Positions 1 to 64,000 of a stretch of 64,000 nt of DNA are shown one piece after another. This DNA is from Siphonodentalium dalli (taxonomy: Eukaryota > Mollusca > Scaphopoda > Gadilida > Siphonodentaliidae), in assembly GCA_032622095.1 (NCBI GenBank), contig CP136067.1, positions 74,490,705-74,554,704 on the forward strand, in the 5' to 3' direction. A model generated the notes under the pieces. That model did not search any database and was not told the origin of the DNA. It saw only the letters and a program-made list of their open reading frames with translations. A program made the position numbers and the translations under genes. The number at the start of each line of letters is the position of its first letter. The first letter of the stretch is position 1.

Positions 1-59
1 TTTTATTTTGGGCACATTTCAATATTTTGGGCACAGCGTTTACCAACTTGAATTTGGGG

Positions 60-440
60 TAATATAAGGGAACAAACTTTGGTGATGATCGGATGAGGGA
101 GTTGGCCTGTTGGGTGCGCCAAAGGATTTAGTCATACAAAGAATAAAATGAAAAATGTGCTGTTGGCCATGAGAAAAATTGAATGGCTCCCATCTACTGG
201 TCACCCAAAATATCTATATGAAGTTTGGTGATGATCGAATGAGGGATATTGTCTTTTGGGTGTGCCAAAGGGTTTGGTTATGCAAAGAGCAAACTCCAAG
301 ATGGCTGCCGGCGGCCATCTCTTTCATAGAAAAAAGTTCAAATCGGATAGCTCCTATCTAGAGGTGATCCAAAACATCCCTGTAAATTTTCAAAACAATA
401 AATGCGGGCTGCTGGCGGCCATGTTGATAAAGCATTGATT
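60..440 (+). mobile_element. R1-type repeat fragment, about two core units
   Basis: The modules contain TTTGGTGATGATCGGATGAG, TGCGCCAAAGGATTTAGTC and CAAGATGGCTGCCGGCGGCC, the same vocabulary as the satellite core. No end motif is seen, and the fragment may begin outside the recognisable part. Confidence 0.65.
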
Positions 441-568
441 GAATTTTATACCAGCTCTGTGCTAAATTTCCACATGTTCCTCTGCAGTGTTTGTTTATGC
501 ATATTAAATTATCGTCACTTCAAATCTCAAGTTTTCTCCTTTTAGCACAATTTCCCAAAACTTCCGCC

Positions 569-1039
569 GATGGGGTCATTGTCACAAGGCTCCGGTCACA
601 TTCATAGCCAGCTTTTAAAATGGATCACAAATGTAGCCAGCTTTTTTCACCGGCGATCACATTCGTAGCCAGCTTTTCTAATTGCATGCTTTATATGGTG
701 CGAAATATGACGTCATCACGTTTCGTGACTAAAATGTCGACATCATGCTCCAAAACTGACTTTGTTTATCAACTTATATTGCAATATAATTCGAGCATTC
801 CAACGACATTGCTTGGAAACCTCAGGTTATTAGAAGAACTAATATCAAAAAAAAATTCAAGTTGTTGCTCATCCATCAATTCAGAAAAATGAGATTAACC
901 TGATCGTGTTCATTGAGGCTAGACTGAATATGAAAAGCTGGCTACACATGTGATCGCCACAGAAAAGCTGGCTACATTTGTGATTGATTTAAAAAGCTGG
1001 CTACGAATGTGACCGTTGCCTTGTGACAATGACCCCATC
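569..1039. mobile_element. MITE with 22-bp perfect TIRs and triplicated subterminal repeats
   Basis: The left end GATGGGGTCATTGTCACAAG and the right end CTTGTGACAATGACCCCATC are exact inverses. Inside each end the segment GTAGCCAGCTTTT (or its inverse AAAAGCTGGCTAC) occurs three times with slight variation, so about 110 bp of each end is inverted. Total length is 471 bp. The 272-bp open frame inside is non-coding in character. No clear target duplication is seen. Confidence 0.85.
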
Positions 1040-1178
1040 AGCAAAACTTCCTGTATCAACCAACATTATTTACACATTTCAGCAGAATCTTCTCAATATT
1101 CCTTTCCAAGTGTTATTCATTCTCAATAACAATAAAGTCTTTTGACAGAAAATATCCTGTAATTTCCAAAACTTTAAC

Positions 1179-2219
1179 GAGAGGCCGATCACGATCGGCA
1201 GATGTTTAACCCATACCTTGGTGATAGCGATTAGCTATAACTGATAACTGGTCAAAGATATGATCACAGTAATACATATATCAGTACCTAACTTAAAATA
1301 AAAAGCTCAAATAATTTGTCTTAAGAAGGGGGTTAAAGTATTTGGGGTGGGGGAGGAGTCGTTTTAAATCTCATAACTCTGTCCATATTCACACAAGGAC
1401 CTCTCACACTGTGAGATTCAATGGTTTAGCCATTAATCAATTTGACAGATAGGATAAACAATTATCCAGCCAGCAGGTTGTTTATCTTTACCTTCATACA
1501 ACCACCCCCTAGAGATCTGTACCATATGTCATTACTCAATTAATAACAGATTCCGCTTGGAATGACATCTATTAAAGGTACTCTCATATACTATGGATAT
1601 TGGATGTTCACATGGTATTTTATTGATATCATTATATTACATGCAACTATTGCAATAAAATCTTCATATTTTCAAAACAGGACATCATACAACTAAAACA
1701 AATTAGTGTCAATGACAAATTTTTGTTTAATTAAATAAATTTTTTATTATTATAAAAGTTTTTTAATATTTATTGTGTGTTAAATTGAGCGAGGAGTTCA
1801 ATCTAAAAAAATAAAATTTCAAATTTAAAAACAAAAAAAAGGGTCATAACTCCTTTAAAATAAATCGGATCAAACCCATATTCGAACTTGATCTGTATTT
1901 TGGGCTGACAATCTCACATACCAAATTTGGTGTCAATCAGATTAAAAATGTTTGAGTTATGGCAGCATGCGTGAATTCTAAGTCGAAAAAGGGCCATAAC
2001 TCTGTAAAAAAAACTCTGATCAAACCCATATTCTAACTCAATCTGTATTTTGGGCTGAGAAACCTATTTTGGTTCCGATCAAATAGAAAATGTTTGAGTT
2101 ATCGCATTATGTGTAAAGTGTCTATGGACGGACAGACAGATGGACGGTACGACGAACGACGAGTGGTCAATCCGGACGTTGAAGCTAGGTGTACCATACT
2201 ATGGTATGGGTACACATAT
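1179..2219 (+). mobile_element. R2 element with two core modules
   Basis: The left palindrome and AGATGTTTAACCCATACC are at 1181-1220. The core (about 1840-2110) is a ~125-bp module iterated about twice, recognisable by GGGCCATAACTC, CAAACCCATATTC and ATCTGTATTTTGGGCTGA. The tail has GGACGGACAGACAGATGG and the ACCATACTATGGTATGGGTA hairpin, ending at about 2219. It sits in DNA with no recognised exon. Confidence 0.75.
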
Positions 2220-2321
2220 AAAGTTTTATCTCATGCAGAGTACATGAAAAATGTATCAAACCTGGTGTGCCCCTTTTATATTTCAATTCACATTTGTAAT
2301 CAATTGAAATCAATGTCGAAC

Positions 2322-3010
2322 ACGAGGCCGATCACGATCGGCAGATGTTAACCCATCCCTTGGCGATAAAAATTTACTATGATCGGAATCATAAATGAGA
2401 GTTTTGGTGTTGAATTATATGAGTATACTGTATGTACTATTATAGACAAATGTACATAACACAAATATTGGAATGTATGGGTCACCGGCATTTATATAAG
2501 AGAATGCACTGGTACAAGATATGTAATGCTAAACCACCACAGCCTTGGGTTAAATGTGAATGGTGTGACCTGAACATGGAATACTTGGGTTAAGAGAGTC
2601 CAAGTCTACTGCTAATATCATGTGATGTTTATTGTTGAATCTTTATTTTAAATTAGATACCATAGCCTTCTTTATCAGATTATTTGCACATTGGCATAAG
2701 AGACATCAGAAAATGATATAGCCTTATCAATAGCTAAGTAGTCCAAAGGCATGGCATAAAATTGATGAATTGGATTTAATGTTGCTCCAAACAGATTTAC
2801 AGGTACATAACAAGATTTTGGACCGATTTAAACAAATTTGGTGTGGTGATTCGGGGTACCCTTGGCAGAGTTATAATGGTGTTAGTTTTTATCCGGACAT
2901 CACAATATGTGTACCATACTATGGTGAATTGGATTTAATGTTGCTCCAAACAGATTTACCAGTACATAACACAAGATTTTGGACCGATTTAAACAAATTT
3001 GGTGTGGTGA
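2322..3010 (+). mobile_element. R2-related element, incomplete, with internal duplication
   Basis: The 5' palindrome is at 2326-2341, and the body to about 2850 matches 16541-17250 closely. It contains a tail fragment with GTGTACCATACTATGGTG at 2909-2926. The segment GAATTGGATTTAATGTTGCT occurs at about 2767 and again at about 2927, so part of the body is duplicated. The long open frame here (2770-3219) runs through this repeat and is not a gene. Confidence 0.65.
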
Positions 3011-3130
3011 TTCGGGGTCATGGTTCGCGCTGCCACTTGCCAAATTTTCCAATGGCAAAAATAATTCACATTTGGCAAAAAATATTTTCATTTGGAAAAA
3101 GTTTTGGCAAGTCACTTTTTAATTCCTCAA
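3000..3130. repeat. TTTGGC/GCCAAA-rich dispersed repeat
   Basis: GCCACTTGCCAAATTTTCC and ATTTGGCAAAAAATATTTTC recur at 3530-3600 in a shorter version. Related wording (AAATGGCATTTGGCCACATA, AATTGGCCCAACAAATTTTC) lies at 12985-13510. It forms short clustered inverted repeats. Confidence 0.45.
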
Positions 3131-3609
3131 GAAAGTTGAAAACATATTGGTCAATCAATATCATTCATTACAGGAAATTCTTACAACATAATTCTATTAG
3201 TTGTGTTTTTAAGGTTTAGAAAAAGTTAACTCCTCTATTAAGATGCAGTTTATCCCATAGCATTAGTACGGATGGTTGAAGGGATTACCCTATTTAGTGT
3301 GGTGGTGGTGTTTACATAGCTAATCCTCCTGTGATGTGTCCTTCTGATGAAGCAATCCTTCTACCATTGTATTGTTCGGTGATTGGCTTGTTGTTATATG
3401 ATACATCACAATAGAGATGCGAGTATAATTATTAACTAACTGCTTGTCTATCGATATCAAAAGTTGTTCAAATCGCGAGTGTCGAAACACACATGTAAGA
3501 CTTAAGGTTGCAGACAATAATACTATCAGGGATAGAATTTGGCAAAAAATATTTTCATTTGGCAAATTATTTGGCAAAAGTAAATTTTGGTCCAGCGCGG
3601 ACACTGTTC

Positions 3610-3805
3610 GGGGTACCCATTGGCAGAGTTATAATGGTGTTAGTTTTTCAAATTTTCAAACTTAAAAAAATAATTATTTTTAATTATTTAAAAAAAGGGA
3701 CACATTGGGAACCTTTTTAATCAACTTGTATCATAAACATCAATATCTAAATGAAAACAAGTGGTCAATCCGGACATCACAATATGGTATAGGTACACAT
3801 AAAAA
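3610..3805 (+). mobile_element. R2-related 3' fragment
   Basis: TTATAATGGTGTTAGTTTTT and an A/T-rich stretch match the R2 body at 2875 and 17268. The fragment ends GTGGTCAATCCGGACATCAC followed by a degraded GGTATAGGTACACAT tail. Confidence 0.55.
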
Positions 3806-4369
3806 TCAAAATAAATTAATCAATCAATAGGGGCAAAGAGTGTGTCAAAATAAACCAATATAAAATGAGACATGGTATCAGATGAAAGTATCAGGAATGT
3901 TGAGATGTGTTAATCTTTAACTACAGAAATCCATGCAAGTGAATGAGGAGAAACCTGGAGATAACAGAAGAATGATTAATTGAAATTTAAAATGAAAACA
4001 TCCCTACAAATGAATAATACAGTATTCCAATTAAAACTTTAGAACTGAATGGGACAGTCCATTGACTCATGAATGGGTACAGCTTCACCACTATCATAGA
4101 GCTATGTCCTATATACAGTGGCTAAAAATAACTAATATTTCAATAAGACATCAGTTCTGCAGTCTCTCAGAACACTATCTACGCAGTTAAGCTTGCATTA
4201 CTGGTACAGTCTAACCTGCACTGCCATATAATTGTTGCCTCAGATCTGTGGAGAAACACAGTGCTAGGCCATTAAAATTATTCCTTCCACAACACAGTTC
4301 CTGGGCATATACGCTATACTGGGTAGTTAATTGTAATCTACCTGGGTTATCAAAAACTCAAATCTGTTC
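3806..4369. other. No gene seen
   Basis: AT-rich sequence between R2-type repeats. No coding pattern, splice-flanked block or clear repeat was recognised. Confidence 0.5.
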
Positions 4370-4920
4370 AATTCTTAGTTGAAAAAGGGCCATAACTCTG
4401 GAATAACAAATCAGATCTAACCCATATTCGAACTCGATCTGTATTTTGAGTTGAGAAACTCACATACAAAAATTGGTTCCTATCAGTTGAAAAATTGTTG
4501 ATTTAACGAAGCATTCATGAATTCTATGTCAAAGGGCCATAACTCCATAAAAAAATATCGGATCAAACCCATATTCGAACTCGATATGTATTTTGGACTG
4601 AGCAACTCACATACCAAATTTAGTTACAGTCAGATAATATTTTTTTGAGTTATGGCAGCATACATGAATTCTAAGTTGAAAAAGGGCCGTAACTCCATAA
4701 AAAAAACTCGGATCAAACCCATATTCGAACTTGATCTGTATTTGGTGATGAGAAATTCATATACAAAATTTGGTTCCGATCAGATAGAAAATATTTCAGT
4801 TATCGCACCATGCGTAAAGTGTCTACAGACAGACAGACAGACAGACGGACGGACTAACGACGAGTGGTCAATCCGGACAACGACACTATGTTTACCATAC
4901 TATGGTATGGGTAAACATAA
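4370..4920 (+). mobile_element. R2-type repeat, three core modules and 3' tail
   Basis: Iterated modules with GGGCCATAACTC, ATATTCGAACTCGAT, TGTATTTTG and ACCAAATTTGGTTCC-like segments are spaced about 125-150 bp apart. The tail follows: (ACAG)n at about 4828-4850, CGACGAGTGGTCAATCC, and the TACCATACTATGGTATGGGT hairpin. The start (CAAATCTGTTCAATTCTTAG) matches the copy at 62233. Confidence 0.75.
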
Positions 4921-5699
4921 AAAGCTTTCCATTAATATATAAATAAAACAAAGTAGACCTACAGTTCTAAATGTGTTATGAACAATTATTTTGTTCTCAT
5001 AGACTGATACAGAGCTCTCAAGTTTTAAAAAATTTGAAAACCAAAGTTGTCTTCCCATGCAACCAACAAAATTCCAACGAATCTACTAAACACAATCACA
5101 TTATTAACCTCCAATAGTAATGCTATTAAACAATAAAACCAGATTATGCCTTTAAGATAAAAATTTAAATAACCATGCATATAAAATATAATAGTATAGA
5201 CATTCCATCTATGATATCTCATCATACAGCCAACACATCTCCCTGCAGTTAATTAACTCAATGCAAGAGAGAGTCATTGTAACTGGATACTCTCTCCGTT
5301 GGTCTGTGTGAGAAGAGAACTTCATGGCATTGTAAACCTGATTTATTAAAACACTGCAGAACCCAGATTCTGACCGGATTCTCTGGGTATAGCAAGCTCC
5401 ATCAATCATTTTTTGATAAACAATTATTGCCAGTGTTGTTTGTCTGCCTGGACAAGCAAGAGGGAATGTTATCATTATATTTCTAATAGAGTTGTCCACC
5501 ACTCCACCATATAGCTTTTAAAATCGCTTTCGACTTACAGGTATATGTATAACAAATGTACTCTCAAAATTGCATATTGGATATTCACATGACAATTGCA
5601 ATAAAGTCTTCATATAGGACATCACACCTAATTAATGTATAAAACTATCAAATAGAGTGTTCATTAATAACCCTGGTTCAAGTGTATAAAGGTTAATTA
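4921..5699. other. No assigned feature
   Basis: A minus-strand open frame of 97 codons at 5209-5502 (including LAIIVYQKMIDGACYTQ) resembles no family I know and has no matching gp210 block. Treated as unassigned. Confidence 0.4.
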
Positions 5700-6212
5700 A
5701 TCAAAACCAAAATCCATACAAATGAAGAGTGTGCTAAAGAAAACCTTGGTAAGAAATATGAGGTAAATCAGAAGAAACATATGACTTATTTCTTTGGATG
5801 CCATGTGTGTGAAAGGGTTAATTATTTCTAATCCGATCAACCAATCGATACCAAAAAATATACAGGTGAGCCATGTGCCATCATAAACCTGTACATAAAA
5901 TATGAACACAATCGGACAAAAAATACATGAGTTATGGCATCAGATAGAACATGACCAGATATGGATGGAAAGTGTTAATCATTTCTAAACCGATCAACCG
6001 ATCGATACCAAAAACTATACAGGTGAGGGGTGTGTCATCATAAACATGCACATAAAATTTGAACAGGATCAGATAAAAAATACTTGAGTAATCGAATCGG
6101 ATAGCAAGTGTCTACGGACAGACGGACGGACAGACGGACGGACGAACGACGGATGGTTGATCCGGACGTCAGCATTATGTGTACCATACATGGTATGGGT
6201 ACACATAAAAAA
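5700..6212 (+). mobile_element. Diverged R2-type repeat
   Basis: Two modules contain CCGATCAACC(A/G)ATCGATACC and ATACAGGTGAG...TCATAAAC, and are followed by AAGTGTCTACGGACAGACGG, an ACGG-rich tract, and the TACCATACATGGTATGGGTA hairpin. The tail is R2 but the core modules differ from other copies, suggesting exchange of core modules between families. Confidence 0.6.
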
Positions 6213-6239
6213 TTGTACCAATGTCAATCCAAACAAAGA

Positions 6240-6690
6240 GCTTGGATGTTGCCCGTGCATACCCCCATGTGACGTACTGCTTATTATGGGCATACCTATA
6301 ACTTATGGCTGAGATATTCAGGCAGAGTCGTATCCGAAACTCAACATTTTCAGATAACAAAGATGAATAAATCTAGAGCAGAAAATCTTAACAAAACAAT
6401 TGAACACTACATTGAAAGTCCTCATAGCAGTAACCATTCATACCAAATTTCATTAAGATCTGACTTCCTATGGTGGGACAGACAAAAAAAACAAAAATTT
6501 CCAGATAAACAAAGACGAATAACTCTAGAACAGAAAATCCAAATAAAATGTATGAACACTCCTCTAAATGTCCTCATAGTGGTGAACATCCAAACCAAAT
6601 TTGGTTGAGATCAGACAACCTGTGGCTGAGATATCTGCTCAGACAGACAAAAAACCAACATTTCCAGATAATCAAAGATGAATAAAAGGT
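6240..6690 (+). repeat. ~150-bp tandem module, about 2.5 copies
   Basis: CAGATAA(A)CAAAGA(T/C)GAATAA and TCTAGA(G/A)CAGAAAAT recur 150 bp apart (about 6351 and 6501), with a third partial copy at about 6664. It follows an R2-type tail. The short open frame across it is a by-product. Confidence 0.6.
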
Positions 6691-7598
6691 CACAGACACC
6701 ACGTCCCCCGAAACGAGGTGGCTTTTTGGACTTTGGCTTTTTTAAAGAACAAACAAGTGAAATTCTGGCAAAATTTTACTCAAACTAGACAATGAATGAC
6801 CTGCATGTTCTCAAAGGTAAAATGTTGTGGCAGAAAGTATTTACCACACTCCACAGCAGTAACATGACATTGCTGACAGTGGGCCGATTCTGTGCCTTTC
6901 TCATGTGAAATTATGCCTGATCACCATACCTCAAATATTCCATGTTTTAAATGTTGATAATTTGACTTTATTCTTTTAATGACATTTATCTTGTTATTCA
7001 TAGCATGTGCAGTACTCTTTCTCCCATGTTGGTTCTTCAACATACTGAAGATCATTCAAATCTGACTGACGATGACCAAGTTATAGAGCTTTATAAGTTG
7101 AGACGGACGTACTCACAAGGGATAAAACTAAACAAACATGAGGAGGCCCCCCAACCCCTCCCCACATCAGATAATGAAAATCCATGAGATTGTTTTGACA
7201 GTAGCATCATCATCTGCATGGGCCTTAATAACCAATATTGATAATGAGCGCAACTCACTTTATAGAAGTGTTTTCCACAGCAGGGTTTCTGTTTGTTTCA
7301 GTTCTCTCATTGCCCACAGTCAACGGCATCATCTGATAGAAAGAATAGTCATAATTTTGGAAGATTTGCATACAAATAATGATTATATTATTCAATAATA
7401 GCCAGTTTGTATTCAACTTCCAATGACTCATTCAATGATAGCCAGGTAGTAAAATTGCTTCTACAATAGCCAGAATTTTTACAGAGACAAACATACAACA
7501 TGTTTTTTTACATAATTTTTTATTGAAATCAACAACAAATGTTGGTCAATGACATGATATGCAGCACTATAATAGCAAATTGTTTGTGGTTTCTAATA
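6691..7598. other. No gene seen
   Basis: Unassigned sequence. Overlapping short frames near 7005-7398 lack family features. Confidence 0.5.
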
Positions 7599-7672
7599 GA
7601 GCGAGAGAGTAGAGAGAGAGAGAGTGGGTGAAAGAACAAACAGATATAAGGAGGGGAAGAGAGAGAGAGCAT
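7599..7672. repeat. GA-rich microsatellite
   Basis: The tract contains AGAGCGAGAGAGTAGAGAGA, GAGAGAGTGGG, and later GAGGGGAAGAGAGAGAGAGC. Confidence 0.85.
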
Positions 7673-7849
7673 TACAAAAGGTCCCTAATACAGATACATC
7701 ATTGTAACATTTGATATAATTTGATTACCTGCCAACTTTCAGGGCTTTGGGATATCTATATCTGTATATTAAGGGATGAAAGAGTTAAGACAGTCTGAGT
7801 TTAGTTGGATATATCAAATATACCATGTAGTATATATATGCCATTTCTT

Positions 7850-9010
7850 GACTGGTCGAAAACATTTTAACAAATCTGTAACCCAGTCACCCAAGGACCC
7901 TCCATACTATATATATAAGCTAAATAGGCCTGATGGGTCTTGAGGAGAAGATGTTTTAAGAATTACTATGGGGGAAGATTTATGTCTCTGGTCTCACCCA
8001 TATTTGATCTGATGACCCCATTTGAACAAATCTGAATCCCACTCACCCAAGGATCCTCCATACAAAATATATGATAAATATGCCAAATGGTTCTTGAGAA
8101 GATGTTTTAAGAAATACCAGAGGAAACGAATTCCACACCTATTTGACCTGGTGACCCATTTGAACAAAACTTAATCCCAGTCATCCAAGGACTCTCCATA
8201 CCAAATATGAGCTGAATAGGCCTCATGGTTCTTGATAAGAATACATTTTAAGAATTACAATGGATGAAAAAATCTGTATCCCAGTCACCCAAAAACCCTC
8301 CATATCAAATATAAGCTAAATAGCCCCGATGGTTCTTGAGAAGATGTTTTAAGAATTACTATGGATGGAAAGGGTTATGTCTCAAACTCCGCCACTTTTT
8401 GACATGGTGACCCCATTTTAACAAATCTGAATCCCAGTCACATAGGGACCATCCACACCAAATATGACTCAATTATGACTTGCAGTTCTGAAAAAGATGC
8501 TGGTGGACAGATGGTCGGATGGACGAGGAGTGATGACTTTGTCTCAAATTTGGTGTGGTGACTCGAGGAACCCCGGTGGATTTTATAATGAGGTTATTTT
8601 TTTAAATATTTATCACTAGTTAAAAAAATATATATATTTTAAGAGTTATGATGTCCCAGACTCTGCACATATTTGACTTTGTGACCCCATTTGAACATGG
8701 AACAATTTGAATCCCAGTCAAACAAGGAACCTCCATACCAAATATAAGCTAACCGGCCTGATGCTTCTTGAGAAGAAGTTGTTTTAAGAATGGTGGGAAA
8801 GAATTATGGTCCTGGCTTCACAACTGTTTGACCTGTATAACAAATCTGAATGTGAGTCACCTAGGGAACATCCACACCAGATATGAACCAATTCGGTCTT
8901 ATGGTCCTAGAGAAGAAGACAATTGTTGACAGATGGACAGAAGGGTGGATGGACGGACGAGGAGCGATGACTATAGCTCTGGCGGAGACTTCGTCTCAGG
9001 TGAGCTCACA
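7850..9010 (+). mobile_element. R3 repeat: ~140-bp modules iterated about seven times, with 3' tail
   Basis: The modules share AATC(C/T)(C/G)AGTCACCCAAGG, CCTCCATAC and CTTGAGAAGATGTTTTAAGAA, seen at about 7890, 8040, 8180, 8290, 8430, 8720 and 8850. The tail is a GGACGG tract, GAGGAGCGATGACTATAGCT and GGAGACTTCGTCTCAGGTGA, which can fold (GAGAC-TTC-GTCTC). An R3-like tail recurs at 50580-50690. Confidence 0.7.
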
Positions 9011-9019
9011 AGTCAGTCA

Positions 9020-9185
9020 GACCTCATAATCGCAGGTGCGCAGGTTCCCATGGTACTAGATATCTGCGCCAGGTTTCAAAAACATTAAACGGAATATGTA
9101 GGAATAAAAGCTCGGACACAGTTGCATCCACGGATGGATGGACAGATGGATGGACAAGCTAATTCCTATATCCCCCCATAAATTC
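9020..9185 (+). repeat. R5 repeat, one module plus tail
   Basis: CAGACCTCATAATCGCAGGT, GTTCCCATGGTACTA and GTAGGAATAAAAGCTCGGAC are followed by GGATGGACAGATGG and CAAGCTAATTCCTATAT. It lies 25 bp from exon E10. Confidence 0.6.
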
Positions 9186-9209
9186 AGGTATAAATACAAT
9201 GTAACCTAC

Positions 9210-9265
9210 CTGTTCACCAAAATCTTTGCAAGATACTCGGAATATATGGAATCCAATATTCCCTC
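9210..9265 (-). CDS. NUP210: NUP210 exon (E10), last recognised in window
   Basis: This 56-bp mini-exon has acceptor ATACCTTTCAG and donor CAG|GTAGGT. Two bases finish a codon, then it reads GNIGFHIFRVSCKDFGEQ. The W/F-x-x-x-V-x-C-x-x-x-GEQ pattern is that of NYQQHWILVTCQALGEQ in vertebrate NUP210. Its phase fits an unidentified exon on the E9 side. The next block expected in the protein (SVGNKP...NPFPA) was not found in the remaining 9.2 kb. Confidence 0.85.
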
Positions 9266-9600
9266 CTGAAAGGTATATATATATATTGAACGATTACTAG
9301 CCTAATTGGATTAATATTATGGTCATTGATGTTACACAGGGTGAGAATATCTCACTCAATTGATATGTACCATAAATTTTGGTAGATAAGCCAGATCCTT
9401 TTCACTCAGAATTTACCTCAATCTAAAAATATCAACATTCAGGACAAAAGGTGATATCAAATTTGACACAATGCATTCGCCTGGTGATCATCATTCAGAC
9501 TTGAAAGAGCCACAGTATATTAATTAGTAATCAAGTAATCAGTACAGCAACAAGCTCATAGAAAGTGACATGCATGCCCATGCGTACACATATTCCTATA

Positions 9601-9612
9601 CCCCCCCCCCCC
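9601..9612. repeat. Poly(C) tract, 12 C
   Basis: A short C run; another of about 10 C lies near 11899-11909. Confidence 0.85.
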
Positions 9613-9779
9613 AGTATCTCCCACTAAATGTAACCAACAGGGATACACACATTGACAATTTTTGCATTATATTCTGAAACATATTGAAGTGGACATTGCT
9701 AAAAGTCACATGCTTGATTCTACCTGGTTGTTTTGCAATAAAGTTGCCAAATAACACATACTTTCTTATCGTCACCCGA

Positions 9780-10325
9780 AAAATTTCAGAGGACTATTAT
9801 AATTGGCACATGCGTGCGTATCCTTGTCCGCATGATAACTTGTGAAATATTCAACATAATTTCTTGATATTTGGTACGTGCTTCACATTTGAGAAGATGT
9901 AGGTGAAGTTTTTTTTACTTAGAAATCGCTGTTTTTGTGTTGTCCGCATGGTAACTTGAGAAATATTGAACAGAAATTTTGGTGTATGGTTCATATTCGA
10001 GAAGGCGCAGGCCAAGTTCAAATGTGGTCATGGTCTGATGATTATTGATGGAGTTATGCCCCTTTTTTTAAACCTAGAAATCACTGTTTTTGTGTTGTTC
10101 ACATGGTAACTTGAGCAATAGTCAACAGAATTTCATGATATTTGGCACGTGGTTCTCATTTGAGAAGTCGCAGGCCAATTTCTATTTTATTCCATTTATA
10201 AATAACATTTGCATTGTCTCAATGATAAATTGAGCTTTTTTCAAAAGAATCTCGTTATACTTGGTGTGTAGTTCACCTTTGGGAACATGCAGGTCATTGT
10301 CAAGTTCGAGTCAAATTTTGCCTGA
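9780..10325 (+). repeat. R4 repeat: ~120-170-bp modules, about four copies
   Basis: The modules share CATG(A/G)TAACTTG(A/T)GA/AGCAATA, CAACA(T/G)AATTTC(A/T)TGATATTTGG-like stretches and GAGAAG(T/G)(C/A)GCAGGCCAA. Diverged tandem units run directly into R1-type units at 10330. Confidence 0.55.
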
Positions 10326-10329
10326 ATTT

Positions 10330-11095
10330 GAATTCTTTGAGGTCATCAAAGATCAATATGAAGTTTGGTGACAATTGGATCAGGGATGACGCCTGTAGGG
10401 TGTACCAAAGGATTTAGTCAAACAAAGAGTAATATCCAAGATGGCAGCCAGTGGCAAAGTTTTTTAAAGAAATTCAGAAAAATTTAATCCCATCTAGTCA
10501 TCACCCCGAAGATCAATATGATGATCGGATGAGGGATGTGGTTTGTAGGTGGGCTAAAGGATTTAGTCATGTAAAGAGTAAAATCCAAGATGACTGCAGG
10601 TGGCCATGTTTTTCAACGAAATTCAGAAAAACCTCATCTAGTGGTCATTCTGAATAACTATATGAAGTTTAGTAACAATCGCGCTAGGGATGTCTGTAGG
10701 GTGTGCAAAAGAATTTAGTAAAATCCAAGATGGCCGCTGGTGGCCATTTTCAACGAAATTCCGAAAAATTGGATGTCTCCCATCTAGTTTTCACCCAAAA
10801 GATTCATATGAAGTTTGTTGATGATCGGATGAGGGATGTGGTCTGTAGGATGTGCCAACGCATTTAGTCGTGCAAAGAATAAAACCAAGATGGCTGTAAA
10901 CGGCCATGTTTTTTGGCCGAATGTCCCCAAAATGACTCGTTCCCATCTACATGTCAATGTCAACATCCATGACAAATTTCATGATGATTTGATGAACAGT
11001 ATGGCCTGTAGCCCATGCTAATGGATTGAATTTTGAAATCCAAATTGGCTGCTGGTGGTCATGTTGTTTTGCCAAATTACCCTTAAAAATAACAG
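10330..11095 (+). mobile_element. R1-type repeat, about five core units
   Basis: Five diverged ~130-165-bp units have the shared landmarks GATCGGATGAGGGATG, AGGATTTAGTC and ATCCAAGATGGC. The last unit switches to GAATGTCCCCAAAATGACTC plus AATGGATTGAATTTTGAAA, exactly the two link types found in the satellite. This is a likely sample of the pre-expansion core. The ends are missing. Confidence 0.7.
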
Positions 11096-14000
11096 TTATA
11101 CTACTTACTGCTAATCTTGTGGTTCTTAACTTGTCCAAAATTAATCAGATCAGTTTTCTCTGGATTCACTGAAGAAGGAAAATTGTGATAATTGACAGAT
11201 TAACTAAGTGTATATTCCTTTATTATTACACATGATATTGTTGCTGAAGAGAAAGTATTATTTAAACTGTGGCTTCGAGGAAGGAACCTTATAATTGACA
11301 GTCAGTCCTTATTCAGACTCTCACCTGACTGGAGAGAATGCATGAGCTAGTGGTGGGCAGTATTCATGTTAAAAATAAGAACTATTTAAAAAAAAAATAG
11401 CACCTACCTGCCAAGTGCTCAAACTACCAGGTTGCGAAATAGCTTGAAAAAATCACTATGGCCATGCAAAGTCAATTTCCCATTCCTCAGGGTCGCACAC
11501 ATGGTTCCAAAAATTTATAAAATATTTCATGGTAATTGAACATGGTACTTAAATTGTTATGTAACAGTTTTACTCACCTACCTACCCTATTTTTTTCTTC
11601 AGTCCATTAGCAAAAACAAAGGTATTGTTTTATGCCTAAATGGATATGTATTCTCCCACATATGTTTTCTGACTTCAATAATACATGTACAACAATGCAG
11701 AAACACTCATGAGGATATCTGGAGCAAACAAACATTTTTATATCAGGATATCTCATGCACATTCTGTTGTTTTCCAAAGAATCCATATTTCAAAATTCAT
11801 TCTTTCACATACATCACTGCCCTTTCACCATAACTCATGAGAACATCCCATAAACCCTATCATCACCCCAAATCAACATAGCTATGATAGCTAGAACCCT
11901 CCCCCCCCCCCATGTTCCACCCACAACATACCAGTTTCATGCAGTATCTATGCAAGATTAAAGCTGCTCTGGACCAGTAGCTATTTATTTTAGTTTATTC
12001 ATCTCTATTAAACTACAAAATGTAGTTAGGGATTGATTACATGTAAATAGGCAAATAGGAACTAATAAAAGCAGCAAGTCCAAGGCAGCTTTGACCATGC
12101 ACGGAAACACTCTAACACATTCTATTGAGTCATGTCAACAATCTCATTCTGTAGGAATATCTTGATTTCAAGATCAAGTAGTCTCTGTTCTTCAAAAACA
12201 AGCATATGTCACAAGTTATACTGCTTACGAATGATATAAGGGCCTACAAAAAACATTTTGTTCACTTAATATGAATAGATTGATTAAAAAGTACCAATTA
12301 TGGCTGCTGATCTGATATGTCTCCTAGAAATAAAAAATAAAAACAAAATTCACATGCTTTTCAAAATATTTTGGCCTGAGAAACGGGAAATTGACTTTGC
12401 GTGGCCTAATGGCTCCAAAAATGGCAAAATGGAATTGGCTTCGTAAAAATAAGAACACCTCTGCATATAGTAGAGATGGTGCAGTCAACGCACTCCATCA
12501 ACTGAATTAGTTACAGCAATAGTGTACAAAGACTTAGTCTTGTCAGGGTGTATATAATTTCACAAAGATGATGACATTTTCCATTAATATACTTTGTTCA
12601 TAAACAAAAGAGTGTGCACGTTTCTCAGACAAATTAGAGTAGAGTTTAGCAATAGTAAAGTTATATCATTTGAGTTGTTCTTCAAACTTGATATCATTTC
12701 AAGTGATGAGCTGATATGTAAAGCATTCATTGAGCCTCATATCACGCCAGTGTATTGTTACATCGCGCAAGTCCGTTGGGCCTTTCGACCGGAGTCGCCG
12801 CTGCAGCCGCGAATAGAAATCGAATCGATTAAGCATTTCGAAAGTTTGGCCTCTAAGGCGAGAAGTCGGTGCACGGATGGGGGAGTAAACTTACATAAAA
12901 GAAACATATACAGTCGCAAAACTGTTTGCGCCATCGTCAGCTGAGCACTTTCATTGATAACTTTTTCGGCATAACATTATAATCATGGGCAGGGTTCACA
13001 TTTTTTTCTTCGAAAATGGCATTTGGCCACATATTTCGGCCAAAATGTTTCAAGGCGAAAGCCAGCAATACCTCTCACATTATCATCTACATGAAATCCT
13101 TAATTCGTCAACAAGAAATCAGCAGTTGCTTGCCTGTGTATGGATAACAATTTATCAAAAATCACACATGCTTACTTAATTAGCTGTCAGAATGGCGTAA
13201 TGTCTTAATCAATTCACAATACATTACTATTTTGTGGCTGCAAGACAAGACAATGTAGGCAAAATAGTGCTCAAATATGTTGATATAAGTTATCAGCTAG
13301 ATCAGTTTCAGATTTTGCGGTTCTCATCTGTGCATATTTCCACTGTTATTTTTGCGAGTGTGTTTTATATTTTCAATTTTCAATTTTCAATTATATTTTC
13401 AATGATCCTATATTTTGGTTTTCAATTCAGCCAATGTTTCTGAAATATGGCCATACAAATTCAGAAATGGCAAAATAATTGGCCCAACAAATTTTCTGGC
13501 CAATGTGAGTCCTCATCACGGGTGAAGCATGTGCATAATAAGATTAAATTATGATTGACTACTTGTGAGATGCGAGAATGAACAGCTCTTCAAAAGGCTT
13601 TATAAGTTATAAGTATTTATAATATCACAGACTCCCTAACCACCCTCAAGTCCCTCATCTTGACTGTTTATATCAAGATAGTTCTCATCACAACTGTATT
13701 AATTCATTGTGCTACAGTATTTTCTCAATGAGTTGAAACATTGCGTGATGGCATATGGCACATGAGCTTGATATGAGACCATATCATTTCCAGAGTGTGT
13801 TTGTTATAACCTAGCATATTGAGCATAGAAATTCAAACCAATTTTTATCTTTGATAATCGGTAAAAGAAAAGGTTCAACCACACGGTCTGATAATTATTC
13901 AATGGAAGGCCGAATTCCGATTATCAGCACATCACTAGTCATCCCCTCATAGCATCAAGGAAGTCAAAAACAAGGTTTGAGCACCGAAGATTTTTGCCTT

Positions 14001-14160
14001 AAATAGTGATCAGAAAATAATTTCAAATTTAATGGTTTTGAAATATTGTTATGGAAGAGGAATTGTTTGATGTTCACACTTGGGTAAAAATAAATTGGAC
14101 AAACCTGGTTTTCGAACTCTTGCTGTGATATTGTTATAGAAGATCCATATACCAAACAAG
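11096..14160. other. E9-E10 intron; missing exon expected somewhere in 9266-15000
   Basis: The segment has A/T-rich sequence, TTTGGC-rich repeats (12985-13510) and a duplicated GGGAAATTGACTTTGC phrase at about 11470 and 12388. A phase-1/phase-1 NUP210 exon of perhaps 45-75 bp should lie between E9 and E10. I could not identify it with confidence. Confidence 0.5.
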
Positions 14161-14812
14161 AAAGTGTCCATGACAATATAACTTAACTTTGAGAGGGGGT
14201 AATGTCATACATTACAGTCAATGGAGCGACAAGGAATGCAGACAGTTGAAATTTAAGTAATATTAGAGGTCAACACAAAGAGCCATACAAATTTGAGGAT
14301 CAATTGGATGGAAAACATTGGCTGTAGTACATGCCAAAATATTTATTAATGTAAAGATTAAGATCCAAGATTGGTGCCAGCAGCAATGTTTTTGATAGAA
14401 ATTTTTTCAAATTTGATAGCTCCCATCCAGAAATCATCCTAAAAATGCCTGTAAACTTTCAAAACATTTCCAATACACCGGTATATGTGAGCAGCATTCA
14501 AATATGAAATCCAAGATGGCCACTGATGGAAAAATGGTGATGGTGGCTCCAATCTAGAGGTCACCCTGAAGATCCATATGAAGTTTGGTTACGATTGGAT
14601 GTGAGATGTGGCCCGTATGGTGTGCTGAAGGATTTAGTTATGAAAAGAGTAAATTCCAAGATCTCTGCCATGTTTTTTTATCAAAATTTTGAAATGTTAG
14701 ATGGCTCCCACCTTGTGGTCACTAATAAGATCCATATGAAATTTGGTGATGATTGGATGAGGCCCATGGGTTGTGCTGAAGGAAATTGTTGCCGGACGGA
14801 CTAACAGATAAA
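14161..14812 (+). mobile_element. R1 element, 5' end and three core units, 3' end lost
   Basis: It starts AAAGTGTCCATGACAATATA, a mutated form of the R1 palindrome, then ATACATTACAGTCAATGGAG as at 17660. Three units follow, with GATCCATATGAAGTTTGGT, ATTTAGTTATG and AATCCAAGATGGCC. It breaks off near GCCGGACGGACTAACAG at about 14800. It lies directly beside exon E9. Confidence 0.7.
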
Positions 14813-15000
14813 AGATTGCCAACCAATAGCCCAAACTTGATTTTGTCGAGTTGAGCTAGTGAATGCAATCGGTTGACGATTGTTTGTTATCGTGCTAAAG
14901 ATCTTAAAATTGCCAAAAATAAAAAATAGCATGTCTGCTGGCCAAATTGATGTTAGATAGTAAAGTAACAGGTTCAACTGCCTTAATTAAATCTACTCAC

Positions 15001-15112
15001 ATTCCTGGAAGAAACCAGAAGGGTCAATGACCCAAGGTGCAGGTCCCCCGGAAAATATGATATCCTTGGACGATCCAACTGCAACTACAGCCTCTAAGTC
15101 TGGATCAATTGC
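15001..15112 (-). CDS. NUP210: NUP210 exon (E9)
   Basis: The 112-bp exon has acceptor AAATTTCAG and donor GAAT|GTGAGT. It starts at phase 0 and ends with one base. It reads AIDPDLEAVVAVGSSKDIIF, then SGGPAPWVIDPSGFFQE, matching the AVDP...[25 protein letters not shown] block of vertebrate NUP210, one of the best conserved stretches. The next exon should begin with two bases that complete a codon starting with T; it was not found. Confidence 0.96.
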
Positions 15113-15879
15113 CTGAAATTTAAATGCACTCAGACACTAGAGGTGATAATGCATGAAACTCGTGGTCTGATGCTTTTATGAATCGTAGGTTCCTTTCGGG
15201 AACTTCAAAATGATGAATTTCTGCATCAGTATCATTGATTGGAGGCAGAAACGAAACAATAGGTGGACAAGTTCTGACAGTTAAATTTTTCAAACAAATT
15301 TTACACATTACTGCTGCTGTTCTCCAAGTTTGTTAAGTAACTTACAAATCTGCAATGAAAAGTTAGCATGCTACTTACCAACCTGCACTGAGCGGTCGTG
15401 TTGAACAATGGTGATTAGACATAGTGAGTGAGATCCACCACCACAGCTAAACCGCTTCGGCAGAGTGAACTCTCAAGAGGCAACTGCTGTCAATTATCCA
15501 ACCAGACTACATCAGAAGTAGGACAAATTTTGCAATACAAATTTCATCCAGCAGGAAAACTGAACTGTCAGGGGCACAATGACAGGGTGGTTGGATGTCC
15601 AACTTAGAATATTCAACTAAACTCTCATGCTCCAAGTCTGGAAAATAATGTTTGCACCCCTTGCACTGAAAGTATCCAGCTTGTACTCAACGGGAAGAGG
15701 ATGTTCCTCTAAGTTATAAGAACTTGTCCTCCAATCCCCCAGTCTCTGTACCATCTTATGATAATAAAATATGTTTAAATCAAACATTTTAACTTGATCA
15801 ACACCTTCTATATGCTTAGAAATTATTAAAAAGCACAATGTTTTACTATTGACGTGAACATGCAGACAGTGAGCCAAAT

Positions 15880-16085
15880 TTCCAAGTAAAAAAAGTGGGA
15901 TAACTCCACATAAAAAAGTCGGATGGACCTCAGGTGCACAGTTTTCCATGGTACTAAATATCTGACAAGTTCAAAAACAAATTGTCCGAAAAATGTAGGA
16001 ATAAAAAGTTGAGTCTATGGACAGATCGACAGACAGATGGATGGACAGACGGAGGCTCAAGCTGATTCTTATATAGCCCACCAAA
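15880..16085 (+). repeat. R5 repeat, one module plus tail
   Basis: The landmarks are the same as at 9020: GTGCACAGTTTTCCATGGTA, ATGTAGGAATAAAAAGTTG, a GACAGATGGATGGACAGACG tract and CAAGCTGATTCTTATATAGC. Confidence 0.6.
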
Positions 16086-16540
16086 CAGAAATATGTATTC
16101 AGTGTTTGATACCTCTTGACACAGCACCAATATGTTTTATAAAGTGTATTTCTGACAAAGCCAGTAGCTTTGTGCTGCTAAACAGATTTACTTGAATCCA
16201 GCAAAATGACACATTATCAGCAGCCTATCAAAATACCAAACAAAATTCAATTTAATTGTCCCTCAAGATTTGTGTCCTTTTATATAACATTAATTCTAGA
16301 CTTGACTGAATATTTCCCCCAGCTTTATAAACAATGTTTTTATGCATTTTGGTGTTTATCAAAAGCAAGAATGATTCCACAATATCAATAACCCAGAATG
16401 TCTTTTAAGTATGCAACATACATGCTGTTCCAGACTAGAGCATGAAGAGGAAATTGAAGAAAGAGAAGCTATATCTAGGGCACATTAGACTATGTGTATG
16501 TGTGATGCGGTTGCCTTGTTCCATTTCAGAAGAATAAAAC

Positions 16541-17608
16541 GAGAGGCCGATCACGATCGGCAGATGTTAACCCATCCCTTGGCGATAAAAATTTAATATG
16601 ATCGGATAAATGAGAGTTTTGGTGTTGAATTATAGAGTATACTGTTATGTACTATTATAGACAAATGTACATAACACAAATTATTGGAATTTATGGGTCA
16701 CTGGCATTTATATAAGAGAATGCACTGGTACAGGATCTGTAATGCTAAACCGCCACAGCCAGCAAATGTGTAGGTGTGACCTGGACATGGAATACTTGGG
16801 TTAAGAGAGTCCAATTTAAGTTTACAATAATAATGTGTCCTAGTATACAGATAAGCAACCTCACCACTCACCCATTAATATCAATTATATAGCAGAGCTG
16901 TCAAAATATCACAGGAATTGTTTATGTTGAACACTGACCTCTGTATTAAACCAATAACAATTATAATGACCTCAGACCGTCTGAAGATATAACTCTGCAG
17001 CAGAGATGTCTACTGTTAATATCATGTGATGTTTATTGTTGAATCTTTATTTTAAATTAGATACCATAGCCTTCTTTATCAGATTATTTGCACATTGGCA
17101 TAAGAGACATCAGAAAATAATATAGCCTTATCAATAGCTAAGTAGTCCAAAGGCAATTGGTGAATTGGATTTAATGTTGCTCCAAACAGATTTACCAGTA
17201 CATAACACAAGATTTTGGACCGATTTAATCAAATTTGGTGTGGTGATTCGGGGTACCCTTGGCAGAGTATAATGGTGTTAGTTTTTCAAATTTTTTTAAC
17301 TTAAAAACTTTTTAATTATTTAAAAACATTAAAGGTCCACATTGGAAATCTTTTTATCAACTTTTATCATAATCATCAATATCTAAATGAAAACAAATGA
17401 CAATGTCAATGACATTTTTTTTATTATTATTATAAAAGTTAAAAGTAAATTTTTTTTTAAATCGATTATATTTTTCAATTTTTTGCATTACTCGTAAAGT
17501 GTCTACGGACAGACAGACGGACAGACAGACAGACAGACAGACGAACGACGAGTGGTCAATCCGGGCAACGACACTATGTTTACCATACTATGGTATGGGT
17601 AAACATAA
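16541..17608 (+). mobile_element. R2 element, longest copy, abutting the R1 array
   Basis: The element starts GAGAGGCCGATCACGATCGG, with the palindrome GCCGATCACGATCGGC, followed by GATGTTAACCCATCCCTTGG. It ends with an (ACAG)n tract (17508-17542), AACGACGAGTGGTCAATCC, and the hairpin GTTTACCATAC/GGTATGGGTAAAC. The 3' hairpin contains the inverse of the 5' ATGTTTAACCCATACC motif. The middle matches the copy at 2322, apart from an extra ~195 bp near 16815-17010. R1 begins within three bases of its right end. Confidence 0.8.
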
Positions 17609-17610
17609 TG

Positions 17611-20600
17611 AAAGTGTCAATGACACTGTAGCTCAACTTGGAAAGGGAATAATTTAATGTATTACAGTCAATGGAGCGATTAGGAATGTGGAAAGTTGAA
17701 TGTCTAATACTAGTTTATAGACATGAAGAGAAAAGTAAAATCCAAGATGGCATGTTTTCGGCCGAATGACCCCAAAATGAGTCGTTCCGATCTACATGTC
17801 ATCGTTAACATTCATGACAAATTTTATGACGATCAGACTAAAGGTACGACATGTAGCCCGTGCTAAAGGATTTAGTCATACAAAGAGTAAAATCCAAGAT
17901 GGCTGCTGACGGCCATGTTTTTTGGGCGAATGACCCCAAAATGACTCGTTCCCATCTAAATGTCATTATTAACATTCTTGACAAATTTTATGATGATCAG
18001 ACTAAAGGTACGACCTGCAGCCCGTGCTAAAGAATTTAGTCATACAAAGAGTAAAATCCAAGATGGCTACTGGCGGCCATGTTTTTGGGCCGAATGACCC
18101 CAAAATTACTCGTTCCCATCTACATGTCAATATTAACATCCATGACAAATTTCATGATGATCAGACGAACAGTACGACCTGTGGCCCGTGCTAATGGATT
18201 AAATTTTGAAATCCAAGATGGCCGCTGGCGGCCATGTTTTTTGTCCGAATGACCCCAAAATGATTCGTTCCCATCTACATTCCAATTTCAACAACCATTA
18301 CAAATTTTAACATGATCAGACTAAAGGTACGACCTGTATCCCGTGCTAAAGGATTTAGTCATACAAAGAGTAAAATAAAAGATGGCTGCTGGCGGCCATG
18401 TTTTTTGGCCGAATGACCCCAAAATGACTCATTCCCATCTACATGTCATTATTAACATCCATGACAAATTTTATGATGATCAGACTAAAGGTACGACCTG
18501 CAGCTCGTGCTAAAGAATTTAGTCATACAAAGAGTAATATCCAAGATGGCTGCTGGCGGCCATGTTTTTTGGCCGAATGACCCCAAAATTACTCGTTCCC
18601 ATCTACATGTCATTGTTAACATCCATGACAAATTTTATGATGATCAAACTAAAGGTACGACCTGCAGCTCGTGCTAAAGAATTTAGTCATACAAAGAGTA
18701 ATATCCAAGATGGCTGCTGGCGGCATGTTTTTTGGGCAAATGACCCCAAAATGACTCGTTCTCATCTACATGTCATTATTAACATTCTTGACAAATTTTA
18801 TGATGATCAGACGAACAGTACGACCTGTGGCCCGTGCTAATGGATTAAATTTTGAATCCAAGATGGCCACTGGCGTCGATGTTTTTTGTCCGAATGACCC
18901 CAAAATTACTCGTTCCCATCTACATGTCATTGTTAACATCCATGACAAATTTCATGATGATCAGACGAACAGTACGACCTGTGGCCCGTGCTAATGGATT
19001 AAATTTTGAATCCAAGATGGCCGCTGCTGGCCATGTTTTTTATCCGAATGACACCAAAATGACTCGTTCCCATCTACATTCCAATTTCAATCGCCATGAC
19101 AAATTTTATGATGATCAGACTAAAGGTACGACCTGTAGCCCGTGCTAAAGGATTTAGTCATACAAAGAGTAAAATCCAAAATGGCTGCTGGCGGCATGTT
19201 TTTTGGGCAAATGACCCCAAAATGACTCGTTCCCATCTACATGTCATTGTTAACATTCTTGACAAATTTTATGATGATCATACTAAAAGTACGACCTGTA
19301 GCCCGTGCTAAAGAATTTAGTCATACAAAGAGTAAAATCCAAGATGGCTGCTGACGGCCATGTTTTTGGGCCGAATGACCCCAAAATTACTCGTTCCCAT
19401 CTACATCTGAATGTTAACATCCATGACAAATTTCATAATGATCAGACAAACAGTACGACCTGTGGCCCGTGCTAATGGATTAAATTTTGAAATCCAAGAT
19501 GGCCGCTGGCGGCCATGTTTTTTATCCGAATGACCCCAAAATGACTCGTTCCCATCTACATTCCAATTTCAATAGCCATGACAAATTTTATGATGATCAA
19601 ACTAAAGGTACGACCTGCAGCTCGTGCTAAAGAATTTGGTCATACAAAGAGTAATATCCAAGATGGCTGCTGGCGGCCATGTTTTTTGGCCGAATGACCC
19701 CAAAATTACTCGTTCCCATCTACATGTCAATATTATCATCCATGACAAATTTCATGATGATCAGACGAACAGTACGACCTGTGGCCCGTGCTAATGGATT
19801 AAATTTTGAAATCCAAGATGGCCACTGGCGTCGATGTTTTTTGTCCGAATGACCCCAAAATTACTCGTTCCCATCTACATTCCAATTTCAACAACCATGA
19901 CAAATGTTATGATGATCAGACTAAAGGTACGACCTGTAGCTCGTGCTAAAGGATTTAGTCATACAAAGAGTAAAATCCAAGATGGCTGCTGGCGGCCATG
20001 TTTTTTGACCGAATGACCCCAAAATGACTCGTTCCCATCTACATGTCATTATTAACATTCTTGACAAATTTTATGATGATCAGACTAAAAGTAGGACCTG
20101 TAGCCCGTGCTAAAGGATTTAGTCATACAAAGAGTAAAATCCAAGATGGCTGCTGGCGGCCATGTTTTTTGGCCGAGTGACCCCAAAATGACTCGTTCCC
20201 ATCTACATGTCATTATTAACATTCTTGACAAATTTTATGATGATCAGACTAAAGGTACGACCTGCAGCCCGTGCTAAAGAATTTAGTCATACAAAGAGTA
20301 AAATCAAAGATGGCTGCTGGCGGCCATGTTTTTTGGCCGAATGACCCCAAAATTACTCATTCCCATCTACATGTCAATATTATCATCCATGACAAGTTTC
20401 ATGATGATCAGACGAACAGTACGACCTGTGGCCCGTGCTAATGGATTAAATTTTGATATCCAAGATGGCCGCTGGTGGCCATGTTTTTTTATCCGAATGA
20501 CCCCAAAATTACTCGTTCCCATCTACATTCCAATTTCAATAGCCATGACAAATTTTATGATGATCAGACTAAAGGTACGACCTGTAGCCCGTGCTAAAGG

Positions 20601-23600
20601 ATTTAGTCATACAAAGAGTAAAATCCAAAATGGCTGCTGGCGGCATGTTTTTTGGGCAAATGACCCCAAAATGACTCGTTCTCATCTACACGTCATTATT
20701 AACATTCTTGACAAATTTTATGATGATCAGACTAAAAGTAGGACCTGTAGCCCGTGCTAAAGGATTTAGTCATACAAAGAGTAAAATCCAAGATGGCTGC
20801 TGGCGGCCATGTTTTTTTGGCCGAATGACCCCAAAATGACTCGTTCCCATCTACATGTCATTGTTAACATTCTTGACAAATTTTATGATGATCATACTAA
20901 AAGTACGACCTGTAGCCCGTGCTAAAGAATTTAGTCATACAAAGAGTAAAATCCAAGATGGCTGCTGACGGCCATGTTTTTGGGCCGAATGACCCCAAAA
21001 TTACTCGTTCCCATCTACATGTGAATGTTAACATCCATGACAAATTTCATAATGATCAGACAAACAGTACGACCTGTGGCCCGTGCTAATGGATTAAATT
21101 TTGAAATCCAAGATGGCCGCTGGCGGCCATGTTTTTTATCCGAATGACCCCAAAATGACTCGTTCCCATCTACATTCCAATTTCAATAGCCATGACAAAT
21201 TTTATGATGATCAGACTAAAGGTACGACCTGTAGCCCGTGCTAAAGGATTTAGTCATACAAAGAGTAAAATCCAAAATGGCTGCTGGCGGCCATGTTTTT
21301 TGGCAGAGTGACCCCAAAATGACTCGTTCCCATCTACATGTCATTATTAACATTCTTGACAAATTTTATGATGATCAGACTAAAGGTACGACCTGCAGCC
21401 CGTGCTAAAGAATTTAGTCATACAAAGAGTAAAATCAAAGATGGCTGCTGGCGGCCATGTTTTTTGGCCGAATGACCCCAAAATTACTCATTCCCATCTA
21501 CATGTCAATATTATCATCCATGACAAGTTTCATGATGATCAGACGAACAGTACGACCTGTGGCCCGTGCTAATGGATTAAATTTTGATATCCAAGATGGC
21601 CGCTGGTGGCCATGTTTTTTATCCGAATGACCCCAAAATTACTCGTTCCCATCTACATTCCAATTTCAATAGCCATGACAAATTTTATGATGATCAGACT
21701 AAAGGTACGACCTGTAGCCCGTGCTAAAGGATTTAGTCATACAAAGAGTAAAATCCAAAATGGCTGCTGGCGGCATGTTTTTTGGGCAAATGACCCCAAA
21801 ATGACTCGTTCTCATCTACATGTCATTATTAACATTCTTGACAAATTTTATGATGATCAGACTAAAAGTAGGACCTGTAGCCCGTGCTAAAGGATTTAGT
21901 CATACAAAGAGTAAAATCCAAGATGGCTGCTGGCGGCCATGTTTTTTGGCCGAATGACCCCAAAATGACTCGTTCCCATCTACATGTCATTGTTAACATT
22001 CTTGACAAATTTTATGATGATCATACTAAAAGTACGACCTGTAGCCCGTGCTAAAGAATTTAGTCATACAAAGAGTAAAATCCAAGATGGCTGCTGGCGG
22101 CCATGTTTTTTGGCCGAATGACCCCAAAATGACTCGTTCCCATCTACATGTCATTGTTAACATTCTTGACAAATTTTATGATGATCAGACTAAAGGTACG
22201 ACCTGCAGCTCGTGCTAAAGAATTTAGTCATACAAAGAGTAATATCCAAGATGGCTGCTGGCGGCCATGTTTTTTGGCCGAATGACCCCAAAATTACTCG
22301 TTCCCATCTACATGTCATTGTTAACATCCATGACAAATTTTATGATGATCAAACTAAAGGTACGACCTGCAGCTCGTGCTAAAGAATTTAGTCATACAAA
22401 GAGTAATATCCAAGATGGCTGCTGGCGGCATGTTTTTTGGGCAAATGACCCCAAAATGACTCGTTCTCATCTACATGTCATTATTAACATTCTTGACAAA
22501 TTTTATGATGATCAGACGAACAGTACGACCTGTGGCCCGTGCTAATGGATTAAATTTTGAATCCAAGATGGCCACTGGCGTCGATGTTTTTTGTCCGAAT
22601 GACCCCAAAATTACTCGTTCCCATCTACATTCCAATTTCAAAAACCATGACAAATTTTATGATGATCAGACTAAAAGTAGGACCTGTAGCCCGTGCTAAA
22701 GGATTTAGTCATACAAAGAGTAAAATCCAAGATGGCTGCTGGCGGCCATGTTTTTTGGCCGAGTGACCCCAAAATGACTCGTTCCCATCTACATGTCATT
22801 ATTAACATTCTTGACAAATTTTATGATGATCAGACTAAAAGTAGGACCTGTAGCCCGTGCTAAAGAATTTAGTCATACAAAGAGTAAAATCCAAGATGGC
22901 CGCTGCTGGCCATGTTTTTTATCCGAATGACACCAAAATGACTCGTTCCCATCTACATTCCAATTTCAATCGCCATGACAAATTTTATGATGATCAGACT
23001 AAAGGTACGACCTGTAGCCCGTGCTAAAGGATTTAGTCATACAAAGAGTAAAATCCAAAATGGCTGCTGGCGGCATGTTTTTTGGGCAAATGACCCCAAA
23101 ATGACTCGTTCCCATCTACATGTCATTGTTAACATTCTTGACAAATTTTATGATGATCATACTAAAAGTACGACCTGTAGCCCGTGCTAAAGAATTTAGT
23201 CATACAAAGAGTAAAATCCAAGATGGCTGCTGACGGCCATGTTTTTGGGCCGAATGACCCCAAAATTACTCGTTCCCATCTACATCTGAATGTTAACATC
23301 CATGACAAATTTCATAATGATCAGACAAACAGTACGACCTGTGGCCCGTGCTAATGGATTAAATTTTGAAATCCAAGATGGCCGCTGGCGGCCATGTTTT
23401 TTATCCGAATGACCCCAAAATGACTCGTTCCCATCTACATTCCAATTTCAATAGCCATGACAAATTTTATGATGATCAAACTAAAGGTACGACCTGCAGC
23501 TCGTGCTAAAGAATTTGGTCATACAAAGAGTAATATCCAAGATGGCTGCTGGCGGCCATGTTTTTTGGCCGAATGACCCCAAAATTACTCGTTCCCATCT

Positions 23601-26600
23601 ACATGTCAATATTATCATCCATGACAAATTTCATGATGATCAGACGAACAGTACGACCTGTGGCCCGTGCTAATGGATTAAATTTTGAAATCCAAGATGG
23701 CCACTGGCGTCGATGTTTTTTGTCCGAATGACCCCAAAATTACTCGTTCCCATCTACATTCCAATTTCAACAACCATGACAAATGTTATGATGATCAGAC
23801 TAAAGGTACGACCTGTAGCTCGTGCTAAAGGATTTAGTCATACAAAGAGTAAAATCCAAGATGGCTGCTGGCGGCCATGTTTTTTGACCGAATGACCCCA
23901 AAATGACTCGTTCCCATCTACATGTCATTATTAACATTCTTGACAAATTTTATGATGATCAGACTAAAAGTAGGACCTGTAGCCCGTGCTAAAGGATTTA
24001 GTCATACAAAGAGTAAAATCCAAGATGGCTGCTGGCGGCCATGTTTTTTGGCAGAGTGACCCCAAAATTACTCATTCCCATCTACATGTCAATATTATCA
24101 TCCATGACAAGTTTCATGATGATCAGACGAACAGTACGACCTGTGGCCCGTGCTAATGGATTAAATTTTGATATCCAAGATGGCCGCTGGTGGCCATGTT
24201 TTTTATCCGAATGACCCCAAAATTACTCGTTCCCATCTACATTCCAATTTCAATAGCCATGACAAATTTTATGATGATCAGACTAAAGGTACGACCTGTA
24301 GCCCGTGCTAAAGGATTTAGTCATACAAAGAGTAAAATCCAAAATGGCTGCTGGCGGCATGTTTTTTGGGCAAATGACCCCAAAATGACTCGTTCTCATC
24401 TACATGTCATTATTAACATTCTTGACAAATTTTATGATGATCAGACTAAAAGTAGGACCTGTAGCCCGTGCTAAAGGATTTAGTCATACAAAGAGTAAAA
24501 TCCAAGATGGCTGCTGGCGGCCATGTTTTTTGGCCGAATGACCCCAAAATGACTCGTTCCCATCTACATGTCATTGTTAACATTCTTGACAAATTTTATG
24601 ATGATCATACTAAAAGTACGACCTGTAGCCCGTGCTAAAGAATTTAGTCATACAAAGAGTAAAATCCAAGATGGCTGCTGACGGCCATGTTTTTGGGCCG
24701 AATGACCCCAAAATTACTCGTTCCCATCTACATGTGAATGTTAACATCCATGACAAATTTCATAATGATCAGACAAACAGTACGACCTGTGGCCCGTGCT
24801 AATGGATTAAATTTTGAAATCCAAGATGGCCGCTGGCGGCCATGTTTTTTATCCGAATGACCCCAAAATGACTCGTTCCCATCTACATTCCAATTTTAAT
24901 AGCCATGACAAATTTTATGATGATCAGACTAAAGGTACGACCTGTAGCCCGTGCTAAAGGATTTAGTCATACAAAGAGTAAAATCCAAAATGGCTGCTGG
25001 CGGCATGTTTTTTGGGCAAATGACCCCAAAATGACTCGTTCTCATCTACACGTCATTATTAACATTCTTGACAAATTTTATGATGATCAGACTAAAAGTA
25101 GGACCTGTAGCCCGTGCTAAAGGATTTAGTCATACAAAGAGTAAAATCCAAGATGGCTGCTGGCGGCCATGTTTTTTGGCCGAATGACCCCAAAATGACT
25201 CGTTCCCATCTACATGTCATTGTTAACATTCTTGACAAATTTTATGATGATCATACTAAAAGTACGACCTGTAGCCCGTGCTAAAGAATTTAGTCATACA
25301 AAGAGTAAAATCCAAGATGGCTGCTGACGGCCATGTTTTTGGGCCGAATGACCCCAAAATTACTCGTTCCCATCTACATGTGAATGTTAACATCCATGAC
25401 AAATTTCATAATGATCAGACAAACAGTACGACCTGTGGCCCGTGCTAATGGATTAAATTTTGAAATCCAAGATGGCCGCTGGCGGCCATGTTTTTTATCC
25501 GAATGACCCCAAAATGACTCGTTCCCATCTACATTCCAATTTCAATAGCCATGACAAATTTTATGATGATCAGACTAAAGGTACGACCTGTAGCCCGTGC
25601 TAAAGGATTTAGTCATACAAAGAGTAAAATCCAAAATGGCTGCTGGCGGCCATGTTTTTTGGCAGAGTGACCCCAAAATGACTCGTTCCCATCTACATGT
25701 CATTATTAACATTCTTGACAAATTTTATGATGATCAGACTAAAGGTACGACCTGCAGCCCGTGCTAAAGAATTTAGTCATACAAAGAGTAAAATCAAAGA
25801 TGGCTGCTGGCGGCCATGTTTTTTGGCCGAATGACCCCAAAATTACTCATTCCCATCTACATGTCAATATTATCATCCATGACAAGTTTCATGATGATCA
25901 GACGAACAGTACGACCTGTGGCCCGTGCTAATGGATTAAATTTTGATATCCAAGATGGCCGCTGGTGGCCATGTTTTTTATCCGAATGACCCCAAAATTA
26001 CTCGTTCCCATCTACATTCCAATTTCAATAGCCATGACAAATTTTATGATGATCAGACTAAAGGTACGACCTGTAGCCCGTGCTAAAGGATTTAGTCATA
26101 CAAAGAGTAAAATCCAAAATGGCTGCTGGCGGCATGTTTTTTGGGCAAATGACCCCAAAATGACTCGTTCTCATCTACATGTCATTATTAACATTCTTGA
26201 CAAATTTTATGATGATCAGACTAAAAGTAGGACCTGTAGCCCGTGCTAAAGGATTTAGTCATACAAAGAGTAAAATCCAAGATGGCTGCTGGCGGCCATG
26301 TTTTTTGGCCGAATGACCCCAAAATGACTCGTTCCCATCTACATGTCATTGTTAACATTCTTGACAAATTTTATGATGATCATACTAAAAGTACGACCTG
26401 TAGCCCGTGCTAAAGAATTTAGTCATACAAAGAGTAAAATCCAAGATGGCTGCTGGCGGCCATGTTTTTTGGCCGAATGACCCCAAAATGACTCGTTCCC
26501 ATCTACATGTCATTGTTAACATTCTTGACAAATTTTATGATGATCAGACTAAAGGTACGACCTGCAGCTCGTGCTAAAGAATTTAGTCATACAAAGAGTA

Positions 26601-29600
26601 ATATCCAAGATGGCTGCTGGCGGCCATGTTTTTTGGCCGAATGACCCCAAAATTACTCGTTCCCATCTACATGTCATTGTTAACATCCATGACAAATTTT
26701 ATGATGATCAAACTAAAGGTACGACCTGCAGCTCGTGCTAAAGAATTTAGTCATACAAAGAGTAATATCCAAGATGGCTGCTGGCGGCATGTTTTTTGGG
26801 CAAATGACCCCAAAATGACTCGTTCTCATCTACATGTCATTATTAACATTCTTGACAAATTTTTATGATGATCAGACGAACAGTACGACCTGTGGCCCGT
26901 GCTAATGGATTAAATTTTGAATCCAAGATGGCCACTGGCGTCGATGTTTTTTGTCCGAATGACCCCAAAATTACTCGTTCCCATCTACATTCCAATTTCA
27001 AAAACCATGACAAATTTTATGATGATCAGACTAAAAGTAGGACCTGTAGCCCGTGCTAAAGGATTTAGTCATACAAAGAGTAAAATCCAAGATGGCTGCT
27101 GGCGGCCATGTTTTTTGGCCGAGTGACCCCAAAATGACTCGTTCCCATCTACATGTCATTATTAACATTCTTGACAAATTTTATGATGATCAGACTAAAG
27201 GTACGACCTGCAGCCCGTGCTAAAGAATTTAGTCATACAAAGAGTAAAATCAAAGATGGCTGCTGGCGGCCATGTTTTTTGGCCGAATGACCCCAAAATT
27301 ACTCATTCCCATCTACATGTCAATATTATCATCCATGACAAGTTTCATGATGATCAGACGAACAGTACGACCTGTGGCCCGTGCTAATGGATTAAATTTT
27401 GATATCCAAGATGGCCGCTGCTGGCCATGTTTTTTATCCGAATGACACCAAAATGACTCGTTCCCATCTACATTCCAATTTCAATCGCCATGACAAATTT
27501 TATGATGATCAGACTAAAGGTACGACCTGTAGCCCGTGCTAAAGGATTTAGTCATACAAAGAGTAAAATCCAAAATGGCTGCTGGCGGCATGTTTTTTGG
27601 GCAAATGACCCCAAAATGACTCGTTCCCATCTACATGTCATTGTTAACATTCTTGACAAATTTTATGATGATCATACTAAAAGTACGACCTGTAGCCCGT
27701 GCTAAAGAATTTAGTCATACAAAGAGTAAAATCCAAGATGGCTGCTGACGGCCATGTTTTTGGCCGAATGACCCCAAAATTACTCGTTCCCATCTACATC
27801 TGAATGTTAACATCCATGACAAATTTCATAATGATCAGACAAACAGTACGACCTGTGGCCCGTGCTAATGGATTAAATTTTGAAATCCAAGATGGCCGCT
27901 GGCGGCCATGTTTTTTATCCGAATGACCCCAAAATGACTCGTTCCCATCTACATTCCAATTTCAATAGCCATGACAAATTTTATGATGATCAAACTAAAG
28001 GTACGACCTGCAGCTCGTGCTAAAGAATTTGGTCATACAAAGAGTAATATCCAAGATGGCTGCTGGCGGCCATGTTTTTTGGCCGAATGACCCCAAAATT
28101 ACTCGTTCCCATCTACATGTCAATATTATCATCCATGACAAATTTCATGATGATCAGACGAACAGTACGACCTGTGGCCCGTGCTAATGGATTAAATTTT
28201 GAAATCCAAGATGGCCACTGGCGTCGATGTTTTTGTCCGAATGACCCCAAAATTACTCGTTCCCATCTACATTCCAATTTCAACAACCATGACAAATTTT
28301 ATGATGATCAGACTAAAGGTACGACCTGTAGCTCGTGCTAAAGGATTTAGTCATACAAAGAGTAAAATCCAAGATGGCTGCTGGCGGCCATGTTTTTTGA
28401 CCGAATGACCCCAAAATGACTCGTTCCCATCTACATGTCATTATTAACATTCTTGACAAATTTTATGATGATCAGACTAAAAGTAGGACCTGTAGCCCGT
28501 GCTAAAGGATTTAGTCATACAAAGAGTAAAATCCAAGATGGCTGCTGGCGGCCATGTTTTTTGGCAGAGTGACCCCAAAATGACTCGTTCCCATCTACAT
28601 GTCATTATTAACATTCTTGACAAATTTTATGATGATCAGACTAAAAGTAGGACCTGTAGCCCGTGCTAAAGGATTTAGTCATACAAAGAGTAAAATCCAA
28701 GATGGCTGCTGGCGGCCATGTTTTTTGGCCGAATGACCCCAAAATGACTCGTTCCCATCTACATGTCATTGTTAACATTCTTGACAAATTTTATGATGAT
28801 CATACTAAAAGTACGACCTGTAGCCCGTGCTAAAGAATTTAGTCATACAAAGAGTAAAATCCAAGATGGCTGCTGACGGCCATGTTTTTGGGCCGAATGA
28901 CCCCAAAATTACTCGTTCCCATCTACATGTGAATGTTAACATCCATGACAAATTTCATAATGATCAGACAAACAGTACGACCTGTGGCCCGTGCTAATGG
29001 ATTAAATTTTGAAATCCAAGATGGCCGCTGGCGGCCATGTTTTTTATCCGAATGACCCCAAAATGACTCGTTCCCATCTACATTCCAATTTTAATAGCCA
29101 TGACAAATTTTATGATGATCAGACTAAAGGTACGACCTGTAGCCCGTGCTAAAGGATTTAGTCATACAAAGAGTAAAATCCAAAATGGCTGCTGGCGGCA
29201 TGTTTTTTGGGCAAATGACCCCAAAATGACTCGTTCTCATCTACACGTCATTATTAACATTCTTGACAAATTTTATGATGATCAGACTAAAAGTAGGACC
29301 TGTAGCCCGTGCTAAAGGATTTAGTCATACAAAGAGTAAAATCCAAGATGGCTGCTGGCGGCCATGTTTTTTGGCCGAATGACCCCAAAATGACTCGTTC
29401 CCATCTACATGTCATTGTTAACATTCTTGACAAATTTTATGATGATCATACTAAAAGTACGACCTGTAGCCCGTGCTAAAGAATTTAGTCATACAAAGAG
29501 TAAAATCCAAGATGGCTGCTGACGGCCATGTTTTTGGGCCGAATGACCCCAAAATTACTCGTTCCCATCTACATGTGAATGTTAACATCCATGACAAATT

Positions 29601-32600
29601 TCATAATGATCAGACAAACAGTACGACCTGTGGCCCGTGCTAATGGATTAAATTTTGAAATCCAAGATGGCCGCTGGCGGCCATGTTTTTTATCCGAATG
29701 ACCCCAAAATGACTCGTTCCCATCTACATTCCAATTTCAATAGCCATGACAAATTTTATGATGATCAGACTAAAGGTACGACCTGTAGCCCGTGCTAAAG
29801 GATTTAGTCATACAAAGAGTAAAATCCAAAATGGCTGCTGGCGGCCATGTTTTTTGGCAGAGTGACCCCAAAATGACTCGTTCCCATCTACATGTCATTA
29901 TTAACATTCTTGACAAATTTTATGATGATCAGACTAAAGGTACGACCTGCAGCCCGTGCTAAAGAATTTAGTCATACAAAGAGTAAAATCAAAGATGGCT
30001 GCTGGCGGCCATGTTTTTTGGCCGAATGACCCCAAAATTACTCATTCCCATCTACATGTCAATATTATCATCCATGACAAGTTTCATGATGATCAGACGA
30101 ACAGTACGACCTGTGGCCCGTGCTAATGGATTAAATTTTGATATCCAAGATGGCCGCTGGTGGCCATGTTTTTTATCCGAATGACCCCAAAATTACTCGT
30201 TCCCATCTACATTCCAATTTCAATAGCCATGACAAATTTTATGATGATCAGACTAAAGGTACGACCTGTAGCCCGTGCTAAAGGATTTAGTCATACAAAG
30301 AGTAAAATCCAAAATGGCTGCTGGCGGCATGTTTTTTGGGCAAATGACCCCAAAATGACTCGTTCTCATCTACATGTCATTATTAACATTCTTGACAAAT
30401 TTTATGATGATCAGACTAAAAGTAGGACCTGTAGCCCGTGCTAAAGGATTTAGTCATACAAAGAGTAAAATCCAAGATGGCTGCTGGCGGCCATGTTTTT
30501 TGGCCGAATGACCCCAAAATGACTCGTTCCCATCTACATGTCATTGTTAACATTCTTGACAAATTTTATGATGATCATACTAAAAGTACGACCTGTAGCC
30601 CGTGCTAAAGAATTTAGTCATACAAAGAGTAAAATCCAAGATGGCTGCTGGCGGCCATGTTTTTTGGCCGAATGACCCCAAAATGACTCGTTCCCATCTA
30701 CATGTCATTGTTAACATTCTTGACAAATTTTATGATGATCAGACTAAAGGTACGACCTGCAGCTCGTGCTAAAGAATTTAGTCATACAAAGAGTAATATC
30801 CAAGATGGCTGCTGGCGGCCATGTTTTTTGGCCGAATGACCCCAAAATTACTCGTTCCCATCTACATGTCATTGTTAACATCCATGACAAATTTTATGAT
30901 GATCAAACTAAAGGTACGACCTGCAGCTCGTGCTAAAGAATTTAGTCATACAAAGAGTAATATCCAAGATGGCTGCTGGCGGCATGTTTTTTGGGCAAAT
31001 GACCCCAAAATGACTCGTTCTCATCTACATGTCATTATTAACATTCTTGACAAATTTTATGATGATCAGACGAACAGTACGACCTGTGGCCCGTGCTAAT
31101 GGATTAAATTTTGAATCCAAGATGGCCACTGGCGTCGATGTTTTTTGTCCGAATGACCCCAAAATTACTCGTTCCCATCTACATTCCAATTTCAAAAACC
31201 ATGACAAATTTTATGATGATCAGACTAAAAGTAGGACCTGTAGCCCGTGCTAAAGGATTTAGTCATACAAAGAGTAAAATCCAAGATGGCTGCTGGCGGC
31301 CATGTTTTTTGGCCGAGTGACCCCAAAATGACTCGTTCCCATCTACATGTCATTATTAACATTCTTGACAAATTTTATGATGATCAGACTAAAGGTACGA
31401 CCTGCAGCCCGTGCTAAAGAATTTAGTCATACAAAGAGTAAAATCAAAGATGGCTGCTGGCGGCCATGTTTTTTGGCCGAATGACCCCAAAATTACTCAT
31501 TCCCATCTACATGTCAATATTATCATCCATGACAAGTTTCATGATGATCAGACGAACAGTACGACCTGTGGCCCGTGCTAATGGATTAAATTTTGATATC
31601 CAAGATGGCCGCTGCTGGCCATGTTTTTTATCCGAATGACACCAAAATGACTCGTTCCCATCTACATTCCAATTTCAATCGCCATGACAAATTTTATGAT
31701 GATCAGACTAAAGGTACGACCTGTAGCCCGTGCTAAAGGATTTAGTCATACAAAGAGTAAAATCCAAAATGGCTGCTGGCGGCATGTTTTTTGGGCAAAT
31801 GACCCCAAAATGACTCGTTCCCATCTACATGTCATTGTTAACATTCTTGACAAATTTTATGATGATCATACTAAAAGTACGACCTGTAGCCCGTGCTAAA
31901 GAATTTAGTCATACAAAGAGTAAAATCCAAGATGGCTGCTGACGGCCATGTTTTTGGGCCGAATGACCCCAAAATTACTCGTTCCCATCTACATCTGAAT
32001 GTTAACATCCATGACAAATTTCATAATGATCAGACAAACAGTACGACCTGTGGCCCGTGCTAATGGATTAAATTTTGAAATCCAAGATGGCCGCTGGCGG
32101 CCATGTTTTTTATCCGAATGACCCCAAAATGACTCGTTCCCATCTACATTCCAATTTCAATAGCCATGACAAATTTTATGATGATCAAACTAAAGGTACG
32201 ACCTGCAGCTCGTGCTAAAGAATTTGGTCATACAAAGAGTAATATCCAAGATGGCTGCTGGCGGCCATGTTTTTTGGCCGAATGACCCCAAAATTACTCG
32301 TTCCCATCTACATGTCAATATTATCATCCATGACAAATTTCATGATGATCAGACGAACAGTACGACCTGTGGCCCGTGCTAATGGATTAAATTTTGAAAT
32401 CCAAGATGGCCACTGGCGTCGATGTTTTTTGTCCGAATGACCCCAAAATTACTCGTTCCCATCTACATTCCAATTTCAACAACCATGACAAATGTTATGA
32501 TGATCAGACTAAAGGTACGACCTGTAGCTCGTGCTAAAGGATTTAGTCATACAAAGAGTAAAATCCAAGATGGCTGCTGGCGGCCATGTTTTTTGACCGA

Positions 32601-34404
32601 ATGACCCCAAAATGACTCGTTCCCATCTACATGTCATTATTAACATTCTTGACAAATTTTATGATGATCAGACTAAAAGTAGGACCTGTAGCCCGTGCTA
32701 AAGGATTTAGTCATACAAAGAGTAAAATCCAAGATGGCTGCTGGCGGCCATGTTTTTTGGCAGAGTGACCCCAAAATGACTCGTTCCCATCTACATGTCA
32801 TTATTAACATTCTTGACAAATTTTATGATGATCAGACTAAAGGTACGACCTGCAGCCCGTGCTAAAGAATTTAGTCATACAAAGAGTAAAATCAAAGATG
32901 GCTGCTGGCGGCCATGTTTTTTGGCCGAATGACCCCAAAATTACTCATTCCCATCTACATGTCAATATTATCATCCATGACAAGTTTCATGATGATCAGA
33001 CGAACAGTACGACCTGTGGCCCGTGCTAATGGATTAAATTTTGATATCCAAGATGGCCGCTGGTGGCCATGTTTTTTATCCGAATGACCCCAAAATTACT
33101 CGTTCCCATCTACATTCCAATTTCAATAGCCATGACAAATTTTATGATGATCAGACTAAAGGTACGACCTGTAGCCCGTGCTAAAGGATTTAGTCATACA
33201 AAGAGTAAAATCCAAAATGGCTGCTGGCGGCATGTTTTTTGGGCAAATGACCCCAAAATGACTCGTTCTCATCTACATGTCATTATTAACATTCTTGACA
33301 AATTTTATGATGATCAGACTAAAAGTAGGACCTGTAGCCCGTGCTAAAGGATTTAGTCATACAAAGAGTAAAATCCAAGATGGCTGCTGGCGGCCATGTT
33401 TTTTGGCCGAATGACCCCAAAATGACTCGTTCCCATCTACATGTCATTGTTAACATTCTTGACAAATTTTATGATGATCATACTAAAAGTACGACCTGTA
33501 GCCCGTGCTAAAGAATTTAGTCATACAAAGAGTAAAATCCAAGATGGCTGCTGACGGCCATGTTTTTGGGCCGAATGACCCCAAAATTACTCGTTCCCAT
33601 CTACATGTGAATGTTAACATCCATGACAAATTTCATAATGATCAGACAAACAGTACGACCTGTGGCCCGTGCTAATGGATTAAATTTTGAAATCCAAGAT
33701 GGCCGCTGGCGGCCATGTTTTTTATCCGAATGACCCCAAAATGACTCGTTCCCATCTACATTCCAATTTTAATAGCCATGACAAATTTTATGATGATCAG
33801 ACTAAAGGTACGACCTGTAGCCCGTGCTAAAGGATTTAGTCATACAAAGAGTAAAATCCAAGATGGCTGCTGGCGGCCATGTTTTTTGACCGAATGACCC
33901 CAAAATGACTCGTTCCCATCTACATGTCATTGTTAACATTCTTGACAAATTTTATGATGATCAGACTAAAAGTACGACCTGTAGCCCGTGCTAAAGAATT
34001 TAGTCATACAAAGAGTAAAATCCAAGATGGCTGCTGGTGGCCATGTTTTTGGGCCGAATGACCCCCAAAATTACTCGTTCCCATCTACATGTGAATGTTA
34101 ACATCCATGACAAATTTCATAATGATCAAACAAACAGTACGGCCTGTGGCCCGTGCTAATGGATTGAATTTTGAAATCTAAGATGGCCACTGGCGGCCAT
34201 GTTTTTTTTCCGAATGACCCCAAAATTAATCATTCTGGTCTAAATGTTGATGTCAACAGCTATGACAAATTTCATAATGATCCGACCAAAGGTACGACCT
34301 GTAGCCTGCATTGTTGACACCTTACGTACACACGCACACACGGACGACGGACGACAAAGCCATGGCAATAGCTCAAACTTTACAAAGTAAAGTTGAGCTA
34401 AAAA
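17611..34404 (+). mobile_element. R1 element expanded to 16.8 kb (pearl/Helentron-like, non-autonomous)
   Basis: The left end has the palindrome GTGTCAATGACAC followed by TAGCTCAACTT (17629-17639), as in other R1 copies at 14161 and 49695. The right end has a CACACGGACGACGG tract, then CCATGGCAATAGCTC and a hairpin (34370-34399) ending AAGTTGAGCTA, the inverse of the left motif. The same right end occurs at 37100-37184. Between them lies the satellite core. Dispersed R1 copies carry only one to five core units, so this copy looks hugely expanded. Helentron-type identity is inferred from the architecture; no Rep/helicase is present. Confidence 0.8.
17745..34310 (+). repeat. Satellite array, ~164/155-bp monomers, about 100 copies, with higher-order repeats
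   Basis: Successive GAATGACCCC landmarks are 164 bp apart (17764, 17928, 18092), or about 155 bp when the link GGATTTAGTCATACAAAGAG is replaced by the shorter GGATTAAATTTTGAAATCC. Each unit contains AATCCAAGATGGCTGCTGG, CGGCCATGTTTTTTGG, GACTCGTTCCCATCTACAT, GACAAATTTTATGATGATCA and GTACGACCTG. Blocks recur almost unchanged: 19096 and 22975 (3879 bp apart), 21606 and 25965 (4359), 24905 and 29100 (4195), 26626 and 30821 (4195). Short open frames here are by-products; 164 is not a multiple of 3 and none exceeds one or two units. Confidence 0.97.
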
Positions 34405-34757
34405 GGGAACAGAGAAGGGCGATGGATTCAGGGAGGATATCTATACGGTCAACATAAGTTGCCTTTATATAGAGTTCTCATGTGAAGCTAGTTAGTTAAT
34501 TTATGACTGATATAACACACTTTTTTGGCCGACATTGTATTGGCTGCATGGAATGACGTTGGTCATTGGGTAACAGGGTTAACTAGTTTGATGTTAGAGG
34601 AGAGTTGCATTTGATGGGATCAAGACGCCGCCCGTCACAGTTGACTGTGGTCAATGAGGCATATTGAGCAAACAGCTCAAATTTCAAGTTGAGCAAGGAA
34701 CACCGACATACAGAAATATTTATAAATATATGGACCGAATATTCAAAATTCCTATAC

Positions 34758-34897
34758 CTTTAGTGGATTAAATGCAGCAATTGTAAGTGATGCTTGCAAC
34801 AGAATATCATTTGATTTGTAAACAGCCCGAATCTCAGTATGACCTCTTTCTGTAGCAACAACACTAATGCTAACACAGCCTGCAGTGCCTGAAGAAC
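34758..34897 (-). CDS. NUP210: NUP210 exon (E8)
   Basis: The 140-bp exon has acceptor TGTTTGTAG and donor AAG|GTATAG. Two bases finish the Gly codon, then it reads SSGTAGCVSISVVATERGHT, then EIRAVYKSNDILLQASLTI and AAFNPLK. This is the GSEHCSGIRV...GSTTLLVSY...ITIAAYLPLK block of vertebrate NUP210, the last strands of one Ig-like repeat. The following intron is 19.6 kb and contains the giant satellite. Confidence 0.96.
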
Positions 34898-35308
34898 CTA
34901 CAAACACAAAAATTTGAAATGTTAAAACCAATACATTGAGTAAGGCAAAAAACATGAGACATAAGCACACAATGTGATACAAATTCTAATAGAAACACTC
35001 AGCATTGAGGACATGTGCCAAATACTGAGTCTAAAACATCCATCTTCAATCTGCTGTCAAAAAGTTGGGAACTTAATTACTAAATTAGATAGCGACAGGT
35101 GAAACAACTGGCAAATACCTGTGGGCAGGAATTTTAATAATTAGTCACTCTTCCTTGTTCTACTGGCAGGTACTACTGGACTAGTGTACTAATTAATCAC
35201 TACATTTTTTTAAATTATTTATATTAGGTATTATGTTAAAATTAAATAAACAATTATGTCGGTATCACTCTATCGGTGGTGTTACCATCAGAAACACCAC
35301 TGGTAAAA

Positions 35309-35860
35309 CGAGAGGCAGATCATAATCGGCAGATGTTTAACCTATTCCTTGGTGATAGTAAATTACTATTATCAGAATCATAATTTAGAGTTGTGATGTT
35401 GAGTTATATATATAAAGTATACTGTTATTACTATTATAGACAAATGTACATAATAAAGCAAATTATAATTTATGGGTCAGCGCAGCTCCAGTCATGAAAG
35501 GGTTAAACCATGTCAATGGATACCATTTTCCCCAAAGGAAGCAACAATTTTAAGGACGGGTTGATCAGCAAGGCACTGCTGATAACTCTTCCTCGATGTT
35601 ATCAAAAGAATGATATAAACCTCATTACATGGACAAAAATGCTCCAGAGCCTTCATAAAGAGCAGAAGTTATAATGGTGTTAGTTTTTTAAATTTCGTTA
35701 ACTTTGATCTTAAAAAAAATATTTTTATTTATTTTGTTTAATACAGGTTTTTTTTTTTTTTAAATTGAGCAAGGAATTAAATCTAAATTATGAAGAAAAA
35801 AATGTTTTAGTTATCGCACCATAAGTAAAGTGTCTATGGACAGACGAACGTACAATATTT
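35309..35860 (+). mobile_element. R2 element, degraded, lacking the final hairpin
   Basis: The diverged start (GAGAGGCAGATCATAATCGG, GATGTTTAACC) is followed by body segments shared with 2400-2480 and 16620-16700, a GTTATAATGGTGTTAG segment, a T-run and TTATCGCACCATAAGTAAAG. It stops just after GACAGACGAACGTAC. Confidence 0.6.
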
Positions 35861-36494
35861 TTTCTAAATGAGTAAAATATTAATCTCCAAGAAGTATCTT
35901 GACCACTGAACTATATATGGTATATCCCATTCTATGGTCTCTCATTGATCGATCAAATAGGCCTGTCTTAATCCTCCATGGACCATGAGATCTCCACTTT
36001 TGACCAAACCAGGATGCCAGGTAAATCTTCCTTTTTCTCTGAATTAGGACATTCCTAGTGAGCAGGGTGGGTGGGCAAGATACTTCTAGGAGATATATAT
36101 TTTAATTATTTAGAAAAATGTTGTATCTCCGTCAAAGATATCTTGCCCATTGAACTATATGGTATAATATAGAATTTTCTGGCAGGTGGTGGCCACGAGG
36201 AAAGATAAAAACCCCTATGCACCTCAATCAAAGAACTGGATTGACCTGATAACATACAATATATACAAGATCACCGTAAGATTATGTACTTAACTACACA
36301 ATAAGACTAATACAACATGTTGGCCAGCTACAAATAGTTTTGTTGAGTTGGATTGAAGATCCTGCAAATAAAGTAGAGAGTGGCAGAAAGAGATGGAGAT
36401 GACCTCTCCCGCAAAGCTTAGAACTATAAATGTATCAGCTGAGTATCCGAAACTTGCTGGATAAAGAATGTGTACCCCCAACCCCCTCCCCCAA

Positions 36495-37184
36495 GTAAAA
36501 TCCAAGATGGCCACTGGCAGCCATGTTTTCCAATGAAATTCAAAAACATTTGATAGCTCCCATCTAGTAGATCAATATCAAGATCAATATGAAGTTTGGT
36601 GATGACCGGATGAGGGAAGTGGACTGTGAGGTGTGCTAAAGGATTTAGTCATGCAAAGAGTAAAATCCAAAATGGCTGCCAGTGTCATGTTTTATAATGA
36701 AATTGGAAAAATTAGATTAATCCCATCTTGTGGTTATCCCGAAGATCCTTGTGAAGTTTAGTGCCGATGGGACAAGTAGGGTGTAGTCTGTAGTGTGTAC
36801 CAAAGGATTTAGTCATACAAAGAGTAAAATCCAAGAGGCAGCTGGTGGCCATGTTTTTCAATGAAATTCTGAAAACTTTGATGATCCAGATAAAGTTTGG
36901 TGATGATCGGATGAGGGATGCAACAAGTAGGTTGTACCTAGAATTTAGTCATGCTGCCAGCAGCCATGTGTTATGGCCAAATGACCCCAAAATGAATCGT
37001 TCCCATCTACATGTCAATGTCAACAGCCATGACAAATTTCATAATGATCTGACCGAAGGGACAACTTGTAGCCCATGCCAAAGGAAATTGTTGATGGATG
37101 TCTCCATGCACACATGCACACACAGACGACGGATACCAAGCCATGGCAATAGCTAAAACTTTACAAGTAAAGTTGAGCTAAAAA
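36495..37184 (+). mobile_element. R1 element, 5' end missing, 3' end intact
   Basis: Four core units have TTTGGTGATGA(C/T)CGGATGAG and AATCCAAGATGGCC. A satellite-like unit follows (CAAATGACCCCAAAATGA, CATGACAAATTTCATAATGA), then CACACACAGACGACGG, CCATGGCAATAGC and the hairpin AACTTTACAAGTAAAGTT, ending AGTTGAGCTA. Confidence 0.72.
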
Positions 37185-38467
37185 TGAAACATAATGTTTG
37201 GAGAGAAACCCCGAGCCAGGTAGAAACTCCTTTGTTGAACAGTATACTTGAAGAATTAAAGGGATTGCTAAATTATGCATACAACGCGCTAACCCAAAGC
37301 GCAGATACAAAAACCACAAGGAAAAACAGTCATATAAGGGACATGAAGAAACAAAACTAATCAAAGGCCTCAAATTATAAAGGAGACCCCTATAAATACG
37401 ATAGACCCAATCCCAGATTCAATTCAGGGGGGGGGGGGGGGGGGGGGCAGTATTCTAGTATGTGGTCTAGCCAGATGAAAAACAGCTGCAAGATCAATGA
37501 GGGCCCAGACACCCACTAATCCATGATATGCCCTTGTTTATTAAGGTTTTAGATAGCATTGCCAGACAACCTTTTGATAGTGATCAGGGTGAGATTCTCA
37601 GCGAAATAGTTGATTGGCCAACTCTTTAAGATAGCCGGAAGAAAGTTTAATAGAAAGTAGGCCGTCATACTTCATACCTATAGTGAACCATACATGTAAT
37701 TTGGAACAATAAGAAGATTTGTAGGAAACAGAGAGCCCTTTTTATGACAGAACACACTACAATGCTGTTGTCGGAAAGAACCAGAAGAGTCAAATGTGCT
37801 AAGAGGACCTATTAATGGGGATTCAAACCCAACTGAGAAATCACTGGCTGCTGTTTCCATGACCTGAAGGCAGCTAGGAGCTGAGATCCCTACTCCATGG
37901 AGTTGGAGGAGGACAAAATGCGAGAAGCATTCTTGGTGACTGTGGCTCCAGCCCAAATCCAGCAGATACAGAGGGCAGGTAGGAAGTGAAATACAGAGGC
38001 CAGTGAGCACCTGTTAAGCCCATTGGTATATACCAAAATCATCCCAGTTAATCACAAATATCGCATCAGATTTCTCCCCAGGTTACAGTTACAAAGCCAC
38101 TGGTATAAAACAAAAATTCGGAATGAGGCTCTTGGGTTGGGAGAAAAATGATCCATGATGACCTGGATGTTGGCATGAAAAAATGAGATTTTTCCATCCC
38201 ACACCCCAGGTCATGATGGATAATATTATTCTAGTCTGGGTGCGCTGCGGGAAACCCAGTATGGGTATGTGTATGAAACCGTGTGTAGGTGTTGGACAAA
38301 GTTTATCTCTCTTTAAATGCAAGGCTACAACAGAACAGTTGAAAGCAGATAAGCTTGCACGTAACTACGAATATCCGGTGATTCCGATATAGCAGATATA
38401 CAGAGAGATATAACAGTGCAGAGATATCCCTAAATCCCATACAATACACTATCCTTGTTATACTGAA
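37185..38467. other. Intron E7-E8, no gene seen
   Basis: Apart from the poly(G) tract, nothing was recognised. The part next to 38468 may be decayed 5' sequence of the LINE. Confidence 0.45.
37427..37447. repeat. Poly(G) tract, about 21 G on the plus strand
   Basis: An uninterrupted G run; in the NUP210 transcript it would be C. Its length is likely uncertain in the assembly. Confidence 0.9.
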
Positions 38468-39373
38468 ATGGATCACACATCTATCTTTTTTCCTGAGGAC
38501 AATATTGCCATCAATAAACTCAAAAAGGGTAAGTCAATTGGTCCTGACAGAGTTGATCAAGAACACATCAAATACTGTCATGAAATTATTTGTAAATATT
38601 TTTGTCATCTGTTCGATGCAATTATAATACATGGACATCTTCCAGACAAATCGCTTGAAGTGACTTTAGTTCTTATTGTCAAAAACAAAACGAAAACACT
38701 TCAGAGAAAGAAAACGACAGGTCAATAGCCCTATCAATTGTTTTGTCTAAAATTTTAGAGACAGTGATACTCATTAAATGTTCTGATAAACTGCTGATGA
38801 CAATCAGTTCAGAACAATCCTGTATAATTGTATGTTTCATGGATACCAGTAAAGCCTCTCACAGAGTTGACATATTATTCAAAACGCTTGAAAGTCGTGG
38901 TGTTCACAAGCAGATTATTAGCCTGTTAGTGTGGTTCGAAAAACAACTGTTTTATGTTTTTTGGGGTTCTGTGTAATCATCTGGCTTCCGCCCCGAGCGG
39001 AGTGAAGCAGGGCAGTATCATAAACCTGCTCCTGTTTAATGTATATACTGACAATTTGAGCAGGAATTTGAATGAAACCAACATTGGATGCATGATTGAC
39101 TCAAAACAATTAAATCACCTACAATATGCCGAAGATATGTGTTTGATATCGCCATCTGTGATCTCACTTTGTTGTCCGTTGCATGTATGTACTAATGCGA
39201 CTGACAGATTAAACCTTAAAAACAACACTTCAAAAACTGTCGCCATAGCCTTCATTCTTAAGTGCATGGCTATTGTCATTTTTTCAAAACTTAACCTCAA
39301 TGGTAATGAGCTTTTATCTGCAATAATGAGATCAGACATTATTATACACTTCAGACCTTATAACATATTGTAA
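38468..39373 (+). pseudogene. Dead non-LTR retrotransposon (LINE) reverse transcriptase fragment
   Basis: Three overlapping frames read in order as one RT domain. The first (38468-38728) has KLKKGKSIGPDRVDQEHIKY and IIIHGHLPDKSLEVTLV. The second (from about 38711) has SIALSIVLSKILE and then VCFMDTSKASHRVD. The third (38954-39373) has GVKQGSIINLLLFNVYTDNL and NHLQYAEDMCLISPS. These are RT motifs of jockey/CR1/L2-like LINEs. At least two frameshifts, an internal deletion before VCFMD, loss of the KAFDRV pattern, and YAED in place of the catalytic YADD show it is inactive. It lies in the E7-E8 intron, opposite to NUP210. Confidence 0.88.
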
Positions 39374-40587
39374 CAAATTACTGTATATAAGACTTATCCA
39401 CTTTAGCAATGTTTCCAGCAATATGCCATGTTAACACTATAATGTTCATGTCTTTAAAAAATAGTTCATGTCATAAAAGAATAGAAACTTTGTCCCAGAA
39501 CCCTGGATTATCAGCTTGGCTAAGAAAAATTATGTGTCCCTGATATATTGCTGCAACACTACGTTTAGAGTGATGTCGGATATGGCAAACTGAATGTTTT
39601 ATGATCGTTAACAGGTGACCTTCAATTTGTGTTATATACCAATTGGGGGCGTCACATCTAAATGATATATCAGGTGTGTGCAGGTGAGAACCGAGAAGGG
39701 ACATTGAATCCCAACATATGCTATAGGGGCATGTATCACCTGTATCTGGGATATCAACTTAGCATATCAATGTTTTCCACAAATACATACATGTATGTGA
39801 CATTCTTTGCAAGTGTGGTGTATATACACTTGGTTGTGATACCACCGTGCATGGTTTCAAATGTTTTACCAATCGGTTCATTGAACATAATTGCATTATC
39901 AAAGGCACGAGCAGACCAGTACTAACCAAGTTAGTATGTCAGAAAGACGCTATTTGATCGAAACGGACATATACTCCCACATCTAGCAATTTTAGACCCA
40001 GGGATTTACTTGTCCGTATGCTGAGGAATTATGAGTAACATTCCAAATAAAACAACTGCCAATGTCCTGATTCGATTCCCAAAATGATTATGAATGTCGA
40101 TTTCATGTTTATAATATGCACGTGCAGCTATTATTATTAAAGTAGCGCCGTAGTGCGGCACTGTGATTTCCGTAACATTGCGTCGAAAATAGGAGACATT
40201 AGACGGATACCACAAATAAAACATCGTTACAAAGGTCAACATTATCTTCTTTATTTCATAAACATAATAATAATAATTGTATCGGTAAGTTTTTGTGATA
40301 AACAATAAACCAAAATCGAAACGTGACTCAAAACACCATGCACACCTGTCGGTAGTATTGCGTCATCGATTTTTAGGAAACCCAAAATAGTAATCGTGAC
40401 GTCATACAGCTGCTGTCTATATTTATAGGCCCGGAATGTCTCTTAATCGTGCACATGCTAGGTATTCGTGCGCACAGATAAATTAGATTTGATGCCGAAT
40501 ATCACCCAAAGGATATACAAGTCGCTAACCAATAAAATAATTTGTATATCTCTGGAAATATTGTATTATTCCCGACAATTTCGCTCT
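39374..40587. other. Intron E7-E8, possible LINE remnants, otherwise nothing
   Basis: The sequence downstream of the RT fragment is AT-rich, with broken short frames on both strands and no recognised domain. Confidence 0.4.
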
Positions 40588-40652
40588 GCCCGCTAAAGCG
40601 GGCTGCCGGGATGAACGTAAATTACGTCGTGCCCGCTTTAGCGGGCTGCCGG
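40588..40652. repeat. Paired GC-rich palindromes GCCCGCTAAAGCGGGC / GCCCGCTTTAGCGGGC
   Basis: Two 16-bp near-palindromes (40588-40603 and 40631-40646) are exact reverse complements of one another and each is followed by TGCCGGG. A third palindrome, ACGTAAATTACGT, lies between them. This GC-rich block stands out in AT-rich intron sequence. Confidence 0.85.
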
Positions 40653-40798
40653 GTTGAAAGAGTTAAACAAGTTTTGTGGAAAATCCATTTTGAAATATCA
40701 GGACTTTAGGCCAAACAATGCATATAGTCCTTATAAATAGGATGAGCAGAATGTGCGAGGAATGATAATCTCATCATACTGGAGTACATTATACATAC

Positions 40799-40888
40799 CA
40801 TGTATCGATTTAAAGTTGAAAACACTGGCATCTGTGAAGGTGATATCAAAACTTAGCTTTCGGCAATCAGTGAAAGTTTTAATATTTC
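40799..40888 (-). CDS. NUP210: NUP210 exon (E7)
   Basis: The 90-bp exon has acceptor CATGTTCAG and donor CATG|GTATGT, phase 1 at both ends. It reads GNIKTFTDCRKLSFDITFTD followed by ASVFNFKSIH. The TDC-x4-F-D-x-x-x pattern corresponds to the LSDCSHFDLAVEV block of vertebrate NUP210. It is needed to bridge E6 and E8, and the phases fit exactly. Confidence 0.93.
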
Positions 40889-41399
40889 CTGAACATGAAA
40901 AGAAACAAGAAACATGTTTCAAGACAGAGAAAATATACACGATATGTATATATGACTGTCTTATTTCTTAAAGTTTACTTGACACAAAGCATGACAATAT
41001 CTTCTAGTAAACACAAATAAAATTAAACCAAGGAAGGGGTAACTCGGTTTCTGCCAAACTGTGATCATTCTGCCATACACTACACAATATAATGGTACTA
41101 CTATAGTGGTGTGCTGAGTAAATAATCAAGTTTAATAATCCCCACCAATATTAAACTACAGCCAACCAAATGCTAACTATATTATCCTTAGTTTTTAGCT
41201 GGTGACATTTTCGAAATTGTATATTTTTTCCACCTTATAGGGCCATCTGATATTTGACAATATTAATGTATAAAATGATAACCACCTTCAGATTATCTGC
41301 ACATTTGGCTTGTGGAAATCTTCAATATATGGAATTATTAACAAAATACAAGATCAAATCCTGATAGTTTGTGTATAATAGCTGCTAAAAAAGCACGCA

Positions 41400-41512
41400 A
41401 AAATTGGACCATATCGGGAGGTCAGACCGATCCAAGTGGTCAAGCAACAGCAGTCCGGTCCAATGTCGTGAGGTGGACCAAGGTCCAGTCCAGTCCAGTC
41501 TGTAACCCTACA
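41400..41512. repeat. GGTCC-rich low-complexity patch
   Basis: CAGTCCGGTCCAATGTCG and GGTCCAGTCCAGTCCAGTCT are clustered. Similar patches lie at about 48060-48150 and 49070-49150, so this is probably a diverged dispersed repeat. Confidence 0.45.
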
Positions 41513-41659
41513 TGACATTGATTAAATCAATTTGATTTGTTTCAAGATTTTTACAGAACCAAAATATGAGATAATCAGCAAGGCCCTAATTCGTAAGTAA
41601 AACAGATGAAAATGTTTATAAGTGGCATATGCCTTATCAATGTAAGCAGCATTCCATAC

Positions 41660-41765
41660 CATCCACAACAGCAGATAGTTGGAGTGGCAGTTCTAAAACA
41701 GATCCAACCTCAGACTCCACTCTGGATGGATTGAAGAACATTTCTTTTGGTGGAAGAACATAGAC
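41660..41765 (-). CDS. NUP210: NUP210 exon (E6)
   Basis: The 106-bp exon has acceptor CCTATTTTAG and donor GATG|GTATGG. It starts at phase 0 and ends with one base of a Gly codon. It reads VYVLPPKEMFFNPSRVESEV, then GSVLELPLQLSAVVD, matching the VYVIEP...VGQALELPLRISG block of vertebrate NUP210. It completes the strand begun by E5 (YGDAE then VYV), which confirms that the minisatellite is intronic. Confidence 0.96.
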
Positions 41766-41908
41766 CTAAAATAGGAATTATAATTGTCAACAATATAGTC
41801 AATGACTATTGTCAATAGAATTTAATGACTGTTGGGACGCCTAAAATACCATAGAGTCTGAGAATGACTAACTCTTTAATGCTCAAATGTTTTTAGTGCA
41901 ACCCTCAA

Positions 41909-42022
41909 TGATCTGTTTTGACAAGATCATCTATTCCTCAATAACATGATCTGTTTTGACAAGGTCATCTATTCCTCAATAACATGATCTGTTTTGAAAA
42001 GGTCATCTATTCCTCAATAACA
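41909..42022. repeat. 38-bp tandem repeat, 3 copies
   Basis: Three nearly identical units contain TGATCTGTTTTGACAAG and GTCATCTATTCCTCAATAAC; the third has GAAAAG for GACAAG. It is intronic, just downstream of the minisatellite in the gene direction and upstream of E6 on the plus-strand map. Confidence 0.9.
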
Positions 42023-42169
42023 TGATATTTGATTTATATGACCTGTTTTCTGTTTATATAAACAGCTTATATTCAGATAAGATGCTTTATTATAGATCAC
42101 TACTGTTGCAGATCAACTCATCAATTCCTGGTTAAAGAGGTGGATGTTTAAATCCTGAAGGACAGTTTT

Positions 42170-42300
42170 AATTAGGGGATTTATAAGCATGCGTCTGGTG
42201 TGAGTTTGGAACATTTATCGGTGGGTTTTACGATGGAAAATGCAGTTTATCATCCAAAAATCACATCACACCAGACAGCATGTTATTCCCCATTCTAATT
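42170..42300. repeat. Foldback element, 131 bp
   Basis: AATTAGGGGAT...GCATGCGTCTGGTGTGA on the left is mirrored by TCACACCAGACAGCATG... CCCCATTCTAATT on the right, around a ~60-bp loop. This is typical of a small foldback MITE; no family is assigned. Confidence 0.65.
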
Positions 42301-43690
42301 CACACGGACCAAAAAATCATGCTATAGAATTAGAATCTGCCAAAGAGTTGCTGAAATGCTCATGATTGACAGTTTACAAATAATCCTTATAACTTCTTAC
42401 TTGAAACTGTACTCTTCTCCATGAGTATATAGCTCCAAATTTTTAATAGAAATAAACCAAGCAAACCAAAGAATCCATTAAATTGTTTGACTCAAATTCT
42501 ATATCACACAAATTTAACATCGAAAATATATAAATTATATTAAAAATTGCAAGTTTCGTGGTCAAGTTGTGCCAATGTATTACACTACCAGAGCTGTTAA
42601 GTTTACAAAACTGCAATTCGGGAGATTTTTGTGAGAGTTAGGCCCAAATATGCTCATGTTCCAAAGAAAATTTGTAAATAAAATGGGCCATGTGGCATCG
42701 CAAGTTTTGAGTATCCAACTTTTCGTTTCAGATCGTTCAAACGGAAAACACAAGACCTGTATAATCTCCTGTTTTGTCCGCGAGTCTCCCAATGTTATGC
42801 CTTAAACCTTGCGATCCAACAACCTCCATAAATAATCTCACGGTTTGGGGAAATGCAGGTGATAAAGACATTGTATTCTTTTTTAAATTACTGCCGGTAA
42901 CAAGGAAGTATTACAGGCAAGTCTCGTTCTTAAGTCTCACTAACGAGATATCGGATGTGTTCTATTGTCTCTCTGAATAGGCGCCTTATGCCGGGGAGGG
43001 TTTATTACATGCTATTAAATTACTGAGTTGACTTTACCATCTTACCTTGTGGCGACTTGCATTTCGTATTATTATTATATGCATTATTACTCTAATATTA
43101 CACACGACACATATATAGGTAGTATTTTTTCCCCCAATTAAAAGACTATCAGATCTTGGGATCGACTAATTTAATAATCATTTCAACACTACTCGTCTCA
43201 AAGATTTACATCAGACAGGAATGCACATTGTCATTCATGCTCGCTTATGTAATCATAAGTCGTTATTAAATCTATTGTCTGTACTATAACAGCATGCATG
43301 GCTTGCATGGCTACGAAGAATGTGAAAATGAATTAGTCTCAATTGACTCACTGCTGATAGTATTGAATGATGATGATATGAAATTACCCATGATGTTACG
43401 ACATCTGCACATGCGGGAGAAATTGGTGCTCTTCCATATCTTGGAGGTTTACCTATGACAATCTGGGAGTCTCATGGACAATCCGCGAAACTTAACAGCT
43501 CTGTACACTACTGCCAGGCCATTGGCATTGCATCATTGTCAGTGGTCAAGACATGAAATTCATAGAATAGCGAACAACTGTTCGCGAACAGCTGTTTGCT
43601 GCTTACAATAATAAAGAGAAATAAGTTCTTACTGGCTAAAAAAGAAGAAAATTTACATATTTCAGGGAGAAAGAATCTTCCATATCTCCC
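42301..43690. other. Intron E5-E6, no gene seen
   Basis: This is the unique-looking intron sequence on the E6 side of the minisatellite. Its edge, CCTAGTGGGAGATATGG on the gene strand, is probably the original intron sequence that followed the amplified unit. Confidence 0.5.
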
Positions 43691-46600
43691 ACTAGGTTTT
43701 TGCATGCTTTAATGTTGTATTACCTCGGCATCGACTAGGTTTTTGCATGCTTTGATGTTGTATTACCTCGGCATCGACTAGGTTTTTGCATGCTTTGATG
43801 TTGTATTACCTCGGCATCGACTAGGTTTTTGCATGCTTTGATGTTGTATTACCTCGGCATCGACTAGGTTTTTGCATGCTTTGATGTTATATTACCTCGG
43901 CATCGACTAGGTTTTTGCATGCTTTGATGTTGTATTACCTCGGCATCGACTAGGTTTTTGCATGCTTTGATGTTGTATTACCTCGGCATCGACTAGGTTT
44001 TTGCATGCTTTGATGTTATATTACCTCGGCATCGACTAGGTTTTTGCATGCTTTGATGTTGTATTACCTTGGCATCGACTAGGTTTTTGCATGCTTTGAT
44101 GTTATATTACCTCGGCATCGACTAGGTTTTTGCATGCTTTGATGTTATATTACCTCGGCATCGACTAGGTTTTTGCATGCTTTGATGTTATATTACCTCG
44201 GCATCGACTAGGTTTTTGCATGCTTTGATGTTGTATTACCTCGGCATCGACTAGGTTTTTGCATGCTTTGATGTTGTATTACCTTGGCATCGACTAGGTT
44301 TTTGCATGCTTTGATGTTGTATTACCTCGGCATCGACTAGGTTTTTGCATGCTTTGATGTTGTATTACCTCGGCATCGACTAGGTTTTTGAATGCTTTAA
44401 TGTTGTATTACCTCGGCATCGACTAGGTTTTTGCATGCTTTGATGTTATATTACCTCGGCATCGACTAGGTTTTTGCATGCTTTGATGTTGTATTACCTC
44501 GGCATCGACTAGGTTTTTGCATGCTTTGATGTTGTATTACCTCGGCATCGACTAGGTTTTGCATGCTTTGATGTTGTATTACCTCGGCATCGACTAGGTT
44601 TTTGCATGCTTTGATGTTGTATTACCTCGGCATCGACTAGGTTTTTGCATGCTTTAATGTTGTATTACCTCGGCATCGACTAGGTTTTTGCATGCTTTGA
44701 TGTTATATTACCTCGACATCGACTAGGTTTTTGCATGCTTTGATGTTGTATTACCTCGGCATCGACTAGGTTTTTGAATGCTTTGATGTTATATTACCTC
44801 GGCATCGACTAGGTTTTTGCATGCTTTGATGTTGTATTACCTCGGCATCGACTAGGTTTTTGAATGCTTTGATGTTGTATTACCTCGGCATCGACTAGGT
44901 TTTTGAATGCTTTGATGTTGTATTACCTCGGCATCGACTAGGTTTTTGCATGCTTTGATGTTGTATTACCTCGGCATCGACTAGGTTTTTGCATGCTTTA
45001 ATGTTGTATTACCTCGGCATCGACTAGGTTTTTGCATGCTTTGATGTTATATTACCTCGGCATCGACTAGGTTTTTGCATGCTTTGATGTTGTATTACCT
45101 CGGCATCGACTAGGTTTTTGCATGCTTTGATGTTGTATTACCTCGGCATCGACTAGGTTTTTGCATGCTTTGATGTTATATTACCTCGACATCGACTAGG
45201 TTTTTGCATGCTTTGATGTTGTATTACCTCGGCATCGACTAGGTTTTTGAATGCTTTGATGTTGTATTACCTCGGCATCGACTAGGTTTTTGCATGCTTT
45301 GATGTTGTATTACCTCGGCATCGACTAGGTTTTTGCATGCTTTGATGTTGTATTACCTCGGCATCGACTAGGTTTTTGCATGCTTTGATGTTGTATTACC
45401 TCGGCATCGACTAGGTTTTGCATGCGTTGATGTTGTATTACCTCGGCATCGACTAGGTTTTTGAATGCTTTGATGTTGTATTACCTCGGCATCGACTAGG
45501 TTTTTGCATGCTTTGATGTTGTATTACCTCGGCATCGACTAGGTTTTTGCATGCTTTGATGTTGTATTACCTCGGCATCGACTAGGTTTTGCATGCTTTG
45601 ATGTTGTATTACCTCGGCATCGACTAGGTTTTTGAATGCTTTGATGTTGTATTACCTCGGCATCGACTAGGTTTTGCATGCTTTGATGTTATATTACCTC
45701 GGCATCGACTAGGTTTTTGAATGCTTTGATGTTGTATTACCTCGGCATCGACTAGGTTTTGCATGCTTTGATGTTGTATTACCTCGGCATCGACTAGGTT
45801 TTTGCATGCTTTGATGTTGTATTACCTCGGCATCGACTAGGTTTTTGCATGCTTTGATGTTGTATTACCTTGGCATCGACTAGGTTTTTGCATGCTTTGA
45901 TGTTGTATTACCTCGGCATCGACTAGGTTTTTGCATGCTTTGATGTTGTATTACCTCGGCATCGACTAGGTTTTTGCATGCTTTGATGTTATATTACCTC
46001 GACATCGACTAGGTTTTGCATGCTTTGATGTTGTATTACCTCGGCATCGACTAGGTTTTTGAATGCTTTGATGTTGTATTACCTCGGCATCGACTAGGTT
46101 TTGCATGCTTTGATGTTATATTACCTCGGCATCGACTAGGTTTTTGAATGCTTTGATGTTGTATTACCTCGGCATCGACTAGGTTTTGCATGCTTTGATG
46201 TTGTATTACCTCGGCATCGACTAGGTTTTTGCATGCTTTGATGTTGTATTACCTCGGCATCGACTAGGTTTTTGCATGCTTTGATGTTGTATTACCTTGG
46301 CATCGACTAGGTTTTTGCATGCTTTGATGTTGTATTACCTCGGCATCGACTAGGTTTTTGCATGCTTTGATGTTGTATTACCTCGGCATCGACTAGGTTT
46401 TTGCATGCTTTGATGTTATATTACCTCGACATCGACTAGGTTTTGCATGCTTTGATGTTGTATTACCTCGGCATCGACTAGGTTTTTGAATGCTTTGATG
46501 TTGTATTACCTCGGCATCGACTAGGTTTTGCATGCTTTGATGTTATATTACCTCGGCATCGACTAGGTTTTTGAATGCTTTGATGTTGTATTACCTCGGC

Positions 46601-47462
46601 ATCGACTAGGTTTTGCATGCTTTGATGTTGTATTACCTCGGCATCGACTAGGTTTTTGCATGCTTTGATGTTATATTACCTCGGCATCGACTAGGTTTTT
46701 GCATGCTTTGATGTTGTATTACCTCGGCATCGACTAGGTTTTTGCATGCTTTGATGTTGTATTACCTCGGCATCGACTAGGTTTTTGCATGCTTTGATGT
46801 TGTATTACCTCGGCATCGACTAGGTTTTTGCATGCTTTGATGTTGTATTACCTCGGCATCGACTAGGTTTTTGAATGCTTTGATGTTGTATTACCTCGGC
46901 ATCGACTAGGTTTTTGCATGCTTTGATGTTGTATTACCTCGGCATCGACTAGGTTTTTGAATGCTTTGATGTTGTATTACCTCGGCATCGACTAGGTTTT
47001 GCATGCTTTGATGTTGTATTACCTCGGCATCGACTAGGTTTTTGCATGCTTTGATGTTATATTACCTCGGCATCGACTAGGTTTTTGCATGCTTTGATGT
47101 TATATTACCTCGGCATCGACTAGGTTTTTGCATGCTTTGATGTTATATTACCTCGGCATCGACTAGGTTTTTGCATGCTTTGATGTTATATTACCTCGGC
47201 ATCGACTAGGTTTTTGCATGCTTTGATGTTATATTACCTCGGCATCGACTAGGTTTTTGAATGCTTTGATGTTGTATTACCTCGGCATCGACTAGGTTTT
47301 TGCATGCTTTGATGTTGTATTACCTCGGCATCGACTAGGTTTTTGCATGCTTTGATGTTATATTACCTCGGCATCGACTAGGTTTTTGCATGCTTTGATG
47401 TTATATTACCTCGGCATCGACTAGGTTTTTGCATGCTTTGATGTTATATTACCTCGGCATCG
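43691..47462. repeat. 43-bp minisatellite made of the NUP210 E5 exon/intron junction, about 88 copies
   Basis: The array is 3772 bp of 43-bp units (some 42 bp, lacking one T of the T5 run). On the plus strand a unit runs TATTACCTCGGCATCG, ACTAGGTTTTTGCATG, CTTTGATGTTG. Read on the gene strand, each unit is about 33 bp of intron start plus the 10 exon bases CGATGCCGAG and the donor GTAATA. Variants recur: G/A in GTTGTATT versus GTTATATT, C/A in TTGCATG versus TTGAATG, and CTTGG or CTCGA for CTCGG. The copy at the exon edge is the functional boundary; the other copies lie in the intron. A 10-unit pattern repeats at 427-bp spacing inside the array. Confidence 0.98.
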
Positions 47463-47605
47463 CCGTAGAAATTGACATTTTTTGCATCAGCAGCCTGTAT
47501 AGTAGATAAGCCCTGCTTGAATGTAGTTATCTCCCCTCTCTGGTTGACGGCCACGACACTTGAATTAGTTGACTTCCATACATACTCTCCAGTGCCACCA
47601 GTAGC
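47453..47605 (-). CDS. NUP210: NUP210 exon (E5), Ig-like (BIG2-like) repeat; donor lies in a minisatellite
   Basis: This 153-bp exon encodes 51 codons, with acceptor TATTTACAG and donor GAG|GTAATA, phase 0 at both ends. It reads ATGGTGEYVWKSTNSSVVAV, then NQRGEITTFKQGLSTIQAAD, then AKNVNFYGDAE. GG-GEY-W-S, A-V-N-G, and TIQAAD-KN-YG-(VYV) are the landmarks of this Ig-like repeat in gp210. NSS is a potential glycosylation sequon. The last 10 exon bases and the donor are the first unit of the 43-bp minisatellite that fills the start of the next intron. If the donor is skipped, the reading frame meets TAA at the third codon of the intron. Confidence 0.97.
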
Positions 47606-49310
47606 CTGTAAATATTTGAGGAAAAGAAAATCACATGATTTCTTAGCCTGATTTAATTACCAATGACATGGTGGTCATGGATAATAGAGCCCTGAGATTC
47701 CTCATGTAAAGTGTATTTCTGCTGGGGCCATTGTGGATTTTTGTGGAGAAAATATTAAAACATTTTGGTTTAAAAAGCATGCCATTTATACTAACTCTTG
47801 GCTAGAACAAGATCAGATGAAAAACATTGTGGTCAGGTCAGTTTGGGGCTGAGGTCAGATTACAGGGCTGAGTATCTCCACACCCCCCAACCCCACCCTA
47901 CTATCATGAATGACCAAATTGTACAGCCGACACTAAAACATTAAGAAAAGAAAGATGTTTTTTGGTATTTTTTGGTTGACATGGAACAAGCAAGGTGCCT
48001 ATTTGAAACATGGCCAAGACGGAAACCAAATTTAAAATAAACTTCGGGATGCAGACTGGAACGGTCCAGTGAAGAAGCGGTCCAGTCTGGTCCGGTCCAG
48101 CTCTCGGTGGTCCAGTATTCTTATCTGGATCAGTTCGGAACGGTCCAATCATACAATACCTTAAATGGAGGGAAATGTGTTAACATGTTCTCTGTCGACT
48201 ACCGAGTTATCTCATACTTTTTGCATGTAATTGAATGGGCGTTGGCAGTGAACGTGTTAATTCTAACTTTGGTATACGTGTTTGTGTTACAGAAAGCGTC
48301 AAGTTACTCTGGACATCATATATAATACATTGTATAAACATTGTGGAAATATGAAGTGTATTTCTTATCTCCATCATTGTATAGAAGTTAGAGAATGAAT
48401 AGATGTGCTTAAAACCAATATTGGATGTAGTTACTTGGAGTAAGATATTGCCAACTATAGGCTAGCATATATCGCGATTCCCAAACTATGTTCAGTACAT
48501 TGAAATGTAGATGAGGGTTAGTTGACATATGGTGTTGATGGTAATTCGCTATCTTGTCTGACATCTTTCATTGTCACTACTAACTGGCAATGTGCATACC
48601 CAATGTGTCAGAAATAGGCCAACAATTCGAGAACATGGCAGTTGTATAAGAAAATTTCGTAATTTCAGAGATCAAAGGTTAAAGGGAATATTACTGTAAA
48701 ATGCTTGAAATGAGCTCATAAATATTTAAAGTTTTTTTTTCATGAAGGATCATTGTTTTGCCCTGGATGAAAGCTGTCAAGCTAGAGACGATGGTAGTAT
48801 AAAACGCATTTTAGAAAGTGTCCCCTAAAGTGGCAATGTCTGAATTTACAAAAGGGCTTATTGTAATCAATAATGTATATTGGAGACTACATCGTCACTT
48901 GCCCGTTTGCCCGAACAACAATAAAACTATATAACTAAAGTCACACCAGGTGACCAGACATTTGCGACATGGTGTATTGGCTGGTGATTAAAGCTTCGTA
49001 CCAGTTAATACGAGTAGGGCCAGTACTTAAGATAGGCATACATCTTTGTATTAAAGTTCGTGAACTGGAACAGTACCAGACCACCATGGATGTATTGGTC
49101 CAAAGCGGTCCAATGATGGCGGACCATACCGATTTTTGTGATATGGTCCGCATCCTTAGTGCAATTTGGTCATTCATGGTAGTGGGGAGATATCCTTGCC
49201 TGAAATCTGCATCTCTACCAACTAATCTAACTAAAACAAAATTTCCTCATTTAAAACATGCAGAGAAACATGCATGCAAAACACATTTACATATACAGTA
49301 TGTCACTGAC
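47606..49310. other. Intron E4-E5, no gene seen
   Basis: Contains two GGTCC-rich patches. The 120-codon plus-strand frame at 48969-49331 runs through one of them and into E4 antisense, so it is not credited. Confidence 0.5.
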
Positions 49311-49451
49311 CTTCAGGTTATACTTGTGTGAGGTCTGTGTAGCTGGCTCCCATGGAAAGTACAGCTCTTCTGGGTCAACAAGAATAGCATCATAAATCTG
49401 TACTAGCTGTGAACCTTTTACTTCTGGGATAATACTGTGCTGACTTCCATC
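49311..49451 (-). CDS. NUP210: NUP210 exon (E4), YFPWEP segment
   Basis: This 141-bp exon encodes 47 codons with phase 0 at both ends, between acceptor CACTGTAG and donor AAG|GTCAGT. It reads DGSQHSIIPEVKGSQLVQIY, then DAILVDPEELYFPWEP, and ends TSHKYNLK. The tail matches the FPWQP...YQYTIRA block that opens an Ig-like repeat in vertebrate NUP210. The repeat continues into E5, so this exon boundary splits the domain. Confidence 0.95.
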
Positions 49452-49694
49452 CTACAGTGGAAATTTTGAGAGTTTGTTTGTTTTTATTTGGAGAGTTTTT
49501 TTTTTTTTAGAAACAAGAAAATTAAATTCTGAAAACTGCAATGGACCAACTTCCATCTTATATAATTATATTTTGTCAAGACACCTGGTTTTATTTAATT
49601 CAATTGATTAGATCCTGAGGCACAATGCAAACAAGATGGGAGGGGTTAGATAGGGTGATAAGGTTTTGGTACCAATGCCAAACTTGTGCACATT

Positions 49695-49925
49695 AAAGTG
49701 TCAATGACACTGAAGCTCAACATGGAGAGGGGCTAATGTTACAGTTAATGGAGAGATAAGGGATGCAGACAGTTAGAATGTCTATATAATACTAGATGTC
49801 AACATCGGCCATGTTTTTTAAATTCTAAAAAATTTGATGGCTCCATTGTTGTGGTGACCCAAACCAGAGGCCAACTCAAAGAGCCATCTGAAGATTGGGA
49901 TCAATTGGAATCAATTGGATAAACT
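49695..49925 (+). mobile_element. R1 element, 5' end only
   Basis: The perfect palindrome GTGTCAATGACAC is followed by TGAAGCTCAACATGG and a short core with AACATCGGCCATGTTTTTTA. There is no 3' end. It starts a chain of repeats that continues with R5, R3 and R2 pieces to 51203. Confidence 0.65.
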
Positions 49926-50094
49926 AGAGATGGGCTTGTCCCAGATTGGACTGAGGTATACCCCCCGTATTCAACATGTTATTTGAATGTAGTAGCCATT
50001 ACTGTATATTGGGCACTGTAATTATGTGAACAGGTAACTCTAAATCCCCTAAGGCCTAACACTAATCTTGAACCTCTTAACCCTTAATCCTAAG

Positions 50095-50570
50095 ACCTAT
50101 TGACTGAAAAATGTAGGAATAAAAGCTCGGACAGACCTCATAATCGCAGGTGCACAGGTTCCCATGGTACTAATTATCTGTGCCAAGTTTCAAAATAATT
50201 GACCAGAAAATGTAGGAATAAAAGCTCGGACAAAATTTTGCATTTTGAGAAGATTTTGTAAGTCGAAAAAAGGGGATAACTCCACCAAAAAATGTCGGAC
50301 AGACATCATAATATAATCGCAGGTGCACAGGTTCCCATGGTACTAAATATCTGTGCCAAGTTTTTAAATAATTGACCTAAAAATGTAGGAATAAAAGCTC
50401 GGACAAAATTAAACATGTTGCAAAAAATTTCTAATTCGAAAAAGGGGGATAAATCCACCAAAAAATGTCCAACAGATGTCATAATCGCAGGTGCACAGGT
50501 TCCCATGGTGTTTGATGTCTGTGCCAAGTTTCATGGAAAATGATCATAAAACAACTGAGAAAAACTCCGG
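50095..50570 (+). repeat. R5 repeat, three tandem modules
   Basis: The segment CATAATCGCAGGTGCACAGG followed by TTCCCATGGT and GTAGGAATAAAAGCTCGGAC occurs three times, about 175 bp apart. It leads into an R3-type tail. Confidence 0.65.
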
Positions 50571-50574
50571 TCAA

Positions 50575-50690
50575 ATTTGTGTCCACGGACGGAACGACGG
50601 ACGGACGGCACGACGGCTCGACGGAAGGACGACGGACGAGGAGTGATGACTATAGCTCCACCGGAGACTTCGTCTCAGGTGAGTTAAAAA
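50575..50690 (+). mobile_element. R3 3' tail fused to R5 modules
   Basis: An ACGG-rich tract, then ACGAGGAGTGATGACTATAG and GGAGACTTCGTCTCAGGTGA, match 8940-9005. R5 modules precede it instead of R3 modules. A weaker copy, without the hairpin, lies at about 52830-52895. Confidence 0.65.
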
Positions 50691-51203
50691 CAGGATCTAA
50701 CCCATATTCAAACTCGATCTGTATTTTGAGTTGAGAAACTAAAATACCAAATTTGGTTCCTATCAGATGAAAACTGGTTGATTTATCGAAGCATGCATGA
50801 ATTATATGTCAAAGAGCCATAACTCCATCAAAAATAATCTGATAAAACCCATATTCGAACTCGAACTGTATTTTGGGTGGAGAAACTGACATACCAAATT
50901 TGGTTCTCATCAGATAAATTTGTTTTAGTTATTGTAGCATCCGTGAATTCTAAGTCGAAAAAGGGCCATAACTCCCTAAAAAAACTTGGATCAAACCCAT
51001 ATTCGAACTTGATCTGTATTTTTGTCTGAGAAACTCATATACAAAATTTGGTTCTGATCAGTTAGAAAATGTTCGAGTTATCGCACCATACGTAAAGTGT
51101 CTACGGACAGAGACAGACAGACAGACGGACGGACGAACAACAAATGGTCAATCCGGATGTCGACACTATGTCCATCCATACTATGGTATGGGTACACATA
51201 AAA
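50690..51203 (+). mobile_element. R2-type repeat, three core modules and 3' tail
   Basis: The modules carry CATAACTCC, ACCCATATTCGAACTCGA and ACCAAATTTGGTTC segments. The tail has (ACAG/ACGG)n at 51108-51140, ATGGTCAATCCGGATGTCG and ATACTATGGTATGGGTACAC. It directly follows the R3 tail at about 50690, so the two repeats are fused or nested. Confidence 0.72.
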
Positions 51204-52972
51204 AGCGATGTTATTTTATTATTCGAATATTCATGTATATGTGGGGGTTTCCCCATGACAGGGATTTCCCTATTTCCAGTCCAGTAAATACTCACATATT
51301 GACATTCACAGAATGTACCTTCGGTAACTTTCGATGTTCCCTCTGATTGAAGACTGATCAGTGGTGAACTGTGACTGATATTAATTGATTTTCACACTCT
51401 GGTGAAGCCACACATATAAAGGGTTTTGTATACAATACGTATAATCACAAGTGTGCAGCTGAATCGTAAGCACCCCATTGATGAACATGTCTAAGTAATG
51501 GATACTTTATGAATTATGTTCACTGATTAGTGATGATTTTGTTTTCACAAGAATGCATAGGGGCCTATGTTAATCTAATTGAAGGAGTTTCTGTCATATC
51601 TGTCATGTATACATCTCAAAATGTCCGACGTACCACCCAAAATAATTGCCCGTTATGAGTCTAAGTTTAAATCTTCATGGATCAGTGCCATGCCATAGAT
51701 TTAGAAAATTGATAGCAACGACACTACAACATTTCTGTCTGAGGTAAACCTTGAGACTCGTTCATTTTGCTGGAAGTGTGGAACCATCCACTACAGTGCA
51801 AATAGAATACAACAGAAGGGAGAAAACTCTATATATTTTTAACAGGAATTAGAACAGGAAGTTAGCAGTTGTCCTTGACCTTTGCATGCTGACGATTTCG
51901 CATTGTAATATTTTATATAAACATACATGTATCTCACTCATAGTAGCTGTATAAAACTCAGTTTTCATTACTTTTTTATTTAGGTGTATATGAAACATGA
52001 GCATATTTGGGCACACCTCCCACAAATATCTCCTGGATGGCTATTTTCAAAACATAACAGGTAAGCACGGATGGACAACTACAGCATTATGTGTACCATA
52101 CATGATATGGGTACAATTAAATATATGCTAAATGCAGAATGGTAAAGACAGACATAAGTTTAGAAAATGGAGACTGGTCCTAATACTGAATGCTGAGATA
52201 TTTGTGGTACCTCTGGATTTAGCTCTTTGAAAAATATTGGTTGAACACATAAGGTGCATTTACAGAACAATCAAAAATATATATGACTAGTTTGTTATCT
52301 CAAAGAGTCATTCACGTACATATGGAAGATATTTGAAATTATATCATTAGTCATACCATGAGGATTGCTATATCATGCCACCATATTACTCTTTAGACAC
52401 TTATTGTTAGTTGCTATTAGTCCATGCACAGCTTTTAGCTGCATTTCTTGTTTCAAGTTATTGTACTAATGAGCTCAAAATTTGCGAAAACTATCACTGA
52501 AGGCCAGCCGTAATGTCGCAGCACAAAATATGCAGGACCCGACTGATTTTTTTATTTCAACAAAGACATTGATGATAGCAGCAGTTTGAGTGAACCCAGA
52601 CATTTAAAAAAAATTATGGTCTGTATAAAATTCTGATATCTTTGGTATTACCAAAATGATATAGGGCTTGTTCCACAGTAAAAATTCCATGAGATAATCT
52701 TCAGATAGTCTTCATTTGAGTACTGTCCTGAATTGTTGATCACCGACACTGGCATGATGGGATTGCCTGCAATATGTTTCAGACTATCAAATGTGTGGCT
52801 GTCCAATAGTCGGGGTTCACTCAGACTGGGACGTATGGATGGTGGTCAGATGACAGACAGAGAGAAATGACTGTAGCTCCACCAGAGAGTGAAAAAGATA
52901 AGAACAAATTTGGTAAATTTGAAAATTAGAAACATGAACATGAAATAGCAGTTTTTCCAAATATCACATTAC
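51204..52972. other. Intron E3-E4, no gene seen
   Basis: A short R2-tail relic lies at about 52075-52115 (TGTGTACCATACATGATATG) and an R3-tail relic at about 52830-52895; the rest is unassigned. Confidence 0.45.
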
Positions 52973-53113
52973 CTTTCTGATAAGTTTATCAAGAGAACCT
53001 TCTATCTGAGTTTTTCCTCTGCTCAATGTTTTCACATGGTGAAACGTGCCATTCTTTGTCGAATAGAGAACATCAAAATAGTCTCTTGGAAAGAATGCTT
53101 CAAGGCGAATGTT
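52973..53113 (-). CDS. NUP210: NUP210 exon (E3)
   Basis: This 141-bp exon encodes 47 codons with phase 0 at both ends, between acceptor AAATTTCAG and donor AAG|GTAATG. It begins NIRLEAFFPRDYFDVLYST, contains NGTFHHVKTLSRGKTQIEG and ends LDKLIRK. The start corresponds to the NIRIE...FEV block of vertebrate NUP210 and the centre to its NGSYH..ALKRGQT block. NGT is a potential N-glycosylation sequon, consistent with a lumenal position. Confidence 0.95.
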
Positions 53114-53558
53114 CTGAAATTTGAAAAATAATTAAGCAAAACTATTTACCTCAGGTGTTGAAACAACTAGGGAATTTCATAGTCGATTAGTAGACAGCCC
53201 CTACTCAACTAAAAGTTGATACCAACAGTATATAATACCCGAATATCGCAAACGGTATTCTCAAACAAAGGTTTAGACATCGAGGATCTGATTTTGAAGT
53301 GCTTCACTGTGAATTTTCATAGCTGTTTGCTATTGTAAACTTCTAAGAACATCCATATTTATCATTATATTTATCATTATATTTATGGATATTGACAGGT
53401 GAAAATCATGTTTTATGCTCAAACTGACCAATATAATAATGGGATAAACTTCAGTGGTGATGTAATGTTCGTGTGCGTTCCCTACGAAGTGAAATTACTA
53501 GACATACTTCGAAGTAGCTGGATGCAGCGAGCTTCCTAACCTCTGGATCATGAGTTCA

Positions 53559-53576
53559 GGGGGGGGGGGGGGGGGG
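53559..53576. repeat. Poly(G) tract, about 18 G on the plus strand
   Basis: An uninterrupted G run in the E2-E3 intron, 450 bp upstream of E3 in the gene direction. Confidence 0.9.
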
Positions 53577-53639
53577 TATAACAGAAGTGCACCACAGGGG
53601 TGTGGCTTGGCTTAATCCGCCTGCTATTTGCTAATAATT

Positions 53640-53790
53640 TACATCAACAAAAACGTTTTGTCAAATCGACCCCATATTCGAACCTAATCTGTGTTTTGTG
53701 TGATTAAAAACCACATGCTATTAAAGTTTTCAGCTGATTGAAAATTAAAGTTATCATCTGGAAGCCAAAATGTTGACATATGCTTTATCA
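53640..53790 (+). repeat. R2 core-module fragment
   Basis: A diverged single module contains CCCCATATTCGAACCTAATC and TGTGTTTTG, with no end motifs. A similar lone fragment (TATATTCGAACTTGGCCTG) lies at about 55055-55200. Confidence 0.45.
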
Positions 53791-55352
53791 GATGGCCGGA
53801 TAGTCCAAGTCTGGTCGTACTAAAACCAGCTAACATATTGGGATAGCGAAATGCTAGTTTTAGTACGAGAACGTCCCGTTACAAATTGAATGACATGAGT
53901 TATGCGTTAGAGACCAGCTCACATAAAACCACAATTAAATGTAATCAAATATCATAATTGTGACAATAAACAGGTTTATTCTGTAGAAGACATGATATTT
54001 GTTCTGAAAACCACATCAGTTGTCAAATGAAAGAGGTAATTCAATGTGAACAGAGACATTTACGTAATATGACAATTTTTCAACAGGCATATAAATGGCA
54101 CTATCACCCATTTTAATGCTTATCATTTTGGACAAACATTTTGCACCACGTTTGGTTGATCATTATTTTTTAGACCTTACACCATTTGAACAATTGAGGA
54201 CTTTCTGAGAATTTGATCGAACTTTTCACCTATTTATGAATAACAAACAATTCCCACCTCCAAAGAGGAGGCTTAAAACAGTTTCTGCAGAATCGACGAC
54301 CAAAAAATTAAACTCAGGCTTCAAGCGACTTGCCACCCACTATGTAACTTAAAGCCTTATTAATTATAGTAATATTTCAGGTTACAAATTGGCAGATGCA
54401 GAATTTCTTGGAGGAGAGGGTGTAGAAATCTACATTGTATTCTTATAACTGACATCTGATGATAAAATTAAGACAAAATGAAAATACAAACATCAATTCA
54501 TATGTATACTTGTATACTTATATTAACAATAACATTTATAATTACAAATTCTAAAAGGAAATCTACACAGGAAAAGAATGAGCTTGAGTGACAAGAGACA
54601 TGGTTTTTGTCGGGGGCAGTGGGTCTCTTTCCCCTAGCCCAAATTTCCTCTCCAAATTGATTTCCCAACCCGGTCCACAGATTACTGCCTGATCACCTGT
54701 GTATTTCCCACTAATTAAAACAACAGGGAGCATAAATAAACATAATTTTATTTACCAGCTAATGATGAACACTAATTGAAGTTATGTGCTTATTTTGGCA
54801 TTCAGTTTCAATGTTCCACTTCTAGCAGCTCAAAAATTTATAAAATTAATAAGATACACCAAAAATGAGCCTTGTGTGTTAACAGAATAACGACAAAGTG
54901 ATGATTGTATTTGGTAACAAGAGCATCGCTAGGGCATGGCAAAATACGCCCTTTAGCCATTTCGAATAATACTACCACAAAATAAAAGAATAATTTGAGC
55001 TTACAACGAATATCTGATATACATGTACCCCTAATTTAAATGCCAAAATGCAGTGAAATTCTAAGACGAAAAATTGCCGTAACATGTAAAAATTATTGGA
55101 CAGAACCTATATTCGAACTTGGCCTGTATCTTTAGATGGGAAATACACATAGCAACTTTGGTTCTGATAAAGTAATCCAAACTGAAGTTATCGGTCGGAC
55201 ACCAAAAATGTTAGTAAGTAATCAATAAGCTCCTACCACCATTCATCTTTGCAAGTGGCCTTAAACTGCTGATTGGTCAGCCATAAAAAATGTGACATAT
55301 GACATCAATCAATTGTAAGTCATTCACGAAAGAGGCATCCATCATCTGAAAT
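53791..55352. other. Intron E2-E3, small inverted repeat, otherwise nothing
   Basis: TCGTACTAAAAC at about 53815 is mirrored by GTTTTAGTACGA at about 53858. A lone R2-type module lies near 55060-55200. Confidence 0.45.
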
Positions 55353-55420
55353 GAGAGGCCGATCACGATCGGCAGATGTTTAACCCATACCTTGGCGATA
55401 ACGATTAGCTATTTTCATAA
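55353..55420 (+). mobile_element. R2 5'-end fragment
   Basis: Only the left end is present: GAGAGGCCGATCACGATCGG, then AGATGTTTAACCCATACC and TTGGCGATAACGATTAGCT, nearly identical to 1179-1240. Unrelated sequence follows, so it is either truncated or a very short copy. Confidence 0.6.
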
Positions 55421-55459
55421 ATCCTTACACCAACCTTTTCAACAATTCACACCTTACTA

Positions 55460-55884
55460 TTAAAGCTACTCGATCCGATTAAGCACCCCTCAGTTACTTT
55501 TTATTTGGCTTCGGGGGTAAAAAATATTTTATTCAAATGGAGGAAACCATTCCTCAAAGCTCAGAGTAAGCAGATATCAATTTTTAAAATCTATTATCTT
55601 TAACCAACTGGAATATTTAGTGGCCGTATGAAAGTTGATGAAGATGGATAACTCTAAAATCAAGTGGGTTTTTTGTGTCAGATAAATGACAAAGTAGCAA
55701 AATTTCATTGTCCTAAATGTTGATAAACAACAGATTTTGGGCAATTTTATACTATAGTGGACTGTGGTTAGCATTATTTTTGGGCAATTAATTGATTCTG
55801 ATAACAGAAGCGGAATTTCAAAAAAACTGTTGTTGTTGGAATCTGATGATATGGGGACCATCAAATCGGATTGAGTACCTTTAA
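55460..55884. mobile_element. TTAA-flanked MITE, copy 1
   Basis: The left boundary is TTAA followed by AGCTACTCGATCCG; the right boundary is CGGATTGAGTACCT followed by TTAA. Inside, GGGGGTAAAAAATATTT and CAAAGCTCAGAGT match copy 2. TTAA duplications are typical of piggyBac-type elements; the assignment is inferred from that alone. Confidence 0.75.
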
Positions 55885-56028
55885 GTTCACAAGTGGCATA
55901 AGACTTATTGGGCACCTTCCATATGAACATGGATATGGCATTTGATTCCAACCTATAGTCAGTTTAAAATAGATATATAGTCTTATAGAGCTCAGTCCAT
56001 AGTCAGGCAGAAGAACCATACATAACAG

Positions 56029-56504
56029 TTAAAGGTACTCAATCCGTAAAGAGGGTCCCCATCTCAACAGATTCCAACAACAACAATCCGATCAGAGGGT
56101 CCTATATTACTATTTCTTTGGCTTTGGGGGTAAAAAATATTTGATTCGAGTCGAGGAACCCATCAAACAAAGCTCAGAGTTATTAGATATTGATTTTTGA
56201 AATTTGTTAACTGCTCGAGATGACTGCCGTCAATTTGGTAACCTGCTCGAGATTTTACGCCAAAACTCTATTCAAACAGACAAGGATGGATAACTCTAAA
56301 ATCAAGTGGTAATAATAACACAATTTTGCCTGAGATCTGGGCCAGAAAGTATTCCCGATAATGAAAAATAATAGATTTCTAAAATCGATATCTAACAAAT
56401 CTGAGCTTTGATGGGTGACTTCCTCGACTCGAATCAAATATTTTTGACCCCGAAGCCATTGAAATAGTAATTGAGAGGAGTTTTAGCGGATTGAGTACCT
56501 TTAA
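56029..56504. mobile_element. TTAA-flanked MITE, copy 2
   Basis: The boundaries are TTAA-AGGTACTCAATCCG and CGGATTGAGTACCT-TTAA. It also has a long internal inverted repeat: GGGGGTAAAAAATATTTGAT with TCGAGTCGAGGAA near 56130 is mirrored by TCCTCGACTCGAATCAAATA near 56425. It lies 144 bp from copy 1 in the same intron. Confidence 0.78.
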
Positions 56505-59500
56505 AGATAAACTATTTTTAAAATTTCGTAAAATATGATTGATAATGATTGGATATAACATACTTTAATGCATAATTATGAGATAACTAGAGGTCACCAG
56601 GGATATGAGATTGAAGATATTAGATTTATTACATTGGATAGCATACTGTATGTCTATAGAATGGGTGGGTTAATTTTGTTAATATTTTAAAGCAATTAAA
56701 TCAAATGAACCTCTCTGTACAGGTTAGGGGTGTGTTATCATAAACTATGACTTGAAATATAATATAATCAATGACAAATATTTGAGTTATTAAATGAGAT
56801 AGCAAGGGGTTGATCTTAATCACACTAATGGACTGATCAAAATAGTCTATAAATGCATGTATATGGATTTAGAAGCCCACACAATAAGTCAGTCTCAAGA
56901 ATACAAGCAACATAATTATTATCCTGCACCCCAAATGCAATAGAGGGAATTTCAAAATAAGACATTTCCTCTAATTTTTTTAGAAATCCTTACTGAACCT
57001 GGCTCAAAGTGAAAGATATAATTTAATATCTGCCTATCAGATATCATGTGTCTATGGAATGGGTTAATATTAATCCCAAAATCCATGCAAGACCAGAGAG
57101 CTATGTTGGAGTTGATAAATCCTGAGAAGTCACTGTCCACACACTATGGAAATGCAATAAACAACAGATAGCTATTAACCCTTTACCCATCACGTCGGCA
57201 TTTGTCGGCATCCAGGTCTGCCATCACGTCGGCTTTTATCGGCTTTTTTTTTACCAAGGTTACACTGGTTTTAGAAGCACTAATTGCACCATTGTTATAC
57301 GATGAATCGGCATCAAATTTGCTATTCACATTGGTATGATTATAATTTGTGTGTTTTGATTACTTTAATCAGCTTTAATGGTACTTTTATACCAAAATAA
57401 TACACATTTTAAAAACATTTGAATACGCGATCGTGATACAACGGAAATCGAAACAGGAAACCACCAGCCGGAAGTAATTTGCGATGTTTGATCTGACTAT
57501 AGATTAATGTTTGCTCAACTTGTCGAAGATTATGATAAATAGTTAAAACTAATAGATCAAATTCATTCAATGTAATAATTCTACAGGCAATTTTATGAAA
57601 ACAAATATAAATAATTGTCAAAATCCAGTGTGCTCGTTGACCAATTTGCTGCGTTTCCAGCGTGGATGCCATTGCCAAGTAAAAAAGGTACATCAATGTT
57701 GTTACGTGTTTATTACTTACTATTCATCTAACTAATTTAATACGCCAACCATATGTAGCAACAACATTGTTGTACCTCACATATATATCATTTTGTTTTT
57801 ATTAATAAAGTTATTCGAGAGAATAATACATTAGTTTGTCTTGGAGATTGTATCTCTCACACGAGTCACAGGCATGTGCAATAGATAAACAGCAAAGCGA
57901 CATGCATCCAGCGTAACGTAAAGCCAGCCCAATTCAACTGCGAGTCAGGCGCGAACTGTCTTGGCGTCGCCGTAAATGGAAGTTTTTGTGAAGGAATTTC
58001 CGACGTTTTCTGAATGAAATTAAAATGGCCAATAAAATTAAACTTTTAAATGGCCTTCCCAGTGTTCAATATGTTTTTGGATTAAGCTTGAATATGGCGA
58101 TTGTCCGACTTAATAACTTTCACAAATATGAACTGATTTCAATAATTTTTGGTATAAATGCTTCTCACAATACCCTCTCTATATGATACGACTAGGGATT
58201 GGTTCAGACTGTTTTTCGTAATATTACACTTCATTTTCGACTTATTTTGAGTTTGGATGATAATTTGTTATTCAAGTTATGATGTCCTGATCACCACCAA
58301 ACTTGATACATTTATATGTCTGAATTGCCTTAAAATACAAACCTAGTGCGAATCGGCTTAGAATTCATTTTTTTTTTTTCTTCGAATATGGGTACAAAAG
58401 CCATCTTAGATGTTAAGGTTACGTATCATTTTCTACCCGTTTTGGGGGTTTCTGCAATTATTCGAACAAATATGAACCAATTTGAATATTTTTTTTCGGC
58501 ACAAGCTTCTTGTGACACCATATCTATATTATTAGTCTGAATTTTTCTTTAAAGTTAAAAATCTTTTTTGTTGGGTTTACGGATAATGCGGGTTGAATTT
58601 GCCACGGTGGGGTATGCTACCACGCGAGTGCACACCTCTTGTTTATATCAACAATGGGATTCTATTCAAATAAAAATACAACATAGAACGCAACAACATT
58701 TGACTCAATTTCTAATTAAATTATTTATTACTTTATATACTGAATGAATGAGAATCCATACGGTGTTCCTCTATCAGTCTGCACTCTGTGGTCTGCTTTA
58801 ATATCTAGCAGCATCTCACCAAGTGAAGAATATATCATTCCAATACACATTTAATTTATTGTGCTGCATAAATACATTAGAAATTAATTAAGAGCAAATA
58901 TAATTAAATAGGATAATTACATTAGTGGCGGATCACTTTGATGTATACCATAGAGCATGCTATATAATATACAGATGGCAAATGTTCAGAAATTGGTACC
59001 AGTATCTCATAGTGGTTGCAAACTGCGTTCTGTATTTATGCCGCACCACAAGGAAAATTTCCAAATTACAGTAATTTTTACAAGAATTGAACAAAAGAAA
59101 TTCCCGGTCAGCGTGAACCCCAGATTACATGATTTGGCGACTGCTGTGAGTCAATTTCGCTTTTCATACCTATGGTATATCATACAATTTTCTCTGAGGA
59201 ATTATATTCATGTTTAGCATGATAATGGCTCACAGAAGTTGCCCAAATCATGTGATCCAGCTTCCATGCTGCTGGGAATTTTGGACAATTGTTTGGCCAT
59301 TTCCATCATATGGGTAATTGCTATATTTTATAAGATCTCAAAGCTCTATAAATTATTAAAAGGGCGGCTGATATCGATGGGGGTAGGGTCAAGATAATGT
59401 GAATGGATCATGGAGAAGATGGTGCTTCCAATGAGGGCCACCATTGTAGTATAAACATGGAATTTGCAACACAACAGCTCATCCGTACGATACTTTATTC

Positions 59501-59749
59501 ACTAGATAAATTTGGGAGCACACTCGCTGAACCGATAGCCAACAATGCAAGTTCCACAAAATGTGTATGTGTGCTTCACATCAGTTATGTACTGCCCGAT
59601 CATGCACTGTGAGGAAATTTTTCACGAGTCCTCTTGTTCTCTGTTGCATGATGTTCAGATCATTGTTTACTTGATGTGCGAGTACAATGTAGGTGCAGCC
59701 ATTTTGTGATACTCTTCCTTATCTGGTCTGGTCGAGCAACAAACGATCT
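56505..59749. other. Intron E2-E3, no gene seen
   Basis: A patch of repeated CACGTCGGC and TCGGC words lies at 57189-57245 next to AACCCTTTACCC. It is otherwise AT-rich, with short frames that carry no family feature. Confidence 0.45.
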
Positions 59750-60150
59750 TCCATAAACGTGGACATTTTCGATGCACTGCTTCACCACATTGTCACTTCG
59801 CCACTGGTTATTACTAGTAGATATACTGAATCACTGCATTGTCACTGAATCACTGCATTGTCAGTGAATACTCTAAATGTGCACCAGTCCACAAAATTTG
59901 TATGTGTGCTAATCAGAATACATCATGATCAAAATATGGGCGTTTTCGATGAACTGCTTCGCCACATTGTCACTGAATCACTGCTGTGGTATAATTTGGG
60001 TTGTCGCTGAATAACTCTGAGTCACTCGAAATGTGCACCAGTCCATAAAATGTGTATGTGTGCTAATCCGATTACATCATTATCAGAATATGGGCATTTT
60101 CGATTCACTGCTTCACCACATTGTTACTGAACTGAATGACTCCAAATTTG
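59750..60150. repeat. Tandem repeat, ~160-bp unit, about 2.5 copies
   Basis: CGATG(C/A)ACTGCTTC(A/G)CCACATTGTCACT recurs at about 59771, 59948 and 60100, and GTGCACCAGTCCA(C/T)AAAAT at about 59880 and 60035. The short frames here are by-products. Confidence 0.7.
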
Positions 60151-61035
60151 CACTTGTCCTCCAATTTAGTCTAAATCTCCTTTGGAAATATTTCTATCTG
60201 GTATCGTTGTATTTTATTGGTTGTAACTATCATGTCCGCTCCGACTGTATATACTAACACTTGCTCCCTGTCCATACTGCGTCCACAATGGCATTGAAAA
60301 CAATTGAATCATCGACAAGAAATGTACAAACAAAACCCGTCGTTTCATGAAATAAACATGTGGGGCGAAGTTTTAATTTCCGGGTCGCTTGTGGCCTCGA
60401 AAAAAGTCATTAAAACAATAAAAATAAGTCTTGTGTGCATTTAATTAACCATGTGTCTAATACGAAGTCCACCTTGATTATGTTTTCGAACGCATCTGGG
60501 CAATGGAGTATCAAGAAACGCACATTCGAAACAATTAAATGCTATTAAATTCCATTGTAATCCTAAGCGGGCACCTGCACGTAAATAATCTCACGAAATT
60601 GTTTTCGCGTAAATCAGCCCAATCAAACCAAACTATATCTGGTTTTCACAAAGGCAGTTTTTGGCGCAACCCAAAATCGGCTGCTTGTATGGGAAAAAAT
60701 GTTTCTATTCCGACATATTAAACATTATATTGTTATTGAATAGCATTTCAACTTCTAACCTATGATTTAAAAAATAGAATTTTTAGTATATTAATGCTGT
60801 TTTTATGTCTTTTTTAAAACATGATACACGGATTAATTATCGAAGTATTTACGTCGACGCTGCACATTGTATTTCTGTATCCTCACGATCATGGCTTGTG
60901 TTTTGTTTACATTGGTTACTATTTGTGATCACGTGTCAACAACAGTTAATAAGATTTTTACAATACTGGAATGAATTTCATAATGCATTTCCACATTTTA
61001 TTGAATTTCGTTGGTACATTAATAAATGCAAATAA

Positions 61036-62117
61036 GTAGAAGTTGGTTAACCCTTTGCTAGTGATTGGGGAAACGGAAGGTAATTCGGGAAATCGAGGTT
61101 ACGACGTCAAATTTCATACAAAATCTTCGCGGTGTTTTTGTTGATAAAATATTGGGGATAATTTTATTTAACGATGTCAAAGTATGGTACGCATTCATAT
61201 GGCCATGAACTAGAGTGATTAGTGCACATGTAGATGTGAAAATTTAAAGGAATGCACGCGTAAAACGATCTCATTCTTTTATTAGAAAGTGATTGCTAAC
61301 AGTAAAGAAATTACGGCAACTGTGTTGCCTTACCGTCTTACGTAATACACATCTCAATCGACGACGTTTTCTGTTTTGCAAATTTATATGTTTATATATG
61401 CAATATATAATGGGGGGATACTTTTGTTTAACGATGTCAAAGTATGGTACGCATTCATGTGGACATGAACTAGAGTGATTGGTGCACACGTAGATGTGAA
61501 AATTAAAGGAATGCACTGCAAAACGATCTCTTTTTTATTTATTTGAAAGTGATTGCCAACAGTAAAGAAATTATGGCGACAGTGTTGTCTCACGCAGTAC
61601 CGTACACAACCAAATCTCCGTTGTTTTAAAATATATTTGTTGATAAATTGAACACCATAATAAGATAAATTTTCGGAAATTACCAGCTGAAATTACAGCA
61701 ATAAAATTCAGAATCTGATAAATTTCAATGTGAAATTGATTTTAATTCTATGCAACAAATCAGGGTCAAGAAAATTCCGGAAAGATACTTACCAACTCCA
61801 TAGTGTCTCCTTGTTCTCCATCGTCAGACGGAATATATGATCAAACAAACCATCTTACCTGCTCTTCCCGTACCAACGATGTAGTATGAATTAAATTTAA
61901 TATTTTTGCACATTGCCTAATGGGGGACTTGACTTTCATAAACATGAAAATGAATTGTTACCAATTAATTAAAATTAAAATAACCCATCCATGCAGATAA
62001 ACAAGAGCCACCATAAGATTTAATAATACATTTTTTCCTATAACTTTGACGTTACCAGAAAGTTCTGATGGCTGGAATGACGACGTTAGACATATTACTG
62101 CTGGGTAAAGGGTTAAA
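61036..62117. mobile_element. TIR-bounded repeat with internal ~250-bp tandem duplication
   Basis: TTAACCCTTTGC at the left is mirrored by GGTAAAGGGTTAA at the right. Within it, GATGTCAAAGTATGGTACGC and the ~200 bp that follow occur at about 61172 and again at about 61433. CCCTTTACCC at 57180 may be a related end. Confidence 0.5.
61793..61821 (-). other. Possible cryptic short coding exon (ATG to strong donor)
   Basis: On the minus strand an ATG at 61821 opens a short frame that runs without stop to GTTG|GTAAGTATC, a near-consensus donor. A second good donor (GCAG|GTAAGATG) lies about 55 bp upstream. No family is recognised and no acceptor or downstream partner was identified. It may be a relic of the transposon it sits in. 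Confidence 0.2.
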
Positions 62118-62227
62118 GTGCAGCAGTGAGTATCAGATTTCATTACCAGGTATCAATAATAGAGATTATCTCTGGTCTCTCTTACTAATACCACAGTTGT
62201 AAGCTGCTACAGTTATATAGTGTAAGC

Positions 62228-62788
62228 AAATCTCAAATCTGTTCAATTCTTAGTTAAAAGGGGCCATAATTCTGGTATAAAAAACAGGATCTGACCCATA
62301 TTCAAACTCGATCTGTATTTTGAGTTGATAAACTCGCATACCAAATTTGGTTCTTATCAGTTGAAAAATGGTTGATTTATCAAAATATGCAGAAATTCTA
62401 TATCAAAGGGCCATAACTCCTTTAAAAAATATCGGATCAATCCCATATTCAAACTCGATCTGTATTTTGGTCCGAGAAACTTGCATACCAAATTTGATTC
62501 TGATCAGATAAAAAAATTTGAATTATGGTAGCATGCATGAATTCTAAGTTGAAAAATGGCCATAACTCCGTAAAAAAAACTCGGATCGAACCCATATTCG
62601 AACTCGATCTGTATTTGCTGCTGAGAAATTCATATACAAAATTTGGTTCCGATCAGATATAAAATGTTTGAGTTATCGCACCATGCGTAAAGTGTCTACA
62701 GACAGACAGACAGACGGACGGACTAACGACGAGTGGTCAATCCGGACAACGACACTATGTTTACCATACTATGGTATGGGTAAACAGC
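62228..62788 (+). mobile_element. R2-type repeat in intron E2-E3
   Basis: This is closely similar to the copy at 4370-4920, in the same order: CTGTTCAATTCTTAGTT, three ~125-bp modules, (ACAG)n at about 62700-62712, CGACGAGTGGTCAATCC and the TACCATACTATGGTATGGGT hairpin. It lies about 100 bp downstream of E2 in the gene direction and is inserted antisense to NUP210. Confidence 0.75.
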
Positions 62789-62887
62789 TGCTATAGGGGT
62801 TCCATTCCCCGCAACCCCTAGCGGAAACCCTGCAAGAGAGTATAATGAACTAAAACAGTAAAAGCATAGGATTCTGAATGTACAAAC

Positions 62888-63063
62888 CTTTGATGGGTAC
62901 AGTTTGTGTCTATCATTGTCATAAAGTTCCAATACAATGTCATATTCACGGCCAGTTTGTAATATCCACTTCCTACCAGGGAATACCAGGAAGTTGATCG
63001 TGGAAGCAGAAACAACGTGCAACATGGCAGCCTGTGGCTTGTAGGAGTCACTGTAGATTATAT
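62888..63063 (-). CDS. NUP210: NUP210 exon (E2), WxLxTGRxY segment
   Basis: The 176-bp exon has acceptor TTTATAG and donor AAG|GTTTGT. It reads IIYSDSYKPQAAML, then VVSASTINFLVFPG, then KWILQTGREYDIVLELYD, and ends LYPSK at a codon boundary. The W-x-L-x-TGR-x-Y-x-I pattern followed by an acidic turn is a recognisable gp210 signature; vertebrate NUP210 has the same spacing. The exon joins E3 without a phase gap across a 9.8-kb intron. Confidence 0.95.
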
Positions 63064-63529
63064 CTATAAATGGGTTAAGGATGGTGAAAGACAGCTAGTA
63101 TGATCCAGTAAGGAATGAGTTTCCTTTTAATTACAAAAACTATGTAAGGTAAATTGAACCATTTGTTTCAACATCATCAGCTGTAAACTTCACAATCATG
63201 TATGTCATTTTCTATAGAGAAATTTTGCTTGAAGTTATTGCATTTATATGTCAATAATAAGATACCTCTATAATACATTTTTGTTTCTTAATGACACATA
63301 TAACTCATTCATAGATGTGACTGGAAAATATGAAATGTACATGTAGCTGAAGCTCATTCCAAATATTCCAAGAGCAAATTCCATAATGATTTTTCATATC
63401 AAGTCTACATATACAGCCTTAAAGAAACTGTATTCAAGAATATCCCCAGGTAAAATTAAAATATGGTCATCACTTTGATTGTGAGTAAAATGAGATCATT
63501 AAGTTACTGGTTGATGATTAAAAGTGTAC
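63064..63529. other. Intron E1-E2 (466 bp)
   Basis: The shortest intron found. No repeat was recognised. Confidence 0.8.
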
Positions 63530-63658
63530 TTTTGTCTTTGAGGATGATCTTTGTTGAACCCATCTCTGTACCAACAGCAGTGGATGTTGCTTTCTCAAAG
63601 TCACAAATGTTGGAATTCTCTACCTCAAGGAAATATTGTTCATTTGGCATCTCAATAG
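63530..63658 (-). CDS. NUP210: NUP210 exon (E1 in window), lumenal domain
   Basis: The 129-bp exon follows an acceptor TTTAATTTTAG and ends at a GTACAC donor. It starts with two bases that finish a codon and ends with one base. It reads IEMPNEQYFLEVE, then NSNICDF, and finishes STKIILKDK, a beta-rich Ig-like strand pattern of gp210. A second possible donor (GTAACT, 22 bp further on) looks stronger, but only the GTACAC donor joins in frame to E2, giving KDKNIIYSDS. The exons upstream of this one lie beyond the right edge. Confidence 0.88.
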
Positions 63659-64000
63659 CTAAAATTAAATAATAGGTTTATAATACAGCACATTCTTTTA
63701 CCTATATCAGAGTGATGATCAGTCTTTCAATTTTGAAAGTTCAGACGAGATATAACAAGCAGTCGCAGACGGCGGTATCCACCGCCGAATTGTGCAGTTG
63801 GGGAAGTGCATTCTCGATAATGTTTACATTCTCAATATGCGCTAAACAAGAGGTGGGATTTTGTCAAAAATCCTGGCTTGAGAACTCATTTTAGGTACTG
63901 GTCATGGGAACTCATATACCAAATATCTTTGAAATCCGTTGAGATTTGTGGAAATGAGCCCTGGGATGTCGTCTATTTGCTATTTGGTAAATTTGACAAA
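63659..64000. other. Intron upstream of E1
   Basis: Intronic by position; the acceptor for E1 is at its left edge. The 60-codon plus-strand frame is not credited. Confidence 0.6.

Follow-up and report, generated by a model that had tools for sequence, protein, structure and literature searches.

The window, a stretch of 64,000 nucleotides from the genome of Siphonodentalium dalli (CP136067.1, positions 74,490,705 to 74,554,704), carries exons of NUP210 on its minus strand. A tblastn search of the window, with a human NUP210 protein sequence as query, gave nine collinear matches on one strand, from 63647 down to 7258, eight of them at E ≤0.02 and one at E 0.76. Together with the flanking sequence, these place minus-strand exons with putative boundaries at 63530..63658 (the most upstream found), 62888..63054, 52973..53112 and 49311..49449 (the exon before E5, bounded by splice consensus), and further downstream at 34758..34897, 15001..15111 and 7259..7336, the last being the weak match. 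Between the exons at 34758-34897 and 15001-15111 lies a 16.6-kb array (17751-34306, period 164, 102.7 copies).

The two exons of most concern here are E5 and E6. Exon E5 (47453..47605, minus strand, 153 nt, phase 0/0) was recognized from its open frame, its match to human NUP210 and its flanks, with the acceptor TTTACAG|GCT and the donor GAG|GTAATA. It consists of 51 open codons (47605-47453) encoding ATGGTGEYVWKSTNSSVVAVNQRGEITTFKQGLSTIQAADAKNVNFYGDAE, and judging from its phase, transcripts lacking E5 would remain in frame. The intron upstream of it is ~1.7 kb long, and the intron between E5 and E6 (41766..47452, minus strand) measures 5687 bp, of which 3762 bp belong to the array described below. 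Exon E6 (VYVLPPKEM..., 41660..41765, minus strand, from tblastn and flanks) starts at 41765 after ...CCTATTTTAG and has a putative donor ATG|GTATGG. About 140 bp upstream of E6, the same intron contains a second, smaller array of 38 bp × 3.1 (41908-42026), which does not reach that exon. E5 ends in ...GGC GAT GCC GAG | GTAATATAAC and E6 begins with AG | GTC TAT GTT, so that the two join in frame as ...YGDAE|VYVLPPKEM.... The joined peptide matched the human NUP210 chain 7r5j_10 (2.5e-15) and the NUP210 of another eukaryote, 9hcj_10 (8.1e-12), and the residues YGDAEVYV at the junction align with FGEMKVYV of human NUP210. Searching the 2.23-Gb genome with the E5-E6 peptide returned two matches, both at the NUP210 locus and thus a single place. 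Given the collinear matches and the single genomic E5-E6 copy, the locus appears, as far as can be judged from sequence, to be a gene and not a pseudocopy.

The boundary between E5 and its downstream intron lies inside a minisatellite (43691..47462, minus strand). A previous sequence-only reading had described a 43-bp minisatellite of about 88 copies across this boundary, each copy made of the last 10 bases of E5, the donor GTAATA and intron bases, and our analysis bore this out. TRF, run on the window, reported 88.0 copies with 97% matches, and splitting the array on the gene (minus) strand gave 88 units in 11 variants, 76 of them 43 bp and 12 of them 42 bp long. The array covers the last 10 bases of E5: its exon-side unit reads, on the gene strand, CGATGCCGAG (exon, plus-strand positions 47462-47453) and continues with GTAATA from 47452. 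The string AGGTAATA was present in 88/88 units and absent from the rest of the window on both strands; under uniform chance, a sequence as long as the array would be expected to contain it 0.06 times. The donor core AG|GTAATA is likewise intact in every unit, with no variant touching it. The changes relative to the commonest unit are C17T (n = 24), G31T (n = 15) and the loss of one A (n = 12), and more rarely C6T, G8A and C23T (n = 4 each) and A26C (n = 1). As there are so few variant types, the constancy of the donor core does not show that the 87 additional donors, which we call decoys, are under selection. An interspersed repeat of ~300 bp (43200-43504) adjoins the far end of the array; with 40 of 1090 candidates scored, at least 39 further genomic sites share 78-88% identity with it.

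Assembly is difficult for long arrays of near-identical units, and excerpts of the amphioxus globin study report that the BflGb6 gene was mis-assembled in a draft (PMC3087553). We nevertheless regard it as extremely unlikely that the array is false or its length wrong as an assembly artefact. The window contains no N letters, and the variant units are ordered and include block duplications: a block of 10 units, DCGCDEAAFA, forms a direct repeat (units 20-29, then 30-39), after which its first half follows again. Such a direct repeat also points to unequal exchange. Furthermore, two independent boundary arrays are found elsewhere in the genome (loci L044 and L048, below). The exact copy number of 88 may still be wrong.

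The bases that E5 shares with the array encode residues aligning with human NUP210, which makes the exon, on sequence comparison, the likely source of the array unit. The reverse order, in which a minisatellite of the intron extended into the exon edge and the end of E5 was captured from the array, would agree with the mostly intronic position of the array, and a weak hint in the same direction is that AAG|GT occurs at 4/9 donors mapped in the window while E5 has GAG|GTAATA. We consider this order very unlikely, however, given that the residues encoded by the exonic part are in register with NUP210 of human and of another eukaryote, and that a genome search found the array unit in one place only in 2.23 Gb. 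Most probably, the array is a mirage minisatellite that was born at the boundary by tandem duplication and is tolerated since exon definition picks the exon-proximal donor. According to this proposal, 43 bp of NUP210 spanning the end of E5 and the start of its intron would have been duplicated in tandem. Unequal exchange or slippage, copying entire blocks of units, would then have raised the copy number to 88. The array would sit wholly downstream of a working boundary. Exon definition would pair the upstream acceptor with the first donor, leaving the 87 decoys mostly ignored, and with splicing at the exon-nearest donor the coding sequence would be preserved. The sequence itself shows the array and its overlap with E5, the block duplications, the frame and the stop, the identical donor of each unit and the two other boundary arrays of this genome, whereas we infer how the duplication arose, which donor is actually chosen and that the array is nearly neutral.

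The use of a decoy would have a clear consequence for the protein. It had been claimed that the intron opens with the codons GTA ATA TAA, so that any decoy would introduce a stop. The stop claim holds, with one correction: the exon-proximal unit does read GTAATATAA (the TATAA form), but the same T is found in only 24/88 units, and 64/88 have GTAATACAA. Reading through from E5 gives ...GDAE-V-I-stop within the exon-proximal unit, and as every decoy product must contain this unit, any decoy would give the stop. The further claim, that the gene must favour the exon-proximal donor, follows from this early stop.

Two properties that might single out the true donor were evaluated, and both were rejected as the selector. 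By U1 duplex energy, none of the nine mapped NUP210 donors surpasses that of E5 (-6.7 kcal/mol), the others ranging from -3.0 to -6.6 kcal/mol, and the E5 donor is among the top 1.4% when compared with the 3359 GT sites that the same strand has outside the array. All 87 decoys carry the same donor core, as had been stated, 83 as GAG|GTAATA and four as AAG|GTAATA, and their energies are equal within 0.1 kcal/mol; even the four AAG forms are no weaker (-6.6 kcal/mol), which counts against the exon-proximal choice. A much stronger GT site, AAGGTAAGA (-9.5 kcal/mol, offset 4407), is present in the intron outside the array, so that U1 energy alone does not decide donor use. RNA structure, predicted with RNAplfold for the 88 donors at three window settings, gives the true donor no edge either: it is no more open than the decoys, the chance of the 9-nt donor being unpaired being 0.025 compared with a decoy mean of 0.033 (sd 0.025). 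Since neither strength nor folding sets the true donor apart, position remains.

With an exon of 153 nt between introns of ~1.7 and 5.7 kb, exon definition may apply to E5 by analogy with systems studied experimentally. Excerpts of a study on splice site choice describe minigenes in which identical donors were placed 52 nt apart, with a 365-nt intron on either side, and in which the upstream donor was used exclusively (PMC9225289). When identical donor pairs were weakened, according to the same excerpts, the upstream choice was kept in smaller exons and exon skipping occurred in larger ones (PMC9225289). Among human events, those that combine near-equal donors with long introns both upstream and downstream are described there as favouring the upstream donor, whereas events taken without a strength filter preferred the downstream donor in ~60%, which counts against the rule (PMC9225289). 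As minigenes with identical donors use, under exon definition, the upstream site only, decoy use may, by analogy, be rare at NUP210. The same minigenes speak against dosage control, under which some transcripts would use decoys, acquire the Val-Ile-stop and enter nonsense-mediated decay, with array length tuning NUP210 output. This is possible in view of the stop from any decoy and of 87 competing donors of equal U1 energy, and transcripts of human IFI6 are described, in the available part of PMC4526556, as using downstream repeat units as donors. We find it unlikely all the same: amphioxus mirages are reported, in excerpts of PMC3087553, not to disturb splicing, and sequence by itself gives decay-based control no support.

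To see other boundaries in this genome, 50 loci (L033-L082) were cut around matches to the Mito_carr and Ras domains and compared with themselves. Two of them carry arrays at exon boundaries, in both cases at an acceptor. Locus L044 has 21 units of ~44 bp (615-1510; C5, about 100911116-100912011) abutting the true acceptor, each unit holding a branch-point-like TTACTAATT, a pyrimidine stretch and CAG|GTATAACACA, that is, a complete 3' splice site; in other loci, TACTAAT occurs at 0.04 per kb. Splicing to the nearest upstream acceptor instead would introduce a stop into the reading frame. The exon is the last of a mitochondrial carrier, which we take to be SLC25A19-like, and other carrier matches are found upstream on the same strand. 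A second block lies ~3.5 kb upstream in the same intron (C5:100907265-100907791). At L048, three units of 99 bp (1264-1562 of the reverse complement; 1715-2013 as fetched) each combine 22 intron bases ending in TTACAG with 77 exon bases of the last exon of another mitochondrial carrier, presumably SLC25A34/35-like. Here all three acceptors are open in one frame, and decoys would add 33 or 66 residues. Some further candidates were not counted: self-similarity at an exon end of L034 is a single 46-bp partial match ~900 bp downstream, and the arrays of L079 and L082 are past or inside the open frame. For acceptors, exon definition is described in the excerpts of PMC9225289 as only reducing, not reversing, the upstream preference, so the rule would be weaker for L044.

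The NUP210 array is not the first of its kind, as amphioxus mirages and human G1P3/IFI6 precede it. In the latter gene (6-16), a minisatellite with multiple donor sites was reportedly described by Turri in 1995. Mirages, as characterized in the available portions of PMC3087553 and PMC3902484, are tandem repeats that cross exon-intron boundaries, at the 5' as well as the 3' end, in the amphioxus genes for Adh3, the globins BflGb6 and BflGb9, troponin C and PGBD5, with units of 150-160 bp in BflGb6, 157 bp in BflGb9 and 10-72 bp in Adh3. They are said there to be length-unstable and proposed to seed introns (PMC3087553, PMC3902484), and, judging from Adh3 data and from RT-PCR of globins, regular splicing seems to be left undisturbed by them (excerpts of PMC3087553). 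The NUP210 array has the same design, in that its unit spans an exon-intron boundary and the AG/GT splice signal is kept in 88/88 units. It differs in copy number, since the two BflGb6 haplotypes have 3 and 6 copies in the part of PMC3087553 available, and also in its ordered multi-unit duplications and its setting in a 2.23-Gb genome, which exceeds the size expected of amphioxus. In the one assembly analysed, the block duplications inside the array lend indirect support to a copy number that may vary. Similarly to NUP210, the minisatellite units of human G1P3/IFI6 supply donors at an exon end (PMC4526556, in part); downstream units are used there and give alternative isoforms, whereas any downstream unit brings a stop in NUP210. 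Internal tandem repeats of human segmental duplications also occur at exon-intron boundaries and have been linked to new introns, but they average ~30 bp × 4, and excerpts of PMC2812944 describe no donor array of the size seen in NUP210. Intron minisatellites, but no boundary array, are described in the accessible text on an earthworm metallothionein gene. Titles and abstract openings, mostly outside the subscription literature, contained no further mirages beyond amphioxus, which has little bearing on priority. What is new is the copy number, the occurrence in an animal other than amphioxus and the presence of two other boundary arrays in the small part of the genome that was sampled.

These features support a boundary-born minisatellite with putative exon-proximal donor choice. 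Should transcripts bear this out, the 88 equivalent donors, spaced regularly at 43 bp, would constitute a test of spliceosomal choice among identical sites, for which exon definition predicts use of the first only, intron definition use of the last, and U1 occupancy with random choice a distribution over many; a mirror test would come from the acceptor arrays elsewhere in this genome. The NUP210 array would also extend mirages beyond the amphioxus cases in the literature covered and add material to the idea that such duplications seed introns.

Whether boundaries are enriched for arrays was evaluated with 23 spliced loci, namely 19/50 of L033-L082 and the additional L083-L086, spliced status being judged from open-frame length and partial model coverage. 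The other 31 loci of L033-L082 (judged intronless), L001, L002 and the kinase loci L003-L032 were left out of the count, and the pairs L036/L038, L049/L050 and L075/L076 are possible duplicates among the 23. Boundary arrays were carried by 2/23 spliced loci and by 1/9 NUP210 exons. This genome is rich in minisatellites: the window and the 23 loci (135.8 kb) contain 14 arrays (period ≥15, ≥2.8 copies), three of them with an edge inside an exon. The enrichment is not significant, as about 1.5 of the 28 edges would be expected in exons from ~7.3 kb of mapped exon (~5.4% of 135.8 kb; Poisson P ~0.19). With three edges against ~1.5, splice sites need not attract arrays, and chance together with tolerance suffices. 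It is rather doubtful that boundary minisatellites are widespread here and form preferentially at splice sites, at donors as in NUP210 and at whole branch-point/pyrimidine/acceptor modules as in L044, one conceivable route being breaks or slippage associated with transcription or splicing. If this were true, the genome would offer a naturally occurring set of identical splice sites in competition, with the frame kept by the exon-proximal site only (NUP210, L044) or by all (L048), and exon-definition rules would be measurable from RNA alone. The 30 kinase loci come mostly from one C2 stretch and are mostly near-identical, with whole-domain open frames. On C2, the region 149826753-150592734 holds near-identical protein-kinase copies, each in a single frame, in a large cluster where many are regularly spaced at 2359 or 2889 bp.
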